In this document: one piece after another, positions 1-64,000 of the stretch
Layout of the letters: the number at the start of each line of letters is the position of its first letter
Position numbering within the stretch: the first letter of the stretch is position 1
Source: Burkholderia pyrrocinia
Lineage (GTDB): Bacteria > Pseudomonadota > Gammaproteobacteria > Burkholderiales > Burkholderiaceae
Length of the DNA: 64,000 bases
Assembly: GCF_018417535.1 (NCBI RefSeq)
Contig: NZ_CP070978.1
Coordinates: forward strand, 2,666,001 to 2,730,000
Direction of reading: 5' to 3'
Notes under the pieces: generated by a model
What the model saw: only the letters and a program-made list of their open reading frames with translations
Told to the model about the DNA's origin: nothing
Database searches by the model: none
Position numbers and translations under genes: made by a program

Positions 1-689
1 ACCCGTTGCGCCGCAGGCCGCCATCGGGGTTGTCCCACCCTAATGTCTGACGAAATAATGCCGAAAAAAAGAAACCGTCGAACCTATTCGGGTCAACGGT
101 TTTTGAAGGCACGAAATTGACGGCTCCGAGGGAAGTCCGTCAAAAATCATTTTATAGGTTAACAAGTCGGAAAGATTGTTAAATTTGTTTCAATCTATAA
201 TTATCGGACGATTTAACTTGGTATTATTGATTCAAGGCGGCTTGATTCTGTTTTGGAATTTAATAATATCGTTTGAAACGTGAAAATTGCATGCTGCAGT
301 GATCGAATGGCGCGCGGCGGCAGGTTTTCAGCGGGTAGTAGCGTGGGTAGCTGGCCGCTGCTGCGGGCTCGGCATTGAATGCGGGCGGCGCTTCTCGGGT
401 TGGTATTTATCTGATCAATCGAAAAAAATCGCGATTTGCGAGATTGGCATATCGCGGGAAAAACGATTCGGATAAAGTTGTTTGGGAAAAAATAAACGGT
501 TTCTGGATTGGGGTTCCGTCATTCGCGTTGTGTAACCTGTCGCACTGTCGGTGTCGCGCGTATATGGTGTATTCCCTATGACTGAATATCGTTGACAAAT
601 ATCGAATTTGACGGCGCGCCGAAACGATAAGTACGCTCCCGGAAAAAATCGACATAACAGGATGGGCCGGGTAGGCGGCGGAGCGCATC
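1..689. other. AT-rich intergenic region, no convincing gene
   Basis: About 690 bases, visibly richer in A and T than the rest of the window, especially 100-290. Short open frames at 287-475 and 375-581 have no recognisable domain or good ribosome binding site and are not called. The stretch holds a candidate bidirectional terminator at 62-104 and presumably the promoter of the EAL gene, for which I see no clear -35/-10 pair. Confidence 0.6.
62..104. terminator. Candidate bidirectional intrinsic terminator
   Basis: AAACCGT (72-78) pairs with ACGGTTT (96-102), with a short inner ACC/GGT pairing. A run of T follows on the plus strand (100-104). A run of seven A at 64-70 becomes a U tract for transcripts on the minus strand. 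It probably closes a gene to the left of the window. The stem is short, so this is tentative. Confidence 0.4.
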
Positions 690-1565
690 ATGGTCGGTTC
701 GCTCCGCATGTTTGTTGAGGTCGAGCCGTCTTCGGCGGCTCGCCATTTGCCGGAGCGCCGGATGAATGCGGTCGAAGCTCGCCTGGGGGCGAATCGGGAA
801 GCGAATCGTGACGAAATCGATCTCGTGTTCGGCGCGCCCGACGATCATCCCGACCTCGCGTCGGTACGCAGTTTCGTGGAAAGCCGGCTCGGGTTCGCGC
901 ATGAGCCGGTGTGCCGATCCGATCTGTCGGGCGGCGTGCTGTACCAGGAATGCCTGGCGCGGTTGCGCTGGGGCGAGCGCGACGTGCTGCCGCCGGCCGC
1001 GTTCCTGCCGCGGCTCGAGGCGCTCGGGCTGATGCGCTGGTTCGACCGGCTCGTCGTGGGCAGGACGATCGACGAGCTGCGCGCCGATCCGGGTGCCGTC
1101 TACGGTTGCAACGTCGCGGCGGCGAGCGCGGTCGTCGACGACGCGTGGCTGGCCATTTTCAGGCGGCTCGAGCACGAGCCGTCGGTCGCGGCCCGGCTGG
1201 TGATCGAGATCACGGAGACGGGGCCGCTGAATCCCGTCGCGGGCCGGTCGTTCGTGAACCGCTTCCGGCAGGCCGGGTGCCGGATCGCGATCGACGATTT
1301 CGGTGTCGGCTTCAGCGCATTGAACAATCTGGTGGTCGGCAATCCCGACATCGTGAAGCTCGACCGGTCGATCCTGTCGATGATCAAGCGCAACGCGATC
1401 GGGCGCTACCAGTTCCGCAGGCTGATCGCGTTCGCGCATGAAGGCGCGCGGCACGTCGTCGTCGAAGGCGTGGAGAACGAGATCGACCGGCAGATCATCG
1501 TGGATGCCGGCGTCGCATGGGCGCAGGGCATCCGTTTTTCATGGCGGTCGCCGGCCGCCGCGTGA
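690..1565 (+). CDS. EAL-domain protein, probable c-di-GMP phosphodiesterase
   Basis: A 291-residue protein that is almost only an EAL domain; no GGDEF, PAS or membrane segment is visible. The metal- and substrate-binding signature is kept: ECLAR at 87-91 (family ExLxR), N141, EITE at 173-176, DD at 202-203, K223, EGVE at 259-262 and QG at 279-280. The pattern therefore fits an active cytoplasmic enzyme hydrolysing cyclic di-GMP, although the family name residues read ECL instead of EAL. The first 70 residues match nothing I know. A GGAG sits just upstream of the chosen ATG; internal starts at 708 or 762 are possible. It stands alone on the plus strand, convergent with the adhesin cluster. Confidence 0.85.
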   Translation: MVGSLRMFVEVEPSSAARHLPERRMNAVEARLGANREANRDEIDLVFGAPDDHPDLASVRSFVESRLGFAHEPVCRSDLSGGVLYQECLARLRWGERDVLPPAAFLPRLEALGLMRWFDRLVVGRTIDELRADPGAVYGCNVAAASAVVDDAWLAIFRRLEHEPSVAARLVIEITETGPLNPVAGRSFVNRFRQAGCRIAIDDFGVGFSALNNLVVGNPDIVKLDRSILSMIKRNAIGRYQFRRLIAFAHEGARHVVVEGVENEIDRQIIVDAGVAWAQGIRFSWRSPAAA

Positions 1566-1658
1566 CGGCGCGGAAACAGGCGAGGCGGCGTGCGTGATGC
1601 GCGCCGCGGTCGGGCGGGGCCGGCGCGTGGCCGGGACGAATCGCAAAGGGGCGTGGGC

Positions 1659-2075
1659 ATGGCGGGGACGAAGGCCGGAGGCGAAACGGGCACGCAGGCA
1701 ACCGATGCGCGCGACCTGGTCGCGCTCGCCGAGCTGGCCGACATGCTGTGGCAACTGGGCGCCGAATCGACCGATGTGCCGATCGACGTCGCGCCGTATC
1801 TCGACGGCCTGCAGGCCGTCGCGCGCCGCATTCAGCGGATGACGCCGCTCGACGCCAGCGGCCGCGAGCTGGCGGCGCGGCACTATTACGCGGGTGTCAT
1901 CGCGGGCGCGTGCGGCGACGATTCGGCGATCGCGCGCGGCGTATCCGACAGTCTCGTGAAGCAATCCGGCGGCGCAAGCCGGCCGGCGGCCCGTTGCTTC
2001 GCCGCGCTCGCACGCACGGGGCGGCGGCATGGCCGCGCATTCGCCGCGCAAAGCGGCGCTCGGGTGCTGGTCTAG
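1659..2075 (+). CDS. Small hypothetical protein
   Basis: A 138-residue protein of unknown function starting 93 bases after the EAL gene on the same strand, so possibly cotranscribed. Residues 15-90 look helical and cytoplasmic (Ala, Leu, Asp rich). The last 30 residues are Arg/Ala rich. There is no signal peptide or membrane segment. I chose the ATG at 1659, with an AAAGGGG stretch upstream, over the longer frame from 1590, whose first residues are low-complexity Arg/Gly. The C-terminal part could be a readthrough of GC-rich DNA, so the true stop may mark a degraded gene. Confidence 0.5.
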   Translation: MAGTKAGGETGTQATDARDLVALAELADMLWQLGAESTDVPIDVAPYLDGLQAVARRIQRMTPLDASGRELAARHYYAGVIAGACGDDSAIARGVSDSLVKQSGGASRPAARCFAALARTGRRHGRAFAAQSGARVLV

Positions 2076-2102
2076 GGCCTGTTATCCGCGTGAACAGGCC
2101 CT
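2074..2102. terminator. Perfect 10-bp stem between convergent genes
   Basis: AGGGCCTGTT (2074-2083) and AACAGGCCCT (2093-2102) form a perfect 10-bp stem with a 9-nt loop. It overlaps the stop codon of the small gene and lies between two convergent transcription units. Neither side has a T tract, so it may be a weak terminator or an RNA-stabilising hairpin. Confidence 0.45.
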
Positions 2103-2186
2103 GGCGTATCCGGTGCGCGTGCGGGCCGGGACGCGGCCGGCTTCGACCTCGTCCGGACACGGCCGCCCGGCCGCGCGGCAAATCGA

Positions 2187-4154
2187 TCAATCCTTCCCGA
2201 AACCGCCGAGCACGAGCGCCATCGCGCGGTCGATCGCGTCGTCCCATTGCCCCATGTGCGCCGCGCGCACGATCCGGATGCCCGGATAGAGCGCGGTGCG
2301 CGAGCCGGTTTCCCAGCGTGCGTCGGCCTTCGGGCTGAGCAGCAGCACGGCCGGCACGCCGAGCGCGCCGGCGAGGTGGATGTGCGCGGTGCAGGTGGTC
2401 ACCACGGCGTCCATCGCGAGCATCAGTGCCGCGAGATCGCTGAAATCGCCGATCGCGTGATGCGGGAACGTCACCGGCAGGTCCGATTGCTCGGACTGCG
2501 CGGACAGGTCGCGGTTGATGCAGTACGCGGCGTGGCCCTGCATCCGTGCAAGCGATGCGAAATCACGCAGGCTGGCCGCGCGATGGAAGCGCGCGTCGCT
2601 TTCGTCGCGGCCGCGCCAGTTGAGCCCGATGCGGCGCGTGCCGGGCGCGTGGCCGTCGCGCGACACGCGCTCGCGCCACGCGGCCGCGTGCGCCGGCGGG
2701 CACGACAGGTACGCGGCCGGCGCGCCTTCCGGCGCCGGCGCGTAGCCGAACCGGGCGGCGAGCATCAGGAACGAACACCAGTAGTCGTGCGCGATCTGCG
2801 ACGTGTCGGCCCACGCGCCGTGCGCGCCGATGAAGTCGATGCGCGGGAACGTATGGCGCAGCAGGCCCGTCAGCGCATCGGGGACGACCACGGTCACGCC
2901 CGCGCAGCCGAGCGCGTCCAGCGCATGCAGGTAGCGTGCGTACTGGAGCTGGTCGCCGGCGCCGCCGTAGCTGATCACGAGCAGCCGCTTGCCGTGCAGC
3001 GGCTGGCCCAGGTAGAGCCGCTCGGTCGGCAGCCCGAACTGCGCGGCCGTCAGCACGTTTTCGCTGGCGACTGTGGCGCGTGCGGCCTCGTCGCGCCGGC
3101 CGGCGCGCAGCAGCAGCGCCGAGCGCGCGAGTTCGATGCGCCCGCGCGCCGCGTCGGGCAGCGCGGCCGGATCGCCGAAGTGGTCGAGCGCCGCGAGCCC
3201 GGCGTCGGGCGCGCCGGCGAAGCCGTAGCACGACGCGAGCTGCAGCGCGATCGCATCGTCGTCGAGCCCGTGGCCGCGCGCGCGTTGCCAGCGGTCGATC
3301 GCATGCCCCCACTCGCAGCGCGACTCGTGGTCGAGCGCACGGTTCCAGTTCGTTTCGGGCGCGTCGGCGTCGACGGCAGTCGGGCTATCCGTGCCGCCTT
3401 CGGCCTCCGATGCGACGGCGAGCGGTTCGCCCGAGATGATCAGGCGTTGCCGGTCCCAGCGCGGGTTCGGCACGCACAGCATGTTCAGCGCGTCGACTCG
3501 GTAGAACGTGTAGTCGAGACCGGCGAACGTAGCGATGATCGGCGCCTCGCCGACCTTCCAGTATTCGATCCAGCACCACGGCAGATGCGCTTCGATCAGC
3601 CGGCACGCACCGCGCAGCGCGTCGACCTCCATCCCTTCGATGCCGAGCTTCAGGAAGTCGAGCCGCGGCAGGCCGAGCGAATCGAGCCTGACGACCGGCG
3701 TTGGCGTGCCGCCCGCCGATTGGCTGTCGACGAGCGACACCGTGCCGAAATCGGCATCCTTCCCGTAATCGATGTCGGGCACCTTCATCGTGCCGTTGGT
3801 GCTCGCGAGCCCCATGTTCAGCAGATGGAGGTTGTCGAGCTGGTTGAGCGCGATCGTGCCGCCGAGCGCGTGGAACAGCGTGCGCTGCGGTTCGAACGCA
3901 TAGACGCGGCCGCCGCGTTCGCGCAGCCGATGCGCGATCGGCACGCACACGAGCCCCGCATTCGCGCCGCCGTCCACCGCGATCGCGCCGTCGGGCAACT
4001 GATCGATCACCGGCAGCATCACGTCGAGCTCGCCCTGGATATGCGGCCGGCCGGTCTTGATCAGCGCCTCGGCCTGGAGATCGCAGTGCCGGTTGATGAC
4101 GAACGGGCCGTGGATCGAATCGATCACGACGAAATTGCGGACGGTCTGATTCAT
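2187..4154 (-). CDS. FkbM-family methyltransferase / glycosyltransferase fusion
   Basis: A 655-residue two-enzyme protein. Residues about 1-240 are an FkbM-type SAM-dependent methyltransferase: motif I DGGANAG at 61-67, YAFEPQ at 85-90, and a late motif LKLGIEGME at 168-176 where family members usually have an Asp in place of the Gly. Residues about 270-380 look like helical TPR-type repeats. Residues 389-655 resemble GT9/TPR-linked glycosyltransferases: a GGAGDQLQYAR start, an IGLNWRG strand, and a DFSDLAAL...TCTAHIHLAGALG region. It is the last gene of the run from the adhesin, 23 bases after a DUF2827 gene. Likely role (inference): transfer and O-methylation of a sugar on a cell-surface acceptor. 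I start at 4154; the frame open to 5009 is only the shadow of the upstream gene. Confidence 0.8.
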   Translation of the reverse strand: MNQTVRNFVVIDSIHGPFVINRHCDLQAEALIKTGRPHIQGELDVMLPVIDQLPDGAIAVDGGANAGLVCVPIAHRLRERGGRVYAFEPQRTLFHALGGTIALNQLDNLHLLNMGLASTNGTMKVPDIDYGKDADFGTVSLVDSQSAGGTPTPVVRLDSLGLPRLDFLKLGIEGMEVDALRGACRLIEAHLPWCWIEYWKVGEAPIIATFAGLDYTFYRVDALNMLCVPNPRWDRQRLIISGEPLAVASEAEGGTDSPTAVDADAPETNWNRALDHESRCEWGHAIDRWQRARGHGLDDDAIALQLASCYGFAGAPDAGLAALDHFGDPAALPDAARGRIELARSALLLRAGRRDEAARATVASENVLTAAQFGLPTERLYLGQPLHGKRLLVISYGGAGDQLQYARYLHALDALGCAGVTVVVPDALTGLLRHTFPRIDFIGAHGAWADTSQIAHDYWCSFLMLAARFGYAPAPEGAPAAYLSCPPAHAAAWRERVSRDGHAPGTRRIGLNWRGRDESDARFHRAASLRDFASLARMQGHAAYCINRDLSAQSEQSDLPVTFPHHAIGDFSDLAALMLAMDAVVTTCTAHIHLAGALGVPAVLLLSPKADARWETGSRTALYPGIRIVRAAHMGQWDDAIDRAMALVLGGFGKD

Positions 4155-4177
4155 GGGCAGGACGCGTGCGAAGGAGA

Positions 4178-5314
4178 TCAGCCGAGCGCGCGGCCGGCGA
4201 ACAGGTGCTGGATCTGCGCGGAATACGCGCGGACGTTGTGTTCGGCGAGCGTGTCGACCTGGTGCAGGCAGCGGCGCGCGGCTGCCGCGTAGTCGTCGAG
4301 CCGCGCGTCGTGCGTCTGAGCGGCGGTCGCGATCGCGCGCGCCGCATCGAAGATCTCGAAGTCCGGGTAGTAGTAGCCGACGTCGCGCAGGAACGGCGAG
4401 TTGTGCACGAGCGGGTAGTTGCCGTACAGCGCGTCGTACAGCAGGTAGTTGAGGCCGTTTTCCCAGTGGTGCGACACGACGATGTCGGTGTGATGCGCGG
4501 CCCACGCGACGAACGGCGCGCGCACGTCGGCCGTCGCCTTGCCGTCGCGCACCATCTCGAGTCCTAGCGCGAGGTGCTTGAAGGCGACGTTTTCCTTCTT
4601 GTCGAACGTGTTGGTCATGTACACGTGCTCGACGAGCTCCGGATGCTCGACGTAGCACGCGTTCGCGGCGAGCATCGGCACGATCGAGCTCTTCACGACG
4701 TTCAGGTTCGGTTCGAAGAACGCGATGCGCTTCGCCGGGCCGTGGTTGCGGTAGCCGAAGCGGGCCTTCAGTTCGGGATCGGCGCCGAGGCTGCGCTCGA
4801 TGAAATACGGCGACCAGATGTGCGGCAGCTCGATCACCGGCGCGCGATACACGGCCTGGAAATACGCCGCGCACGTGTGCATGTGCTGCGGGTTGGTCCA
4901 GATCTCGTCGAACTGCACGCGGTGCGGGTTCGGCCGCCAGTCGTTCTTCTCGAAGTTGATCGTCTCGACCGCGATCACGTAGTCGTTGCCGAAGCGGTAC
5001 GACACGCACTTGCCGCCGCGCTGGCGCACGACCTCGGTGTGCGACGGGTCGATGAACGCGTTCATCTCGATCAGCAGGTCGGTCTGGTGGACGACGGCCG
5101 ACAGCGGCCGCAGCGCGTCGCCGAACGCGTCCATCACCAGTGCTTGCGGGTACTCGGTGATGCCGTTGTCGTGCGCGAGCCAGACCTCGCCGATCAGCGG
5201 CGACTGCTTCAGCAGCATGTACAGGTACACGCAGTGCTGGTTCGCGCCGTTGTACCAGATCGACTGCGTCGCGTCGCGCTGCACGTTCATCGTTATCGCG
5301 ACATTGAGTTTCAT
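4178..5314 (-). CDS. DUF2827 protein, putative glycosyltransferase (copy 1)
   Basis: A 378-residue soluble protein of the DUF2827 family, which is found mainly in Burkholderia and its relatives and is usually annotated as glycosyltransferase-like; no activity is established to my knowledge. It shares with the two other copies here a near-N-terminal (S/A)(I/L)W(Y/E)NG motif, a PHIW(S/H)P motif, an EPN(L/I)...K(S/T) segment, and a C-terminal block starting VVSHHWENG and running through YPL(V/I)HNS to YYPDF. The HNS...YPDF block recalls the nucleotide-sugar half of GT-B enzymes (inference). It lies 31 bases downstream of a DUF4019 gene and 23 bases upstream of the FkbM/glycosyltransferase gene, so it is probably in one operon. 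Confidence 0.8.
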   Translation of the reverse strand: MKLNVAITMNVQRDATQSIWYNGANQHCVYLYMLLKQSPLIGEVWLAHDNGITEYPQALVMDAFGDALRPLSAVVHQTDLLIEMNAFIDPSHTEVVRQRGGKCVSYRFGNDYVIAVETINFEKNDWRPNPHRVQFDEIWTNPQHMHTCAAYFQAVYRAPVIELPHIWSPYFIERSLGADPELKARFGYRNHGPAKRIAFFEPNLNVVKSSIVPMLAANACYVEHPELVEHVYMTNTFDKKENVAFKHLALGLEMVRDGKATADVRAPFVAWAAHHTDIVVSHHWENGLNYLLYDALYGNYPLVHNSPFLRDVGYYYPDFEIFDAARAIATAAQTHDARLDDYAAAARRCLHQVDTLAEHNVRAYSAQIQHLFAGRALG

Positions 5315-5345
5315 ATCGGCTCCGGTGAGGCGGGCGGTGTTCGCC

Positions 5346-5813
5346 TTACTGCACGGCGCCTTGCGACTGGCGCGGCACGTAGCCTGTCAGGTGCCAGCGG
5401 CCGTCGTCGTCGAGGCGAAAGCTCAGCTTCTCGTACACGGTAGCGCCGCTTGTCAGCGTGGTTGCATAGTCGACGTTCGCGTAGAGCCCGTCGGGCATCG
5501 CCGATGCATTCGTATAGCGGATGCGGGTGATCTGCGCCCAGCCGCGATGGCTGACCGCGCCGACGGACTGGCGGGCCCGCTGCATGTCCGCCGCGAACGG
5601 ATCCTGCTTGATGCGTGCCTTCACGAACGCGGCGGCATCGCTCCACACCGCACCGTACTGGCCGGCGTCGAGCTGCTTGAACACCGCGTCCGAATCGCGG
5701 AGCAGCGTGTCGGCCGATTCGCCGGCGGATTGCGCATGCGCGCCGATCGCGATCGAAGCGACGGCGCAGCCGATCAGCCATTGGGCGCGGGTGAGGGGCG
5801 TGCGTGCGTTCAT
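5346..5813 (-). CDS. DUF4019 secreted protein
   Basis: A 155-residue protein with a Sec-type signal peptide (hydrophobic stretch then AHAQS, cleavage about residue 29). The mature part fits the DUF4019 pattern: an early helix with LDAGQYGAVWSDAA, a central RARQSVGAVSHRG segment and a C-terminal beta strand pair ending GRWHLTGY. Function is unknown; periplasmic location is expected. It sits between two DUF2827 genes with gaps of 31 and 25 bases, so it is cotranscribed with them. The start at 5813 is chosen because the signal peptide follows it directly; the longer frame to 5948 begins inside the upstream gene. Confidence 0.75.
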   Translation of the reverse strand: MNARTPLTRAQWLIGCAVASIAIGAHAQSAGESADTLLRDSDAVFKQLDAGQYGAVWSDAAAFVKARIKQDPFAADMQRARQSVGAVSHRGWAQITRIRYTNASAMPDGLYANVDYATTLTSGATVYEKLSFRLDDDGRWHLTGYVPRQSQGAVQ

Positions 5814-5838
5814 GTCGGGGTCCGGAAAGGGCGGCGCG

Positions 5839-6993
5839 TCATGCGTCGCGATAGAGGGTGGCGATCGCGTCCGTATAAGCGGCGACGTTCTCGGGGTTAT
5901 AGATGCTGACCGAGTCGAGCACGTGCTTCGACTGCTCGCGGTACGCATCGAGATTCGCGTCGTGCTCGGCGAACGCTTGCAGCAGCGCGCGGCCGCCGGC
6001 CTGGCAGTCGAAGTCCGGATAGAAATACCCGGCCTTGCCGAGGAACGGCGAGTTGTGGATCAGCGGATAGTCGCCGTACAGCAGTTCGTAATACAGGTAG
6101 TTCTGCGCGTTTTCCCACGTGTGCGACACCACCGCATCGCCGTACGCGGCCATGAACTCGTACACCGCATAGCGACTTTCGAACGTCGTGATGCCGTGCT
6201 CGACGATGTCGAGGCTCTTCGCGAAGTGGACGAAGGTTGCGTGCTCCTTGATGTGGATCGTGTTGCACACGCGCACGAACTCAAGGAATTTCGGATTGGC
6301 ACGGTATGCCTCTTCCGCGACCAGCATCGGGATGATGCTCGTCTTCACCATGCAGATGTTCGGCTCGAACATCGTCACGCGCCAGCGCGGCTTGCCGGGC
6401 TGATAGCCGAACGACAAACCGGCGCCGAGCGTCGCGCGCGCCTTGTCGAACAGCATCGGGTGCCAGATGTGCGGGACGATCGTGACGGGCGCGCGCAGGC
6501 CTGTCTGGTAATAGTGCAGGCACGAGCGCTCGAATTCGGGAATCGTCCACACCGCGTCGTACGGCGCGCCCGAGAACAGGAAGCCCGACGGCTTGTCGAA
6601 CATCGCGCGTTCGATGTCGATCACGTAGTCGTTGCCGACCCGCATCGTGACGACCTTGCCGCCGCGGTCGCGGAATGCGCGCAGGTAGTCGGCGCCGAAC
6701 TGCGCGCTCATTTCGATCAGCACGTCGCAGCGTTGCAGCGCTTCGTCCATCGACAGCAGCGGCACGTCCCATTCGCCGAGCATCATTTGCGGATCGGCGA
6801 CCTGTTCGCCGCCGTTCACCATCACGGCTTCCGCGACGAGCGGCGACTGGCGCAACAGCAGGATCAGCAGCAGGCAGTTCTGGAAGATGCCGTTTTCCCA
6901 CAGCGACTGGCCGGCGCCGCGCACGAACAGCGACACGCCGACGACGAGACGCTTGCCCTCGCCGGGCGCTTGACGGGCATTGGAGTCCGACAT
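5839..6993 (-). CDS. DUF2827 protein, putative glycosyltransferase (copy 2)
   Basis: A 384-residue paralogue of the neighbouring DUF2827 proteins. It keeps all the shared blocks: SLWENGIFQN near the N-terminus, PHIWHP in the middle, EPNICMVKTS, and VVSHTWENAQNYLYYELLYG followed by YPLIHNS and YFYPDF. No signal peptide or membrane span is seen, so cytoplasmic action on a precursor is likely. The ATG at 6993 follows the end of copy 3 by 14 bases; the longer frame to 7128 starts inside copy 3. Close packing and the shared strand argue for one mRNA. Confidence 0.8.
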   Translation of the reverse strand: MSDSNARQAPGEGKRLVVGVSLFVRGAGQSLWENGIFQNCLLLILLLRQSPLVAEAVMVNGGEQVADPQMMLGEWDVPLLSMDEALQRCDVLIEMSAQFGADYLRAFRDRGGKVVTMRVGNDYVIDIERAMFDKPSGFLFSGAPYDAVWTIPEFERSCLHYYQTGLRAPVTIVPHIWHPMLFDKARATLGAGLSFGYQPGKPRWRVTMFEPNICMVKTSIIPMLVAEEAYRANPKFLEFVRVCNTIHIKEHATFVHFAKSLDIVEHGITTFESRYAVYEFMAAYGDAVVSHTWENAQNYLYYELLYGDYPLIHNSPFLGKAGYFYPDFDCQAGGRALLQAFAEHDANLDAYREQSKHVLDSVSIYNPENVAAYTDAIATLYRDA

Positions 6994-7007
6994 GCGTATG
7001 CTCCGGT

Positions 7008-8153
7008 TCAGGCGACCAGACGCGAGACGAACGCGTCGAGGTTCGCGGGGTTGTCGATCGAGACGGACTGCAGCAGCCGGCCGGCCTTCGCGCGGTAGTC
7101 GTCGAGGCGTTCGTCGTGATGCAGCCACGCGTCGAGCAGCGCGCGGCCGCCCGCGGCCGAGTCGAAGTCCGGGTAGTAATAGCCGGCGTCGCCGAGCAGC
7201 GTCGAGTTGTGGATCAGCGGATAGCCGCCGTGCAGCACGTCGTAATACAGATAGTTCTGCGCGTTTTCCCAGTGATGGGACACGACCGCGTCCGCGTGGC
7301 GCGCCATGAAGCCCGGCAGGTCGATGCGCGGTTCGAAGGTCGCCTTGTGCTGGCGCACGAGATCGAGGCTGTTCGCGAAGTGCACGAAGGTCGGATGTTC
7401 CTTCATGTGCATCGAGTTGACGACGAACATGTGTTGCACCGCGTCAGGCCGTGCACGGTAGAACTCGTCGCACGCGAGCATCGGGTAGTGGCAGGATTTG
7501 GCGACCGAGATGTTCGGTTCGAGCATCGCCAGGCGCCACGGGCGGCGGCCGGGCCGATAGCCGAACGTCGCGCCTTCGTCGGCGAGCGCGGCGACGCGGC
7601 GATCGAGAAAGTACGGCGACCAGATGTGCGGCATCAGATGGACGGGCGCGCGCAGGATGGTCTGCAGCATCGGCGCCGCGGTCTTGTCGTATTGCGGCAG
7701 CAGCCACACTTCGTCGAACGGCGCGCCGTTGAAGATGTGCCCCGACGGTTTTCCGAAGATCGGGGTTTCGCACATGCCGGCATACACGTGCCCGCAGAAG
7801 AACGCGGCGATTTTCTTGCCGAGCGCCTTCATGTGCCTGAGCCATTCGACCGGCAACTGCGCGCCCAACTCGATCACGACGTCGAGTTCGTGCGTGACGT
7901 CGGCGGGCTTCACGAGCGGGATGTCGAGGCCGTCGAGTTCGAGGCCGGCCGGCAGTGCGTTGGCGTCGCCGCCGTTCAGGAAATAGACGGGGCCGACGCG
8001 ATCCGAGCGCTTGAGCATCATCGCGAGGAACGCGATGTTCTGGTGAATGCCGTTTTCCCAGATCGCCTGGCCGTCCCGCGCAAACAGCGAGATGCCGACG
8101 GCCGGCCGTTGCTTGCGGGTGCCGCCCGCGGCGGCTTCATTGATGTCCGTCAC
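7008..8153 (-). CDS. DUF2827 protein, putative glycosyltransferase (copy 3)
   Basis: A 381-residue DUF2827 protein, the first of the three copies in transcription order. It shares AIWENGIHQN, PHIWSP, EPNISVAKS and VVSHHWENAQNYLYYD with the other copies. In the C-terminal block it is closest to copy 2 (GDAGYYYPDF followed by GGRALL), suggesting tandem duplication. The start codon is GTG at 8153, preceded by an AGAGGAAA ribosome binding site at good distance. About 400 bases of non-coding DNA separate it from the OmpA-like gene, so it may have its own promoter. Confidence 0.8.
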   Translation of the reverse strand: MTDINEAAAGGTRKQRPAVGISLFARDGQAIWENGIHQNIAFLAMMLKRSDRVGPVYFLNGGDANALPAGLELDGLDIPLVKPADVTHELDVVIELGAQLPVEWLRHMKALGKKIAAFFCGHVYAGMCETPIFGKPSGHIFNGAPFDEVWLLPQYDKTAAPMLQTILRAPVHLMPHIWSPYFLDRRVAALADEGATFGYRPGRRPWRLAMLEPNISVAKSCHYPMLACDEFYRARPDAVQHMFVVNSMHMKEHPTFVHFANSLDLVRQHKATFEPRIDLPGFMARHADAVVSHHWENAQNYLYYDVLHGGYPLIHNSTLLGDAGYYYPDFDSAAGGRALLDAWLHHDERLDDYRAKAGRLLQSVSIDNPANLDAFVSRLVA

Positions 8154-8555
8154 CGGTTGGTTTCCTCTGCGGCGTCGTGCGTCCGGGCAGGGCGTCGAGC
8201 GTCTGGCCTGGAAGCGGCGTGCCGTGGATTGTCATGGTTGCATTCGCCGGTGCAGCGCGGCAGGCGAATCGGGCGACGTGGTTCGCGAGGGCGGCAGCCG
8301 GATTCCGGCGTGTCGTCGGGCACGCCTGGCACGGCGAGCGATCTTGGCAGGCAGCCCCGGCGACTGTCTGCGGCGATTGTGGCACGGAAATCGCCGGTTT
8401 GTGGAGGGCCATGACGAACTTTGACATAGCCACCGGCCAACGGGAGCGGGGCGCCGGCGCAGCGGCGCCCGCGTTGTCTGGCGGATGTCCGGAGGATTTC
8501 CGGCGCGGCGCTGGCGGCCGGCCGGATCGGGGCGCCGCGCGCGGCGGCCGCCCGC
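8154..8555. other. GC-rich intergenic region, no gene seen
   Basis: About 400 bases between the OmpA-like gene and the first DUF2827 gene. Frames crossing it are compositional shadows without domain or start signal. It presumably holds the 3' end of the adhesin/OmpA message and a promoter for the DUF2827 genes, but I cannot point to either. Confidence 0.5.
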
Positions 8556-9218
8556 TCAGTGCTGCAGCAGGATTTCGACGCGGCGGTTGCTGGCGCGGCC
8601 TTCGGGCGTCGCGTTGGACGCGACCGGATCGGCCTTGCCGCGGCCCGTGACCGTCAGCGTGTCGGTCTTCAGACCGTGCGCCTTCAGGTAGGCGGCGACG
8701 GATTCGGCGCGGCGCTTCGACAGCGCGAGGTTGTAGTCGTCGCCGCCCACCGAATCCGTAAAGCCGGTAACCGTCACCTGCGAGTACGTGCGGTCTGCGC
8801 GCTCGCTCAGCAGCCGGTCGAGCGATTCGCGCGCGGTCGGCGCGAGCGTCGCGTGGTCGGTCGCGAACAGCGCGTCGCCCGACAGGTTCACGTGTTCGAC
8901 GACGGCAGCAGCCGGTTCGGCGGCCGAGGCCGCTTCGGCCGGCGCGGCACCGCACTGGAACACGAGCGTCGCGGGATCGGATTTGTCGCGCAGCGCGCGG
9001 GCCGAGTCGACGGCGCGTACGGGCTGGTCGCCGCAGATCTTGCGGGCGGCCTTCATGCAGGTCTGCGGACCGGACAGCAGGCCGTGGCAGTCCACCTGAA
9101 ACGTGCGCACGCCGTCGCGCGGCTGCAGTTCGGAGGCGCTGAAGGTCGGGCCGGATGCGGTCGAGCACGCGGCGAGGGCCATTGCGGAAAGCGCGAGCGC
9201 AAGAGCGAGTTTGTTCAC
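8556..9218 (-). CDS. OmpA-family lipoprotein
   Basis: A 220-residue outer-membrane lipoprotein. The signal peptide ends in a lipobox (LAAC, Cys18). Residues about 50-95 contain a Cys-bearing unique segment. Residues about 110-220 are an OmpA C-terminal peptidoglycan-binding domain: LFATDHATLAPTARESLDRL, VTGFTDSVGGDDYNLALSKRRAESV, and a closing RASNRRVEI. It lies 124 bases downstream of the giant adhesin gene on the same strand. Small OmpA-type lipoproteins next to trimeric autotransporters are thought to help anchor or stabilise them (known for the SadB/SadA idea; inference here). Confidence 0.9.
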   Translation of the reverse strand: MNKLALALALSAMALAACSTASGPTFSASELQPRDGVRTFQVDCHGLLSGPQTCMKAARKICGDQPVRAVDSARALRDKSDPATLVFQCGAAPAEAASAAEPAAAVVEHVNLSGDALFATDHATLAPTARESLDRLLSERADRTYSQVTVTGFTDSVGGDDYNLALSKRRAESVAAYLKAHGLKTDTLTVTGRGKADPVASNATPEGRASNRRVEILLQH

Positions 9219-9249
9219 GGTGACGTCCTCAAAACTTGGGTTGACCGAG

Positions 9250-9274
9250 GCCGGCCGCGGGTTGCGCGGCCGGC
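9250..9274. other. Strong GC hairpin between adhesin and ompA-like genes
   Basis: GCCGGCCGCG (9250-9259) pairs perfectly with CGCGGCCGGC (9265-9274) around a 5-nt loop. There is no T tract, so it is more likely a processing or partial attenuation element than a full terminator. It could set the ratio of adhesin to lipoprotein mRNA. Confidence 0.4.
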
Positions 9275-9342
9275 TCGTCCTGCCGTCGGGGGCGCCGCAG
9301 GCCGGCCGGCTGGCGAGCCGGGTGGCCTGGCGGCGCGACGCG

Positions 9343-12300
9343 TTACTTCCACTGGTACAGCATGCCGGCGCCGATCACCTTCTGACCGCCGCTGAAGCCG
9401 CCGTTGATCGACGCCTTCAGGTTCTCCGTGATGCGGGCCTGCATGTTGACCGCCATCGCCTTCTGGCCGAGGAAGGTCGACGTACCGACACCCATGCCGA
9501 AGTTGGCGTCGCGATCGAGCTGCGGGATCGACGCCATCGCGCCGACGGCCGCGATACCCTGCTTCGCCATCTGGTCGGTCTGCTGCAGTTGCGAACCCAG
9601 CGAGTTGATCTGTGTCTGCTGGCCCGACAGTGCCGTCGACAGCGTCGTCTGCACCTGCGTCAGCTGGTTCACGTTGACCGCGTCGGTGCCTTGCGTACCC
9701 GGCGCGACGTTCACGATCTGGCGCTGCTGCGTGTCGCTGCCGACCGAGACGACGTTCGAGCGGCCGCCGTCCGTCGAATTCGCGCCGATCGCCACCGAGT
9801 TCGAGCCGGCGGTGACGGTCGGGTGATCGCTGCCCGTGCCGTTCATGTCGGCGGCGATGCCGTTGCTGTTCAGCGTACGCGTCTGGTTGTTGTTGATCGT
9901 CGTCGACAGCGAGTTCAGCGTGTTGCTGATGTTCGTCACGCCGGTCGACAGCGATGCCACGTTGCTGTTCGTCGTGCTCAGGCCGGTGGACAGCGAGCCG
10001 ATGCCCGTCGAGGTCGACGTCGACAGCGAGTTGACGTTGCTGTTGGTCGAGCTCAGGCCCGTCGACAGCGAGTTGATCGCGGTGGAGGTCGACGTGGACA
10101 GCGACGTCACCGAGCTGTTCGTCGAGCTCAGGCCGGTGGACAGCGAGCCGATGCCGGTCGACAGCGACGCGACGTTCGACGCGGTGGACGTCGACAGCGC
10201 GTTGACCGCCTGGTTAGTCGCGTTGAGCTGGCTGCCGTTGATCGCGTCCGTGCTGCTGGCCGAGATCCGGCCGGCGGCGACGTTCGTGATCTGGCGCGTG
10301 GTGCCCGTGGTAGCGTCACCGACGCTGACCACGCCGACCGGCGAACTGCCCGCGAACAAGTACGTGACGCCGCCGATCGTGGCGCTCGACGTCGGGTTCG
10401 CGGTACTCGTGACCGAGTTCGCACCGAGCGCGATCGAGTTGGCGACGTTGGCTTGCGCGTTCGTGCCGAAGGCGAGCGCGTCGGCGGCCGTGGCCTTGGC
10501 ACCCGAGCCGTAGGCTTGTGCGCCGATGGCGCTAGCCGTGGCCTGGTTGCCCAGCGCGATCGTGTTGTCCGCGGTGGCCTGGTTCGAGCTGCCAAGTGCG
10601 AGCGCGCTGGCGCCGTTTGCCGTGTTTGCGTTGCCGAGCGCCACTGCGCCGTTGCCGGTCGCCGTGTCGTTCGCGCCCATCGCTACCGCGCCGGTGCCCG
10701 TCGCGATGCTCGGATCGCCGATCGCGACCGCGCCGTCGCCGCTCGCGGTGTTGCCGGAGCCGATCGACACGGCCTTGCCGCCCGTTGCCGATGCGTTCTG
10801 GCCGATTGCGACCGCGCCTGCCGACTGCGCGTTCGAGCCATCGCCGACCGCGACGCTGCTTGCACCTGCCGCGCTGGCGTTGACGCCGGCCGCGAGGGCG
10901 TTGGGGCCCGTTGCGCCGTCGTTGGCGTAGTTGCCTTGCTGCGTGCCGTTGTCGTTGATGCTGTAGTAGTGCGTCTTCGCGGCGTTGATCGCGGTCGAGG
11001 TCGACGTGGACAGCGACGTCACCGAGCTGTTCGTCGAGCTCAGGCCGGTGGACAGCGAGCCGATGCCGGTCGAGGTCGAGGTCGACAGGGACAGGATCGT
11101 GCTGTTGGTCGAGCTCAGTCCGGTGGACAGCGAGGTGATGCCGGTCGAGGTCGACGTGGACAGCGAGGTGATCGAGCTGTTCGCCGAGGACAGGCCCGTC
11201 GAAGTCGAGGTGGACAGGGAGCTGATCGAGCTGTTTGCGGACGACAGACCCGTCGACGTGGAGGTCGACAGCGACGACACCGAGCTGTTGGTCGAGCTCA
11301 GGCCGGTGGACAGCGAGCCGATGCCGGTCGAGGTCGAGGTCGACAGCGAGGTGATGGAGCTGTTCGCGGAGGACAGACCCGTCGAGGTCGACGTGGACAG
11401 CGAAGTGATCGAGCTGTTCGCCGACGAGAGGCCGGTCGAAGTCGAGGTCGACAGCGACGACACCGAGCTGTTGGTCGAGCTCAGGCCGGTGGACAGCGAA
11501 CTGATGCCGGTTGAGGTCGAAGTGGACAGCGAAGTGATGGAGCTGTTGGCGGACGACAGGCCCGTCGAGGTCGACGTGGACAGCGAGTCGATCGAACTGT
11601 TGGCCGAGGACAGGCCGGTCGACGTCGAGGTGGACAGCGAGGTGATCGAGCTGTTGGCCGACGACAAGCCCGTCGACGTGGAAGTCGACAGTGACGTGAT
11701 CGAGCTGTTGGCCGAAGAGAGGCCCGTCGAAGTGGAAGTCGACAGTGAGGTGATCGAGCTGTTCGCCGACGACAAACCGGTCGAGGTCGAGGTCGACAGC
11801 GACGTGATGGAGCTGTTGGCCGACGAGAGGCCGGTCGAAGTCGACGTGGACAGCGAGGTGATGGAGCTGTTCGCCGACGACAGACCCGTCGAAGTCGAGG
11901 TCGACAACGACGTGATCGAGCTGTTCGCGGAGGACAGACCCGTCGACGTGGAGGTGGACAGCGAGTCGATCGAGCTGTTAGCCGACGACAGACCGGTCGA
12001 GGTGGACGTGGACAGCGACGTGATCGAGCTGTTGGCCGAGGACAGACCCGTCGACGTGGAAGTCGACAGTGAGGTGATCGAGCTGTTGGCCGACGACAGG
12101 CCGGTCGACGTGGAAGTCGACAGCGAGGTGATCGAGCTGTTGGCCGACGAGAGGCCGGTCGAGGTCGACGTGGACAGCGAGTCGATCGAGCTGTTGGCCG
12201 ACGACAGACCGGTCGAGGTGGACGTGGACAGCGACGTGATCGAGCTGTTGGCCGAGGACAGACCCGTCGACGTGGAAGTCGACAGTGAGGTGATCGAGCT

Positions 12301-15300
12301 GTTGGCCGACGACAGGCCGGTCGACGTGGAAGTCGACAGCGAGGTGATCGAGCTATTCGCCGACGAGAGGCCGGTCGAGGTCGACGTGGACAGCGAGGTG
12401 ATCGAGCTATTCGCCGACGACAGGCCGGTCGACGTGGAAGTCGACAACGACGTGATCGAGCTGTTGGCCGACGACAGGCCGGTCGAGGTCGAGGTCGACA
12501 GTGACGTGATCGAGCTGTTGGCCGACGACAGGCCGGTCGAGGTCGAGGTGGACAACGACGTGATCGAGCTGTTCGCCGACGACAGGCCGGTCGACGTGGA
12601 AGTCGACAGCGAGGTGATCGAGCTGTTAGCCGACGAGAGGCCCGTCGACGTGGAGGTCGACAGCGACGACACCGAGCTGTTGGTCGAGCTCAGACCGGTG
12701 GACAGCGAGCTGATGCCGGTGGAGGTCGAAGTGGACAGCGACGTGATGGAGCTGTTGGCCGAGGACAGACCGGTCGAGGTCGACGTGGACAACGAATCGA
12801 TCGAGCTGTTGGCCGACGACAAGCCCGTCGACGTGGAGGTCGACAGCGACGACACCGAGCTGTTGGTCGAGCTCAGGCCGGTGGACAGCGAGCTGATGCC
12901 GGTCGAGGTCGAGGTGGACAGCGAGGTGATGGAGCTGTTGGCGGAGGACAGACCCGTCGAGGTGGACGTGGACAGCGACGTGATCGAGCTGTTAGCCGAC
13001 GACAGACCCGTCGAGGTCGAGGTGGACAACGACGTGATCGAGCTGTTCGCCGACGACAGGCCGGTCGACGTGGAAGTCGACAGCGAGGTGATCGAGCTGT
13101 TAGCCGACGAGAGGCCCGTCGACGTGGAGGTCGACAGCGACGACACCGAGCTGTTGGTCGAGCTCAGGCCGGTGGACAGCGAGCTGATGCCGGTCGAGGT
13201 CGAAGTCGACAGCGACGTGATGGAGCTGTTCGCCGACGACAGGCCGGTCGAGGTGGAGGTCGACAGCGAAGTGATCGAGCTGTTGGCCGAGGACAGGCCG
13301 GTCGAGGTCGACGTGGACAGCGAAGTGATCGAGCTGTTGGCCGACGACAGGCCGGTCGAGGTCGAGGTCGACAGCGACGTGATCGAGCTGTTGGCTGACG
13401 ACAGGCCGGTCGACGTTGACGTCGACAACGAGGTGATCGAGCTGTTGGCGGACGACAGGCCGGTCGAGGTCGAGGTCGACAACGACGTGATCGAGCTATT
13501 GGCCGACGACAAGCCGGTCGAAGTCGAGGTCGACAGCGAAGTGATCGAGCTGTTGGCGGATGACAGGCCGGTCGACGTCGAGGTGGACAGCGAGGTGATC
13601 GAACTGTTCGCCGACGACAGGCCGGTCGAAGTCGACGTGGACAGCGAGGTGATCGAACTGTTGGCCGAGGACAGACCCGTCGAAGTCGACGTGGACAACG
13701 ACGTGATCGAGCTGTTAGCCGACGACAAGCCCGTCGACGTGGAGGTCGACAGCGACGACACCGAGCTGTTGGTCGAGCTCAGGCCGGTGGACAGCGAGCT
13801 GATGCCGGTGGAGGTCGAAGTCGACAGCGACGTGATCGAGCTGTTGGCCGAGGACAGACCGGTCGAGGTCGACGTGGACAGCGAATCGATCGAGCTGTTC
13901 GCGGAGGACAGACCCGTCGAGGTCGACGTGGACAGCGAAGTGATCGAGCTGTTGGCCGAGGACAGACCGGTCGAGGTCGACGTGGACAGCGAGGTGATCG
14001 AGCTGTTAGCGGACGACAGACCGGTCGAAGTCGAGGTCGACAGTGACGTGATGGAGCTGGTGGCCGAGGACAAACCCGTCGACGTCGAGGTGGACAACGA
14101 CGTGATCGAGCTGTTCGCCGACGACAGACCGGTCGACGTAGAAGTAGACAGGGACGTGATGGAGCTGTTGGCCGACGACAGGCCGGTCGAGGTCGAGGTT
14201 GACAGCGAGGTGATCGAACTGTTGGCCGACGACAAACCCGTCGAAGTCGAAGTGGACAGCGACGTGACAGAGCTGTTGGTCGAGCTGAGACCGGTCGACA
14301 GCGAGGTGATGCCCGTCGACAGCGACGAGATCGCGCTGCTGGACGACGACACCGTCGTCGACAGCGAATTCACGACCGAATTGGTTGCAAAGAGCTGGGA
14401 GCCGTTGATCGCGTCGGTGCTGTTTGCCGTGATTTGGCCGGCCGCGACATTGGTGATCTGGCGCGTGGTATTCGTGCTCGCGTTGCCGACGCTGACCACG
14501 CTGCTCGGATTACCGCCCGCGAACGTGCTGGTCACGCCGCCGACGGTACCGGTCGGTGTCGGGTTGGGTGGCGCGGTGACGGAGTTGCTGCCGAGTGCGA
14601 CGTCGCCGGCGTTGTTGGCGATTGCATTCGGGCCGATCGCGACCGAGTCGGTTCCAAGCGCCTGGCTGTCTGCCGCCGTCGAATTCGCGTGGAAGTACTT
14701 GATGCCCTGGCTGTTGATGTTGTCGATCGCCGAGCCGACGCTGTTGGCGGTCGACGTCGTGCCGTTCGAGTTGTAGGTCGTGTAGGCCGGCGCGGAGACC
14801 GTCCCGGTCGTCGGGTCGTACTTGGCGCCGCCGCCGAGTGCCGATGCCGTGCTGGTGCCGAGGTTGTCCGTCTTGGTCGTGACCGTGCTCAGTCCGGTCG
14901 ACAGCGAGTTGATGCCGGTCGACGTGGAGGTGGACAGCGAAGTGATCGAACTGTTGGCCGACGACAGGCCCGTCGAGGTCGACGTGGACAGCGACGTCAC
15001 CGAGCTGTTGGTCGAGCTCAGGCCAGTGGACAGCGAGTTGATGCCGGTCGACGTGGAGGTCGACAGCGAGGTGATCGAGCTGTTAGCCGACGACAGACCC
15101 GTCGAGGTCGACGTGGACAACGACGTCACCGAGCTGTTGGTCGAGCTCAGGCCAGTGGACAGCGAGTTGATGCCGGTCGACGTGGAGGTCGACAGCGAGG
15201 TGATCGAGCTGTTAGCCGACGACAGGCCCGTCGAGGTCGACGTGGACAACGACGTCACCGAGCTGTTGGCCGAGCTCAGGCCAGTGGACAGCGAGTTGAT

Positions 15301-17619
15301 GCCGGTCGACGTGGAGGTCGACAGCGAGGTGATCGAACTGTTGGCCGACGACAGGCCCGTCGAGGTCGACGTGGACAGGGACGTGATGGAACTGTTGGCC
15401 GACGACAGACCCGTCGAGGTCGACGTGGACAGCGACGTCACCGAGCTGTTGGTCGAGCTCAGACCAGTGGACAGCGAGTTGATGCCGGTCGACGTGGAAG
15501 TCGACAGCGAAGTGATCGAGCTGTTGGCCGACGACAGGCCAGTCGAGGTCGACGTGGACAACGACGTCACCGAGCTGTTGGCCGAGCTCAGGCCAGTGGA
15601 CAGCGAGTTGATGCCGGTCGACGTGGAGGTCGACAGCGAGGTGATGGAACTGTTGGCCGACGACAGGCCCGTCGAGGTCGACGTGGACAGCGACGTCACC
15701 GAGCTGTTGGTCGAGCTCAGACCAGTCGACAGCGAGTTGATGCCGGTCGACGTCGAGGTGGACAGCGAAGTGATCGAACTATTAGCCGACGACAGGCCCG
15801 TCGAGGTCGACGTGGACAACGACGTCACCGAGCTGTTGGTCGAGCTCAGGCCAGTGGACAGCGAGTTGATGCCGGTCGACGTGGAGGTCGACAGCGAGGT
15901 GATCGAGCTGTTAGCCGACGACAGACCCGTCGAGGTCGACGTGGACAACGACGTCACCGAGCTGTTGGTCGAGCTCAGGCCAGTGGACAGCGAGTTGATG
16001 CCGGTCGACGTGGAGGTCGACAGCGAGGTGATCGAACTGTTGGCCGACGACAGGCCCGTCGAGGTCGACGTGGACAACGACGTCACCGAGCTGTTGGTCG
16101 AGCTCAGACCAGTGGACAGCGAGTTGATGCCGGTCGACGTGGAGGTGGACAGCGAAGTGATCGAACTGTTAGCCGACGACAGGCCAGTCGAGGTCGACGT
16201 GGACAACGACGTCACCGAGCTGTTGGCCGAGCTCAGGCCAGTGGACAGCGAGTTGATGCCGGTCGACGTGGAGGTCGACAGCGAAGTGATCGAACTGTTA
16301 GCCGACGACAGGCCCGTCGAGGTCGACGTGGACAACGACGTCACCGAGCTGTTGGTCGAGCTCAGGCCAGTGGACAGCGAGTTGATGCCGGTCGACGTGG
16401 AGGTCGACAGCGAAGTGATCGAACTGTTGGCCGACGACAGGCCCGTCGAGGTCGACGTGGACAACGACGTCACCGAGCTGTTGGCCGAACTCAGGCCAGT
16501 GGACAGCGAGTTGATGCCGGTCGACGTGGAGGTCGACAACGAGGTGATCGAGCTATTCGCCGACGAGATGCCGGTCGACGTGGAGGTCGACAACGACGTG
16601 ATCGAGCTGTTGGCCGACGACAGGCCGGTCGAGGTCGAAGTGGACAGCGACGTGATCGAGCTCCGTGCCGACGAAATGCCGGTCGAAGTCGACGTCGACA
16701 GGCTGCTGATCGCGCTCGTCGTGGTGCTCATCCCGGTGCTGAGCTGAGCTACCGTGACGGCGTCCTGGGGGGCGGAACCGTCGGCGACGTTGGTGATTCG
16801 GCGCAGGTTGGACGAACTGCCGACCGAGAATTCAGACGCCGGTGCGGCTGTACCGGTCAAGTACCCGGTGCCGGTCGGCGCGGCTGCGCCGGTCACGCTA
16901 CCCTGACCGATTGCGACGCTGTTTGCATACTGCGCAGAGGCATTGAGGCCGATTGCGATACCCGATGTGGCGGTCGACGCGACGGACGACTGCCCGCCGA
17001 TCGCGATGCTGTCAGAAGCGGCCGCCTGCGCGCCCTTCGTTGCGTTGCTGCCGATCGCGATCGAACCTGCGCCCGACGCGATGGTCGAGTTCGCCTGCGA
17101 CAGCGGCGTCGTGCCGTTGCCGCCCGCACCGCCGATCGCGACCGAGTTCAGCGCGTTCGCCGTCGAGCCGAAGCCGAGCGCGGTGGCGCCTGCGCCGCTC
17201 GCGGTGGTTTCGAGGCCGGCGGCCACGCCCCACAGGCCGGCTGACGACAGCATGCCGTTGGCGACGGCACCGTTACCGGTCGCTTGCGCGAATGAACCGT
17301 AAACCGTGACGCCGGTCCAGCCGTTGCCGTTGGAGTTACACCCGGCCACGACCGAATACGTGCCGGAACCGTCGCCGGCCTGGTTTTGCGTGCCGCCCGG
17401 GTTGACGCGGCCGACTGCGCTGTTGCTTCCCGTGAAGCAGGTCTGCTGTGTGTTGAGCGTGTTGGCCTCGGCGAGCCCCGGCAGGCTGATCGCCAGTGCT
17501 GCGACTGCTGCGACCACGACGGCCGACTTGTTCGGCTTGCCCCGTGCCGAATCGTGTTCCGATGCCGCGACCCAGGCTCCAAGAGCTTCGTTCCAGATCG
17601 AGCGGTACGTGCGGTTCAT
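9343..17619 (-). CDS. Giant trimeric autotransporter adhesin (type Vc)
   Basis: A 2,758-residue YadA/Hia-type adhesin. Residues 1 to about 52 are an extended signal peptide (MNRTYRSIWNEALGAWVAAS, then a hydrophobic core ending AEA). Head modules with YadA-like AIG/ALG repeats and neck motifs occur at about 16.77-17.46 kb, 14.38-14.88 kb and 10.2-10.98 kb. Between them lie two long Ser/Thr-rich stalks built on SLSTSTSTGLSSANSSIT. The C-terminus is a YadA membrane anchor (about 9343-9610) that ends VIGAGMLYQWK with an aromatic residue near the end, as usual for porin-like anchors. A GGAGG lies 9 bases before the ATG. Three identical chains should form a fibre on the outer membrane that binds host or surface ligands; the ligand cannot be read from sequence. 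Downstream genes suggest it is glycosylated. Confidence 0.95.
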   Translation of the reverse strand: MNRTYRSIWNEALGAWVAASEHDSARGKPNKSAVVVAAVAALAISLPGLAEANTLNTQQTCFTGSNSAVGRVNPGGTQNQAGDGSGTYSVVAGCNSNGNGWTGVTVYGSFAQATGNGAVANGMLSSAGLWGVAAGLETTASGAGATALGFGSTANALNSVAIGGAGGNGTTPLSQANSTIASGAGSIAIGSNATKGAQAAASDSIAIGGQSSVASTATSGIAIGLNASAQYANSVAIGQGSVTGAAAPTGTGYLTGTAAPASEFSVGSSSNLRRITNVADGSAPQDAVTVAQLSTGMSTTTSAISSLSTSTSTGISSARSSITSLSTSTSTGLSSANSSITSLSTSTSTGISSANSSITSLSTSTSTGINSLSTGLSSANSSVTSLSTSTSTGLSSANSSITSLSTSTSTGINSLSTGLSSTNSSVTSLSTSTSTGLSSANSSITSLSTSTSTGINSLSTGLSSANSSVTSLSTSTSTGLSSANSSITSLSTSTSTGINSLSTGLSSTNSSVTSLSTSTSTGLSSANSSITSLSTSTSTGINSLSTGLSSTNSSVTSLSTSTSTGLSSANSSITSLSTSTSTGINSLSTGLSSTNSSVTSLSTSTSTGLSSANSSITSLSTSTSTGINSLSTGLSSTNSSVTSLSTSTSTGLSSANSSITSLSTSTSTGINSLSTGLSSANSSVTSLSTSTSTGLSSANSSITSLSTSTSTGINSLSTGLSSTNSSVTSLSTSTSTGLSSANSSITSLSTSTSTGLSSANSSITSLSTSTSTGINSLSTGLSSANSSVTSLSTSTSTGLSSANSSITSLSTSTSTGINSLSTGLSSTNSSVTSLSTSTSTGLSSANSSITSLSTSTSTGINSLSTGLSSTNSSVTSLSTSTSTGLSSANSSITSLSTSTSTGINSLSTGLSTVTTKTDNLGTSTASALGGGAKYDPTTGTVSAPAYTTYNSNGTTSTANSVGSAIDNINSQGIKYFHANSTAADSQALGTDSVAIGPNAIANNAGDVALGSNSVTAPPNPTPTGTVGGVTSTFAGGNPSSVVSVGNASTNTTRQITNVAAGQITANSTDAINGSQLFATNSVVNSLSTTVSSSSSAISSLSTGITSLSTGLSSTNSSVTSLSTSTSTGLSSANSSITSLSTSTSTGLSSANSSITSLSTSTSTGLSSANSSITSLSTSTSTGLSSATSSITSLSTSTSTGLSSANSSITSLSTSTSTGLSSANSSITSLSTSTSTGLSSANSSIDSLSTSTSTGLSSANSSITSLSTSTSTGISSLSTGLSSTNSSVSSLSTSTSTGLSSANSSITSLSTSTSTGLSSANSSITSLSTSTSTGLSSANSSITSLSTSTSTGLSSANSSITSLSTSTSTGLSSANSSITSLSTSTSTGLSSANSSITSLSTSTSTGLSSANSSITSLSTSTSTGLSSANSSITSLSTSTSTGLSSANSSITSLSTSTSTGLSSANSSITSLSTSTSTGISSLSTGLSSTNSSVSSLSTSTSTGLSSANSSITSLSTSTSTGLSSANSSITSLSTSTSTGLSSANSSITSLSTSTSTGLSSANSSITSLSTSTSTGISSLSTGLSSTNSSVSSLSTSTSTGLSSANSSIDSLSTSTSTGLSSANSSITSLSTSTSTGISSLSTGLSSTNSSVSSLSTSTSTGLSSANSSITSLSTSTSTGLSSANSSITSLSTSTSTGLSSANSSITSLSTSTSTGLSSANSSITSLSTSTSTGLSSANSSITSLSTSTSTGLSSANSSITSLSTSTSTGLSSANSSITSLSTSTSTGLSSANSSITSLSTSTSTGLSSANSSIDSLSTSTSTGLSSANSSITSLSTSTSTGLSSANSSITSLSTSTSTGLSSANSSITSLSTSTSTGLSSANSSIDSLSTSTSTGLSSANSSITSLSTSTSTGLSSANSSITSLSTSTSTGLSSANSSITSLSTSTSTGLSSANSSITSLSTSTSTGLSSANSSITSLSTSTSTGLSSANSSITSLSTSTSTGLSSANSSIDSLSTSTSTGLSSANSSITSLSTSTSTGISSLSTGLSSTNSSVSSLSTSTSTGLSSANSSITSLSTSTSTGLSSANSSITSLSTSTSTGIGSLSTGLSSTNSSVSSLSTSTSTGLSSANSSISSLSTSTSTGLSSANSSITSLSTSTSTGITSLSTGLSSTNSTILSLSTSTSTGIGSLSTGLSSTNSSVTSLSTSTSTAINAAKTHYYSINDNGTQQGNYANDGATGPNALAAGVNASAAGASSVAVGDGSNAQSAGAVAIGQNASATGGKAVSIGSGNTASGDGAVAIGDPSIATGTGAVAMGANDTATGNGAVALGNANTANGASALALGSSNQATADNTIALGNQATASAIGAQAYGSGAKATAADALAFGTNAQANVANSIALGANSVTSTANPTSSATIGGVTYLFAGSSPVGVVSVGDATTGTTRQITNVAAGRISASSTDAINGSQLNATNQAVNALSTSTASNVASLSTGIGSLSTGLSSTNSSVTSLSTSTSTAINSLSTGLSSTNSNVNSLSTSTSTGIGSLSTGLSTTNSNVASLSTGVTNISNTLNSLSTTINNNQTRTLNSNGIAADMNGTGSDHPTVTAGSNSVAIGANSTDGGRSNVVSVGSDTQQRQIVNVAPGTQGTDAVNVNQLTQVQTTLSTALSGQQTQINSLGSQLQQTDQMAKQGIAAVGAMASIPQLDRDANFGMGVGTSTFLGQKAMAVNMQARITENLKASINGGFSGGQKVIGAGMLYQWK
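10990..14370 (-). repeat. Tandem coding repeat, stalk block 2 (54-bp units)
   Basis: Several dozen in-frame 54-bp units, each encoding a variant of SLSTSTSTGLSSANSSIT. Some are replaced by the longer form GISSLSTGLSSTNSSVSS. Twelve of 18 residues per unit are Ser or Thr. Unit DNA differs mostly at synonymous third positions (for example alternating CTG/TTG Leu codons) while the protein stays constant. Unit number is a multiple of three bases, so recombination would change fibre length without breaking the frame. Confidence 0.95.
14890..16745 (-). repeat. Tandem coding repeat, stalk block 1 (129-bp higher-order units)
   Basis: In this block the 18-residue unit alternates strictly with a 25-residue unit (SLSTSTSTGINSLSTGLSS then TNSSVT). 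This gives a 43-residue, 129-bp higher-order repeat present about fourteen times. Two places carry an extra 54-bp unit. The regular alternation differs from block 2 and suggests amplification of a 129-bp unit. Confidence 0.9.
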
Positions 17620-18725
17620 GTCCTGCTACCTCCAAATGTGCACGCCACACACCGGTCTCTTTTGTTAGAGGAATACTCCGTGCGCTCGCGCGAATCTCAA
17701 AATTGATGGGCGGAGTTTATTGGAGGTGGATTTATGAGATTGACAAATAGTGATAAATGAAGTGTTTTTAAAGTTAAAGAATGGTTAATGTGTCGTGTTT
17801 TGATGTATTCGGATGGTATGGAAATGAAAGGTGTGAGAATGTGTCGTGTAGGGTTTGATTTTTTCGATCAGCCCTTCTCATTTTCTATAAAAATCAATGA
17901 GTTATATGTGTTTTGTGCGGTAGATAACACAAGCCGCGTGCCAATAAGTAAGACAAATGAAATAGCAAACGTTTGCGCGTCGGATCAGTCTTTCATTTTT
18001 GTAATGGAAAGTGGCGTGTCGATTGATAATATATTGATCATCTTGTTAATGTGTTAATTGTTTATTTTTGGGCGAATTTGTTTTTGCTATTAACGATTAT
18101 CTGTAAATCAATTTCATCTGAGGTGACGAATATCTGGATGTGCTGATTTCCGCATCTCGTCCGTCGTGGCTGCCCGTGTGGCGGGCGCTCCGGGCCGGCT
18201 GGCTCGTCGAAGTTGTAAAAAATTGATACAAAGCGACAGATAGTGTTCTTGGCATTCAACTATCGGATTTGTCCTATTGACGATATCGGTGATGTCCGTA
18301 TCCGCGCCAAATTAGGAGGCGTGCCGGACAGCCGGGGAGACGGCCCCGCAGCGGTGCCCACGCGGCGTCGACAGGTTGTCGAGGACCGCTGGTCAGCGCC
18401 GGGGATGACGCACCTGGAATGCCGGATTCCGGGGGCGGCAAGTTGTCCCCGCGCCGGGGGCGCGCCGAATCGTCGGAGGAAAAAAGGAGGGAGAAGGTGT
18501 ATCGGGCGCGCCACATTCGGTCCACGGATGTGAGCTGAAGTCGTCGCTCACCGCATGCAACGAGCCGGCTTCGGGCAGGAGGGGCGCCGATTCGTCCGGA
18601 GTGCGACGCGAGTGTTCGGGATCGAATCGGCCGCGGGGGCGACGATCAACCCGCGCTGCGCGGACGCACCGCACCGCGCACGAAGGTTTGCCGGCCCGCA
18701 TGACCTGCGGCCGCGCCCCCCGACC
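17620..18725. other. AT-rich non-coding region upstream of the adhesin
   Basis: About 1.1 kb without a convincing gene. Bases 17690-18280 are strongly AT-rich, unlike the flanking 65-70% GC DNA; 18290-18725 returns to normal composition. An 89-codon frame at 17788-18057 has no recognisable features and is not called. The region must contain the adhesin promoter on the minus strand, but no -35/-10 pair stands out. The composition is typical of DNA bound by H-NS-like silencers (inference). A LacI-type palindrome lies at 17965-17976. Confidence 0.6.
17965..17976. promoter_or_regulatory. LacI/PurR-like operator palindrome
   Basis: GCAAACGTTTGC is a perfect 12-bp palindrome with the central CG step typical of LacI-family operators, and it is close to the enterobacterial PurR box. 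It lies about 345 bases upstream of the adhesin start inside AT-rich DNA. No LacI-family gene is in the window. Confidence 0.35.
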
Positions 18726-19628
18726 TTACTTCTTGAGAAACCGCAACGCGAACCGCGCCATCCGCGGCACGAACGTCGGGCGCAGCAGCCGCTTGTCGTA
18801 CCCGGCCATCCGCCGGTCGTTCTCGACGAGACACAGCTCGATCAGCTCGCGCGGGTTCAGCGCATCGCCGATATCGGCGGTGCCGGTCGCCGGGAAGTTC
18901 GCGTCACGCGCGGCGCCATCGGCATCGATGCCGCGCGCGATGCCGATGCGATCGCGAACCAGTTGCACCCACACGGCTGCGACGCGCGCGAAGAACCACG
19001 GCCGGCGCCACCAAGGCATCGTGCGCCAGTACCATGCATACCAGTTCGCGAAGAACAGGATGTGCCGGCCTTCCTCCTGGATCACCGGCTCGAAGGTTTC
19101 GACGAGTTCGGACGGGAAATAGCCCGAGCGCTGCGCGGAGCGGAACAGGCCGAACGCGAAGAAGCTGTCGATGCATTCGCTGAAGCCGGTCACCATCCAC
19201 GACCACTCGGGGTCCGTCGGCGCCGGGTAGGCCGGCTCGGGCGCGAGCCGGATGCCGTATGCGTCGACGAGCTTCGACAGTACGACCTTGTGGCGAGCTT
19301 CCTCGCCGCCGTCCATCTCGAGCGCGCGGCGCAGCAGCGGATCGCCGACCGTCTCCGCATACGTTGCTACGCGGATCGATGCGCGGCCTTCGGTTTGCAC
19401 CGCGATGTCCCAGATCGGCAGCGACGTGAGCCGCCTGAGTTCGGCGGGCTTGAGCGCCGGCCAGTCGATCACGGCCGGCTTGTACGGGTTGTGTGTGTCG
19501 AGCAGCATGCGACAGAACATCTGCTTGTGCGCATCGGAACCGATCCTGACCGGACCTTGCTTGTCGAAGGTCCAGTTGCGCATCGCGTGATCTGCGGCTG
19601 CGTGCTCTTCCTGCAGCGTGTCAGTCAT
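18726..19628 (-). CDS. Ferritin-like domain protein
   Basis: A 300-residue, largely helical protein with two Glu-x-x-His motifs in separate helices (EEARHKVV near residue 110 and EEGRHILFF near residue 180). This is the pattern expected of a di-iron ferritin-like fold. An aromatic, Arg/Trp-rich stretch (WYAWYWRTMPWWRRPWFF) follows the second motif and may contact membrane. The substrate is unknown; family members include oxygenases and metal-handling proteins. Start at 19628 gives a compact N-terminus; an upstream extension to 19727 has no domain support. It is read away from the AT-rich region and has no obvious operon partner. Confidence 0.7.
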   Translation of the reverse strand: MTDTLQEEHAAADHAMRNWTFDKQGPVRIGSDAHKQMFCRMLLDTHNPYKPAVIDWPALKPAELRRLTSLPIWDIAVQTEGRASIRVATYAETVGDPLLRRALEMDGGEEARHKVVLSKLVDAYGIRLAPEPAYPAPTDPEWSWMVTGFSECIDSFFAFGLFRSAQRSGYFPSELVETFEPVIQEEGRHILFFANWYAWYWRTMPWWRRPWFFARVAAVWVQLVRDRIGIARGIDADGAARDANFPATGTADIGDALNPRELIELCLVENDRRMAGYDKRLLRPTFVPRMARFALRFLKK

Positions 19629-19723
19629 GGCTGTTGTTATGCGATTACGGGCCGAAAGATTCTTGCATAGCTTCCGTAAACGCGTATTTTCGAGCGGCCA
19701 TGCGCACGCCGGCCAGGCGCGCG

Positions 19724-19942
19724 TCACGCGTGCGTGTCGACCCAGAGGCGGCCCCAGCGGGACGCATAGGCGAGCGCGTGCTCCTCTTCGAAGAAGAAAT
19801 CGATCGCGTCGAACGAAACGGAGCGCGACGACGGGCCGCCGCTCGCCCGCGCGATCGTCAGGTTGGCGGCGAACAGCCCGTTCGGCAACCGGGCGGCAGC
19901 GGGGGCGACTTCATAGCCCTTGTAGCGGATCGTACGGTTCAT
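19724..19942 (-). CDS. Small hypothetical protein
   Basis: A 72-residue protein beginning MNRTIRYKGYEV. It alternates beta-type segments (RYKGYEVAPAAARLPNGLFAANLTI) with a short helix around FFFEEEHALAYASRWGRLWVDTH. Such short proteins with a conserved YKGY start occur widely in Burkholderia and are annotated as hypothetical. No signal peptide or membrane segment is visible. It lies 95 bases upstream of the ferritin-like gene on the same strand. Confidence 0.6.
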   Translation of the reverse strand: MNRTIRYKGYEVAPAAARLPNGLFAANLTIARASGGPSSRSVSFDAIDFFFEEEHALAYASRWGRLWVDTHA

Positions 19943-20187
19943 GGCGTGCGCGGAGAAAGTTCGGGCTTTCAGCGTACGAAAACCCGCCGGCTGCGTGAAC
20001 CAATCTTTCGGCCAATGCAAATCATGCGGTGGGCCGAATCGTTATCGAGGGGGCAGCCGGGGAAGGGTATGCACGGCGAAGCACCGGCGCGGTGTCGGCG
20101 CGCACGAGACATCGCCGCGCGTCCGAAGGCGCGCCGCCCGCGCACGGCGAACCTTGTCGGCCGGGCGCGGGCGGCGGAGTGACGGGA

Positions 20188-20838
20188 TTACTGGTTGGCG
20201 ATCTTCAGCACGGGCGCGAGCGCGTCGACCGACGCCGCATGCGTGGCCGCGCGGTGCGACGCAAACGCGAGCGCGAACTCGGCCGCTTGCGCGCCGACCG
20301 TCTCGAGCTGCGCGACGACCTTCGGATCCGAGCAGCTGTCGGCGCTTTCGAAACGCGTTTCGAGCGTGTTCACGGTCGCGCCGAACGGCGTCGGCCAGCC
20401 GCGCAGCGCATGGACGATCGAGCGCAGCGACGTCAGCACGGTGCCGGCCGCCTGCCAGCCGTACGCGGTGACGATCAGGCCGACCGCGCGGCCGTCGAGA
20501 TAGGGGCGATCGTCCGCGCGCAGTTCCTCGAGCGTGTCGAGCGCGTTCTTCACGAGACCGGAGACGCCGCCGTGATAGCCGGGCGTCGCGATGATGATCG
20601 CGTCGGCCTGGCGCACGGTGTCGATCAGTTCGCGCTGCGGGTCGGTCAGCGTTTTGTGTTCGGGCGCGTAGTGCGGCAGCGTATGCAGGAACGGGCCGTC
20701 GAACAGGCGCGTGCGTGCGCCGGCGGCTTGCGCGCCGCGCAGCGCGAACGACAGCGCGCGTTCGGTCGACGACGCTGCTCGGGTGGTACCGCCGATGCCG
20801 ACGACGAACGGGCGGCGGTGTTGATCGAATGCAGTCAA
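20188..20838 (-). CDS. NADPH-dependent FMN reductase family protein
   Basis: A 216-residue flavodoxin-fold protein. The N-terminal FMN phosphate loop is GIGGTTRAASSTERAL (about 14-29). The second flavin contact is TPGYHGGVSGLVKNALD (about 83-99), the hallmark of the FMN_red / SsuE-ArsH-like group. It would reduce FMN or quinones with NADPH in the cytoplasm. The C-terminal 40 residues are Ala-rich helix and are longer than in minimal members. No adjacent monooxygenase gene shows which pathway it serves. A candidate small RNA is transcribed in the opposite direction from the DNA just upstream. Confidence 0.85.
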   Translation of the reverse strand: MTAFDQHRRPFVVGIGGTTRAASSTERALSFALRGAQAAGARTRLFDGPFLHTLPHYAPEHKTLTDPQRELIDTVRQADAIIIATPGYHGGVSGLVKNALDTLEELRADDRPYLDGRAVGLIVTAYGWQAAGTVLTSLRSIVHALRGWPTPFGATVNTLETRFESADSCSDPKVVAQLETVGAQAAEFALAFASHRAATHAASVDALAPVLKIANQ

Positions 20839-21000
20839 GGGGCGCTCCTCGGGGATGGCTTGCCCGGCTAAGCACAGGCTTAAAACCAGATGGTAACGAC
20901 CCCGTCGCCACTCTGAAAACGACTTTTCGTTCTATCGATATGCCGCGCGGCGGGGGCAATCGTGTGCGCGGCCGCGCAGATCGATAGCAGAAATGCTTGG

Positions 21001-21029
21001 TTGGGACGGTGTACCGCGGTCGATAAGAT
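21001..21029 (+). promoter_or_regulatory. Near-consensus sigma-70 promoter
   Basis: TTGGGA (21001-21006) and TAAGAT (21024-21029) are separated by exactly 17 bases. Each differs from consensus at two positions. Transcription should start around 21035-21037, directly in front of a structured stretch with its own terminator and no reading frame. Confidence 0.6.
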
Positions 21030-21035
21030 GGGCTC

Positions 21036-21103
21036 GTCTCCTCCATGATGTCTCTACTGACATGGGTTGGCCCCGCCGCGCGGATGCAGGCGGGGCTTTT
21101 TTT
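21036..21103 (+). ncRNA. Candidate small RNA with CU-rich (anti-Shine-Dalgarno) segment
   Basis: A predicted transcript of about 68 nt. It starts with CTCCTCC (21038-21044), which can pair with GGAGG ribosome binding sites. This overlaps a 5-bp hairpin (CCATG 21043-21047 with CATGG 21061-21065) and is followed by a strong intrinsic terminator. Promoter, terminator and absence of a frame make a trans-acting small RNA the simplest reading. The CU-rich plus terminator plan resembles other proteobacterial sRNAs that block translation starts. I do not recognise a named family. Confidence 0.5.
21070..21103 (+). terminator. Intrinsic terminator
   Basis: GCCCCGCC (21070-21077) pairs perfectly with GGCGGGGC (21089-21096) and is followed by seven T. 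It is the clearest rho-independent terminator in the window. No gene reads into it from the left, which supports a short RNA starting near 21036. Confidence 0.85.
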
Positions 21104-21149
21104 CGTCCCGGTCAGGAAAAAGGGGCGCGATGTCTGCGGACGTTGCCGG

Positions 21150-21455
21150 TTACTCGAATACCGGCCGGAAGAAGCTCCGTTCGTAGCTGACGATGCAGCG
21201 CGTTTCCTCCGCGTATCGAAACGCGGCCTGGCACGCCGGATCGTCCTTCGAGCGTTCGCGGTAGCGCTCGTATTCGGCGAGGCTCGGGAACGAGAACATC
21301 GCGAGCGCAATGTTGCTCGCGCCTTCGGACGGCAGGAAGTAGCCGTGATGCGTGCCGCCGAACTTTTCGACGAGCGGAATCCACATCTTGCCGTAGGTTT
21401 CGAACTGGTCGAGCTTGTACGGATCGATGATGTAGCGAAGGAAGCAGGTGACCAT
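21150..21455 (-). CDS. NIPSNAP-family protein
   Basis: A 101-residue protein that fits a single ferredoxin-like NIPSNAP domain. It starts MVTCFLRYIIDPYKLDQFETY, has a central GGTHHGYFLPSEG turn and ends with a helix and strand (YERYRERSKDDPACQAAF...YERSFFRPV). Family members are small dimeric alpha-beta barrels of mostly unknown role. The start at 21455 places the first beta strand right at the N-terminus; the frame open to 21569 has no domain content. Its 3' end faces the small-RNA terminator. Confidence 0.8.
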   Translation of the reverse strand: MVTCFLRYIIDPYKLDQFETYGKMWIPLVEKFGGTHHGYFLPSEGASNIALAMFSFPSLAEYERYRERSKDDPACQAAFRYAEETRCIVSYERSFFRPVFE

Positions 21456-21591
21456 GAGCGCTCGCGGTGCGGTGAGGGAACAGCGAGTCTGGATCGCGTC
21501 GCCGCAGGTGTCAACGGAGTGCGTGGCGAGTGTCGATGCCGTCGCGGGATTCGTTGCTTGCGCGAACAACGATCGGCGTCATTTCATCATG

Positions 21592-21635
21592 GTCTCCGAG
21601 AAACTCCGGCCTTCAGGCCGGGGAGGAAAGGAGAC
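21592..21635. repeat. Nested inverted repeat, probable left-end hairpin
   Basis: An outer GTCTCC (21592-21597) / GGAGAC (21630-21635) encloses an 8-bp stem with a TTCA loop (21604-21623, one T-G wobble). Its layout (GAAACTCC, stem, GGGGAG) mirrors the right end of the element. It may be the left end or the remnant right end of an older copy. Confidence 0.5.
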
Positions 21636-21700
21636 GGTTTTGACATTGCTTCCGTGTTCCTGTTGACGGCCACGTAATCGCCGATGGTAGGGTACGAAGC

Positions 21701-22834
21701 ATGGATATCAAACGCGCCTACCGATTCCGGTTCTACCCGACGCCCGAGCAGGCAGCGACGCTTGCCCGGACGTTTGGATGTGCGCGCTTTGTCTATAACG
21801 AGATGCTTCGCCGCCGCACGGATGCCTGGCATCAGCGACAGGAACGCATGGGTTATCACGAAACCTCCGCGGCGTTGACGGTGCTCAAGAGGGCTGATGG
21901 GTACGCGTGGCTGAACGAAGTCAGTTCGGTGCCGGTGCAGCAGGCGTTACGCCATTTGCAGGCTGCGTTCGCGCACTTCTTCGCGAAGCGGGCGAAGTAC
22001 CCGACCTTCCGCAGCAAGCACGGCAAGCAATCTGCCGAATACACCGCCAGTGCTTTCAAGTGGGATGGTTCGGCGCTCAAGCTGGCAAAGATGGCTGAGC
22101 CACTTGCGATCCGCTGGTCGCGCACGATCCCGAAATCCGCGAGGGTGACGACGGTCACGGTGTCGAAAGACCCGGCCGGCCGATACCACGTATCGATGCT
22201 GTGCGACGATGCTGTGAGCCCGCACGCGGGCGCCGACGGAAAGATCGGCATCGACCTCGGGCTGACACATTTCGCCATCCTTTCGACCGGCGAGAAGATT
22301 GCCGCGCCGAATACGTTTCACAAGAACGAGGCCAAGCTCGCGAAGCTGCAGCGGCGGCTGGCGAAGAAGCAAAAGGGCTCGGCCAACCATCGGAAGGTGA
22401 AGCTTAAGGTCGCACGCATGTATGCCAAGACGGCGGATTCCCGCAGGGATTTCCTGCACAAACTGTCGTCCCGGTTGATCAACGAAAACCAAGTGATCGC
22501 CATTGAAAGTCTGTCCGTTAGCCATATGCAGACGAATCGAAAGCTCGCGAAGTCGATCAGCGATGCAAGCTGGTCGGAGTTCACCCGACAACTTGAGTAC
22601 AAAGCGCAGTGGTATGGGCGCAGGCTGATCGGCATCGACCGCTGGTATCCGTCCAGCAAACGATGCAGTGACTGCGGGCATACCGTCGCGAGGATGCCGT
22701 TGAAGGTGCGTGCATGGGACTGCCTTGAATGCGGGGCCATCCACGACCGAGATATCAATGCTGCGCGCAATGTTTTGGCCGCCGGGCTGGCGGTGTCAGC
22801 CTATGGAGAACGCGTAAGTCCCATGTCTCTTTGA
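21701..22834 (+). CDS. tnpB: TnpB RNA-guided nuclease (OrfB, IS200/IS605 family)
   Basis: A 377-residue TnpB. The RuvC-like catalytic residues are intact: D185 (GIDLGL), E269 (AIESL) and D351 (DRDIN). The zinc ribbon has C322, C325, C341 and C344. The N-terminus starts with a typical YRFRFYPTPEQ strand and helix. TnpB proteins are known to cut DNA guided by an RNA made from the element's right end, which helps the element persist at its site. Length is usual for the family, with no frameshift, so it is probably functional. The start at 21701 matches the conserved N-terminus. Confidence 0.93.
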   Translation: MDIKRAYRFRFYPTPEQAATLARTFGCARFVYNEMLRRRTDAWHQRQERMGYHETSAALTVLKRADGYAWLNEVSSVPVQQALRHLQAAFAHFFAKRAKYPTFRSKHGKQSAEYTASAFKWDGSALKLAKMAEPLAIRWSRTIPKSARVTTVTVSKDPAGRYHVSMLCDDAVSPHAGADGKIGIDLGLTHFAILSTGEKIAAPNTFHKNEAKLAKLQRRLAKKQKGSANHRKVKLKVARMYAKTADSRRDFLHKLSSRLINENQVIAIESLSVSHMQTNRKLAKSISDASWSEFTRQLEYKAQWYGRRLIGIDRWYPSSKRCSDCGHTVARMPLKVRAWDCLECGAIHDRDINAARNVLAAGLAVSAYGERVSPMSL

Positions 22835-22897
22835 GATGATGTCGGGTTGCATTCTGCGAAGTGGGAATCCGCTTCCTTTAGGGAGAGGAGCAGTCAA
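22835..22897 (+). ncRNA. Predicted right-end (omega) RNA scaffold of TnpB
   Basis: Directly after the tnpB stop the right end carries a stem of CTTCC (22872-22876) and GGGAG (22881-22885) with a TTTA loop, extended by outer pairs to about 22868-22889. In characterised elements the omega RNA starts inside the 3' part of tnpB, covers this hairpin and continues beyond the right end, where the flanking bases (from 22898 here) act as guide. RNA limits are inferred. Confidence 0.45.
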
Positions 22898-23046
22898 GCG
22901 CTTGCAACGACGCCAGCGGAGCGGCGGCACGCACCGTCGCCGCCGTGTTTCCTGCACGCATTTCCCCAAACTTTTACGACATTTTTTCTTGCGACGCCCA
23001 CCGGCGCGCTCATAGACTTCGGGCATCCCAACCACGGAGCACTGCG

Positions 23047-23835
23047 ATGTCGATACCCTGGAACGCGATCGCCGAACGTACCCCCGCTGCGCCGCCTTCT
23101 GTGTGCGCCGACCGGGTGGTCGTACGGCGTTTCGATCCGGCAGTCGACAGCTATGCGCAACTCACGCCGATGCTGCATCGCGCGTTCGCGCGGCTCGGCG
23201 CGATGGGGCTCAACTGCACGTGCGTCGATCAGGACGAAGACGTCACGCGTCGCCGTGCGGAAGCGGGCGAGTGCTACGTCGCCGTGTGCGGCGGGCGCGT
23301 GATCGGCACGGCCACGCTGTATGGGACCGATCCGTCTTCGGCCTGCTCGCTGTACCGGCGGGAAGGCGTCGCGAGCGTGCGCCAGGTGGCCGTGGATCCC
23401 GATTGCCAGAGCCGCGGGATCGGCGCATTGCTGCTGTCGTTCGCCGAGCAGTGGGCCGCGTTGCGCGGCTATACGCTGCTCGCGCTGGATACGCCGCATC
23501 CCGCTTCGCACCTGCTGGCGTTCTACGGCGCGCAGGGATTCGAGGTCGTCGACGTGATGCGCTTCGCCGGCAAGCGCTACGACAGCGCGATCCTCTGCAA
23601 GCGGCCCGTCGCGCACGTCGTGCGCCGCGTGTCGCCGGCGTCGCGGCTGGTTGCGCGCGTGGTGGCCGTGCGGCGCGTTGCGTATGCGTTGCCGTCGCGC
23701 GTTGCCGCGGTGGCCCGGCGCGACCTGCGCGTGCGCCGTGGCGCGGGATGGGCGGCGCGACGCGCGGCCGGCGCCGCGAGCTGCCGCTCGTCGCCGTGGC
23801 GGCCGCGCCAGCATGGACGCCACACATTCGGCTGA
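23047..23835 (+). CDS. GNAT-family N-acetyltransferase with Arg-rich tail
   Basis: A 262-residue protein. Residues about 20-190 are a GNAT domain with the acetyl-CoA loop motif VRQVAVDPDCQSRGIGALLL and a following LALDTPHPASHLLAFYGAQGFEVVD segment. The last 70 or so residues are Arg/Ala rich and match no domain; they could bind nucleic acid or be a non-conserved extension. The substrate is unknown. The start at 23047 comes just before the domain; the longer frame from 22945 begins in the flank of the mobile element. It is followed by about 290 bases without a gene before kdpB. Confidence 0.8.
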   Translation: MSIPWNAIAERTPAAPPSVCADRVVVRRFDPAVDSYAQLTPMLHRAFARLGAMGLNCTCVDQDEDVTRRRAEAGECYVAVCGGRVIGTATLYGTDPSSACSLYRREGVASVRQVAVDPDCQSRGIGALLLSFAEQWAALRGYTLLALDTPHPASHLLAFYGAQGFEVVDVMRFAGKRYDSAILCKRPVAHVVRRVSPASRLVARVVAVRRVAYALPSRVAAVARRDLRVRRGAGWAARRAAGAASCRSSPWRPRQHGRHTFG

Positions 23836-24127
23836 GCGCCGCGCCCAGGCTCTCTTTCCTGCTTTTACCGCGTAAGCGTCGCGTGAGCGGAGTGTGGCGC
23901 TTCCGCTCGTGTACGGCCCATGAGACACCCCCGCCGCGTCGCGGCGAAACGGATGTTTACGCGCTTTTTATGCTTTGACGCGATCCTTTGCCGCGATCTT
24001 CACGCGAACCTTCATAAGATGGTTCACGTGGAAACGGATGCCGCGCGACCATGCGCGCGACGGCGTCGGCTCGCGAAGAGCGATGCCGAGTGCCGCCGCG
24101 ACGGCTCGCCGGCAAAAGGAAAACGCC

Positions 24128-26281
24128 ATGTCTCTCGCACCGTTGACCGGCCAGCGCCCCGAGCATCCCGGCCATGCGCGCACGGCCGGGCTCTCGATGT
24201 TCGATCCCGCGCTCGTGCGCCCGGCGATCGCCGATTCGTTCAGGAAACTCACGCCGCGCACGCAGTTCCGCAACCCGGTGATGTTCTGCGTGTACGTCGG
24301 CAGCATCCTGACGACCATTCTGTGGGGCGCCGCGCTGTTCGGCCAGGCCGAAGCGCCCGCCGGGTTCATCGTCGCGATCGCGCTGTGGCTGTGGTTCACC
24401 GTGCTGTTCGCGAACTTCGCCGAAGCGCTCGCCGAAGGGCGCTCGAAGGCGCAGGCCGCATCGCTGCGCAGCGCGAAACACAACGTGGTCGCGAAAAAGC
24501 TCGCGGCGCCGCATGCGAAAGCCGCCGTCGAGGTGATGGCGTCGACCGACCTGCGCCGTGGCGACGTCGTGCTCGTCGAAGCCGGCGACGTGATCCCGGC
24601 CGACGGCGAGGTTGTCGACGGCGTCGCGTCCGTCGACGAATCGGCGATCACCGGCGAATCCGCGCCGGTGATCCGCGAATCGGGCGGCGACTTCTCGTCG
24701 GTGACGGGCGGCACGCGCGTGCTGTCCGACTGGATCGTCGTCAAGGTCACCGCGAACCCGGGCGAAGCGTTCCTCGACCGGATGATCGCGATGGTCGAAG
24801 GCGCGAAGCGCAAGAAGACGCCGAACGAAATCGCGCTGACGATCCTGCTGGTGGCCTTGACGATCATGATGCTGCTTGCGACCGCGACGCTGCTGCCGTT
24901 CTCGACGTTCGCGGTCGAGGCGATGAAGTCCGGCCACGTGGTGACGATCACCGCGCTCGTCGCGCTGCTCGTGTGCCTGATCCCGACGACGATCGGCGGT
25001 TTGCTGTCCGCGATCGGCGTGGCCGGGATGAGCCGGATGATGCAGGCGAACGTGATCGCAACGTCGGGCCGCGCGGTCGAAGCGGCCGGCGACGTCGACG
25101 TGCTGCTGCTCGACAAGACCGGCACGATCACGCTCGGCAACCGCCAGGCGTCGACGTTCGTGCCCGCGCCGTTCGTGACCGAGGAAGCGCTGGCCGATGC
25201 CGCGCAACTGTCGTCGCTCGCCGACGAAACGCCGGAAGGCCGCAGCATCGTCGTGCTCGCGAAGCAGCGCTTCAATCTGCGCGAGCGCGACATGCAGGCG
25301 CTGCATGCCATCTTTCTGTCGTTCAGCGCTCAGACGCGGATGAGCGGTGTCGATCTCTTCCCGGCCGGGACTTCGTCCGGGGCGCCCGGCCGCGAGATCC
25401 GCAAGGGCGCGGCCGACGCGATCGCGCATTACGTCGAGGCCCACGGCGGCCGTGTCACGCGCGAGGTCGAAGCGGCCGTGACCGACATCGCGCGCCGCGG
25501 CAGCACGCCGCTTGCGGTCGCGGAGCGACGCGACGGCGTCGCGCGCATGCTTGGCGTGATCGAGCTGAAGGACATCGTGAAGGGCGGCATCAAGGAGCGC
25601 TTCGCGGAGCTGCGCAAGATGGGCATCAAGACCGTGATGGTGACGGGCGACAACCGGCTGACGGCCGCGGCGATCGCGGCGGAAGCAGGTGTGGACGATT
25701 TCCTCGCGGAAGCGACGCCGGAAACCAAGCTCGCGACGATCCGCGAGCACCAGGCGGCCGGCCGGCTCGTCGCGATGACGGGCGACGGCACCAACGACGC
25801 GCCGGCGCTCGCGCAGGCCGACGTGGCGGTGGCGATGAACACGGGCACGCAGGCCGCGAAGGAAGCGGGCAACATGGTCGACCTCGATTCGAACCCGACG
25901 AAGCTGATCGAGATCGTCGAGATCGGCAAGCAGATGTTGATGACGCGCGGCTCGCTGACGACGTTCTCGATCGCGAACGACGTCGCGAAGTACTTCGCGA
26001 TCATCCCGGCCGCATTCGCGACGACGTACCCGCAACTGCGCGTGCTCGACGTGATGCACCTCGCGTCGCCGGCGTCGGCGATCCTGTCGGCGGTGATCTT
26101 CAACGCGCTGATCATCGTCGCGCTGATCCCGCTCGCGCTGAAGGGCGTGCGCTATCGTCCTCTCGGCGCGGCGCCGCTGCTGCGCAGGAACCTGCTGCTG
26201 TACGGTCTCGGTGGCGTGCTGCTGCCGTTCCCGTTCATCAAGCTGATCGACATGACGCTCGTCGCGTTCGGATGGGCATGA
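24128..26281 (+). CDS. kdpB: KdpB-type P-type ATPase subunit, orphan
   Basis: A 717-residue homologue of the ATP-hydrolysing subunit of the high-affinity K+ pump KdpFABC (usual length about 680-690). Catalytic motifs are intact: TGES at 175-178, phosphorylated Asp329 in DKTGT, GDGTND at 552-557. The paired D618 and K621 in NDVAKYF, which couple the pump to KdpA, are also present. A short insertion ([10 protein letters not shown], about 412-421) precedes the IRKG motif. What is odd is the context: kdpF, kdpA and kdpC, normally adjacent, are absent on both sides. It could pair with subunits encoded elsewhere or have a different role. AAAGGAAAA precedes the ATG. Confidence 0.9.
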
Positions 26282-26345
26282 GCATGGACGCGCCCGGTGC
26301 CGGCCGCGACAGTACGCATGACTCCGCAGACAAAGGCGCTGCCGC

Positions 26346-27044
26346 ATGAGCGAACCGACCGTCGTCATCGCGATCGTCGACGAAGACAGGTTGATCCGGC
26401 ATTTCGTTCGTGTCGCGCTGATGGCCGAACACATGCACGTCTGCGAGGCCGCGACCGGTGTCGCGGGTGTGGCGGCCGTCACCGCGCGCCGTCCGGACCT
26501 GATCGTCGCGGACACGAACCTGCGCGATCTCGGCGGCACCGAACTGATCCGTGCGCTGCGCGCGTGTTCGGACGCGCCGCTGATCGTGCTGTCGGCGCTG
26601 AGCGCGGAAGGCGACAAGGTCGCCGCGCTCGACGCGGGCGCGGACGACTATCTGACCAAGCCCTTCGGCGCCGCCGAGCTGATCGCGCGGATTCGTGCGC
26701 ATCTGCGCCGTCAGGCCGGCGGCGGGCGCCTCGATGCGGTGCGCGTGCGCTTCGGCGACGTGACCGTCGATCTCGGCGATCGCCAGGTGTTTCGCGGCGG
26801 TGCGCGCGTGCATTTGAGCCCGATCGAATACCGGTTGCTGGCCGTGCTCGCGCATCACGCGGGACGGCTGCTCACGCACGACCGTCTGCTGAGCGAGGTG
26901 TGGGGCGCGGCGCACGGCAAGGATGCGCATCACCTGCGGGTGGTTGTCGGCCACTTGCGGCGCAAGCTGGAGTGCGATCCGCGGCGGCCCGGGTACATCG
27001 TGACGGAGATGGGTGTCGGTTACCGGCTCACCGGCGTCGCGTAG
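26346..27044 (+). CDS. OmpR-family response regulator, KdpE-like
   Basis: A 232-residue regulator. The receiver domain (1-120) keeps the acidic pocket DED (12-14), phospho-acceptor D56 (IVAD) and K105 (LTKPFG). Residues about 135-230 form a winged-helix DNA-binding domain (LSPIEYRLLAVLAHHAGRLL, then a recognition helix in HHLRVVVGHLRRKL and the closing GVGYRL). It starts 64 bases after kdpB on the same strand, which with the sequence style suggests a KdpE-type role. No sensor kinase (KdpD) follows, so its phosphate source must be encoded elsewhere. Confidence 0.85.
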   Translation: MSEPTVVIAIVDEDRLIRHFVRVALMAEHMHVCEAATGVAGVAAVTARRPDLIVADTNLRDLGGTELIRALRACSDAPLIVLSALSAEGDKVAALDAGADDYLTKPFGAAELIARIRAHLRRQAGGGRLDAVRVRFGDVTVDLGDRQVFRGGARVHLSPIEYRLLAVLAHHAGRLLTHDRLLSEVWGAAHGKDAHHLRVVVGHLRRKLECDPRRPGYIVTEMGVGYRLTGVA

Positions 27045-27054
27045 CGCGGCGCGC

Positions 27055-27702
27055 TCAGGGGTTGGCGGCCGTCCGCGGTGCGTCGGCTGCCGCGCCGTTC
27101 GAACCGCGCAATTGCGCGTCGAATTGCTGTACGCGCAGCGCGACGCGCTGCGCATAGCGCTTCGTGCCGCCGTTGTAGCGCACGAGCGCGGTTTCGACGT
27201 CGCCGTCCGCATCGTCGAGGTAGCCGCGGAAGATGGCTGCGCCGATCCGCACGTTGGTCGCGGGATCGGACAGGTCCTTTACATGCGCGACGAGGTCGCG
27301 ATGCGCGGTGGGCAGCACCTGCATCAGCCCGCGTGCGCCGGCGACACTGACCGCGCGGCGATTGAAGCCCGATTCGACCGCGATGATCGCGAGCAGCAGC
27401 GCCGGTGCGAGCCCGTAGCGGTCCGATTCGGTCTGCACCGCATGGGCGATCGTGCCCGCATCGGCATACGCAACGTGAAAGCGGTTGCGCAGCGTCGTGA
27501 CGATCGTGTCGAGGGTCGGGGGGAGCGACGGAGCGGGTGTGCTCGCGGCGGTGGCCGGCGCAGCCGGCGTGTCGTCGGCCTGCGCGGGCAGCGCCACCGA
27601 CAGCGACAGCGCGATCGGGCAAAGGAGCAGAAGCCGTTTCAGCGGCAGGGCCGGGCGCGTGCGCGGTGCCGGCCGGTCATACGATGGATGGGTTTCCTGC
27701 AT
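27055..27702 (-). CDS. Secreted lytic transglycosylase (SLT domain)
   Basis: A 215-residue periplasmic enzyme. A signal peptide with a long basic n-region (hydrophobic core LLLLCPIALSLSVALPAQA, about 24-42) precedes a Pro/Ala/Thr linker. The SLT fold covers about 65-195, with catalytic Glu in AIIAVESGFN, the GARGLMQVLP motif and a RYNGG turn near the end. It would cleave peptidoglycan glycan strands to 1,6-anhydro products. It resembles small specialised transglycosylases that open the wall for appendages, but no secretion system genes are adjacent. It is convergent with the response-regulator gene, with only 10 bases between the stops. Confidence 0.85.
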   Translation of the reverse strand: MQETHPSYDRPAPRTRPALPLKRLLLLCPIALSLSVALPAQADDTPAAPATAASTPAPSLPPTLDTIVTTLRNRFHVAYADAGTIAHAVQTESDRYGLAPALLLAIIAVESGFNRRAVSVAGARGLMQVLPTAHRDLVAHVKDLSDPATNVRIGAAIFRGYLDDADGDVETALVRYNGGTKRYAQRVALRVQQFDAQLRGSNGAAADAPRTAANP

Positions 27703-27823
27703 GTCGTCGCATCGTGGTTCCGATGCGACGACTGTACGCAGTTATGCATTGCGACCATCGAAAGAAACAGGCTTGCCGGATAAACGGCGCGTAAAGACGG
27801 GCGACGGGCGCAACCGCGTCGCG

Positions 27824-29182
27824 TCACTCGTCGCGGTTGCGCGACTCGCCGCCGCCTTTCGCGAGACGCCAGGCGATCGTGCCGAGCATGCTGACCGCGA
27901 CGACCAGCGCGCCCCACAGCACATAGCGGCGCTTCGCGTCCGTATCGGCGGCCGGCACCGGCGCGACCGCCGAAACCGGCAGCGCCGCGCCGACGCGCGC
28001 GGGCCGCACTTCAGGCGCCATGCCGATCAGCAGCGCTTCGCGGCTCACTGCCGACGATACGAGCGACGCGTCGCCGACGCCGAGCGTAAACGGCGGCGTG
28101 CCGCGCGCGACGAAGGTCAGCGCGGCCGGATGCCAGCCGATCGCGACCGCCGGCTGGCCGGCGCCGAATCCGCCGTTGCGCATGTCGACGACGATCCGCC
28201 ACGCGCGATCCGTATTCGCGGCGAACTCGAGCGGCGGATTGCGCTGCTCGCCGGCCTTGCCCTGCAGCCGGAACAGCACGGCGCCCGCGACGTCGCGCCA
28301 CGGTGCCTGCGCGTCGGCGCGGCTTTGCAGCGTCGCACGCGCGACGGTGTTCGGCTGCGGCAGGTCGATGCGTACGCGGTCGACCGGATACGCGCCGTCG
28401 GTGTCGAACAGATATTCGCCGGGCGTGCCGCCGGCCCGCACGCGCGCGGCGTCGCGCCATTGGCGGGGCACGGACGCGGTGTCCGTCCCGCGCGCGTCGC
28501 GCGGATGCGTTTCGACGTCGATGGACGCGATCGCGGGCGCGCCGTCGAGCCAGTCCAGCCGCAGGTAGCGCGGCGCCGCGCCTTCGAGCGCGATGCGTTC
28601 CTGCACCAGCATGTCGTCGCCGCGGCCGACCTTCAGCAACTGCGTGCTGCCGAGCGACCGCCAGTTGCGCAAGTCGTCGCTGGCATCGACGGCGACACGT
28701 CCCTGGTAGCTGTCGTCGCCCACGTGCACGAGCAGCGCGTCGATGTCGCCGTCCGCACGCGACAGGTCGACGAGATCCGCGCCACGCCTTGCCGGCGATG
28801 GCGTGGCGACGGCCGCGCGCAGCGAGCCGTCCGGGCCGACCGTCACGCCGAGCGGCGCGGTGCCGTTATCGGTGCGGGCGGTCGGCAGCGGGAACCAGTG
28901 CACCGGCATGCGCGACGGCGGCACGGCGGGCGCGGCCGAGACGGGCGCGTCGAGCGAATACGGAACCGGCTCGCCCGCACCGTTGAAGATGCGCACGTCG
29001 CCGAGATCGTCGCGCCGGCTGGCCGCATACACGGGCTGCGGCACGGTGAGCTGGTAATACGCGGCGCTGCCGTCGAGGTCGAGCGAGAAGCGCTGCGCGA
29101 CGCGCCCGGCGCCCGGCGTGCCGTCGGCCGCCGCGAACGACGCGAGCAGGCTCAGTCCGAGCAGGGCTGCGAGTCGTTTCAT
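27824..29182 (-). CDS. DUF3999 family membrane-anchored protein
   Basis: A 452-residue protein with a signal peptide (MKRLAALLGLSLLASFAAA), a large periplasmic beta-rich region and one C-terminal transmembrane helix (about 425-445, VLWGALVVAVSMLGTIAW) followed by a basic tail. This is the layout of the DUF3999 family. Its start codon overlaps the stop of the upstream DUF2339 gene (ATGA), so the two are translationally coupled and probably work together in the envelope. Function is unknown. Confidence 0.85.
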   Translation of the reverse strand: MKRLAALLGLSLLASFAAADGTPGAGRVAQRFSLDLDGSAAYYQLTVPQPVYAASRRDDLGDVRIFNGAGEPVPYSLDAPVSAAPAVPPSRMPVHWFPLPTARTDNGTAPLGVTVGPDGSLRAAVATPSPARRGADLVDLSRADGDIDALLVHVGDDSYQGRVAVDASDDLRNWRSLGSTQLLKVGRGDDMLVQERIALEGAAPRYLRLDWLDGAPAIASIDVETHPRDARGTDTASVPRQWRDAARVRAGGTPGEYLFDTDGAYPVDRVRIDLPQPNTVARATLQSRADAQAPWRDVAGAVLFRLQGKAGEQRNPPLEFAANTDRAWRIVVDMRNGGFGAGQPAVAIGWHPAALTFVARGTPPFTLGVGDASLVSSAVSREALLIGMAPEVRPARVGAALPVSAVAPVPAADTDAKRRYVLWGALVVAVSMLGTIAWRLAKGGGESRNRDE

Positions 29183-32100
29183 TGCTTGTCGTCCTGTTGA
29201 CCCGCGGCCTTCGGCGGCAGCGGCGAGAAATAGCCGATCAACAGCAGCAGCACGCCGATGCCGATGAACGACACGATGCGCTCGATGCCGGTCACGTGCG
29301 ACAGGTCGAACAGGAACAGCTTGACGACCGTGAGCGCAAGCAGCGCGGCGCCGACGAACCACAGCGGGCGCAGCCCGCGGCGCGTGGCCCAGATCGTCGT
29401 CGCGAGCGCGCAGACCGTCCAGTACACGGACACCGAAGCCTGCACGAGCGTCGATTCGGCCATCGCGCCGAACTCGTACGGCACGCCGGCCCAGTGATGC
29501 AGCGTGCGCAGCAGGATCGCGTTCAGCCACAGGAATACGGTCGCACCGGCCGCGCTCAGCAGTTCGACGCGATAGTTGCCGAACGGCCAGCCGAGCTTGC
29601 GCGCGCGCACGAACCACGACGCGGCGAGCGCATAGACGATCGCGAGCACGAGATCGAGCGGGTTGAAGAGCGGCACGCGCGCCCAGCTTCCGCCGTCCTG
29701 CGTGAAGTTCGTGTAGAAGGTCCACACCCACATCACGACGATCAGCGGCAGCGACGCGAGTGCACACACGCGGGCGATTCCGTCGCGACGCGTCAGCCAC
29801 ATTCCGGCGAACGCGAACAGGCTCCAGCCGACCATGAACACCTGCTGGATGCCGAACGACGACAGCACGGTGTCGATGTCGTAGGCCATGTGGAAGCGGT
29901 GATGCAGCGTGCGCAGCATCAGCGCGTTGAACCACAGGAACACGGTTGCAATCGCCGCATAGTCGACGACGTGCGGGTGCCATGCGATGCCGAGCCTCTT
30001 CAGGCGTCGCAGCCATGCGGCGAACGCGACGAAGACGAGGAACTGCGCGATGTCGAGCGGATTGAGCAGCGGCAGCCAGAAGAGCGGCGAGGCGTCGCCG
30101 TCGCTGATCACGCTGGCGATGCTCCACAGCCACAGCAGCGCGGCGAGCGGTGCCGCGCCCCAGACCTGGTAAGCGCGCGGGAATGCCGCGACGGGCCAGC
30201 GCAGGCGCGAGCCGGGGCCCGATACGAGCAGGAGCAGCGCACCGAAACCGTACGCCCACGCGCTCCAGCTCCACGCGCCTTCGGGCACGAATGCGCGCAG
30301 GCGCCAGAAGCCTTCCAGCGACAGCAGCCCGCACAGCGTCCAGAACGTCAGCGTATGCAGCGGCGCGATCACGCCTGCGGCGATGGATTGCCCGATGCCG
30401 GGCGCCGTACCCTTCGCGGCATCGGCGCTTGCCGGTCCGCGCGACTGGCGCCACAGCAGCGCAAGACCTGCGCCGACGGAGACAGGCCACGCGAACGCGC
30501 CGAGGCCCGACAGCGGCGCTTCGTGCGCATCGAACGCACGCAACGCGAGCAGCGCCAGCACCGGCGTCAGCGCGAGCGCAGGCCATTCGGCGAGCGGCCA
30601 GGCCAGCCGGCGGCGCGCGATGTGCGCGAGCCACGCGGTGCCGGCCGCGAACAGCGCGGTTGTGTCGACAACGAAGCGGTCGGCATGCAGATCGACGTGA
30701 CGGCTCGCGTAGACGAGGATCTCGTGCAGCCCGCCGCTCACCCACCACAGCAGCCCCCACGCCGCGGCCGCGGCGCCGATTTCGGGCATCCACGCGTGCC
30801 ACGCGCGTGCTTCGTCGCGCCCGTGCAGCCACCAGCCGGTGAACAGGCCGGCGAGCGCGATCAGCAGCATCGCGATATACGGGCTGTTGAGCACGGGCAG
30901 CGCGGTTGTGTCGGCCGGTCCGAGCAGGCTCGTGAAGAACGCGCCGGCCGCGGCGACCTGCATCAGCAGACCGAAGCCGAACGGCAGCAGGCGCTTCTGG
31001 CGCACCCCGAGCCACACGACGGCCGCGCCTTCGATTGCCCACGCGGCGCTCGTCGTCGGGCCCGAGAATGCGAGCGGCACCGCGAGCGTCGCGAAGATCA
31101 CCGCGAGCGCGAGCGTCGCTTCGAACAGCAGCGCGAGGCGATCGCGGCGCCGCGCGAGCCACGCGGCGATCGCGACGTAGAACGCCGACAGCGCGACGGC
31201 GCTCCATGCGAGCCCGAACGGCATGCCCTTCACGAGCGACGCCTGCAGCGCGGTCGCGACGATCGGCGTGCCGAACACGAGCGTGCCGTCCACGTAGTGC
31301 CGCAGCGCGAGCTCGCGTTTCACCGCGTACAGCAGCGCGATGCCGACATACATCAGGAAGAACAGGACCAGGAACGGCTCGGTGCTCGCGAACAGCGCGG
31401 GGCGGTAGGCCGTCACGCCCCACGCCGAGCCGATCGTGAACGTGAACACGAAGCCGAGCAGGTTCAGCGGGCGCCATGCCTTGAACCACGCGATCGCGAA
31501 GATGCCCGCGTTCAGCAGCGCGTAGTAGCTGAACAGCGCGACATGGTTGCCCTGGCCGGTCGACAGCAGCACCGGCGCGAGAAAACCGCCCGCGCTGCCC
31601 ATGAACGCGAGCGGCAGCGCGTTCTGCCGCACCGCGAGGAACGCGCTCAGCGCGCAGACCGCGACCATCAGCGGAAACGCGGCGCCGACGGGCAGCAGCG
31701 CATAAAGCTTGGTCGCGGCGAAGATCGTCAGGTACAGGATGCCGACGCCGCCGCCCTGCAGCACGAGGCCGTACGCGGCGCGGCGCGCCCGTACGCGCCA
31801 GCCGATCGCGAGCAGCGCGGCCGCGGCGAGCGCGGTGCCCGCGAGGCGGAATTCGATCGGCAGCATGCTGTTGTCGGCCGCGTACTTGAGCAGGAACGCG
31901 ACGCCGAAAAACAGCACGATGATCCCGACGCGCACGACCGTGTTGCCGCCGAGCAGCCAGTCGCGTGCGGCGCTGAATGCACGATCGGCGATGCCGGGTT
32001 CGCGCGGCGCGGGCGGGGCAGGGCGTGCGGGTGCGGCCGGTGCGTTCGTCGTCGCGTTGGCGGCAGCGGGAACGGGGGGGCGCGCGGCGGGTGCGGTGGG

Positions 32101-32634
32101 TGCAAGTGCGGGTGCGGGTGCTGCGGCAGGCGCCGGCGCCGATGTGGCTGCCGGCGTGCCCGCGCGCGCGGCCGCTGCGACTGCGGGCTGCGCGGGCGGT
32201 GTCGGTGGCGTTGCCGGAGCGGGGGGCGACAGCGGAGCGGACGGGGTGCCGGCCGCAGTGGAAGAAGGCGTTTGCGCGGTACTGCCGATAGCGGCCGCAC
32301 CGGCCTTCGCGCCGGCGAGCTGGCCGCGCAGCGAATCGAGTTCGCGCGTGAGCGTTTCGACGGTCGCTTCGAGGCGTGCGACGCGCTCGGCGAGCGGCGC
32401 GGGCGTGGGTGGCGGCGTCGCGGGCATCGCGAACGCGTCGGGCGCGGCGCCGTTGTTCTTGAGTTTGTGCTGCCGCAGCGCGTGACCGATGCAGAACCCG
32501 ACGGCGGCGCCGAGCAGCGCGCCGTTGGCGGCCGAGAAATCCCCGACCAATGCGGCGATGCCGCCCACGATGAAGCCGATTCCGGCGAATGCCCAGTTCA
32601 ACGCCTTACTCCCTCTCGTATCGTTATCGTCCAT
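29179..32634 (-). CDS. DUF2339 polytopic membrane protein
   Basis: A 1,151-residue protein. It has one N-terminal transmembrane hairpin (ALNWAFAGIGFIVGGIAALV...), then a coiled-coil segment (LAERVARLEATVETLTREL, about 70-90) and a long Pro/Ala/Thr-rich linker (about 110-220). The rest carries more than twenty predicted hydrophobic helices, many with Trp/His-rich loops. This matches DUF2339 proteins, large inner-membrane proteins of unknown function. Coupling to the DUF3999 gene by a 4-base overlap is conserved in many Proteobacteria (known). The start at 32634 begins MDDNDTRGSKALNWAF; frames reaching further upstream are unsupported. Confidence 0.88.
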   Translation of the reverse strand: MDDNDTRGSKALNWAFAGIGFIVGGIAALVGDFSAANGALLGAAVGFCIGHALRQHKLKNNGAAPDAFAMPATPPPTPAPLAERVARLEATVETLTRELDSLRGQLAGAKAGAAAIGSTAQTPSSTAAGTPSAPLSPPAPATPPTPPAQPAVAAAARAGTPAATSAPAPAAAPAPALAPTAPAARPPVPAAANATTNAPAAPARPAPPAPREPGIADRAFSAARDWLLGGNTVVRVGIIVLFFGVAFLLKYAADNSMLPIEFRLAGTALAAAALLAIGWRVRARRAAYGLVLQGGGVGILYLTIFAATKLYALLPVGAAFPLMVAVCALSAFLAVRQNALPLAFMGSAGGFLAPVLLSTGQGNHVALFSYYALLNAGIFAIAWFKAWRPLNLLGFVFTFTIGSAWGVTAYRPALFASTEPFLVLFFLMYVGIALLYAVKRELALRHYVDGTLVFGTPIVATALQASLVKGMPFGLAWSAVALSAFYVAIAAWLARRRDRLALLFEATLALAVIFATLAVPLAFSGPTTSAAWAIEGAAVVWLGVRQKRLLPFGFGLLMQVAAAGAFFTSLLGPADTTALPVLNSPYIAMLLIALAGLFTGWWLHGRDEARAWHAWMPEIGAAAAAWGLLWWVSGGLHEILVYASRHVDLHADRFVVDTTALFAAGTAWLAHIARRRLAWPLAEWPALALTPVLALLALRAFDAHEAPLSGLGAFAWPVSVGAGLALLWRQSRGPASADAAKGTAPGIGQSIAAGVIAPLHTLTFWTLCGLLSLEGFWRLRAFVPEGAWSWSAWAYGFGALLLLVSGPGSRLRWPVAAFPRAYQVWGAAPLAALLWLWSIASVISDGDASPLFWLPLLNPLDIAQFLVFVAFAAWLRRLKRLGIAWHPHVVDYAAIATVFLWFNALMLRTLHHRFHMAYDIDTVLSSFGIQQVFMVGWSLFAFAGMWLTRRDGIARVCALASLPLIVVMWVWTFYTNFTQDGGSWARVPLFNPLDLVLAIVYALAASWFVRARKLGWPFGNYRVELLSAAGATVFLWLNAILLRTLHHWAGVPYEFGAMAESTLVQASVSVYWTVCALATTIWATRRGLRPLWFVGAALLALTVVKLFLFDLSHVTGIERIVSFIGIGVLLLLIGYFSPLPPKAAGQQDDKQ

Positions 32635-33258
32635 CGATCGCGGCTCGCACCGGATCGAGGCGGGTTCAGCACGGCCGGCAGGCGAACCGGCATGTGCGCG
32701 CCGTTGGCGGACCGTCGCGCGCAAGGCACGCGGCAACGGCGCGATCGGCGTGTTTGCCGGCAATGTATCACAGCGGCCATGCGGGATTTTCTGGGTTGCG
32801 GGCGGGCCGCGAAACGTGGCTGATTTCCGTTCATGACGATCGCGCAGCACGGCATTTTTTTGTACGGTCATGCTTTTTGCGGATAGCCGACAGGCACGCG
32901 AAACGGGCGATCGACGTGCATTGATCAGACGACATTCGCGTCGCAGGCTGATTGGACGTGAAATTGTCGCAAAGCGACGTGCGCCCGATGCGAATTGGCG
33001 CAAAAAGCCATCCGATCTGCACCGCGCTGCTGCGCACAAGTCCAGCGTGCGATGCCCGTCGTTGTTGGGTGTGCGCGTATTGCGCTGCCGCAATCGGGTG
33101 TCGCCGCGTGCCGCGGCCCGCCAGGCGGGGCGGGAGGCCGTGTCGTATTTGCGCAAGCGTTTGTCGTAATTCGTCGGCAGGTCGGGGTTTTTTCTGGCAA
33201 CTATGTAGTCACGCTGAGTGACACGCGTGAGTCCCCGCTACACGAGGAGAAGGTTTCA
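32635..33258. other. Intergenic region with divergent promoters
   Basis: About 620 bases between the divergent DUF2339 and choline-transporter genes. No frame here has domain content. Visible elements are the short inverted repeat GTCGC-AAA-GCGAC (32966-32978), the TG(C/T)CGC repeats listed separately, and a GAGGAGAAGG ribosome binding site at 33243-33252 for the transporter ATPase. Confidence 0.6.
33086..33114. promoter_or_regulatory. Candidate AraC-type direct repeats upstream of choV
   Basis: TGCCGC (33086), TGTCGC (33099) and TGCCGC (33109) are direct repeats; the last two start 10 bases apart, one helical turn. They lie about 145-170 bases before the transporter start. GlxA/GbdR-type regulators bind paired half-sites of this general kind, and such a regulator is encoded in the cluster. 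In DNA this GC-rich, chance matches are likely. Confidence 0.3.
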
Positions 33259-34428
33259 ATGGATGCCCCCAAGGTCGTAGTCGAAGGTCTGTGCAAGGTA
33301 TTTGGAAACAACCCGCAACAGGCGCTCGACATGCTCGCCGCCGGTGCGACGAAGGATGACGTGCTCAAGCGCACCGGCCAGGTCGTCGGCGTGCACAACG
33401 TGTCGTTCGACGTGCAGGAAGGCGAGATTTTCGTGCTGATGGGCCTGTCCGGCTCCGGCAAATCCACGCTGATCCGCCTCGTGAACCGGCTCGTCGACCC
33501 GAGCGCGGGCAAAGTGATGATCGATGGGCTCGACGTCGCGTCGGCGCGCCGCTCGGCGCTCACCGCGCTGCGCCGCAAGGACATGAGCATGGTGTTCCAG
33601 TCGTTCGCGCTGATGCCGCATCGCACCGTGGTGTCGAATGCCGCGTTCGGCCTCGAGGTCGCGGGCGTCGGCAAGAAGGAACGCGAACGGCGCGCGATGG
33701 AGGTGCTCGAGCAGGTCGGCCTCGCGCCGTTCTCGCAGAAGCTGCCGTCCGAGCTGTCGGGCGGCATGCAGCAGCGTGTCGGCCTTGCCCGCGCGCTGGC
33801 CGTGAACCCGTCGCTGATGATCATGGACGAGGCGTTCTCCGCGCTCGATCCGCTGAAGCGCAGGGAAATGCAGGACGTGCTGCTGCAGCTCCAGAAGGAG
33901 CAGCGCCGCACGATCATGTTCGTGTCGCACGATCTCGAGGAAGCGCTGCGCATCGGCAACCGCATCGCGATCATGGAAGGCGGTCGGCTCGTGCAGGTCG
34001 GCACGCCGCAGGACATCATCGCGAATCCGGCCGACGACTACGTGCGCGCGTTCTTCGACGGCATCGACACGAGCCGTTACCTCACCGCCGGCGACCTGAT
34101 GCAGACGGGTGCCGTGCCGCTCATGTCGAAGTTCGATGCCGCGAACGTCGCGGCGACGCTGAACGGCAGCGCCGAATACGCGTTCGTGCTCGACGCCGAA
34201 CGCAAGATCCGCGGCTTCGTCACGCGCGATGCGATCGGTCAGGCCACGCCGTCCGTGCGGCCGATCGAGAGCATCCGGCGCGATGCGTCGCTCGAACATG
34301 TCGTCGCGCGCGTGGTCGCGAGCCCGAATGCACTGCCCGTCGTCGACGACGACGGCTGCTACTGCGGCTCGGTCGATCGTGCGCTCATCCTGAAGGCCAT
34401 CACGCGTTCGCGAGGCTCCCATGTCTGA
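33259..34428 (+). CDS. choV: Choline/betaine ABC transporter, ATP-binding protein
   Basis: A 389-residue ATPase of the ProV/OpuA group. Walker A is GLSGSGKST (62-70), the signature LSGGMQ is at 166-171 and Walker B is LMIMDE (186-191). The tail from about 280 to 389 is CBS-like. Length and the N-terminal ALDMLAAGATKDDVLKRTG insert fit the choline-type ChoV proteins. It powers import of a quaternary amine across the inner membrane. The permease start overlaps its end by 8 bases. The start at 33259 follows a strong Shine-Dalgarno. Choline versus glycine betaine cannot be decided from the ATPase alone. Confidence 0.85.
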   Translation: MDAPKVVVEGLCKVFGNNPQQALDMLAAGATKDDVLKRTGQVVGVHNVSFDVQEGEIFVLMGLSGSGKSTLIRLVNRLVDPSAGKVMIDGLDVASARRSALTALRRKDMSMVFQSFALMPHRTVVSNAAFGLEVAGVGKKERERRAMEVLEQVGLAPFSQKLPSELSGGMQQRVGLARALAVNPSLMIMDEAFSALDPLKRREMQDVLLQLQKEQRRTIMFVSHDLEEALRIGNRIAIMEGGRLVQVGTPQDIIANPADDYVRAFFDGIDTSRYLTAGDLMQTGAVPLMSKFDAANVAATLNGSAEYAFVLDAERKIRGFVTRDAIGQATPSVRPIESIRRDASLEHVVARVVASPNALPVVDDDGCYCGSVDRALILKAITRSRGSHV

Positions 34429-35317
34429 AATGATTCCGCTCGGTACCTGGGTCGACCAGTCCGTCCATTACCTGCTCGACCACGACGCGAAGACATTCGA
34501 CGCGATCGGCCAGGCGATCGAAGGTCTCGCGGCATTCGTCGAGCACAGCCTGCAGGCGATCCCGATGTGGCTGATGATGGCGATCTTCATCGGCGTCGGG
34601 CTGTGGCGGGTGGGCTGGCGTTTCGCGCTGTTCACCACCGCGTCGCTGCTCCTGATCTTCGCGACGGGCTTCTGGGATCAGACGGTCATCACGCTCGGCC
34701 TCACGCTGTCGTCGACGATCATCAGCCTCGTGCTCGGCATCCCGCTCGGCATCTGGGCTGCGAAGAGCAAGTGGGTCGCCGCGACCGTGCGTCCGATCCT
34801 CGACCTGATGCAGACGATGCCGGCCTTCGTCTACCTGATTCCGGCCGCGATGCTGTTCGGTCTCGGCCGCGTGCCGGGGATCCTGTCGACGGTGATCTTC
34901 GCGATGCCGCCTGCCGTGCGCCTGACGAGCCTCGGCATCCGTCACGTGAACCGCGAGATCGTCGAAGCCGGCCAGGCATTCGGCTGCACGCCGTGGCAAC
35001 TGCTGTACAAGGTGCAGTTCCCGAACGCGCTGCCGTCGATCATGCAGGGCGTGAACCAGACGATCATGATGGCGCTGTCGATGGTGATCATCGCGTCGAT
35101 GGTCGGCGCGGGCGGTCTCGGCAACGACGTGCTCGCGAGTATCCAGCGCCTCGACATCGGCCTCGGTTTCGAAAGCGGTCTGTCGGTCGTGCTGCTCGCG
35201 ATCATTCTCGACCGCATCACCGAAAGCTTCGGCCGTGCGCCGGGCACCGTGAAGGCACCGCTGTTCTCGGGCCTCAAGCAGCTCTTTCGTGTGAAGACCG
35301 CACCCGCTCAAGCCTGA
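34421..35317 (+). CDS. choW: Choline/betaine ABC transporter, permease
   Basis: A 298-residue inner-membrane permease of the ProW/ChoW type. It has an early hydrophobic pair (WLMMAIFIGVGLW and FALFTTASLLLIFATGFW), five or so later helices and the cytoplasmic coupling loop EAGQAFGCTPWQLLYKVQFP that contacts the ATPase. It overlaps the ATPase gene by 8 bases, so synthesis is coupled. It would form a homodimeric channel with two ChoV subunits. A terminator-like hairpin follows at 35323-35348. Confidence 0.87.
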   Translation: MSEMIPLGTWVDQSVHYLLDHDAKTFDAIGQAIEGLAAFVEHSLQAIPMWLMMAIFIGVGLWRVGWRFALFTTASLLLIFATGFWDQTVITLGLTLSSTIISLVLGIPLGIWAAKSKWVAATVRPILDLMQTMPAFVYLIPAAMLFGLGRVPGILSTVIFAMPPAVRLTSLGIRHVNREIVEAGQAFGCTPWQLLYKVQFPNALPSIMQGVNQTIMMALSMVIIASMVGAGGLGNDVLASIQRLDIGLGFESGLSVVLLAIILDRITESFGRAPGTVKAPLFSGLKQLFRVKTAPAQA

Positions 35318-35322
35318 CCGAC

Positions 35323-35348
35323 GGCGGCCGGCCGGTCTTCCGGCCGCC
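35323..35348 (+). terminator. Hairpin after the permease gene
   Basis: GGCGGCCGG (35323-35331) pairs with CCGGCCGCC (35340-35348), a 9-bp perfect stem with an 8-nt loop. No real T tract follows, so it may only reduce transcription into the regulator gene or stabilise the upstream message. Confidence 0.4.
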
Positions 35349-35370
35349 TTCCCTGAATCGATAACGGCTT

Positions 35371-35388
35371 CCGCGGCTTCGGCCGCGG
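35371..35388 (+). other. UUCG-capped hairpin in the regulator leader
   Basis: CCGCGGC and GCCGCGG form a 7-bp stem closed by a TTCG tetraloop, a very stable RNA fold. It ends 37 bases before the GTG start of the GlxA/AraC gene. It could act on translation or mRNA decay of the regulator. Confidence 0.4.
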
Positions 35389-35425
35389 GGCTGGCTCCCT
35401 GCAACCTCCTCGCCAGGAGACCGAT

Positions 35426-36424
35426 GTGACGTCTGCCGTCGCTGTCGCGCCCGCCGCCTGCGTTTCACCGGTTTCGTCCCTCGCCCATTTCGGCTTCCTG
35501 ACGCTGCCGAACTTCTCGATGATCGCGTTCTCGAGCGCCGTCGAAGTGCTTCGGATGGCGAACTACGTTGGGCGCGCCGACCATTACAAGTGGTCGATCT
35601 ATTCGCTCGACGGCGCGCCGGCGCATGCCAGCAACGGCATCGCGGTGCGGCCCACGCAGGCGCTCGACTACACGGACCTGCCCGACGTGATGATCGTGTG
35701 CGGCGGCATTCGCATCCGCGATGTGGTCGACGAGGGCGCGCGCGATACGCTCGCGGCGCTCGCCGAACGCGGGCTGCCGCTCGGCGGCATCTGCACGGGC
35801 GCGTACGCGCTGATGTCGAGCGGGCTGCTCGACGGCTATCGCTGCACCGTGCACTGGGAGAACCTGTCCGCGCTGCATTCCGAGTTTCCGCAGGTCGGCT
35901 TCGCCGACGAATTGTTCGTCGTCGACCGCGACCGGCTGACCTGCACGGGCGGCACCGCGCCGCTCGACCTGATGCTGAACCTCGTCGGCATGCGGTTCGG
36001 CCAGCAGCTTGCCGCGCAGGTGTCGGAGCAGTTCATCCTGGAGCGCATCCGCAGCTCGACCGACACGCAGCCGATTCCTGTCGATGCGCGCGTCGGCTTC
36101 TCGCGTGCCGAGCTGATCGAGGTCGTGCGGTTGATGGAGGCGAACATCGAGGAGCCGCTGTCGCTGGAGGAACTCGCGCGGCTCGTGCGGTTGTCGCAGC
36201 GGCACCTGCAGCGGATGTTCAAGGTGTACCTGAACGTGTCGCCGACCCACTATTACCTGACGATGCGCCTGAAACGCGCGCGCGACCTGCTGCGCACGAC
36301 CGATGCGTCGATCGCGCGCGTGACGACGGTCTGCGGTTTTCATTCGCCGTGTCATTTCAGCAAGGCGTACCGCGCGCAGTTCGGCCATGCGCCGAGCTAC
36401 GAGCGCAGGTTGCCGGGGCGCTGA
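35426..36424 (+). CDS. GlxA-family AraC transcriptional regulator (choline cluster)
   Basis: A 332-residue regulator. Residues about 20-195 are a DJ-1/PfpI-like sensor domain (GGICTGAYALMSSGLLDG with the nucleophile-elbow Cys; a TCTGGTAPLDLML strand). Residues about 230-330 are an AraC domain with two helix-turn-helix units (LSLEELARLVRLSQRHLQRMF and ARVTTVCGFHSPCHFSKAYRAQF). This architecture is shared by GbdR, CdhR and related betaine/carnitine regulators. Its position between permease and binding protein suggests that it controls this importer. The start is GTG at 35426 after AGGAGA; the ATG two bases earlier runs straight into a stop. Confidence 0.85.
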   Translation: MTSAVAVAPAACVSPVSSLAHFGFLTLPNFSMIAFSSAVEVLRMANYVGRADHYKWSIYSLDGAPAHASNGIAVRPTQALDYTDLPDVMIVCGGIRIRDVVDEGARDTLAALAERGLPLGGICTGAYALMSSGLLDGYRCTVHWENLSALHSEFPQVGFADELFVVDRDRLTCTGGTAPLDLMLNLVGMRFGQQLAAQVSEQFILERIRSSTDTQPIPVDARVGFSRAELIEVVRLMEANIEEPLSLEELARLVRLSQRHLQRMFKVYLNVSPTHYYLTMRLKRARDLLRTTDASIARVTTVCGFHSPCHFSKAYRAQFGHAPSYERRLPGR

Positions 36425-36527
36425 CCGTCAAGAATCATCCAGTCGCGACGTCGCCGGGATCGCGGCGCGCGGCTTCAATAAACGATCCCGCATTCATGCA
36501 AACGACATCACTTTGAGGAGAAGAAAG

Positions 36528-37475
36528 ATGAAGCGCCTATTGATCGCAGCGGTGTGCGGGATCGGGATAACCGCGCCGATGTCGGCCGTTTATGCGGCCG
36601 ATCCGCCCGTATGCAAGAACGTGCGCTTCGCGGATGTCGGCTGGTCCGACATCGCGGCGACCACGGGCCTTGCATCGACGATGCTGCAGGGGCTCGGCTA
36701 CAGCCCGACGAAGACGATCGCATCGGTGCCGATCACGTTCGCCGGGATCAAGAGCAAGCAGATCGACGTGTTCCTCGGCTACTGGTCGCCGACGATGGAC
36801 CCGATCATCCAGCCGTTCACGAAGGCCGGCACGATCAAGGTGCTCGCGACGCCCAACCTGACCGGTGCGAAATACACGCTCGCGGTGCCCGACTACGTGT
36901 ACCAGGGCGGCCTGAAGTCGTTCGCGGACATCCAGAAGTTCGCCGACAAGCTGAACGGCAAGATCTACGGGATCGAACCGGGCAACGACGGCAACCTGCT
37001 GATCAAGAAGATGATCGACGGCAACCAGTTCGGCCTCGGCAAGTTCAAGATGGTCGAGTCGAGCGAGGCCGGGATGCTGGTCGAGGTGAATCGCGCGATC
37101 CGCGACAAGCAGTGGATCGTGTTCCTGGGCTGGGAACCGCATCCGATGAACGTGCAGATGAAGATCGACTACCTGAGCGGCGGCGACGACGTGTTCGGCC
37201 CGAACTACGGCGAAGCGAAGGTACTGACGGCAACGCCGCCCGACTACGCGCAGCGCTGCCCGAACGTCGCGAAGTTCGTGTCGAACCTGCAGTTCACGAC
37301 GACGATCGAGAACCACGTGATGATGCCGATCATGAACAAGGAAGAGCCGAACAAGGCGGCGGCCGAGTGGCTGAAGGCGAACCCGCAGGCGCTCGACAAG
37401 TGGCTCGCGGGCGTGACGACGTTCGACGGGAAGCCGGGGCTGCCTGCGGTGAAGGCGTATCTCGGCGTGCATTGA
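36528..37475 (+). CDS. choX: Choline-type ABC transporter substrate-binding protein
   Basis: A 315-residue periplasmic protein. The signal peptide is about residues 1-24 (cleaved after VYAA). The mature protein has the OpuAC fold and the aromatic-rich features of choline binders (DVGWSDIAAT early, VFLGYWSPTMDPI, LGWEPHPMN). Such Trp/Tyr residues cage the quaternary ammonium group in ChoX. It would deliver the ligand to ChoVW. A GAGGAG lies 7 bases before the ATG. It follows the regulator gene by about 100 bases and is probably cotranscribed with it or has its own promoter. Confidence 0.88.
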   Translation: MKRLLIAAVCGIGITAPMSAVYAADPPVCKNVRFADVGWSDIAATTGLASTMLQGLGYSPTKTIASVPITFAGIKSKQIDVFLGYWSPTMDPIIQPFTKAGTIKVLATPNLTGAKYTLAVPDYVYQGGLKSFADIQKFADKLNGKIYGIEPGNDGNLLIKKMIDGNQFGLGKFKMVESSEAGMLVEVNRAIRDKQWIVFLGWEPHPMNVQMKIDYLSGGDDVFGPNYGEAKVLTATPPDYAQRCPNVAKFVSNLQFTTTIENHVMMPIMNKEEPNKAAAEWLKANPQALDKWLAGVTTFDGKPGLPAVKAYLGVH

Positions 37476-37528
37476 GCGGAGTTTTTCAGGCGTTTACCAC
37501 TTTTGGCTGAGGTTTGACTGTGGTCGCA

Positions 37529-37568
37529 CGCCCCCGAATGACAGGGTAGATACCGGTGTTCGGGGGCG
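37529..37568 (+). terminator. Stem-loop after the binding-protein gene
   Basis: CGCCCCCGAA (37529-37538) pairs perfectly with TTCGGGGGCG (37559-37568) around a 20-nt loop. There is no T tract. It probably marks the 3' end of the choline-transporter message. The rest of 37476-37812 is intergenic: GC-rich up to about 37680, then AT-rich. Confidence 0.5.
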
Positions 37569-37720
37569 ATCCTCACGCTTGTCCGGTGCGTGTCAACGAG
37601 TTTTCCGGAACCGGTCGAGTACCGGATTTTCGGCATAGCCGACTGCCGGCGAGCAACCGGCCAGTATCCCGTGCGCACGATTAAAAAATTGAAATACAGA
37701 AATATAATAACAATTAGTTA

Positions 37721-37741
37721 TACGAATTTCGAATTCGTATG
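37721..37741. promoter_or_regulatory. Palindrome in the AT-rich promoter of the effector cassette
   Basis: ATACGAATT and AATTCGTAT are perfect 9-bp arms separated by TCG. The site ends 71 bases before the first gene of the PAAR/M35 cassette, in AT-rich DNA (37680-37750). It looks like an operator or a strong cruciform. Confidence 0.4.
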
Positions 37742-37812
37742 ATTGAAAGTCCCTTTCGGATCGCGCATTTTGGTGTCGGTCATTCGCACCAATCTCACGA
37801 AGGGGAATCAGG

Positions 37813-38181
37813 ATGCCGCACGAGCAAAAATTACTCACTCATTTGTTTGCCATCATCGGCTCGCTTACCGAGCGAGGCGGGGGAAACGCCCGAACCAGCA
37901 GCGGGCTGACGGTTGCGGGGCCCGCGGTCGCCTGCGTGAGCAACGTCGTTGCTTACGCGGATGGCAGTGCGGCGGCTATTGCGGACGGCTCGACAGCCTG
38001 GATCGTCGGTGGTCTTGACTTGGCCGATCTCGGCGATTTCAAACGGCTCGCGTCTGTCGGCAGCGAACTCGATAACGGTGATGTCATCACCGGCATCTCG
38101 GAACGTGAAGGGCTGGCGTTGGGTAGCTGGCTTAGGGGGGTGACGCAACCGGACGCTATGCGTCAATGCGAGGTCGCATGA
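37813..38181 (+). CDS. PAAR-like small protein
   Basis: A 122-residue protein without signal peptide. The central segment (AGPAVACVSNVVAYADGSAAAIADGS ... LASVGSELDNGDVITG) has the short beta-strand and turn pattern (YADGS..I.DG, VGS.L.NGD) of PAAR-like proteins that cap type VI spikes in Burkholderia. The N-terminal 30 residues are helical. It is the first gene of a four-gene overlapping cassette and shares 4 bases (ATGA) with the next gene. The PAAR assignment is by pattern and is moderate; it could also be an adaptor. Confidence 0.5.
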   Translation: MPHEQKLLTHLFAIIGSLTERGGGNARTSSGLTVAGPAVACVSNVVAYADGSAAAIADGSTAWIVGGLDLADLGDFKRLASVGSELDNGDVITGISEREGLALGSWLRGVTQPDAMRQCEVA

Positions 38182-38738
38182 TCCGCTACTTTCTTGCACA
38201 AGGGGATCGCGGCGGCAGCGCGACGATCATCGAAGGGCTGCCGACTGTCACCTGTTCCAATCCGCCGCCGCGGGTGCATATCGCGACGCTCTATATGAAG
38301 ACCTATTGCACGGCTTGCGAGCAGGAAGGGTACGTCGCGCCGGAAGGTCCACGTTTACCTGGCACAGCGACGAATGGTCAGCCGTGGGCGCTGAGCGGCG
38401 ATATCAATGTTTGCGGGTGCAATCCATCGCCGGTTTTTTATGCCGAGCGGGGGATGCGCATGATCGTCAGCGATCAGCAGGTCGGAGCGCCGGTGGGGCT
38501 GGGTCGAAATCATGCTCATTCGACTTCGGCAACTAACGATGAACATGACGAACAGTATGTTTTGTGCGATGAGCAAAGTGGTCAACCGCTTGCGCGTGTT
38601 CGATACCGCATACATACAACATCAGGTCGAATCTTCAGTGGTGTCACGGATTTCGAGGGAAACACTCAGCGTGTAACAACACGTCGCGCCGAAAAACTTA
38701 GGCTTGAGGTCATGGAGAACAATAACGATGCCTTGTAA
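38178..38738 (+). CDS. PAAR-domain protein with C-terminal adaptor domain
   Basis: A 186-residue protein. Residues 1-95 fit a Burkholderia-type PAAR domain: IRYFLAQGDRGGSATIIEG, paired Cys in YCTACEQEGY, and SGDINVCGCNPSP. Residues about 125-185 form a separate beta domain (EQYVLCDEQSGQPLARVRYRI, then GRIFSGVTDFEGNTQRV) typical of PAAR- or VgrG-linked cargo adaptors. It would sit at the tip of a type VI spike and carry the effector encoded next. I start at the ATGA overlap (38178) and not at 38166. The stop overlaps the effector gene by 11 bases. Confidence 0.75.
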   Translation: MIRYFLAQGDRGGSATIIEGLPTVTCSNPPPRVHIATLYMKTYCTACEQEGYVAPEGPRLPGTATNGQPWALSGDINVCGCNPSPVFYAERGMRMIVSDQQVGAPVGLGRNHAHSTSATNDEHDEQYVLCDEQSGQPLARVRYRIHTTSGRIFSGVTDFEGNTQRVTTRRAEKLRLEVMENNNDAL

Positions 38739-39387
38739 CGAATATATTTGCGTCCACGATTCGGCAGTGACGAACACCAGGCATGGTTCGAAGCTTAAAG
38801 TTTTGCTGACGCTCAACGGCCCACCCATCTGCCCGACCATGACCGACGCAGAATTCAGAAAGCTGGTGATGCAACTTCGCGACGAAGGGGCAGACCTCGT
38901 GGAGGAGCGGCTCAAAAGACTGGCAGAGTGGCCGCAGGACGAACGTAGGCGTGTCTGGACGTGGTTCGGCGCGAATGATGAGGGGATTCGTCTTAGCCTT
39001 ATCACCGGACTGACTGCGACCCTGGCAGTCATGCGGTCACTAGGCCCTGGGAATTTTCTGAGGGCACATCCTGATCTGGATCGATCTCTTGGATGCTTGC
39101 CTACCAACAAGAATGTCGGAACTGTTGCGCACGTATGTGGTCCCGACACGGCAACGCACACGATAAGTATCCACGAGGAATTTTGTACGATTCGTGATCG
39201 AAGTCGGGCGGCCACCTCGAAGTTGTCAACTATCATCCACGAGTGTACTCATTTCAAGGATACGTTTGGGGCGAGCGATCCAAAATATGGAATCACGCGA
39301 TTTCTCCCGAAGTGGGGGCAAGATAACCCGGAGCTGGCAATTAAAAATGCGGACAGTATTTCGGCATATGTTGTATGGCTTGATTAG
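38728..39387 (+). CDS. M35-type zinc metallo-endopeptidase, candidate T6SS effector
   Basis: A 219-residue protein with the aspzincin (M35) hallmarks: HECTH at 171-175 (HExxH), then GASDPKYG at 181-188 (family GxxDxxYG, Asp184 as third zinc ligand), and NADS at 207-210 near the C-terminus. Two residues in four of the early region are polar, and three Cys (3, 8, 35) lie near the N-terminus. No signal peptide is present, so export by another route is needed; the PAAR gene before it points to type VI secretion. M35 enzymes cut proteins, some before Lys. The downstream gene starts 20 bases before its stop and is the candidate immunity gene. Confidence 0.72.
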   Translation: MPCNEYICVHDSAVTNTRHGSKLKVLLTLNGPPICPTMTDAEFRKLVMQLRDEGADLVEERLKRLAEWPQDERRRVWTWFGANDEGIRLSLITGLTATLAVMRSLGPGNFLRAHPDLDRSLGCLPTNKNVGTVAHVCGPDTATHTISIHEEFCTIRDRSRAATSKLSTIIHECTHFKDTFGASDPKYGITRFLPKWGQDNPELAIKNADSISAYVVWLD

Positions 39388-39799
39388 AGGTGTGATTTTC
39401 CTGTTTGTGGCTACAAATTCGTATGCTTGTGATGGATCCGAGAATTTGCCGGGCCAGAATTTTGACCTTATGTTTGAGAGTAATTCTGTGTCGGTGAGCG
39501 CGGAGCAAGCGGAGAAGCTGAGAGGCTGGGTATCAGATATGTTGTCAAGATTTCCGATTCGCGAAGGAGTAGCCGTGAGCGGCGTAGCGGAGTCGACGGA
39601 AACCGATCCCGAGGAATTATCTGCCAGGCGTGCCGAGGCCGCTCATCGTCTGTTACGGTATTTCGGATTAACACAAGAGCGCTATGCTATTCATAGTTAT
39701 GTCTATAAGCGCATGAGTATTCGAGACAGTGAAAATGCGAAGCGGGCTGAGATAACATTGCTTCCTGGCTGCCCCGGAAATTGTTGTGCCGATATGTAA
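39368..39799 (+). CDS. Secreted OmpA-like protein, candidate immunity protein
   Basis: A 143-residue protein with an N-terminal signal sequence (LIRGVIFLFVATNSYACDG). The Cys after YA could be a lipobox, but the fit is poor. The mature part resembles a shortened OmpA peptidoglycan-binding domain: FESNSVSVSAEQAEKLRGW, VSGVAESTETDPEELSARRAEAAHRLL and a closing NAKRAEITLLPG. It overlaps the protease gene and is the last gene of the cassette. A periplasmic partner gene after a toxin-like gene is the usual layout for immunity, so it may block the protease. An in-frame start at 39347 is possible. The DNA is noticeably AT-richer than the genome around it. Confidence 0.6.
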   Translation: MLYGLIRGVIFLFVATNSYACDGSENLPGQNFDLMFESNSVSVSAEQAEKLRGWVSDMLSRFPIREGVAVSGVAESTETDPEELSARRAEAAHRLLRYFGLTQERYAIHSYVYKRMSIRDSENAKRAEITLLPGCPGNCCADM

Positions 39800-39868
39800 G
39801 GCACCTCGTGAGGTGAGGCGGCGTCAGGGCATGTCCCGGCCGCCGTCTTGCAATGACAGACGTTCGAT

Positions 39869-40294
39869 TCACAACCCCTTCGTCGCCGCCGGCACGTCGA
39901 ACACGCGATCGAACGCCCACTGGAACACGAACGCGTAACAGAAGAAGAACGCGAACAGCCCGATATCGACGACGAACGCGTCGAACCACGAGATGTCGAG
40001 CCACCACGCCACGACGGGCACGAGCATGAAGATCAGCCCGCCTTCGAATCCGGTGGCGTGCAGGATCCGTCGCCCGAACGTACGCGCCGGCTGCCGGCGC
40101 GACGCTTCCCAGCGCTCGAACAGCGCGTTGAAGATCATGTTCCACAGCAGCGCGATTGCCGACATCGTCGCCGACAGCGCACCCGAATACACGAGGTCCT
40201 GCTTGAAGATCGCCGCGATCACGGGCGAGATGCAGGAGATGGCGATCGCTTCGTAGAGCACCGCCTGCGTGATCCTGCGCGGTAGGCCTTGCAC
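39869..40294 (-). CDS. PACE-family efflux transporter (AceI-like)
   Basis: A 141-residue inner-membrane protein with four transmembrane helices arranged as two BTP-type hairpins. Glu15 in helix 1 (VLYEAIAI) matches the essential Glu of AceI. The N-terminal half has NMIFNALFERWEAS and the C-terminal half ends FVFQWAFDRVFDVP. PACE pumps export biocides such as chlorhexidine or polyamines using the proton gradient. The start is GTG at 40294 with GGAGAAA upstream. It is divergent from a LysR regulator gene, the usual pairing for this family. Confidence 0.88.
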   Translation of the reverse strand: MQGLPRRITQAVLYEAIAISCISPVIAAIFKQDLVYSGALSATMSAIALLWNMIFNALFERWEASRRQPARTFGRRILHATGFEGGLIFMLVPVVAWWLDISWFDAFVVDIGLFAFFFCYAFVFQWAFDRVFDVPAATKGL

Positions 40295-40398
40295 GTTGTT
40301 TCTCCGGTTCGACGGCAACCGCCGCGGCACCGTGCCGCGACGTTCCGCAAGGCTATCCGCGTTGCGCGCCCGCTTCAATTCACCTAATCTCACCCCGA

Positions 40399-40413
40399 TT
40401 GAATCGAATTCAA
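40399..40413. promoter_or_regulatory. LysR-type operator between PACE and LysR genes
   Basis: TTGAAT-CGA-ATTCAA is a perfect 6-bp inverted repeat with the T-N11-A form of LysR boxes. It sits 28 bases before the LysR start and about 105 bases before the PACE start, as expected for an autoregulated divergent pair. Confidence 0.5.
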
Positions 40414-40441
40414 CCCGGCCGCATCCGGCCCGCGAGGCCCC

Positions 40442-41374
40442 GTGTTCTCGAAAATTCCCCTGACCGCATTGCGTGTATTCGAATCGTCGGCGCGGCTCGG
40501 CACGTTCAAGGCCGCCGCGGACGAACTGTCCGTGACGCCGGCCGCCGTGTCGCACCAGATCAAGTCGCTCGAAAGCCGGCTCGGCGTGCTGCTGTTCGAG
40601 CGCGGCGCGAGCGGCGTGAGGCCCACGGAGGAGGGCGAGCGCCTGTTTCGAACGAGCCACGATGCGTTGCTTGCGCTGAGTCGCGGGCTCGACGCGGTGC
40701 GGCCCGAAGCGGCCGACGAGCGCACGCTCGTGCTGACCACCACGCCCGCGTTTGCCGCGATGTGGCTGATTCCGCGTCTCGGCCGGTTCCGGCAGGTCGA
40801 TCCGCAATTGAACATCAAGGTGGAAACCGGCAACGCGCTCGCCGATCTCGAACGCGACGCGCGAATCGATCTCGCGATTCGCGCGACGTCGCGCACGTTC
40901 CCGGCGCTGCACGAGATTGCGCTGATCGACGAGTATTTCGGCGCGTATGCGGCTGCCGGGTTCGATGCGAATCGTTCGGACGAGCGGCTCGATTTGATCG
41001 AGACCGAGTGGGATACGCCGCTGCCGGTGTCGGTCGACTGGGCTTCGTGGTGTCGTGCGGCGGGCCGCGAAGCATGGCTCGAACGCGCGGTGTTCCGGCA
41101 TTACGACGACGAGCATTACGCGTTGCAGGCGGTGTTGCACGGGCAGGGCGTCGGGCTGCTCAGCTCCGTGCTGGCGGCCGAGCATGTCGAGCGCGGCGCG
41201 TTGACGCCGATCGAGCGGTCGGTGCGACTTGCCGGCGCACGCTTCGTCGCGCTGTGTCGACCCGGGCGGGAACGCGAGCCGCAGGTCAGGCGGTTTCTCG
41301 ACTGGCTCGAAGCGGAGATCGCGCAGACGCGTGCGGCGGTGGCGCGGATGGCGCCGATGAGCACGTCGAGGTGA
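40442..41374 (+). CDS. LysR-family regulator of the adjacent PACE pump
   Basis: A 310-residue LysR protein. The helix-turn-helix is residues about 1-60 (LTALRVFESSARLGTFKAAADELSVTPAAVSHQIKSLE). The effector domain runs about 90-300 and has the GcvA-like WLIPRLGRF start. It begins with GTG at 40442. Divergent placement and a palindrome in the shared promoter point to control of the PACE gene; the inducer is likely a substrate of the pump (inference). Confidence 0.88.
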   Translation: MFSKIPLTALRVFESSARLGTFKAAADELSVTPAAVSHQIKSLESRLGVLLFERGASGVRPTEEGERLFRTSHDALLALSRGLDAVRPEAADERTLVLTTTPAFAAMWLIPRLGRFRQVDPQLNIKVETGNALADLERDARIDLAIRATSRTFPALHEIALIDEYFGAYAAAGFDANRSDERLDLIETEWDTPLPVSVDWASWCRAAGREAWLERAVFRHYDDEHYALQAVLHGQGVGLLSSVLAAEHVERGALTPIERSVRLAGARFVALCRPGREREPQVRRFLDWLEAEIAQTRAAVARMAPMSTSR

Positions 41375-41426
41375 GATCGGGCGAGTGAGCGGGAACTCGA
41401 ACGTATCGGGTTCCGGTTGCCCGCCG

Positions 41427-42569
41427 TCACCCGAACCTGACGCAGTACACCGGCGGCAAATGCGCCGACACCATCTGCCAGTTGTCACCGCCATCGCCGG
41501 ACGTCCATAACCCGCCGGTCGTCGATGCCATCGCGAGGCGCGTGCCGGAATCGTCCACCGCGAGCCCGTGCCGATACACGAGGTCGTACGCCGGCGCGGC
41601 CGGCAACCCGTTCGACAAGCGCTCGAAACTGCGGCCGCCGTCGCGCGTGCGCGTGACGACGAACTGGCCGTTCACCGGAATCCGGCACGCATCCTTCACG
41701 GCCGGCACGAACCACGCGGTGTCCGGTTCGTTCGGATGCACGGCGACCGCGAAGCCGAAGCTCGAAGGCTGTGCCTCGATCCGCCGCCAGTGCTCGGCGC
41801 CGTCGGTCGAGCGGAAGATCGCGCAGTGATGCTGCGTCCACAGCACGTCCGGGTCGGCCGCGCACTGCACGACGCGGTGCGGGTCCTGCACGTTGGGCTC
41901 GCCGCGCCGCTCGGGCGGCATGTAGTCGGCTTCCATGCCGTCGGCGGTCACGCGCCAGGTCGCGCCGCCGTCGACGGTCTGCCAGACGCCGCCGCACGAG
42001 ATGCCGATCGTCACGTGCCGGCTGTCGCGCGGATCGACCATCACCGAATGGATACCCGGCGCGTCGTACCCGCCGCCGCCCCACTCGGCGCGTTCCGGGC
42101 GATCCCACAGCGGGCGGTTGAGCACCCACGAGTCGCCGTAGTCGTCGGAGCGGAACAGCCCGCCGGGTATCGTGCCGGCCCACAGTACGCCCGGCTCGTC
42201 GGCGCCGCCGGTTTCGAGCGACCAGATCTGCTGAAGCGTCCAGGGCGGCCGGGGCGGGCCGGGGGGCTCGTCGTCCGCGTCGCCCGTGCTTGCATGCGCG
42301 CTGGCGGGCGGTTCGTCGGCAGGCTGCGGCGGATAGACGGGGACGCTGCATTCTTCCCATGCGGCTGCGTCTGTGCGCCTGCGATGCAGTTTCACGCCGA
42401 AATGGCCGAGGTTGAGCGCGGCATAGAGCGTGCCGTCGCGCGGGTCGGCCAGCGCCATGCTGACCGGCTCGCCGACGAAGTGCGGGTCGCCGAGCGTCCA
42501 GCCGCCGTTTTTGTCGGAATGAAGAACGAACAGGCCCTTGCGGGTTGCGACAAGCAATCGGTCATTCAT
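41427..42569 (-). CDS. BNR/Asp-box beta-propeller protein (sortilin/VPS10-like)
   Basis: A 380-residue cytoplasmic protein without signal peptide. Several Asp-box motifs (S-x-D-x-G-x-x-W) are visible: FRSDDYGDSW, WQTVDGGATW, FRSTDGAEHW, TRTRDGGRSF and WTSGDGGDNW. They define a six- or seven-bladed propeller of the WD40/YVTN/BNR type. Such proteins are often annotated as exo-alpha-sialidase or glycosyl hydrolase, but sialidase active-site residues are not evident here. It follows a MoaD/ThiS-like gene by 82 bases; these two families recur as neighbours, hinting at a shared but undefined function. Confidence 0.8.
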   Translation of the reverse strand: MNDRLLVATRKGLFVLHSDKNGGWTLGDPHFVGEPVSMALADPRDGTLYAALNLGHFGVKLHRRRTDAAAWEECSVPVYPPQPADEPPASAHASTGDADDEPPGPPRPPWTLQQIWSLETGGADEPGVLWAGTIPGGLFRSDDYGDSWVLNRPLWDRPERAEWGGGGYDAPGIHSVMVDPRDSRHVTIGISCGGVWQTVDGGATWRVTADGMEADYMPPERRGEPNVQDPHRVVQCAADPDVLWTQHHCAIFRSTDGAEHWRRIEAQPSSFGFAVAVHPNEPDTAWFVPAVKDACRIPVNGQFVVTRTRDGGRSFERLSNGLPAAPAYDLVYRHGLAVDDSGTRLAMASTTGGLWTSGDGGDNWQMVSAHLPPVYCVRFG

Positions 42570-42651
42570 TTCGAGTGTCTCCTGTCGACCCGGATTGGCG
42601 CTTCAGCGCTTGCTCGGGTTCCATACACTGCTCGCGGGTGGGTACGACCCC

Positions 42652-42921
42652 TTATCCACCCGACAACGCCTGAACGACATACACGCGGCTCGCGCCGCCA
42701 AGCGGATCCGACAGATGTTCCCGGTCGCGTATCGGCCGGCCGTCGATAAACACGGCGAGATGCTTTCGCAGCGCGCCCTGGTCGTCGACGATGTAGCCGC
42801 GCAGTCGCGGCTGCTCGCTGAAGACGGCTTCAAACGCTTCGCTGATCGAACGCGCATCGACGTCGCGTTCGGGCGTTTCGATGTGCCGCTGAATCGAAGC
42901 GGCGAAGAAGAGATGAGCCAT
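42652..42921 (-). CDS. MoaD/ThiS-family ubiquitin-like protein
   Basis: An 89-residue protein with a beta-grasp pattern (HLFFAASIQRHIETPERDV ... LRGYIVDDQGALRKHLAVFIDGRPIRD) and the diagnostic C-terminal Gly-Gly (ALSGG). In MoaD and ThiS the terminal Gly is adenylated and then thiocarboxylated for sulfur transfer. No E1-like MoeB/ThiF gene or cofactor-synthesis gene is nearby, so it is an orphan carrier; a role in sulfur delivery or protein tagging is possible. The start at 42921 places the first strand at the N-terminus. Confidence 0.8.
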   Translation of the reverse strand: MAHLFFAASIQRHIETPERDVDARSISEAFEAVFSEQPRLRGYIVDDQGALRKHLAVFIDGRPIRDREHLSDPLGGASRVYVVQALSGG

Positions 42922-43048
42922 GGCGAGTAACCGGAAGGGAGCCGTGCGGGGCGTGGACGGCGGCGTCGGTTCTGTAGTGTAGGCGAAACGTTTCGTGGTT
43001 TGCGGCATTGCGGTGCAGCAGACGGCGATGCGTGTCGGCACGTATCCG

Positions 43049-43447
43049 CTACGCGTACTTGTCGCCGACCGTGCTGCGGATCGGGTGAGTGTCGTAGACG
43101 ATGATCATGCGCTCGATGCGCGCATCGTCGTCGAATTCGAACACGTCGACGCACTCGAATTGCACCGCGGAGCCGTCCTTCAGTCCCCAGTCGTAGACGA
43201 AATAGCCGGTGGCCCGACGTGCGCCGGTAGTGCTGACGCAGATGTCGATCGGCGTGATGCGGCTCTGTCCGGATGCCGACGCGACCTTTTCGAAGAAGGG
43301 CTGCGGCGCCATCCAGCCGAGAAACGGCGAAAATATCCGCGCATCCGGCGTGAACAATGCACAGATTGCGGCGATGTCGCCGCGTTCGAGCGTTTTCAGA
43401 TAGGTATCGACCTGCCGCGTGTATAGTGCGTCGGACGACGTGACCAT
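43049..43447 (-). CDS. SnoaL/NTF2-like protein
   Basis: A 132-residue protein of the NTF2-like cone fold: helix TRQVDTYLKTLERGDIAAICALFTPDARIFSPF, then strands TPIDICVSTTGARRATGYFVYDW and VQFECVDVFEFDDDARIERMIIVYD. The fold includes isomerases, hydrolases and binding proteins; nothing here fixes the activity. GGAGAAA precedes the ATG. It is divergent from a LysR regulator gene 77 bases away that probably controls it. Confidence 0.82.
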   Translation of the reverse strand: MVTSSDALYTRQVDTYLKTLERGDIAAICALFTPDARIFSPFLGWMAPQPFFEKVASASGQSRITPIDICVSTTGARRATGYFVYDWGLKDGSAVQFECVDVFEFDDDARIERMIIVYDTHPIRSTVGDKYA

Positions 43448-43524
43448 GGTATTTCTCCGCTGATTGTTGACGAGCCATCCGCGACCGCGAGTGCGATCGG
43501 CTCAACCACGATAGCGATGCAGCG

Positions 43525-44466
43525 ATGACCGAACAAACGAAAAATCCGCAACCCGGGTATGCAGCCCGCGCATATCCGCTGGCGGACCTCACGCGTGCGC
43601 TGCCGCCGCTGACCGCGTTCCAGGCTTTTGTCGCCGCCGCCGAACTTGGCAGCTTCAACCGGGCAGCCGAGCATTTGTGCCGGACCCAGGGCGCCGTGAG
43701 CCGTCAGGTGCAGCAACTGGAAGCGCACTACCGATGTGCGTTGTTCGTGCGCCGTCCGTCGGGATTGACGCTGACCACGGAGGGCGGCGCGTTGCTGACG
43801 GTGGCCGTCGACATACTCACGCAGCTCGCGCGGCACTCGCACGCCCATGCGCATTGCATGTCGACCCTCACGGTGCGGTTGCCTTCCACGTTCGCGATCC
43901 GCTGGCTGTTGCCGCGGCTTTCGGCGCTCAATCATGCGTTGCCGCGGACCGAGCTGCGTGTTCACACGTCGGCGGACGACACGCCCGATTTCACCGACGC
44001 CGATTTCGATGCAATCGTCGTGCGCGGCACCGGAAGCTGGGCCGGAATGGTGGCGATTCCGCTGTTCGACGAGTGCCTCACGCCGATGTGCACGCGCGAG
44101 ACCGGTGCATCGCTGAAGTCGATCGCCGATCTCGCGCATGTGACGCTACTGCATCCCGCGCGCAATCGCGACGAATGGCGATGCTGGCTGGATGCCGTCG
44201 GCGCGACGCAGATCGACCCGGGCACCGGCCTCGTATTCGATACGCTCGAACTGACATTGACGGCGGCTGCCCAGGCGCACGGCGTCGCGATCGGCGATCC
44301 ACGCATGGCGGCGGATCGGCTGGAAGCCGGAACGCTGGTCGCACCGTTTTCCGATGTGGTGCGCAACGGTCTCGGCTATTACCTCGTGTTTCCGGTGCAG
44401 CGCGCCGCGCAACCCACGATTCAAGCGCTCGCGGAGGTTCTGACGCGTCTCGCGCGTGAGGGTTGA
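43525..44466 (+). CDS. LysR-family (GcvA-like) regulator
   Basis: A 313-residue LysR regulator. The DNA-binding domain starts late, at about residue 28 (LPPLTAFQAFVAAAELGSFNRAAEHLCRTQGAVSRQVQQLE). An effector domain with a GcvA-like RWLLPRLSALN segment follows. The 25-residue N-terminal extension is unusual but begins at the only good ATG. The SnoaL-like gene starts 77 bases away in the other direction and is the likely target. Confidence 0.87.
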   Translation: MTEQTKNPQPGYAARAYPLADLTRALPPLTAFQAFVAAAELGSFNRAAEHLCRTQGAVSRQVQQLEAHYRCALFVRRPSGLTLTTEGGALLTVAVDILTQLARHSHAHAHCMSTLTVRLPSTFAIRWLLPRLSALNHALPRTELRVHTSADDTPDFTDADFDAIVVRGTGSWAGMVAIPLFDECLTPMCTRETGASLKSIADLAHVTLLHPARNRDEWRCWLDAVGATQIDPGTGLVFDTLELTLTAAAQAHGVAIGDPRMAADRLEAGTLVAPFSDVVRNGLGYYLVFPVQRAAQPTIQALAEVLTRLAREG

Positions 44467-44496
44467 TTGCGATGGGCGTGTGCGCCGAACGGTTCG

Positions 44497-45186
44497 CTAA
44501 ACCGGAATCGACCGCCCCCGCACCCGAATCCCGAGCCGCACGACACCGATCACCGCATTCGACAGCCACGTGAGCAAACGCGGCATCCCGCGCCGGCGGA
44601 TATCGAGCAGCAGCACGATCCGCACTTCGCCGCTGTCGTTCCACACCTCGTGCATGAACGTATCGTCCCACAGCAGGAAGCGGCCTTCGTCGAGCCGATG
44701 TTCGCGGCCATCGACCTTCAGCACGGCGGCCGGCGTGCCGTCCGCGCGCTTCGGCATCGACAGCACGAGATAGCCGCGCAGGATGCCGCGAAACGGCCCG
44801 CGATGCGGCGGAATGTGCTTGCCCGGTGCGAGAAACGACAGCGATGCGGACAGCACGTCCGGCGACGCCGCGACGATCGACGCGACAGTCGGGCAGCGCG
44901 CCAGGTTGCGCGGGAACGGGTGGCCGTACGCCTGCATGATGAACATCCGCCAGTCGCGCGCATCGTTGGCCGAGATGTCGTACTGCTCGCGCATGATCTC
45001 GTGGAAGCGCGGGATACGCGGCATGTCGCGCGCCACGGCGAGCGCTTCCGCGCGGATGGCAGGCCATGCGCGCACGAAACGCCCGGCATCCGGGAACGCC
45101 GCCGTATCGAGCACCGCGTCGCCGTCGATATGGCGGTCGTACAGCGTGCGGAGCAGGCCGGCTGCATAGTCGTAAGCGGCGGACAT
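44497..45186 (-). CDS. Aspartyl/asparaginyl beta-hydroxylase family oxygenase
   Basis: A 229-residue Fe(II)/2-oxoglutarate oxygenase of the Asp/Asn hydroxylase family. The iron ligands are the His in HIPPHRGPFRGILR (about 145) and the His in WDDTFMHEVWNDSG (about 185). The Arg in EVRIVLLLDIRR should bind 2-oxoglutarate. A hydrophobic C-terminal segment (LLTWLSNAVIGVVRLGI) may touch membrane. Bacterial relatives include the lipid A hydroxylase LpxO and peptide hydroxylases, so acting on lipid A is one possibility. It is convergent with the LysR gene. Confidence 0.82.
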   Translation of the reverse strand: MSAAYDYAAGLLRTLYDRHIDGDAVLDTAAFPDAGRFVRAWPAIRAEALAVARDMPRIPRFHEIMREQYDISANDARDWRMFIMQAYGHPFPRNLARCPTVASIVAASPDVLSASLSFLAPGKHIPPHRGPFRGILRGYLVLSMPKRADGTPAAVLKVDGREHRLDEGRFLLWDDTFMHEVWNDSGEVRIVLLLDIRRRGMPRLLTWLSNAVIGVVRLGIRVRGRSIPV

Positions 45187-45428
45187 GGTCGATCGATCGG
45201 CGATCCGTATGAAGTGTCGTCAGTCTGCCCGAAGCGCGACGGGCGCTGCGTTACGTCAGGTTACGCCGGCTGACGAAAGAATGACAGTTTGATGACCGGT
45301 CGACGCAAGCGGCCCGGAAAGCCGGAAAACACAAACGGCCCGAGCCACAATGCGCGGGAATAAACGAACCCCCTCCGTCGTCATACGGGTGTAGCACATC
45401 TTCTCGTTGACTTCTGAAGGAGTAAACC

Positions 45429-45773
45429 ATGAACAAGCATTGGCTGGTGGCCGCCACGGTGGTGGCGATGTCTCTCGCGGGTATTGCGACGCAAGCGTCG
45501 GCACAGGAACTCACTCGAGCGCAGGTCAGGCAGGAACTGATCGACGCTGAAAACAACGGGCTGCGCTTCGTGACCGATACGTCGTATCCGGACGTGAGCC
45601 CGCTCTTCCAGCGGCAGGCCGAACAGATGCCGCAGCGTCAGTCCAACACGGCGGTCGGCAGCGATCCGGCCGTTTCATCCGAAGCGGGCAAGCCGGCGGC
45701 GACGTCGCCGCGCCAGCGCCAGGCCGCGTGCGTCGGCCCCGCGAGCTTCTGCACGATCTATTTCGGAAGCTGA
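45429..45773 (+). CDS. DUF4148 secreted protein (copy 1)
   Basis: A 114-residue secreted protein: signal peptide cleaved after ASA (residue about 25), then the DUF4148 core LTRAQVRQELIDAENNG with a Tyr-Pro motif (TSYPD). The tail is polar and ends with two Cys (ACVGPASFC) that could form a disulfide. AAGGAG lies 6 bases before the ATG. Function is unknown; Burkholderia carry many copies, often stress- or surface-regulated. A second copy follows 71 bases later. Confidence 0.85.
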   Translation: MNKHWLVAATVVAMSLAGIATQASAQELTRAQVRQELIDAENNGLRFVTDTSYPDVSPLFQRQAEQMPQRQSNTAVGSDPAVSSEAGKPAATSPRQRQAACVGPASFCTIYFGS

Positions 45774-45844
45774 TACAACCGCCTGCGTTCGCAGGTCAGG
45801 CATTCACAGCGGTTGATCGATACGGAACATTGAAGGAGTTCATG

Positions 45845-46120
45845 ATGAAAACATATATCGCAGTACTGACAATGATCGGAATGATCGTCGGTCAGTCGGC
45901 ATTCGCGCAATCGGCCGCACCGCTGACGCGCGCGCAGGTTCGCGACGAGCTGATGCGCCTGGAAGCAGCCGGGTACGACCCGGCGAAGGGCGACGACGGC
46001 GAGTATCCGGCGGACATCCAGGCCGCGGAAGCGAAGCTCGCCGAGCAGGATCGAGCCAGGATGGCCGCCTCTGCCGCGCATGCACCGGCCCCCGCTATGC
46101 CGGCGCAGACCGGCAACTAG
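45845..46120 (+). CDS. DUF4148 secreted protein (copy 2)
   Basis: A 91-residue relative of copy 1: signal peptide ending SAFAQ, then LTRAQVRDELMRLEAAGYDPAKGDDGEYPADIQAAEAKL. This is the shorter, commoner DUF4148 form, ending in an Ala/Pro tail without Cys. I chose the second of two tandem ATGs because its spacing to AAGGAG (6 bases) is better than that of the first (45842). Tandem placement suggests duplication and joint expression. Confidence 0.83.
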   Translation: MKTYIAVLTMIGMIVGQSAFAQSAAPLTRAQVRDELMRLEAAGYDPAKGDDGEYPADIQAAEAKLAEQDRARMAASAAHAPAPAMPAQTGN

Positions 46121-46387
46121 GAGTCGATATGATCGTGTGTGGCTTCTGGCCGTCGTGTTCGCGGTACGGCAATCCGCATGCCGTTCGCGCCGCTCGACCT
46201 GGACGAAGGGCAACGGCTGCAGTACCGCTCATCGCACGCCGCTTCGCGCGGCGTCGCGATCATCTCGCCAACCGGTCCCGATGGGCGGGCAGGTTGATCG
46301 CGAGATGAAAAGGCAGACCGAAGATATCGCGAACTCGAACAGCCCGGCTCATATCCGCGATGGTGCGCTCAAACAGGCGAGAGGCGA

Positions 46388-46915
46388 TCACCACGGCATC
46401 ATGCGCTGCACGATCCGATCGCGCAGCACGAACCGGTGTGCCAGCGCGGCTGCCACGTGCAGGCAAATGCCGGCGAACAGCACCCATGCGAGGATGCCGT
46501 GCACGTCGCCCATCGCGTGACCGAATCCGGAGCCGGCCGCCGACAGCGCCGGCAACGGGACGACACCGACCAGCGTCACGGCCCATGCGCGCGACGATGC
46601 GTTGATCCAGCCGAGCAGCGGCACCGCGATCAGCAGCGCGTAGAGTGCGAAATGCGTCACACCCGACAGCGCGCGCATCGCGGGCGACAGGTCGCTTGCA
46701 GGCGGGCGATGCGTCGCGCGCCACAGCACGCGGCCAGCCATCGCCGCGATCAGCGCCGTGCCGACGAGCAGGTGCGCGGCGATCAGGCCGATCGGTTGCG
46801 TGTCGCGATGCACATCGGGCATCGTCCAGCCGATCGCGTACTGCGCGACGACCAGCGCCACGATCAGCCAGTGAAGAAAACGTGCAACTGCGTCATAGCG
46901 GGCGGGCGTGGCCAT
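46388..46915 (-). CDS. Cytochrome b561 family protein
   Basis: A 175-residue inner-membrane protein with four transmembrane helices. Heme-ligating His are in expected places: RFLHWLIV (helix 1), AAHLLVGTAL (helix 2), THFALYALL (helix 3) and DVHGILAW / CLHVAAALAH (helix 4). It would pass electrons between quinol and a periplasmic acceptor, and relatives scavenge superoxide. It lies 70 bases downstream of the sensor kinase gene on the same strand, with a paired TTAA box between them, so it may be a target of that two-component system. Confidence 0.88.
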   Translation of the reverse strand: MATPARYDAVARFLHWLIVALVVAQYAIGWTMPDVHRDTQPIGLIAAHLLVGTALIAAMAGRVLWRATHRPPASDLSPAMRALSGVTHFALYALLIAVPLLGWINASSRAWAVTLVGVVPLPALSAAGSGFGHAMGDVHGILAWVLFAGICLHVAAALAHRFVLRDRIVQRMMPW

Positions 46916-46973
46916 GAAAACTCCAGACGAGCGACAGGGATGGTATCGGTGGGGTGGATTCTACGGTCGAATC

Positions 46974-46990
46974 CTTAACGAAACGTTAAG
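46974..46990 (-). promoter_or_regulatory. Candidate QseB/PmrA-type box before cytochrome b561
   Basis: CTTAACG and CGTTAAG form perfect 7-bp arms around AAA, and the TTAA cores are 11 bases apart. It overlaps the kinase stop codon and lies about 60 bases before the b561 start. OmpR-type regulators of the PmrA/QseB group bind spaced TTAA-like repeats (known for the group). Confidence 0.4.
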
Positions 46991-48449
46991 CACGCGGCAT
47001 CGCGCGCGATCGGTCGTCATGCTCGTCGGCCGGCACATCGCGCGGCATCGTTCCGGCCGCGTTCGCCGACGGCAGCGCGATCGTGACGCCCAGGCCATGG
47101 CCGTCGATGCCGGTCTCGAATTGCACGGTGCCGCCGAAGTATTGCGCGATGCGCGTGACGATCGACAGCCCGAGCCCGCTGCCGGGCGCTTGCGTGCCGC
47201 TGCCGCGATAGAAGCGATCGCCGAGCCGTTCGTGCTCGCCGGGAGCGACACCCGGCCCGTCGTCGCGCACGACGATGCGTTGCAGCGCGCCGTCGTCGTG
47301 CACGCCGAGTTCGATACGTCCGCGGCGGCGGCCGTACTTGACGGCGTTGTCGACGAGATTGTCGAGCAGGATGCCGATCAGGATCGGATCGGCCTCGATC
47401 GCGCGTTCGGATGCGCTGCCGGTCACGATGTCGATGGCCTTGTCCGATGCCTTTGCCAGATGGCGATCGATGGCGGCTTCGACGAGTTCGCGGACGACGA
47501 CGGCGCGCGTCGGAATGCGTTCGTATTCGTCGAGCCGCGCGAGCAGCAGCAACTGTTCGGCGAGACGCGCGCTGCGGTCGACGCCTTGCACGACACGCTG
47601 CATCGCAAGCTGCTTGCGCGCCGGATCGTCGGTCGCGATCGCCACTTGGGCCTGAACCTTGATTGCGGCCAGCGGCGTCTTGAGTTCGTGCGCCGCATCG
47701 GACGTGAACGCGCGCTCGCGCACGATCGATTGCCGCAGCCTTGCCAGCAGGCGGTCGATCGCGTCGACCAGCGTGCGCACTTCCTCCGGCACGGTGGCGA
47801 TGCCGAGCGGTTCGAGCGATCGCGCATCGCGCGCGCCGATCAGCGTCGACAGCGTCTTCAACGGCGCGAGACTGCGCCCGATCAGGTACCAGAGGAGGAG
47901 CGCCAGCACCGGGAGCGCGACGATCAGCGGCCAGACGATGCCGCGCGCGATGCCGGTCGCCAGATCGCTGCGCGTGTTGACCGTTTCCATCACCCGCACC
48001 CAGCGCCCCGACGCGTTGTCGCGCAACGTGTGCGTGCGCCACGGCACGTCGCGCATGACGATGGTTTCAGGCGCACCGCGCGGATCGCGTGCGTCGGGCA
48101 AACCTGCGGCGGCGGCCGGCAGGTTCGACGCGACGACGTTGCCCTGCGCGTCGCGCACCTCGAACAGCATGTCGCGCGGCAGGCGATCGCCGTCGTTGTC
48201 AGGGCCGGATCGTGAATTGCCGGGCGCCAGCTCGACGCGCGCATCGGGCGGGAAGCGCGCGAGACGGTCGAGGTCGACCGGGGCGAGATTGACGAGCAGC
48301 GACGCGTATTCGACGAGGCGCGCGTCTTCCCATTCGCCGATCTCGCGCGTCGCGTGCCGGAAGCTGCCGAACACCGCGACGAGCCAGACGACGGTCACGC
48401 AGCCGAGCGCCATCAGCGAAACGCGGCGTCGTATCGACCGCGAGATCAT
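46986..48449 (-). CDS. Sensor histidine kinase, QseC-like
   Basis: A 487-residue kinase with two membrane helices (about 13-33 and 175-197) around a periplasmic sensor of about 140 residues. A HAMP-like segment precedes the dimerisation helix with the phospho-accepting His in DAAHELKTPLAAI. Then come the N box (LLDNLVDNAVKYG), G1 (DDGPGV) and G2 (GSGLGLSIV). It should phosphorylate the adjacent regulator; the 4-base overlap (ATGA) makes the pair coupled. The signal is unknown. The relation to QseC is by architecture and neighbour type, not by known ligand. Confidence 0.88.
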   Translation of the reverse strand: MISRSIRRRVSLMALGCVTVVWLVAVFGSFRHATREIGEWEDARLVEYASLLVNLAPVDLDRLARFPPDARVELAPGNSRSGPDNDGDRLPRDMLFEVRDAQGNVVASNLPAAAAGLPDARDPRGAPETIVMRDVPWRTHTLRDNASGRWVRVMETVNTRSDLATGIARGIVWPLIVALPVLALLLWYLIGRSLAPLKTLSTLIGARDARSLEPLGIATVPEEVRTLVDAIDRLLARLRQSIVRERAFTSDAAHELKTPLAAIKVQAQVAIATDDPARKQLAMQRVVQGVDRSARLAEQLLLLARLDEYERIPTRAVVVRELVEAAIDRHLAKASDKAIDIVTGSASERAIEADPILIGILLDNLVDNAVKYGRRRGRIELGVHDDGALQRIVVRDDGPGVAPGEHERLGDRFYRGSGTQAPGSGLGLSIVTRIAQYFGGTVQFETGIDGHGLGVTIALPSANAAGTMPRDVPADEHDDRSRAMPRA

Positions 48450-49105
48450 GGCGGGTCGACAACGTAGCCGATGCCGCGGACGGTGCGGATCAAATCCGCA
48501 CCGAGCTTCTTGCGCAGGTTCGACACATGGACCTCGATCGCATTGCTTTCGATGCCTTCCTGCCAGCCGTACAGCCCGTCCTCGAGACGCGCCCGCGACT
48601 GAGGGCTGCCCGGGTGGCTGACGAGTTGAACCAGGATGGCCCATTCGCGCGAAGTGAGAGCGACGCGCGACGCGTCGCGTGTCACCGTGTGGGTGGTCAG
48701 GTCGATCGTGATGTCGCGCCACACGATCTCGTCGCCGGCGCGGCCCTGCGAGCGACGCACGAGCGCGCGACAGCGGGCGAGCACCTCGGACAGTTCGAAC
48801 GGTTTCGCGAGATAGTCGTCCGCGCCGTCGTCGAGGCCGCGGACGCGGTCGGCCACGGTGCCGCGCGCGGTCAGCACCAGCACCGGCACCGTATCGCCCG
48901 CATCGCGCAACGCGCGCAGCAGTTCCGTTCCCGATTTGCCGGGCAGGCCGAGATCGAGCACGACGAGCGCGAAGCGCGTCGTCGCGAGCGCGGCTGCGGC
49001 AGCGTGTCCGTCGCGCAGCCAGTCGACGTGATAGCCGGCCTGGCTCAGGCTGATTTCGAGGCCGCTGCCGATCAGGTCGTCGTCTTCAACAAGGAGGAGT
49101 CGCAT
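48446..49105 (-). CDS. OmpR-family response regulator, QseB-like
   Basis: A 219-residue regulator. The receiver domain has the acidic pair DD (about 9-10), phospho-acceptor Asp in VLDLGLPG (about 51) and Lys in LAKPFE. A winged-helix domain follows (LTSREWAILVQLVSHPGSPQSR; SNAIEVHVSNLRKKLG; VRGIGYVV). It is the first gene of the operon with the kinase and perhaps b561. AAGGAGGAG lies directly before the ATG. A CTTAAG repeat about 105 bases upstream may allow autoregulation. Confidence 0.9.
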   Translation of the reverse strand: MRLLLVEDDDLIGSGLEISLSQAGYHVDWLRDGHAAAAALATTRFALVVLDLGLPGKSGTELLRALRDAGDTVPVLVLTARGTVADRVRGLDDGADDYLAKPFELSEVLARCRALVRRSQGRAGDEIVWRDITIDLTTHTVTRDASRVALTSREWAILVQLVSHPGSPQSRARLEDGLYGWQEGIESNAIEVHVSNLRKKLGADLIRTVRGIGYVVDPP

Positions 49106-49200
49106 GGTCGATTCGTGTGCAGACGTCTGCGATTGTACGAGCCTGACTGTGCACGCCATGCAACGGATTGTAATTGAGCCGTCTCGAACATCGCCCGATT

Positions 49201-49216
49201 CTGAAGAACGCTTAAG
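49201..49216 (-). promoter_or_regulatory. Candidate autoregulatory box of the QseB-like regulator
   Basis: Read on the minus strand, CTTAAG (49216-49211) is followed after four bases by CTTCAG (49206-49201), a direct repeat with 10-base spacing. It resembles the TTAA-type box at 46974-46990. It lies about 100 bases upstream of the regulator start. Confidence 0.35.
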
Positions 49217-49382
49217 GTTTGCTGCCGGCATTCCCGCTACTATCGGCCACGACATTTCTCCCCTGATCCCGATCCGGGTTTGCCGCGTCCGGCACGCACC
49301 GTACGCACCGGCCCACGAATCCGCGACCCTTCAGTTTGATTTCAAATCGATCCAGGTCGCCTGCACGGGAGGTTCATTCCTG

Positions 49383-49733
49383 ATGGCACCCTCGACGATC
49401 GAGCGATGGCGCGCCTACCTGCTGATCGCCGCGCTCGCCGGCATGTTCATTCAGTGTATCGTGCTGGTTTCGTTGTTTGCGTTGCGCATACCCGAAGCGT
49501 TTTTCACGACGATGACATTCCGCATCTGGACCGTCGTCGCGGTCGCGACCGCGATCCTGTCGGCCCGTAAGCTTGCCGGCGCGGCGTTCAGGGCAGCGGT
49601 CGTGTGCGGCTATGTGCGCGTGACCGGAATCGATCGCCGCACGGTAGTTGTGTCATCTGATTGCGCGTATCGTCGATTGGTCGTCCTTCACATCCGGCTC
49701 AACGGGAATCGATACGGCGGCGTGCACGGGTGA
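49383..49733 (+). CDS. Small hypothetical membrane protein
   Basis: A 116-residue frame starting MAPSTIERWRAYLLIAALAGM. It has two clear hydrophobic helices (about 12-35 and 45-62). The last 40 residues are Arg/Val-rich and look less protein-like, so the frame may be shifted or degraded near its end. GGGAGG precedes the ATG. It lies before the hpnI-like gene on the same strand. No family is recognised. Confidence 0.4.
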   Translation: MAPSTIERWRAYLLIAALAGMFIQCIVLVSLFALRIPEAFFTTMTFRIWTVVAVATAILSARKLAGAAFRAAVVCGYVRVTGIDRRTVVVSSDCAYRRLVVLHIRLNGNRYGGVHG

Positions 49734-49795
49734 GCCCGCCTTCGCGCGTGCCGGCCCCGGGCATCACGGTCGTCGGGCCATCACTGGGGAGAAGC

Positions 49796-50965
49796 ATGGT
49801 TTTGCTGCATGTGCTGCACGCGCTGGCCGGGGCAATGTCGATCGTCTGCGGGCTGGGCGTGTTGCTGGGCATTGCCTACACGGTTACAGCCAGTGTGCTG
49901 GTCGGCAGGTTCTTTTCCCGGGCGCCGGCGGTGCCGCGCGATTATCCGGGCGTCACCGTCGCCAAGCCGCTGCACGGCGACGAATGGGATCTCGTACAGC
50001 ATCTCGAAAGCTTCTTCGTGCAGGACTATCCGGGGCCGGTACAGCACCTGTTCGGTGTGCACGATGCGGGCGATGCGGCGCTCGCGGCCGTCGAGACGCT
50101 GCGTGCGCGTTATCCGGACGCGAACATCAAGGTCGTCGCCGATGCGCGGCTGTACGGGCCGAACCGCAAGATCGCCAATCTCGTCAACATGCTCGAACAC
50201 GCCGAGCATTCGGTGCTGTGTCTCGCCGATAGCGACGTGCTGGTCGAGCGCGATTATCTGCGTGCCGTCGTCGGCGCGCTACAGCAGCCGGAAGTCGGTA
50301 TCGTGACGAGCGTGTATCGCGGCATCGCGTCGCCGGGTTTCTGGCCCGGTGTCGCCGTCGCGATGACGAACTACCATTTCCTGCCCGGTGTGATTACCGG
50401 GCTGTTCATCGGGCGTGCACGGCCGTGCTTTGGGCAGACGATTGCGATCACGCGCGCGACGCTCGAGCGTATCGGCGGGCTCGCGCGTTTCGCGCATCAC
50501 CTGGCCGAGGATCACGCGCTCGGCGAAGCGGTACGGCAGGTCGGTGCGCAGGTCGTCATCCCGCCGTTCGTCGTCGGGCATGCCTGTGTCGAAGAGACGT
50601 TCGCGAAGCTGTACGCGCACGAATTGCGCTGGAGTTGCACGATCCGCGCGGCCGACCGGCTCGGTCACGCCGGGTCGGTGCTGATGCACCCGGTGCCGCT
50701 CGCGCTGCTGGCCGTGCTGTTCTCCGGCGGCACGCTCGCCGCCTGCTGGCTCACGGTCGCCGCGCTCGCCGCGCGGGCGCTGCTGATGCTGAAAACGAGC
50801 CGTGCGACCGGTGCCGGCCTGCGCGGCGCCCTCTGGCTGCCGTTCGTCGATCTCCTGCAGTTCCTGGTTTTCGTGTCGAGCTTCTTCTCGTCGCACGTCG
50901 TCTGGCGCGGCACGCGCTTTCGCGTCGACCGGGAAGGCTTGCTGTCGCCGGCGGGTGAGTCATGA
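49796..50965 (+). CDS. hpnI: Hopanoid glycosyltransferase, HpnI-like
   Basis: A 389-residue GT2-type membrane glycosyltransferase of the ceramide-glucosyltransferase group. One N-terminal helix (5-30) precedes the catalytic domain, with the nucleotide-sugar motif LADSDV, ED in AEDHALG, and HELRW as the (Q/R)xxRW acceptor motif. Two or three C-terminal helices follow. In hopanoid producers HpnI adds N-acetylglucosamine to bacteriohopanetetrol at the inner membrane (known). GGGGAGA precedes the ATG, and the end overlaps the hpnL-like gene by 4 bases. The partners hpnJ and hpnK are not in the window. Confidence 0.82.
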   Translation: MVLLHVLHALAGAMSIVCGLGVLLGIAYTVTASVLVGRFFSRAPAVPRDYPGVTVAKPLHGDEWDLVQHLESFFVQDYPGPVQHLFGVHDAGDAALAAVETLRARYPDANIKVVADARLYGPNRKIANLVNMLEHAEHSVLCLADSDVLVERDYLRAVVGALQQPEVGIVTSVYRGIASPGFWPGVAVAMTNYHFLPGVITGLFIGRARPCFGQTIAITRATLERIGGLARFAHHLAEDHALGEAVRQVGAQVVIPPFVVGHACVEETFAKLYAHELRWSCTIRAADRLGHAGSVLMHPVPLALLAVLFSGGTLAACWLTVAALAARALLMLKTSRATGAGLRGALWLPFVDLLQFLVFVSSFFSSHVVWRGTRFRVDREGLLSPAGES

Positions 50966-52050
50966 CGACCGAGACGAACCCCGCCAACGCCGACGCGGAC
51001 CGGCTGTCCGCGCGTCACGAGGCACGGCTCCGGCATGCGGGGCGCGCGGCGGCGCTGGCCGGGCTGGCGCTCGCGGTGTGGCTGATCTGGCGCGAGCATC
51101 CGCTGGAAATCCTGCACCGGCTGCGGATCGCGGGCGCGGGGCTGCTCGTCGCTGCGCTGGCCCACATCCTGCCGATGCTCGCAAACGCGTGGGACTGGCG
51201 GATGCTGATCCGCGGCCCGCGCCGGCCGTCGTTCGCGACGATGCTGAAGCTCGTCTGGATCCGCGAATCGATCAACGGGCTGTTGCCGGTCGCGCGGATC
51301 GGCGGCGAGGTCGTGTCGTTCGGGCTGCTGCGGCAGGCGGGCGTGCGACCGGCAACGGCCGTGGCCAGCCTCGTCGCCGACATGCAGCTCACGCTGATCA
51401 GCCAGCTGATATTCGCGTTGATCGCGATCGGCTACGTGCTCGAACATGTGTCGTCCGACGCCGCGAAGGTGGCCGCGCACCTCGCCATCGGCATGGCCGC
51501 GCTGGTGCCGGTGTTGCTGCTGTTCGCGCTGGTGCAGCATGCGCGACCGTTCGAGCGCGCGATGCGCGTGATCAACCGGATCACCAGCGGCAAGGTGGTT
51601 GCGCTGGTCGGCGAATCGGCGCGCACCGATCAGTCGATCCGGATGATCTGGAGAAAGACCGGCATCGTCGTGCGCTATCTGGGGATATGGCAGACGCTGC
51701 AGTTTGCGGGTTATGCGCTGGAAATCTGGCTCGCGCTTTACTTCCTCGGCGCCGATCCGACTTTTGCGCAGGCGCTCGCGATCGAGGCGCTGATCCAGCT
51801 CGTGAGCAGCATTGCGTTCCTGATGCCGGGTGGTCTGGGCGTGCAGGAGGGCGGGTTCGTGCTGATCGGCGGGCTGCTCGGGTTTGATGCGCCGACCTGT
51901 CTTGCACTGGCCGGCGCCCGTCGCGTGCGCGATCTGCTGTTCTATCTGCCGGGCTTGCTGGCGTGGCAGTGGGCGGCCGGTTCGGCGAAACGACCGGGCG
52001 GCGCGAAGCGTGCTTCGCTGAGCATCGAGGAATCCGCCAGGCCGCGCTGA
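50962..52050 (+). CDS. hpnL: HpnL-like membrane protein (LPG synthase TM-domain family)
   Basis: A 362-residue integral membrane protein with about eight helices, matching the transmembrane part of lysylphosphatidylglycerol synthases and the hopanoid-associated HpnL group. Typical features are IRESINGLLPVARIGGEVVSF near residue 100 and a late IAFLMPGGLGVQEGGFVLIG motif. It lacks the cytosolic aminoacyl-transfer domain, so it is more likely a lipid transporter or accessory factor. Translational coupling to hpnI supports a role in handling glycosylated hopanoid. The C-terminal 30 residues are basic and polar. Confidence 0.8.
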   Translation: MTTETNPANADADRLSARHEARLRHAGRAAALAGLALAVWLIWREHPLEILHRLRIAGAGLLVAALAHILPMLANAWDWRMLIRGPRRPSFATMLKLVWIRESINGLLPVARIGGEVVSFGLLRQAGVRPATAVASLVADMQLTLISQLIFALIAIGYVLEHVSSDAAKVAAHLAIGMAALVPVLLLFALVQHARPFERAMRVINRITSGKVVALVGESARTDQSIRMIWRKTGIVVRYLGIWQTLQFAGYALEIWLALYFLGADPTFAQALAIEALIQLVSSIAFLMPGGLGVQEGGFVLIGGLLGFDAPTCLALAGARRVRDLLFYLPGLLAWQWAAGSAKRPGGAKRASLSIEESARPR

Positions 52051-52118
52051 CGCGGCCCGACGACGATGCGTGCGTGCCCGGGCGGGTGCGTATCCGCCGG
52101 GGCGGCGCGACGCGTGAA

Positions 52119-53090
52119 TCAGCGTCGTTCGTCCGCGATATGACTGCGGATCACGTCCGCGAACGACGTGTCGCCCTTCAGCCCGAGCGCTTCCGCGCGC
52201 GTCGTGTCCCAGCGGCCCGGCCAGCTGCCGACGATCTTCTCGACGCGCTCGTCGGGCGCATGGCGGATCAGCTTCACGACGTCGTCGCCCGCGACTTCGC
52301 GCAGCGCTTCGATCATCTCGTCGACCGACACCGACAGGCCGGGCAGGTTGATCACGCGCTTGTCGCCGAGCTTGGCACTGTCGATTTCGCAGCCGGCGAC
52401 GAGCGCTTCGATCGCGCCGCGCGGCGACAGCAGCCACAGCCGCGTCGAACCCGGTACCGGGCACACGCTTTCCTCGCCGTTCAGCGGCTCGCGGATGATG
52501 CCGCTCGCAAACGACGACGCGGCCGCGTTCGGGCGGCCGGGCCGCACGCTGATGGTCGGCAGCCGCAGCACGCGGCCGTCGACGAAGCCGCGCCGCGCGT
52601 AGTCGCACAGCAGCAGTTCGGCGATCGCCTTCTCGGCGCCGTACGACGATTGCGGGTTCAGCGCGGTGTCGTCCTGCACGATGTCGGGCAATGCGCCGCC
52701 GTACACCGCGACGGAGCTCGTGAACACGACGCGCGGCTGGTGGCCGCGCGCGCGGCACACTTCGAGCAGCGTGCGCGATGCGTCGAGGTTGATCCGCATG
52801 CCGAGATCGAAATCGGCTTCGGCCTGCCCGCTGACGATCGCCGCGAGGTGGAAGATCGCGCCGGTCTGCGTGTCGATCGCGCGTTCGAGCACTGCGCGAT
52901 CGGCGATGTCGCCGACGATCGACGTCACGCGCGCGTCGCCGAAATCGCCGCCCTTGACGACGTCGAGCAGCACCAGCTCGTCGATCTTCCCGATCCGGCC
53001 GTCGGGGCCGGTCAGTTCGCCGCGCTCGAGCAGCTTGCGCGCGAGACGCTGGCCGAGAAAGCCGGCGCCGCCGGTGATCAGTACTTTCAT
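52119..53090 (-). CDS. denD: D-erythronate dehydrogenase
   Basis: A 323-residue extended short-chain dehydrogenase. It has the NAD-binding GGAGFLG (7-13), DIADR after the second strand, and the catalytic SS-Y-K arrangement (VFTSSVAVYG, then SSYGAEKA). DenD oxidises D-erythronate at C2 to 2-dehydro-D-erythronate with NAD+ (known). It is the last gene of the four-carbon acid sugar operon, 28 bases after otnI. A dehydrogenase for another sugar acid is possible in principle, but the operon makes DenD most likely. Confidence 0.85.
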   Translation of the reverse strand: MKVLITGGAGFLGQRLARKLLERGELTGPDGRIGKIDELVLLDVVKGGDFGDARVTSIVGDIADRAVLERAIDTQTGAIFHLAAIVSGQAEADFDLGMRINLDASRTLLEVCRARGHQPRVVFTSSVAVYGGALPDIVQDDTALNPQSSYGAEKAIAELLLCDYARRGFVDGRVLRLPTISVRPGRPNAAASSFASGIIREPLNGEESVCPVPGSTRLWLLSPRGAIEALVAGCEIDSAKLGDKRVINLPGLSVSVDEMIEALREVAGDDVVKLIRHAPDERVEKIVGSWPGRWDTTRAEALGLKGDTSFADVIRSHIADERR

Positions 53091-53118
53091 GGTCGTTATC
53101 CTCTTTGGAATGCTTGAA

Positions 53119-53895
53119 TCACAGGTACGGCTTGATCCAGCCGAGACCTTCCGACGTGCCGGCCTTCGGGCGGTATTCGCAGCCGATCCAGCCGTCGTAG
53201 CCGAGCGCATCGATCAGCTCGAACAGGTACGGGTAGTTGAGTTCGCCGAGATCCGGCTCGTGGCGCTCGGGCACGCCCGCGATCTGGATGTGGCCGATGC
53301 CCGCGAAATCGCGCTTGAGCTTCACCGCGAGATCGCCTTCGACGATCTGGCAGTGGTAGCAGTCGAACTGCACCTTCAGGTTCGGCGCGCCGACTTCCGC
53401 GCAGATCGCTTGTGCGTCGTCCTGGCGGCTGAGGAAATAGCCGGGCATGTCGCGCTGGTTGATCGGTTCGATCAGGATCGTGACGCCGTGTGCGGCGGCG
53501 GCCTGCGCCGCATGCCGCAGGTTCGACAGGTAGGTGTCGCGATGGCGCGCGCGGTCGGCACCCGGCGCGACCATGCCGGCCATCACGTGCAGTTTCCTGT
53601 TGCCGAGCACGCGCGCGTAGTCGAGCGCCTGGTCGATACCGCGCCGGAATTCGTCTTCGCGGCCCGGCAGCGACGCGATACCGCGTTCGCCCGCGGCCCA
53701 GTCGCCGGGCGGTGCGTTGAACAGCGCCTGTTCGAGGTTGTGCGCGTCGAGGCGCGCGCGGATGTCCTCGGCGGCGAAGTCGTACGGGAACAGGTACTCG
53801 ACGGCCTTGAAGCCGTCGTAGGCGGCAGCGGCGAAGCGTTCGAGGAACGCGTGCTCGTTGTACATCATCGAGAGGTTGGCGGCGAAGCGTGGCAT
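53119..53895 (-). CDS. otnI: 2-dehydrotetronate isomerase
   Basis: A 258-residue TIM-barrel protein of the hydroxypyruvate-isomerase family. It begins [13 protein letters not shown] and carries the metal-binding Glu in [10 protein letters not shown], the FDCYHCQI strand and a C-terminal GCEYRPK motif. OtnI shifts the keto group of 2-dehydrotetronate to C3 before phosphorylation. It is placed between the transporter and denD in the operon. A hydroxypyruvate isomerase (Hyi) would look similar, but the neighbours favour OtnI. Confidence 0.87.
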
Positions 53896-53971
53896 GGCAG
53901 CGGGTCCTGTGAATGAAGGGGGCGGGGCGTACCGCGCCCCGCGTCGAATGGCAGCTCAGTGGCTCAGTGGC

Positions 53972-55297
53972 TCAGCGGTTCACGAGTTTCGCGGGCGTGA
54001 GCCACACGGCGATCGCGCCGATCACGAGCATGGCCGCCAGCACGTACATGCCGGACGACGTGCTGTGCGTGACGTCCTTCAGGTAGCCGATCACGTACGG
54101 GCTCGCGAAACCGGCGAGGTTGCCGATCGAGTTGATGATCGCGATCCCGGCGGCGGCCGCGGAGCCCGCGAGGAACGCGGTCGGCAGCGACCAGAACAGC
54201 GGTGCGCAGGTCAGCACGCCGCCCGCCGCGAGCGACAGGAACACGATCGACACCGCCGTATTGTGCGAGTACGACGCGGCGACCGCAAACCCGACCGCGC
54301 CCATCAGCGCCGGCACGATCAGGTGCCAGCGGCGTTCGCGGCGCTTGTCCGCGCTGTGGCCGAACAGGTTCATCACGACGATCGCGACGAGGAACGGGAT
54401 CGCGGACAGCAGGCCGATCTGAAGCGTATCGGTGATGCCGGTCGATTTCACGAGCGTCGGCATCCAGAACGTGAGGCCGTACTGGCCGGTGACGAACGCG
54501 AAGTAGATCAGCGACATCCACCACATGCGCGGGTCCGAGAACACGGCCTTCAGCGAATGGCCGTGCTGCTGCTGTTCCTGCGGCTGCGCGGCGATTTCCT
54601 CTTCGAGGAGCTGCTTCTCGCGCTCGTCGAGCCACTTCGCGCCGCGGATGCTGTTGTCGAGATACAGGATCGTCGCGATGCCGACCAGCACGGCCGGCAC
54701 GGCTTCGATCATGAACATCCATTGCCAGCCGTGGAAGCCCGAGCCGCCGTGGAAGCGCTCCATGATCCAGCCCGACAGCGGGTTGCCGAAGATGCCCGAT
54801 ACGGGGATCGCGGACATGAACACCGCGATGATCTTCGCGCGGCGATGCGACGGGAACCAGTACGTGAGGTACAGGATCACGCCGGGATAGAAGCCGGCTT
54901 CCGCGAGGCCGAGCAGGAAGCGCAGCACGTAGAACTGCGTCGGTGTCTTCACGAACGCGAACAGCGCGGACAGCAGGCCCCACGTGATCATGATCCGCGC
55001 GATCCAGATGCGCGCGCCGAGCCGGTGCATCAGCAGGTTGCTTGGCAGTTCGAACAGAAAGTAGCCAAGGAAGAAAATTCCCGCGCCGAGCCCGAACACG
55101 GTTTCGCTGAACGCGAGATCCTGCGACATCTGCAGCTTCGCGAAGCCGACGTTCACGCGGTCGAGATACGCGACCACGTAGCAGAGCATCAGGAACGGCA
55201 CGATGCGCCAGAACACTTTCTTGTAGGTGCGGTCCAGTTCGGCCGAACGGGCGGTCGCGGCGGGCGAGCGGCTTGCGGCCGCGTCGAGAGCAGTCAT
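53972..55297 (-). CDS. MFS transporter, ACS (anion:cation symporter) family
   Basis: A 441-residue permease with twelve transmembrane helices. ACS hallmarks are visible: FLMLCYVVAYLDRVNVGFAKL in helix 1, RFLLGLAEAGFYPGVILYL at helix 4 and WFPSHRRAKIIAVF after it. The central loop (about 215-245) is Glu/Gln rich. By position it should import L-threonate, D-erythronate or both, driven by the proton gradient. It lies between otnC and otnI on the same strand. Confidence 0.87.
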   Translation of the reverse strand: MTALDAAASRSPAATARSAELDRTYKKVFWRIVPFLMLCYVVAYLDRVNVGFAKLQMSQDLAFSETVFGLGAGIFFLGYFLFELPSNLLMHRLGARIWIARIMITWGLLSALFAFVKTPTQFYVLRFLLGLAEAGFYPGVILYLTYWFPSHRRAKIIAVFMSAIPVSGIFGNPLSGWIMERFHGGSGFHGWQWMFMIEAVPAVLVGIATILYLDNSIRGAKWLDEREKQLLEEEIAAQPQEQQQHGHSLKAVFSDPRMWWMSLIYFAFVTGQYGLTFWMPTLVKSTGITDTLQIGLLSAIPFLVAIVVMNLFGHSADKRRERRWHLIVPALMGAVGFAVAASYSHNTAVSIVFLSLAAGGVLTCAPLFWSLPTAFLAGSAAAAGIAIINSIGNLAGFASPYVIGYLKDVTHSTSSGMYVLAAMLVIGAIAVWLTPAKLVNR

Positions 55298-55416
55298 CGT
55301 CGTCTCCAAGGATGTCGTGTGCCGGTGGCGCATAGGCCGCCGGATCGTTTGTGTGTGCTGACGGAAGGGCCCGCGCACACGGCGGGCATGGGAATCGGTA
55401 TGTGGTGCGCGCCGCG

Positions 55417-56058
55417 TTACCAGCGCGCGCCGAAGGTCTGGCGCAGTTCGTCGAGCGCCGCGTCGGAAAGCGGCTCGGGCTTCGGGTTCGTCATCAGCCA
55501 CAGCCGTGCCGTTTCCTCGAGCTCCTCGAGCGCATACGACGCGTGCGACACCGACGGCCCCCACATCACGGGGCCGAGGCGGTCGAGCAGCACGCCGCGC
55601 ACCTGGCCGGCGAGCGCCGCGACTTCGGCCGCGACGGCCGGGTCGCCGGGGCGGCGGTATCGGATCAGCGGGATGTGGCCGACCTTCATCACGTAGTACG
55701 GCGTGATCGGCGGCAGCACGTCGGTATCGCGCCACACGCCTGCGAGCGTCAACGCGACGAGGTGCGTCGAATGCGTGTGGACGACGCCGTTCGCTTCCGC
55801 GTTGCGCGTATAGATGCCGCGATGCAGCGCGAGCGTCTTCGACGGCTTGCCGCCCGAGACGGGCTGGCCGTCGGCGCCGACCTTCGCGATGTCGTTCGGG
55901 TCGAGCCGGCCGAGGCACGCGTCGGTCGGCGTGATCAGCCAGCCGTCGGAGAGGCGCGCGCTGATGTTGCCGGCGCTGCCGACCGCGTGGCCGCGTGCGT
56001 ACAGGCTCGCGCCGACGACGCAGATCTCTTCGCGCAGTTTCGCTTCCTGGCTCATCAT
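55417..56058 (-). CDS. otnC: 3-dehydro-4-phosphotetronate decarboxylase
   Basis: A 213-residue class II aldolase/adducin-fold enzyme. The metal site is HTHSTH (about 93-98) plus a later His, and the phosphate-binding GSAGNISAR is at about 27-35. OtnC converts 3-dehydro-4-phosphotetronate to dihydroxyacetone phosphate and CO2, the exit into glycolysis. It overlaps the otnK gene by 4 bases, so the two consecutive enzymes are made together. Two tandem ATGs exist; either start gives the same domain. Confidence 0.88.
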   Translation of the reverse strand: MMSQEAKLREEICVVGASLYARGHAVGSAGNISARLSDGWLITPTDACLGRLDPNDIAKVGADGQPVSGGKPSKTLALHRGIYTRNAEANGVVHTHSTHLVALTLAGVWRDTDVLPPITPYYVMKVGHIPLIRYRRPGDPAVAAEVAALAGQVRGVLLDRLGPVMWGPSVSHASYALEELEETARLWLMTNPKPEPLSDAALDELRQTFGARW

Positions 56059-57353
56059 GCGGCTCCGTCCAGCGCGCGCAGCGCCTTGTCGAAAAAGTCC
56101 GTCGTGCCGAAGTTGCCGGATTTCAGCGCGAGGCCGAGCGGCTGCGCATCGATCGTGGCTGTGGCCGGCACGCCCGGATCGATCTGCGCGCCGATCTGCA
56201 GCGACTTCACGTCGAGCGCCTGCACGACCGCGCCGGACGTCTCGCCGCCGGCGACGACGAACTTGCGCACGCCGAGTTCGCGCAGGCCCCGCGCGATCGC
56301 CGCGAGCGTGCTTTCGACGAGATGGCCGGCCGCTTCGACGCCGAGCGCCTGCTGCACGGCCTTCACTTCGTCGGGCGTCGCGGTCGCGTAGATCAGCACC
56401 GGCTGCGGCAGGTGCGCGCGCGCGAAGGCGAGCGCTTCATCGACGACGGGCTCGCCGCGCGACGCCGCGAGCGGATCGATGCGGAAGCTCGGCCGCGTCG
56501 CGCGCCACGCGGCGACCTGCGCGTTGGTCGCTTTCGACGCGCTGCCGGCGAGCACGGCCGACAGCCCGTCGATGCGCGGCAGCGATGCCGCGTTGTCGCG
56601 CTCGGGCAGCAATTCCGCGCGGCGGAAATTCGCGGGCAGGCCGAGCGCGACGCCCGAGCCGCCGGTGACGAGCGGCAGGCCCGCGCATGCTTCGCCCAGC
56701 ACGTAGAGGTCGCGGTCGGACAGCGCGTCGGCGATCGCGAAGCGCGCGCCTTCCGCGCGCAGCTGGTCGATCCGCGCGCGCACCGCGGCCGCGCCCAGCG
56801 CGATCGTGTCGTAGCGGATCAGGCCGACCGGCGACTGCGTCTGCCGCTGCAGCACGCGCACGAGGTTCGCGTCCTGCATCGGCGTGAGCGGATGGTTCTC
56901 CATGCCCGATTCGTTCAGCAGTACGTCGCCGACGAACAGGTGGCCGCGATAGATCGTGCGGCCGTTCTCCGGGAATGCCGGGCATGCGATCGTGAAGCCG
57001 CCGCCGGCCGCATCGAGCAGCGCGTCGGCGACGGGCCCGATGTTGCCCGCGTCGGTCGAGTCGAAGGTCGAGCAGTACTTGAAGAAAAACTGCCGGCAGC
57101 CTTGCGCGCGCAGCCATGCGTACGCGGCGAGCGATTGCGCGACGGCATCGGCCGCGGGGATCGTGCGCGACTTCAGCGCGACGACGATCGCATCGGCGTC
57201 GACTGCAGTGTCGACTGCGGCGCCGTCGGCGGGCACGCCGATCGTCTGCACGGTGCGCATGCCGCTCTTGACGAGCATGTTCGCGAGATCGGTCGCGCCG
57301 GTGAAATCGTCGGCGATGCAGCCGAGCAGGGGACGGAAAGCGGAAGCGGTCAT
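56055..57353 (-). CDS. otnK: 3-dehydrotetronate 4-kinase (DUF1537 family)
   Basis: A 432-residue kinase of the OtnK/DUF1537 family. The N-terminal substrate domain starts GCIADDFTGATDLANML (about 11-27, with the conserved DDxTGA). The C-terminal nucleotide-binding half has VVAGGETSGAVVQAL and the closing KSGNFG motif. It phosphorylates 3-dehydrotetronate at O4 with ATP. It lies 19 bases after ltnD and overlaps otnC. Confidence 0.9.
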   Translation of the reverse strand: MTASAFRPLLGCIADDFTGATDLANMLVKSGMRTVQTIGVPADGAAVDTAVDADAIVVALKSRTIPAADAVAQSLAAYAWLRAQGCRQFFFKYCSTFDSTDAGNIGPVADALLDAAGGGFTIACPAFPENGRTIYRGHLFVGDVLLNESGMENHPLTPMQDANLVRVLQRQTQSPVGLIRYDTIALGAAAVRARIDQLRAEGARFAIADALSDRDLYVLGEACAGLPLVTGGSGVALGLPANFRRAELLPERDNAASLPRIDGLSAVLAGSASKATNAQVAAWRATRPSFRIDPLAASRGEPVVDEALAFARAHLPQPVLIYATATPDEVKAVQQALGVEAAGHLVESTLAAIARGLRELGVRKFVVAGGETSGAVVQALDVKSLQIGAQIDPGVPATATIDAQPLGLALKSGNFGTTDFFDKALRALDGAA

Positions 57354-57372
57354 GGCGGGAACGTCGTTCGAA

Positions 57373-58263
57373 TCAGCGGGCGGGCGGCAGCGTGATGCCG
57401 GGGAAGGTCTTGATCACGGCGGAATCGTCCTCGCCGCCGTGGCCGGCGCTCGACGCGCTCATGAACATCTGGTGCGCGGTGGCCGACAGCGGCAGCGGGA
57501 ACTTGCTGCGGCGCGCGGTATCGAGCACGAGGCCGAGATCTTTCACGAAGATGTCGACGGCCGACAGCGGCGTGTAGTCGCCGTTCAGGATGTGCGGCAC
57601 GCGGTTCTCGAACATCCACGAATTGCCGGCGCTGTGCGTGATCACGTCGTACAGCGCGTCGGCGTCGACGCCTTCGCGCAGGCCCAGCGCCATCGCCTCG
57701 GCGGCCGCCGCGATATGCACGCCGGCCAGCAACTGGTTGATGATCTTCACTTTCGAGCCGATGCCGTGCGCGTCGCCGAGGCGATAGACCTTGCCGGCGA
57801 TCGCGGCGAGCACGTCCTCGCAGCCCGCGTACGCGGCGGCCGGGCCCGACGTCATCATCGTCATCTCGCCGGATGCCGCGCGCGCGGCGCCGCCCGACAC
57901 GGGCGCATCGAGCATCTGCAGGCCGGCGGCCTCGATGCGTGCGCCGAGCGCGACCGCGAATTCGGGCGCGACGGTCGCGCTCGCGATCACGACGCCGCCC
58001 GGCTTCATCGCCGCGACCGCGCCGTGCTCGCCGAACAGCACCGTTTCCGTCTGCGCGGCATTGACGACGAGCGTGACGACGACGTCGCACTGCGCGCCGA
58101 GTGCGGCCGGCGTCGCGCAGGCCACGCCGCCTTCGGAGGCGAACGCCTGCAGCACGGTGTCGCGCACGTCGCATGCGTGCACGCGCAGGCCCGCGCGCAG
58201 CAGCGAGCGGGCGACGCCGAGGCCCATCGCGCCGAGGCCGATGACTCCAACATTTCGTGACAT
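57373..58263 (-). CDS. ltnD: L-threonate dehydrogenase
   Basis: A 296-residue beta-hydroxyacid dehydrogenase. It has NAD-binding GLGAMGLGVA near the N-terminus, the substrate motif DAPVSGGAARA (about 120-130) and the catalytic Lys region GSKVKIINQLL (about 170-180). LtnD oxidises L-threonate at C2 to 2-dehydro-L-erythronate with NAD+. The start at 58263 (MSRNVG) has AAGG 6 bases upstream; a TTG two codons earlier is unlikely. It is the first enzyme gene of the operon, right after the regulator. Confidence 0.87.
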   Translation of the reverse strand: MSRNVGVIGLGAMGLGVARSLLRAGLRVHACDVRDTVLQAFASEGGVACATPAALGAQCDVVVTLVVNAAQTETVLFGEHGAVAAMKPGGVVIASATVAPEFAVALGARIEAAGLQMLDAPVSGGAARAASGEMTMMTSGPAAAYAGCEDVLAAIAGKVYRLGDAHGIGSKVKIINQLLAGVHIAAAAEAMALGLREGVDADALYDVITHSAGNSWMFENRVPHILNGDYTPLSAVDIFVKDLGLVLDTARRSKFPLPLSATAHQMFMSASSAGHGGEDDSAVIKTFPGITLPPAR

Positions 58264-58324
58264 GGTCAACCTTGATCGATTCGGGAGAGGTTCTGGACAA
58301 CAGCGGCGGCGGGCGCCGCCGGCT

Positions 58325-59029
58325 TCAGCAGATGCCGGCTTCCGCGAGACGGCGGGCGGCGTTATACATGTGCGTGCGCGCCGCGTTGCGCGCCGCCATC
58401 GGGTCGCGCGAGCGAATCGCGTCGGCGATCGCCGCGTGTTCCTCGCGCACCTGGCGCGAGAAATCCTCGCGCGTCGCTTCGTTGCGCCGCGTGACCTTCA
58501 CGCCGGCTTCGAGGTACTGGTTCAGGAACTGCAGCGTCTTCAGGAAATACGGGTTGCCGGTGACGGCCGCGATCGTGCGATGGAACGCGACGTCTTCCGC
58601 GACGCCGTCGCGCCCTTCGGCCACCGCATCGTCGATCTTGCGCAGTGCGTCGTCGATGTCGGCCATGTCGTCGGCGGAGTGGTGCAGCGCGGCTTCGGCC
58701 GCGACTTCGGCCTCGATCGCGCGGCGCACCGCGAGCAGGTGCGGCAGCGAGTTCGCCTCGACGGCTTCCGCGTAGTCGATTCGCAGCGGCCGGATCGCGC
58801 CGTGCTGGTTCACGTACACGCCGCTGCCCTGGCGCGGCTCGACCACGCCTTCGTTCTTCAGCCGCGAGATCGCCTCGCGGATCACGGTGCGGCTCACGCC
58901 GAATTCCTGCGCGAGCACGGCTTCGGTCGGCAGCTTGCCGCTGGCCGAGAAACTGCCGGCTTCGATCTGCTTGAGCAGTTGCTGCGCGACGTGGTCGCTC
59001 ATCGCACGGGCGGGAATCTTCTCGAACAT
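58325..59029 (-). CDS. GntR-family (FadR subfamily) regulator of the tetronate operon
   Basis: A 234-residue regulator. The winged helix-turn-helix is residues about 5-75 (LPTEAVLAQEFGVSRTVIREAISRLKNEGVVEPRQGSGVYV). A helical FCD ligand domain with metal-binding His/Asp (FHRTIAAVTGNPYF; EEHAAIADAI; ARTHMYNA) follows. It heads the operon on the same strand, 61 bases before ltnD, and an inverted repeat lies 12 bases before its start, fitting autoregulated repression. The inducer is likely a four-carbon sugar acid. Confidence 0.88.
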   Translation of the reverse strand: MFEKIPARAMSDHVAQQLLKQIEAGSFSASGKLPTEAVLAQEFGVSRTVIREAISRLKNEGVVEPRQGSGVYVNQHGAIRPLRIDYAEAVEANSLPHLLAVRRAIEAEVAAEAALHHSADDMADIDDALRKIDDAVAEGRDGVAEDVAFHRTIAAVTGNPYFLKTLQFLNQYLEAGVKVTRRNEATREDFSRQVREEHAAIADAIRSRDPMAARNAARTHMYNAARRLAEAGIC

Positions 59030-59040
59030 GGCGCTCAGGT

Positions 59041-59069
59041 TTGTAAGGTGATGTGGTCATCATACAAAT
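59041..59069. promoter_or_regulatory. Candidate GntR operator
   Basis: TTTGTA (59041-59046) / TACAAA (59064-59069) and inner TGATG (59050-59054) / CATCA (59059-59063) make an interrupted inverted repeat, with three extra bases in one arm. It is immediately upstream of the gntR start, where a repressor would block the operon promoter. Confidence 0.5.
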
Positions 59070-59133
59070 TTGAGCAGAATGCAGCATCCGGAATAACCCT
59101 CGATTAACGGCGGGCAACGTCGGTCAAGTTGAT

Positions 59134-59147
59134 TGAAACCGGTTCCA
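59134..59147. promoter_or_regulatory. LacI-type operator-like palindrome
   Basis: TGAAACCGGTTCCA is a near-perfect palindrome with the central CCGG seen in many LacI/GntR-type sugar-acid operators. A second GAAACCGG half-site follows at 59156-59163. It lies about 105 bases upstream of the GntR gene, in the operon promoter region. No LacI-family gene is in the window. Confidence 0.4.
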
Positions 59148-59230
59148 ATTGAATCGAAACCGGCGCGGTCGGATCAGGTATCGCCTTGCGATGGGTCGAT
59201 CAGGGAAGCGCGACGGGGTGCCCGCGGCTG

Positions 59231-60298
59231 TCAGTCGGCGATGTCCTCGACGGGATCGACCGCCGCTGCCACGCCGCCTTCCGCCGCTTCTGCGCCGCGC
59301 TCCCGATAGGTCGCCGGCGGCACGCCGAACTGCTTGCGGAATTCGCGCCCGAGGTGCGACGCATCGGCAAACCCGCAACTCGACGCGATATCGGCGACGG
59401 TCCGGTCCGAACTCGTCAGCAGCCACGCAGCGGTGCGCAGCCGCACCTGCTTCGCAAACGCCTGCGGGCTCTTGCCCGTCTCGGCCTTGAACAGCCGCTC
59501 GAGCTGCCGCGTCGACAGGTCGAGCTTGTTCGCGAGCTCGTCGAGCGACAGTGCGCGGCCGACATGCTGTTCCATCAGAAGAATCGCGCGCTTGACCTTC
59601 GGGTGCGTCGCCGGTTCGAGGCCCGGCGGATGCGGCTGCGGCGCATTGCCTTTCTGCATCTCGCCGACCAGCAGGATGCGCAGCGCCTTCTGCACGGTCG
59701 CGTGGTCGAAATGGCGCAACAGGATCGCGGCGGCGACGTCGATCGACGCGCGGCCGCCCGAACACGTGATCCGGCGCCGGTCGATCACGAACAGCCGGTC
59801 GGCGATCAGCAGGTCGGGGTCGGCGGCCGGAAAGCGTTCGATGAAATCCCAGTAGTGGAACCAGCTCACGCAGGTGCGGTAGCCGTCGAGCACGCCGGCG
59901 CGCATCAGCGTGAACACGCCGGTGCAGATCCCGACGACCGTCGCGCCGCCGGCCGCCGCGCGGCGGATGAAGTCGAGCGTTTCAGGGCCGGCCTGCGGCC
60001 CCGAATGCAGCAGCCCGCCGACCACGACCACGTAGTCGAACGGTTCGGCCGCGTCGAACGTCTCCCACGGCGTGATCTGGATCCCGCAACTCGCGCGCAC
60101 CGGCGCGAGGGTCTCGCCGATCACGCTCCACGCGCAGCGCACGGGCTTGCTGTAGTCGCCGTCGTCGGCCGACAGCCGCAGCATGTCGACGAAGCCCGAG
60201 AAGGCCGTCAGCGTGAAGTTCGGCAGCAGCACGATGCCGAAGCGGATGCGCCGCGGCGCGGGTTCTGCGAGGGGGGAAGCGGGTACGTCGGGTGTCAT
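59231..60298 (-). CDS. GlxA-family AraC regulator (sarcosine/serine cluster)
   Basis: A 355-residue regulator with a DJ-1/PfpI-like N-terminal domain ([42 protein letters not shown] with the elbow Cys). A C-terminal AraC domain follows ([45 protein letters not shown]). It is divergent from sdaA-soxBDA. In Pseudomonas and Burkholderia, relatives such as GbdR and SouR respond to betaine, dimethylglycine or sarcosine, so it probably controls the sox operon. I use the ATG at 60298; a GTG at 60316 is the alternative. The acidic tail after the AraC domain is not conserved in the family. Confidence 0.82.
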
Positions 60299-60582
60299 CG
60301 CGGCCAATCTCGTCACGCCGGGCAGGCGGTCTCACTCGTTTCACTCTGTTTGCGGGTACGGCTGCCGAGGCGGCGCGGATGAAGCCAGCGTCGCCGATCG
60401 GCCCGGGCCGGACTTGTGGTTTTCCGTCGCGAACCATCGCCAAAACGTACTTTCGGGCCGGTCGGCACGGTGCTTGGCGGCGGTATCCCACGTCGATGCC
60501 GTTTTTGTTCTATCGGCCGATTTTACGCTTTGATGTACTGGTGCCCAACGTCATTCCACGCATGCCACCCAGAGGAAGCCAG

Positions 60583-61968
<1,386 letters not shown>

Positions 61969-61984
61969 CGAAGGGTCCATCAAA

Positions 61985-63229
61985 ATGAGCCGCTACTCGA
62001 TATTCAGCCTGTTCCGCAACGGCCTCTCGTATCACGAGAACTGGGAAAAGCAGTGGAAGAGCCCGGAACCGAAGAAGGAATACGACGTCGTGATCGTCGG
62101 CGGCGGCGGCCACGGCCTCGCGACCGCGTACTACCTCGCGAAGGAACACGGGATCACGAACGTCGCGATCCTCGAGAAGGGCTGGATCGGCGGCGGCAAT
62201 ACCGCGCGCAACACGACGATCGTGCGCTCGAACTATCTGTGGGACGAATCGGCCGCGCTGTACGAGAAGGCGATGAAGCTGTGGGAAGGGCTGTCGCAGG
62301 ACCTGAACTACAACGTGATGTTCAGCCAGCGCGGCGTGATGAACCTCGCGCACACGCTGCAGGACGTACGCGACACCGAGCGCCGCGTCAACGCGAACCG
62401 GCTGAACGGCGTCGATGCCGAATTCCTGACGCCCGCGCAGATCAAGGAAATCGAGCCGACCATCAACCTGAACAGCCGCTATCCCGTGCTCGGCGCATCG
62501 ATCCAGCGCCGTGCGGGCGTCGCGCGTCACGACGCGGTGGCCTGGGGCTTCGCGCGCGGCGCGGACCGCGCCGGCGTCGACATCATCCAGAACTGCCAGG
62601 TGACGGGCATTCGCCGCGAAGGCGGCGCGGTGGTCGGCGTCGATACGGTGAAGGGCTTCATCAAGGCGAAGAAGGTCGCGGTGGTCGCGGCCGGCAACAC
62701 GACGACGCTCGCCGACATGGCCGGCGTGCGTCTGCCGATCGAAAGCCACCCGCTGCAGGCGCTGGTGTCCGAGCCGATCAAGCCGGTCGTCAACTCGGTG
62801 ATCATGTCGAACGCGGTGCATGCGTACATCAGCCAGTCCGACAAGGGCGACCTCGTGATCGGCGCGGGCATCGACCAGTACACGGGCTTCGGCCAGCGCG
62901 GCAGCTTCCACATCATCGAAAGCACGCTGCAGGCGATCGTCGAGATGTTCCCGGTGTTCTCGCGCGTGCGGATGAACCGCCAGTGGGGCGGCATCGTCGA
63001 CGTGTCGCCGGACGCGTGCCCGATCATCACCAAGACCGACGTGAAGGGCCTTTATTTCAACTGCGGCTGGGGCACCGGCGGCTTCAAGGCGACGCCCGGC
63101 TCGGGCTGGGTGTTCGCGCACACGATCGCGCGCGACGAACCGCATCCGCTGAACGCGCCGTTCGCGCTCGACCGCTTCTACACGGGCCACCTGATCGACG
63201 AGCACGGCGCTGCCGCTGTCGCGCACTAA
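61985..63229 (+). CDS. soxB: Sarcosine oxidase beta subunit
   Basis: A 414-residue flavoprotein of heterotetrameric sarcosine oxidase. The FAD-binding [17 protein letters not shown] (about 35-51) and [22 protein letters not shown] follow an N-terminal [17 protein letters not shown] typical of SoxB. The C-terminal [13 protein letters not shown] closes the FAD site. The beta subunit holds the substrate-oxidising FAD and covalent FMN. It oxidises sarcosine to glycine, with the methyl group passed to tetrahydrofolate. It lies between sdaA and soxD in one transcription unit. Confidence 0.94.
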
Positions 63230-63258
63230 CCCCCTCACCACAGCCAGGAGAAAGAAAC

Positions 63259-63558
63259 ATGTTGCTGATCGAATGTCCGTGGTGCGGGCCGCGCGCCGAA
63301 TCCGAATTCTCGTGCGGCGGCGAGGCCGACATCGTGCGCCCCGTCAATAACGAGAACATGACCGACCGCGAATGGGGCGAGTACGTGTTCATGCGCGAGA
63401 ACAAGCGCGGGCTGCACAAGGAGCAATGGCTGCACGCGCAGGGTTGCCGCCGCTGGTTCAAGGCCACGCGCGACACGGTGACCTACGATATCAAGGGCTA
63501 CGAAAAGTTCGGCGGCGCGGCCGCCGGCAACGCACACGAAGAGGGCACGAGCAAATGA
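63259..63558 (+). CDS. soxD: Sarcosine oxidase delta subunit
   Basis: A 99-residue subunit that binds zinc through CPWCG at the N-terminus, a later Cys (FSCGG), and a His/Cys pair in LHAQGCRRWF. The length is usual for SoxD. It supports assembly of the alpha-beta core. GGAGAAAG precedes the ATG, and its stop overlaps the soxA start (ATGA). Confidence 0.93.
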   Translation: MLLIECPWCGPRAESEFSCGGEADIVRPVNNENMTDREWGEYVFMRENKRGLHKEQWLHAQGCRRWFKATRDTVTYDIKGYEKFGGAAAGNAHEEGTSK

Positions 63559-64000
63559 GCCAGAAAGACCGCCTCGGCACCGGTGGCCGCATCAATCGCG
63601 CGATTCCGTTGACGTTCACGTTCAACGGCCGCACGTATCAGGGCTTCCAGGGCGACACGCTCGCGTCCGCGCTGCTCGCGAACGGCGTGCACTTCGTCGC
63701 GCGCAGCTTCAAGTACCACCGTCCGCGCGGGATCGTGACGGCGGACGTCGCGGAACCGAATGCCGTCGTGCAGCTCGAATCGGGCCCGTACACGGTGCCG
63801 AACGCGCGCGCGACCGAAATCGAGCTGTACCAGGGGCTCGTCGCGACGAGCGTGAACGCCGAGCCGACGCTCGAGAACGACAAGTACGCGATCAACCAGA
63901 AGTTCTCGCGCTTCCTGCCGGCCGGCTTCTACTACAAGACCTTCATGTGGCCGCGCAAGATGTGGCCGAAGTATGAAGAGAAGATCCGCGAGGCGGCCGG
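63555..64000 (+). CDS. soxA: Sarcosine oxidase alpha subunit (5' part)
   Basis: The first 148 codons of a gene cut by the window end. It opens MSQKDRLGTGGRINRAIPLT, with a ferredoxin-like FNGRTYQGFQGDTLASALLANG and RSFKYHRPRGI, the N-terminal 2Fe-2S-like fold of SoxA without its Cys ligands. The full family protein is about 1,000 residues and carries NAD+ and the folate-binding domain. Overlap with soxD shows coupling. soxG is expected after it outside the window. Confidence 0.93.
   Translation, partial: MSQKDRLGTGGRINRAIPLTFTFNGRTYQGFQGDTLASALLANGVHFVARSFKYHRPRGIVTADVAEPNAVVQLESGPYTVPNARATEIELYQGLVATSVNAEPTLENDKYAINQKFSRFLPAGFYYKTFMWPRKMWPKYEEKIREAA

Follow-up and report, generated by a model that had tools for sequence, protein, structure and literature searches.

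We propose that a gene cassette of Burkholderia pyrrocinia makes a giant fiber of a trimeric autotransporter adhesin (TAA) and that DUF2827 proteins encoded beside the adhesin, acting as GT-B enzymes, O-glycosylate its Ser/Thr-rich stalk in the cytoplasm. We put the probability of this reading at about 0.7. The cassette was found in a 64,000-nucleotide stretch of DNA (the window; G000:C2:2666001-2730000) from a genome of 8.54 Mb in three contigs. The proposal builds on the gene content, the stalk repeat, the recurring A, B and C sets of DUF2827 paralogs and their co-occurrence with TAAs, all of which were observed directly, together with the predicted fold of one DUF2827 protein. An earlier note on this DNA had suggested from gene order and family names that the adhesin is glycosylated by its neighbors; both the co-occurrence and the predicted GT-B fold now favor that link, and we regard the cassette as a candidate system.

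The adhesin ORF has the ESPR, stalk and C-terminal YadA anchor that define a type 5c TAA (Table 1). The motif S(L/V)STSTST occurs in it 89 times, and 65 of the 88 spacings between copies are exactly 18 residues. Ser and Thr fill 12 of the 18 positions of the repeat unit, SLSTSTSTGLSSANSSIT, confirming the giant Ser/Thr-repeat adhesin that had been reported, and they make up 1,128 of the 1,720 residues in stalk residues 302-911 and 1091-2200. The same two stretches contain 6 charged residues in all, with no Lys and a single Arg. The unit can be read as a coiled coil with a core of Ile, Leu, Thr, Leu and Ala at spacings of 3-4-4-3-4; with five core positions, Ser/Thr would occupy 11 of the 13 outward positions. 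We considered whether the repeat might be a by-product of DNA repeats and rejected this, because the ORF is complete, with both ESPR and anchor.

Table 1. Coordinates of the adhesin cassette and its neighbor in the window.
Feature	Position	Strand	Remarks
TAA, proposed acceptor	9343-17619	minus	2,758 aa; ESPR, YadA_stalk and YadA_anchor matches
ESPR (extended signal peptide region)	17488-17619	minus	TAA residues 1-44
Ser/Thr-rich stalk segment 1	14887-16716	minus	TAA residues 302-911; 64% Ser/Thr
Ser/Thr-rich stalk segment 2	11020-14349	minus	TAA residues 1091-2200; 66% Ser/Thr
YadA-like membrane anchor	9349-9525	minus	TAA residues 2699-2757
OmpA-like lipoprotein	8556-9218	minus	PF00691; general TAA partner
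DUF2827 group A (A2)	7008-8153	minus	PF10933; predicted GT-B
DUF2827 group B (B2)	5839-6993	minus	PF10933; fold presumed from 46% identity to neighboring DUF2827
DUF4019 protein	5346-5813	minus	Recurs in cassettes; sits among DUF2827 genes
DUF2827 extra copy X, divergent group B relative	4178-5314	minus	PF10933
FkbM methyltransferase with C-terminal domain weakly GT9-like	2187-4154	minus	PF05050; accessory
EAL-domain gene beside the cassette	690-1565	plus	EAL match

Pfam matches bore out the earlier listing of an OmpA-like lipoprotein, three DUF2827 genes and an FkbM fusion on the strand of the TAA (the start codons of three downstream genes were placed at internal ATG codons). A promoter and terminator scan was of little help: it gave 2 promoter-like sites, which lie upstream of the adhesin on the minus strand, where shuffled sequence gave a mean of 1.4. 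The three DUF2827 proteins match PF10933 with E values of 1.4e-109, 8e-157 and 1.9e-161. The FkbM fusion matches PF05050 (E 5.4e-13), its C-terminal part scores 15.4 bits against GT9 (E 0.012), below the cut-off of 22, and its structure prediction has a pLDDT of 41. The earlier note lacked the DUF4019 gene, a second cassette of the genome (below) and a fourth DUF2827 gene, of group C, which lies at L008:8836-9978 on the plus strand and ends 22 bases outside the left edge of the window.

We modeled a single DUF2827 protein, that encoded at 7008-8153, with AF2 from 59 DUF2827 sequences (pLDDT 93.6, pTM 0.90). The model has the two Rossmann-like domains and the full-length match to solved enzymes that mark a GT-B fold. 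Foldseek returned 219 PDB matches at E <= 0.001; the 50 listed were named as glycosyltransferases, glycosyl or sugar-phosphate synthases, pseudo-glycosyltransferases and one trehalose phosphatase N-terminal domain, and included BshA, HepE, WaaG, O-GlcNAc transferase homologs and pneumococcal GtfA. VIA-align scores were 25.1 for BshA, 23.4 for TarM, 23.3 for HepE and 20.5 for SdgB. Thus, the fold check suggested in the earlier note came out as predicted GT-B and not as a non-glycosyltransferase fold. PDB sequence searches with DUF2827 profiles gave no useful match and none to solved glycosyltransferases, the modeled protein had no match to PF01075 (GT9, the BAHT type) up to E 10, and HMW1C-family Pfam matches were absent from all three DUF2827 proteins of the window at E 0.01 and from one of them at E 10.

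An alignment of 59 DUF2827 sequences has 20 invariant columns. All 59, which include groups A, B and C, share E212-P-N214, K219, R276, N300, H315-N316 and an acidic residue at 305. The signature of the GT4 family is an E-x7-E motif; with its register set by eye from the following G-x-P, the second acid is kept in 59 of 59 sequences and 53 of 59 have Asn in place of the first; the active site would then not be canonical. We regard it as very probable that DUF2827 proteins are GT-B glycosyltransferases; a common fold by itself is no proof of activity. An alternative in which these GT-B proteins bind sugar or behave like chaperones, guiding the long uncharged stalk to export and transferring no sugar, seems highly improbable to us: the residues listed above are kept across all three groups, and loss of catalysis would usually relax some of them, although a stalk so poor in charges could need a dedicated chaperone and HMW1C has been proposed as the chaperone of its adhesin (PMC8151025, accessible part).

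We scanned genome contigs for DUF2827; of 365 confirmed places the best 80 were retained, and these yielded 79 loci from named genomes. Because only the best places were kept, these loci represent the nearer relatives; the species closest to this genome in DUF2827 are those of the Burkholderia cepacia complex. A TAA accompanies DUF2827 in 64 of the 79 loci, whereas the TAA density of this genome would predict about 1.7 by chance. In 59 of them the ORF ends in a YadA anchor, and in the other 5 (L064, L066, L069, L073 and L075; ESPR checked in L064 only) a Ser/Thr-rich ORF runs off the stretch. These loci come from Burkholderia, Paraburkholderia, Ralstonia, Caballeronia, Glaciimonas, Variovorax, Ramlibacter, Noviherbaspirillum and Frateuria, among others, but most belong to Burkholderia relatives and are not independent. 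Five more (L012, L020, L031, L063 and L081) stop at a contig edge near DUF2827; the 2.2 kb beside DUF2827 in L031 hold no TAA. The remaining 10 have no TAA in the stretch: 6 are from Collimonas, 3 are Hydromonas-type (one, L055, a MAG) and 1 is from a Spartobacteria MAG. At L063:1-522, in a Terrimicrobiaceae MAG, a fragment of a repeat protein that looks RTX-like by eye lies on the same short contig as a single DUF2827 gene, so that acceptors other than TAAs may exist.

The other neighbors are less constant. The OmpA lipoprotein also occurs in 11 of the 17 control TAA regions that lack an intact DUF2827, and its presence is therefore no evidence for glycosylation. The FkbM domain occurs in 11 of the 79 DUF2827 loci, and another 15 have short matches to the fusion; the domain is thus optional, and the O-methylation part of the original proposal is weak. 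On these grounds we rejected FkbM and OmpA as core parts of the cassette.

We measured Ser/Thr richness as the Ser/Thr fraction of the richest 300-residue segment of each TAA. Among single TAAs, which are not independent of one another, those linked to DUF2827 had a median of 0.65 (n=54) and unlinked ones a median of 0.25 (n=27), ORFs shorter than 400 aa being excluded. The genus controls were 20 TAAs taken in list order from genomes of at most 7 contigs, leaving out this genome and one for which linkage was already evident; 3 of these 20 turned out to be linked to DUF2827 and were assigned to the linked group. Some linked TAAs are low in Ser/Thr (L037, 0.30; L046, 0.38; L047, 0.34; L068, 0.29) or middling (0.44-0.49 in L065, L080, L085, L112 and L114). 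Six TAAs are rich with no DUF2827 nearby (L103, 0.67; L125, 0.61; L102, L118 and L123, 0.58; L119, 0.50), and all six are in genomes with DUF2827 elsewhere. In one unlinked control, an apparently decayed DUF2827 gene lies beside the TAA (L111:14951-16228, judged by eye); it is intact in the relative L112.

At the level of whole genomes, DUF2827 was matched in 2 of 299 genomes sampled across the phylum, 6 of 300 across the order and 62 of 65 in the genus; in G301 the match spans profile positions 311-362 only, and the TAA of that genome is a 95-residue fragment. In the order sample, all 6 DUF2827 genomes have a TAA, compared with 23 of 294 without DUF2827 (p 5e-7), and the two are adjacent in 5 of the 6. 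The best TAAs of these six reach 0.69 (G000), 0.67 (G310), 0.66 (G170), 0.52 (G465), 0.52 (G623) and 0.50 (G599), the last three being cut by contig ends. DUF2827-lacking genomes reached at most 0.37 in the order (41 TAA ORFs in 21 genomes) and 0.33 in the phylum (40 ORFs in 30 genomes), after exclusion of those with no ORF of at least 400 aa (G499 and G484, 2 of 23 DUF2827-lacking TAA genomes in the order, and 6 of 36 in the phylum); genomes with many TAAs were measured only in the regions fetched (two sets of 40). A Ser/Thr-rich TAA was thus present in 6 of 6 order genomes with DUF2827 and in 0 of 52 lacking it (21 from the order, 30 from the phylum and 1 from the genus), and, counting the order by genus, in 4 of 4 with and 0 of 15 without (p 2.6e-4). 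Both the loci and the genome counts therefore show that DUF2827 and Ser/Thr-rich TAAs are not independent in their distribution; independence was the outcome that the earlier note had named as refuting. The enzyme genes co-occur with the proposed acceptor adhesin, as in dedicated adhesin glycosylation.

The same counts bear on whether DUF2827 has simply stayed near one TAA subfamily by descent or transfer, with no functional link, or whether PglL glycosylates the stalk. Many of the loci are orthologous Burkholderia loci, which speaks for such hitch-hiking. Against it, adjacency is not needed for the pairing: two genomes keep both partners at separate places. G170, which by gene order appears to be Collimonas-like, has four TAA ORFs at 0.63-0.66 and another four measured at 0.21-0.28, and Hydromonas G644 reaches 0.58-0.60 in four of its six TAA matches measured. 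Furthermore, all 62 DUF2827-matching genomes of the genus have a TAA match, and of the three without DUF2827, G338 and G349 have no TAA match and G314 has three ordinary TAAs (0.15-0.32). PglL does glycosylate serine in Burkholderia proteins, but mainly in disordered Ala/Pro-rich regions, unlike the window stalk (PMC8423747, accessible part), and the word "autotransporter" is absent from the main text of two Burkholderia glycoproteome papers. We therefore consider both variants very unlikely. In Hydromonas G643, two TAAs cut by contig ends gave 0.19 and 0.21 and are too short to judge; in G642 and G646, TAA matches were counted only. The Spartobacteria MAG (G645) has DUF2827, and no TAA was found in its 2.2 Mb.

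It is also unlikely, if less so, that DUF2827 enzymes make some other glycan of the cell surface, such as LPS, capsule or exopolysaccharide, that works with the adhesin and leaves it unmodified. In Hydromonas L058:12339-19381, DUF2827 sits in a cluster with GT34-like, GT7C-like and methyltransferase genes, and the stretch has no TAA; WaaG (an LPS enzyme) and TarM (a teichoic acid enzyme) are among the structural neighbors of the model. However, DUF2827 tracks the Ser/Thr richness of TAAs and not merely surface glycans, relatives lacking DUF2827 surely make LPS, and no lipid-carrier, flippase or polymerase family was found among the cassette genes scanned. L055 and L056 resemble L058 in ORF layout.

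In a tree of 93 DUF2827 sequences, group C had a support of 1.00 and group B, with window copy X at its base, of 0.98; A1 and A2 had 1.00 each and were not sisters in this tree. In tree loci having both groups, A1 pairs with B1 and A2 with B2, which defines two cassette types, both present in this genome: the window cassette belongs to type 2 (A2-B2, its C gene being outside the window) and that of L009 to type 1 (A1-B1-C). By profile scores, counting only copies that have no masked letters and match 320 or more profile positions, A and B occur together in 76 of 79 loci (the exceptions are L063, L072 and L081) and C in 61 of 79. G465 and G623 have two divergent copies each that fall in no clear group (margins of 4-12 bits). 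These recurring paralog sets in two cassette types, and the presence of DUF2827 genes on plasmids, are newly described here. In a plasmid collection, 18 records, some chromosome-sized, match DUF2827, and both plasmid regions that we opened carry the TAA-DUF2827 pair. A B. glumae plasmid has a TAA of 0.64 Ser/Thr and two DUF2827 genes; conjugative pBMC401 of B. ambifaria has a YadA-like gene, OmpA, two DUF2827 genes and DUF4019, with 0.63 Ser/Thr in the open frame that precedes the annotated start of the TAA and 0.29 after that start. Phage records yielded no group A protein.

We envisage the DUF2827 proteins of groups A, B and C as cytoplasmic GT-B glycosyltransferases; the window encodes A, B and X, and C lies just outside it. 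Before or during export they would attach one or several sugars to the Ser/Thr-rich stalk, at hydroxyl residues expected on the coiled-coil surface, and they would probably work one after another or together in a complex. The adhesin would then leave via Sec, trimerize and anchor by its YadA barrel, with the OmpA-like lipoprotein helping; in some species only, methylation or capping of the glycan by the FkbM fusion may follow. In this scheme the enzymatic activity, the acceptor, the cytoplasmic site, the O-linkage, the order of steps and the sugar are all inferred: the TAA is the probable acceptor, and an O-glycosidic link to stalk Ser/Thr is our best guess. We give even odds to the broader idea that DUF2827 is a candidate new glycosyltransferase family, a conserved A-B(-C) set that O-glycosylates hydroxyl-coated TAA stalks, and that the stalk is a mucin-like bottlebrush. 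Nearly all surface positions of the 18-residue unit would then be Ser/Thr with charges almost gone, the sugar would provide solubility and stiffness, and acceptor and enzymes would be inherited together, also on plasmids.

Gram-positive serine-rich repeat proteins (SRRPs) with GtfA/GtfB, and Sdr proteins with SdgA/SdgB, pair a Ser-rich adhesin with neighboring GT-B glycosyltransferases. The likeness lies in a long Ser-rich adhesin beside GT-B genes, and SdgB and GtfA are structural neighbors of DUF2827, whereas the acceptor here is a Gram-negative TAA with a coiled-coil stalk and DUF2827 profiles have no sequence match to solved glycosyltransferases. With its ESPR and YadA anchor, the acceptor falls outside the Gram-positive SRRP/accessory Sec class, and no accessory Sec (SecA2/SecY2) or LPXTG-type SRRP family was found among the cassette genes scanned. 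The BAHT heptosyltransferases are GT9-related; GT9 likeness here is confined to accessory proteins, the FkbM fusion and a TPR protein of L125. BAHTs (Aah, TibC) provide dedicated cytoplasmic Ser/Thr O-glycosylation of type 5 adhesins, and HMW1C-type NGTs modify type 5 adhesins (HMW1, EtpA), including some TAAs, in the cytoplasm (PMC8151025, accessible part). BAHT acceptors, however, are classical beta-helix passengers and DUF2827 is another family, and HMW1C-type modification is N-linked at NX(S/T), whereas the stalk in our case presents Ser/Thr and its presumed enzymes belong to PF10933. If our reading is correct, it adds a further dedicated route of type 5 adhesin glycosylation beside NGT and BAHT (as outlined in the accessible part of PMC8151025), with a trimeric coiled coil as the acceptor. 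It also gives a concrete, testable function to DUF2827, a family matched in nearly all sampled genomes of the genus and in related bacteria.

In the accessible parts of PMC7142374 and PMC11054960, BCAM2418 of B. cenocepacia is described as a TAA of 2,775 aa with SLST repeats, and in the former its authors tied its Ser/Thr richness to possible O-glycosylation; no enzyme for this is named in those parts of the two papers, and the term DUF2827 is absent from the main text of PMC7142374. Given its size, its repeat and the B. cenocepacia cassette L017, BCAM2418 is probably the ortholog of the window TAA, and DUF2827 glycosylation, if true, would explain the charge-free Ser/Thr stalks of such Burkholderia adhesins. 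A surface proteome covered BCAM2418 at residues 205-282 of 2,775 only (PMC11054960, accessible part). The window stalk is nearly free of trypsin sites, so that ordinary proteomics would hardly detect it, and this lack may by itself explain the scant coverage. In the accessible full-text literature, the sole match for DUF2827 was a cysteine database, and among the matches listed for TAA glycosylation or glycosyltransferases, with few subscription journals covered, no title concerned a DUF2827-type system.

The second cassette of this genome, L009, comprises EAL, TAA, OmpA and three DUF2827 genes, a small unassigned gene, a PPIase and a TPR protein. Its TAA has 2,544 aa, of which 1,340 are Ser/Thr, and the C-terminal part of the TPR protein resembles that of the window FkbM fusion (phmmer E 7e-17). 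The genome has 7 DUF2827 matches, every one of them in the two cassettes, and 9 YadA-anchor matches. EAL genes lie beside both cassettes (window:690-1565 and L009:1142-2041) and recur in many fetched loci; cyclic di-GMP might thus have a part in control. A protein of ~210 residues with a likely signal peptide, judged by eye (L009:13416-14057, L052:8086-8763, L082:6894-7709), recurs beside DUF2827 in Collimonas, Variovorax and Ramlibacter and is also found beside the Ser/Thr-rich TAAs L102, L114 and L125; with no Pfam match in three copies and no NCBIfam match in one, it is possibly a further cassette member. TPR proteins related to that of the second cassette lie near other TAAs, in L106 (G000:C3:74501-94500, accompanied by a PPIase), L110, L116 and L125. 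The L106, L110 and L125 stretches are without DUF2827, and the L125 protein matches GT9 (PF01075, E 6.6e-9); perhaps these TPR proteins are a second type of TAA-linked glycosyltransferase.
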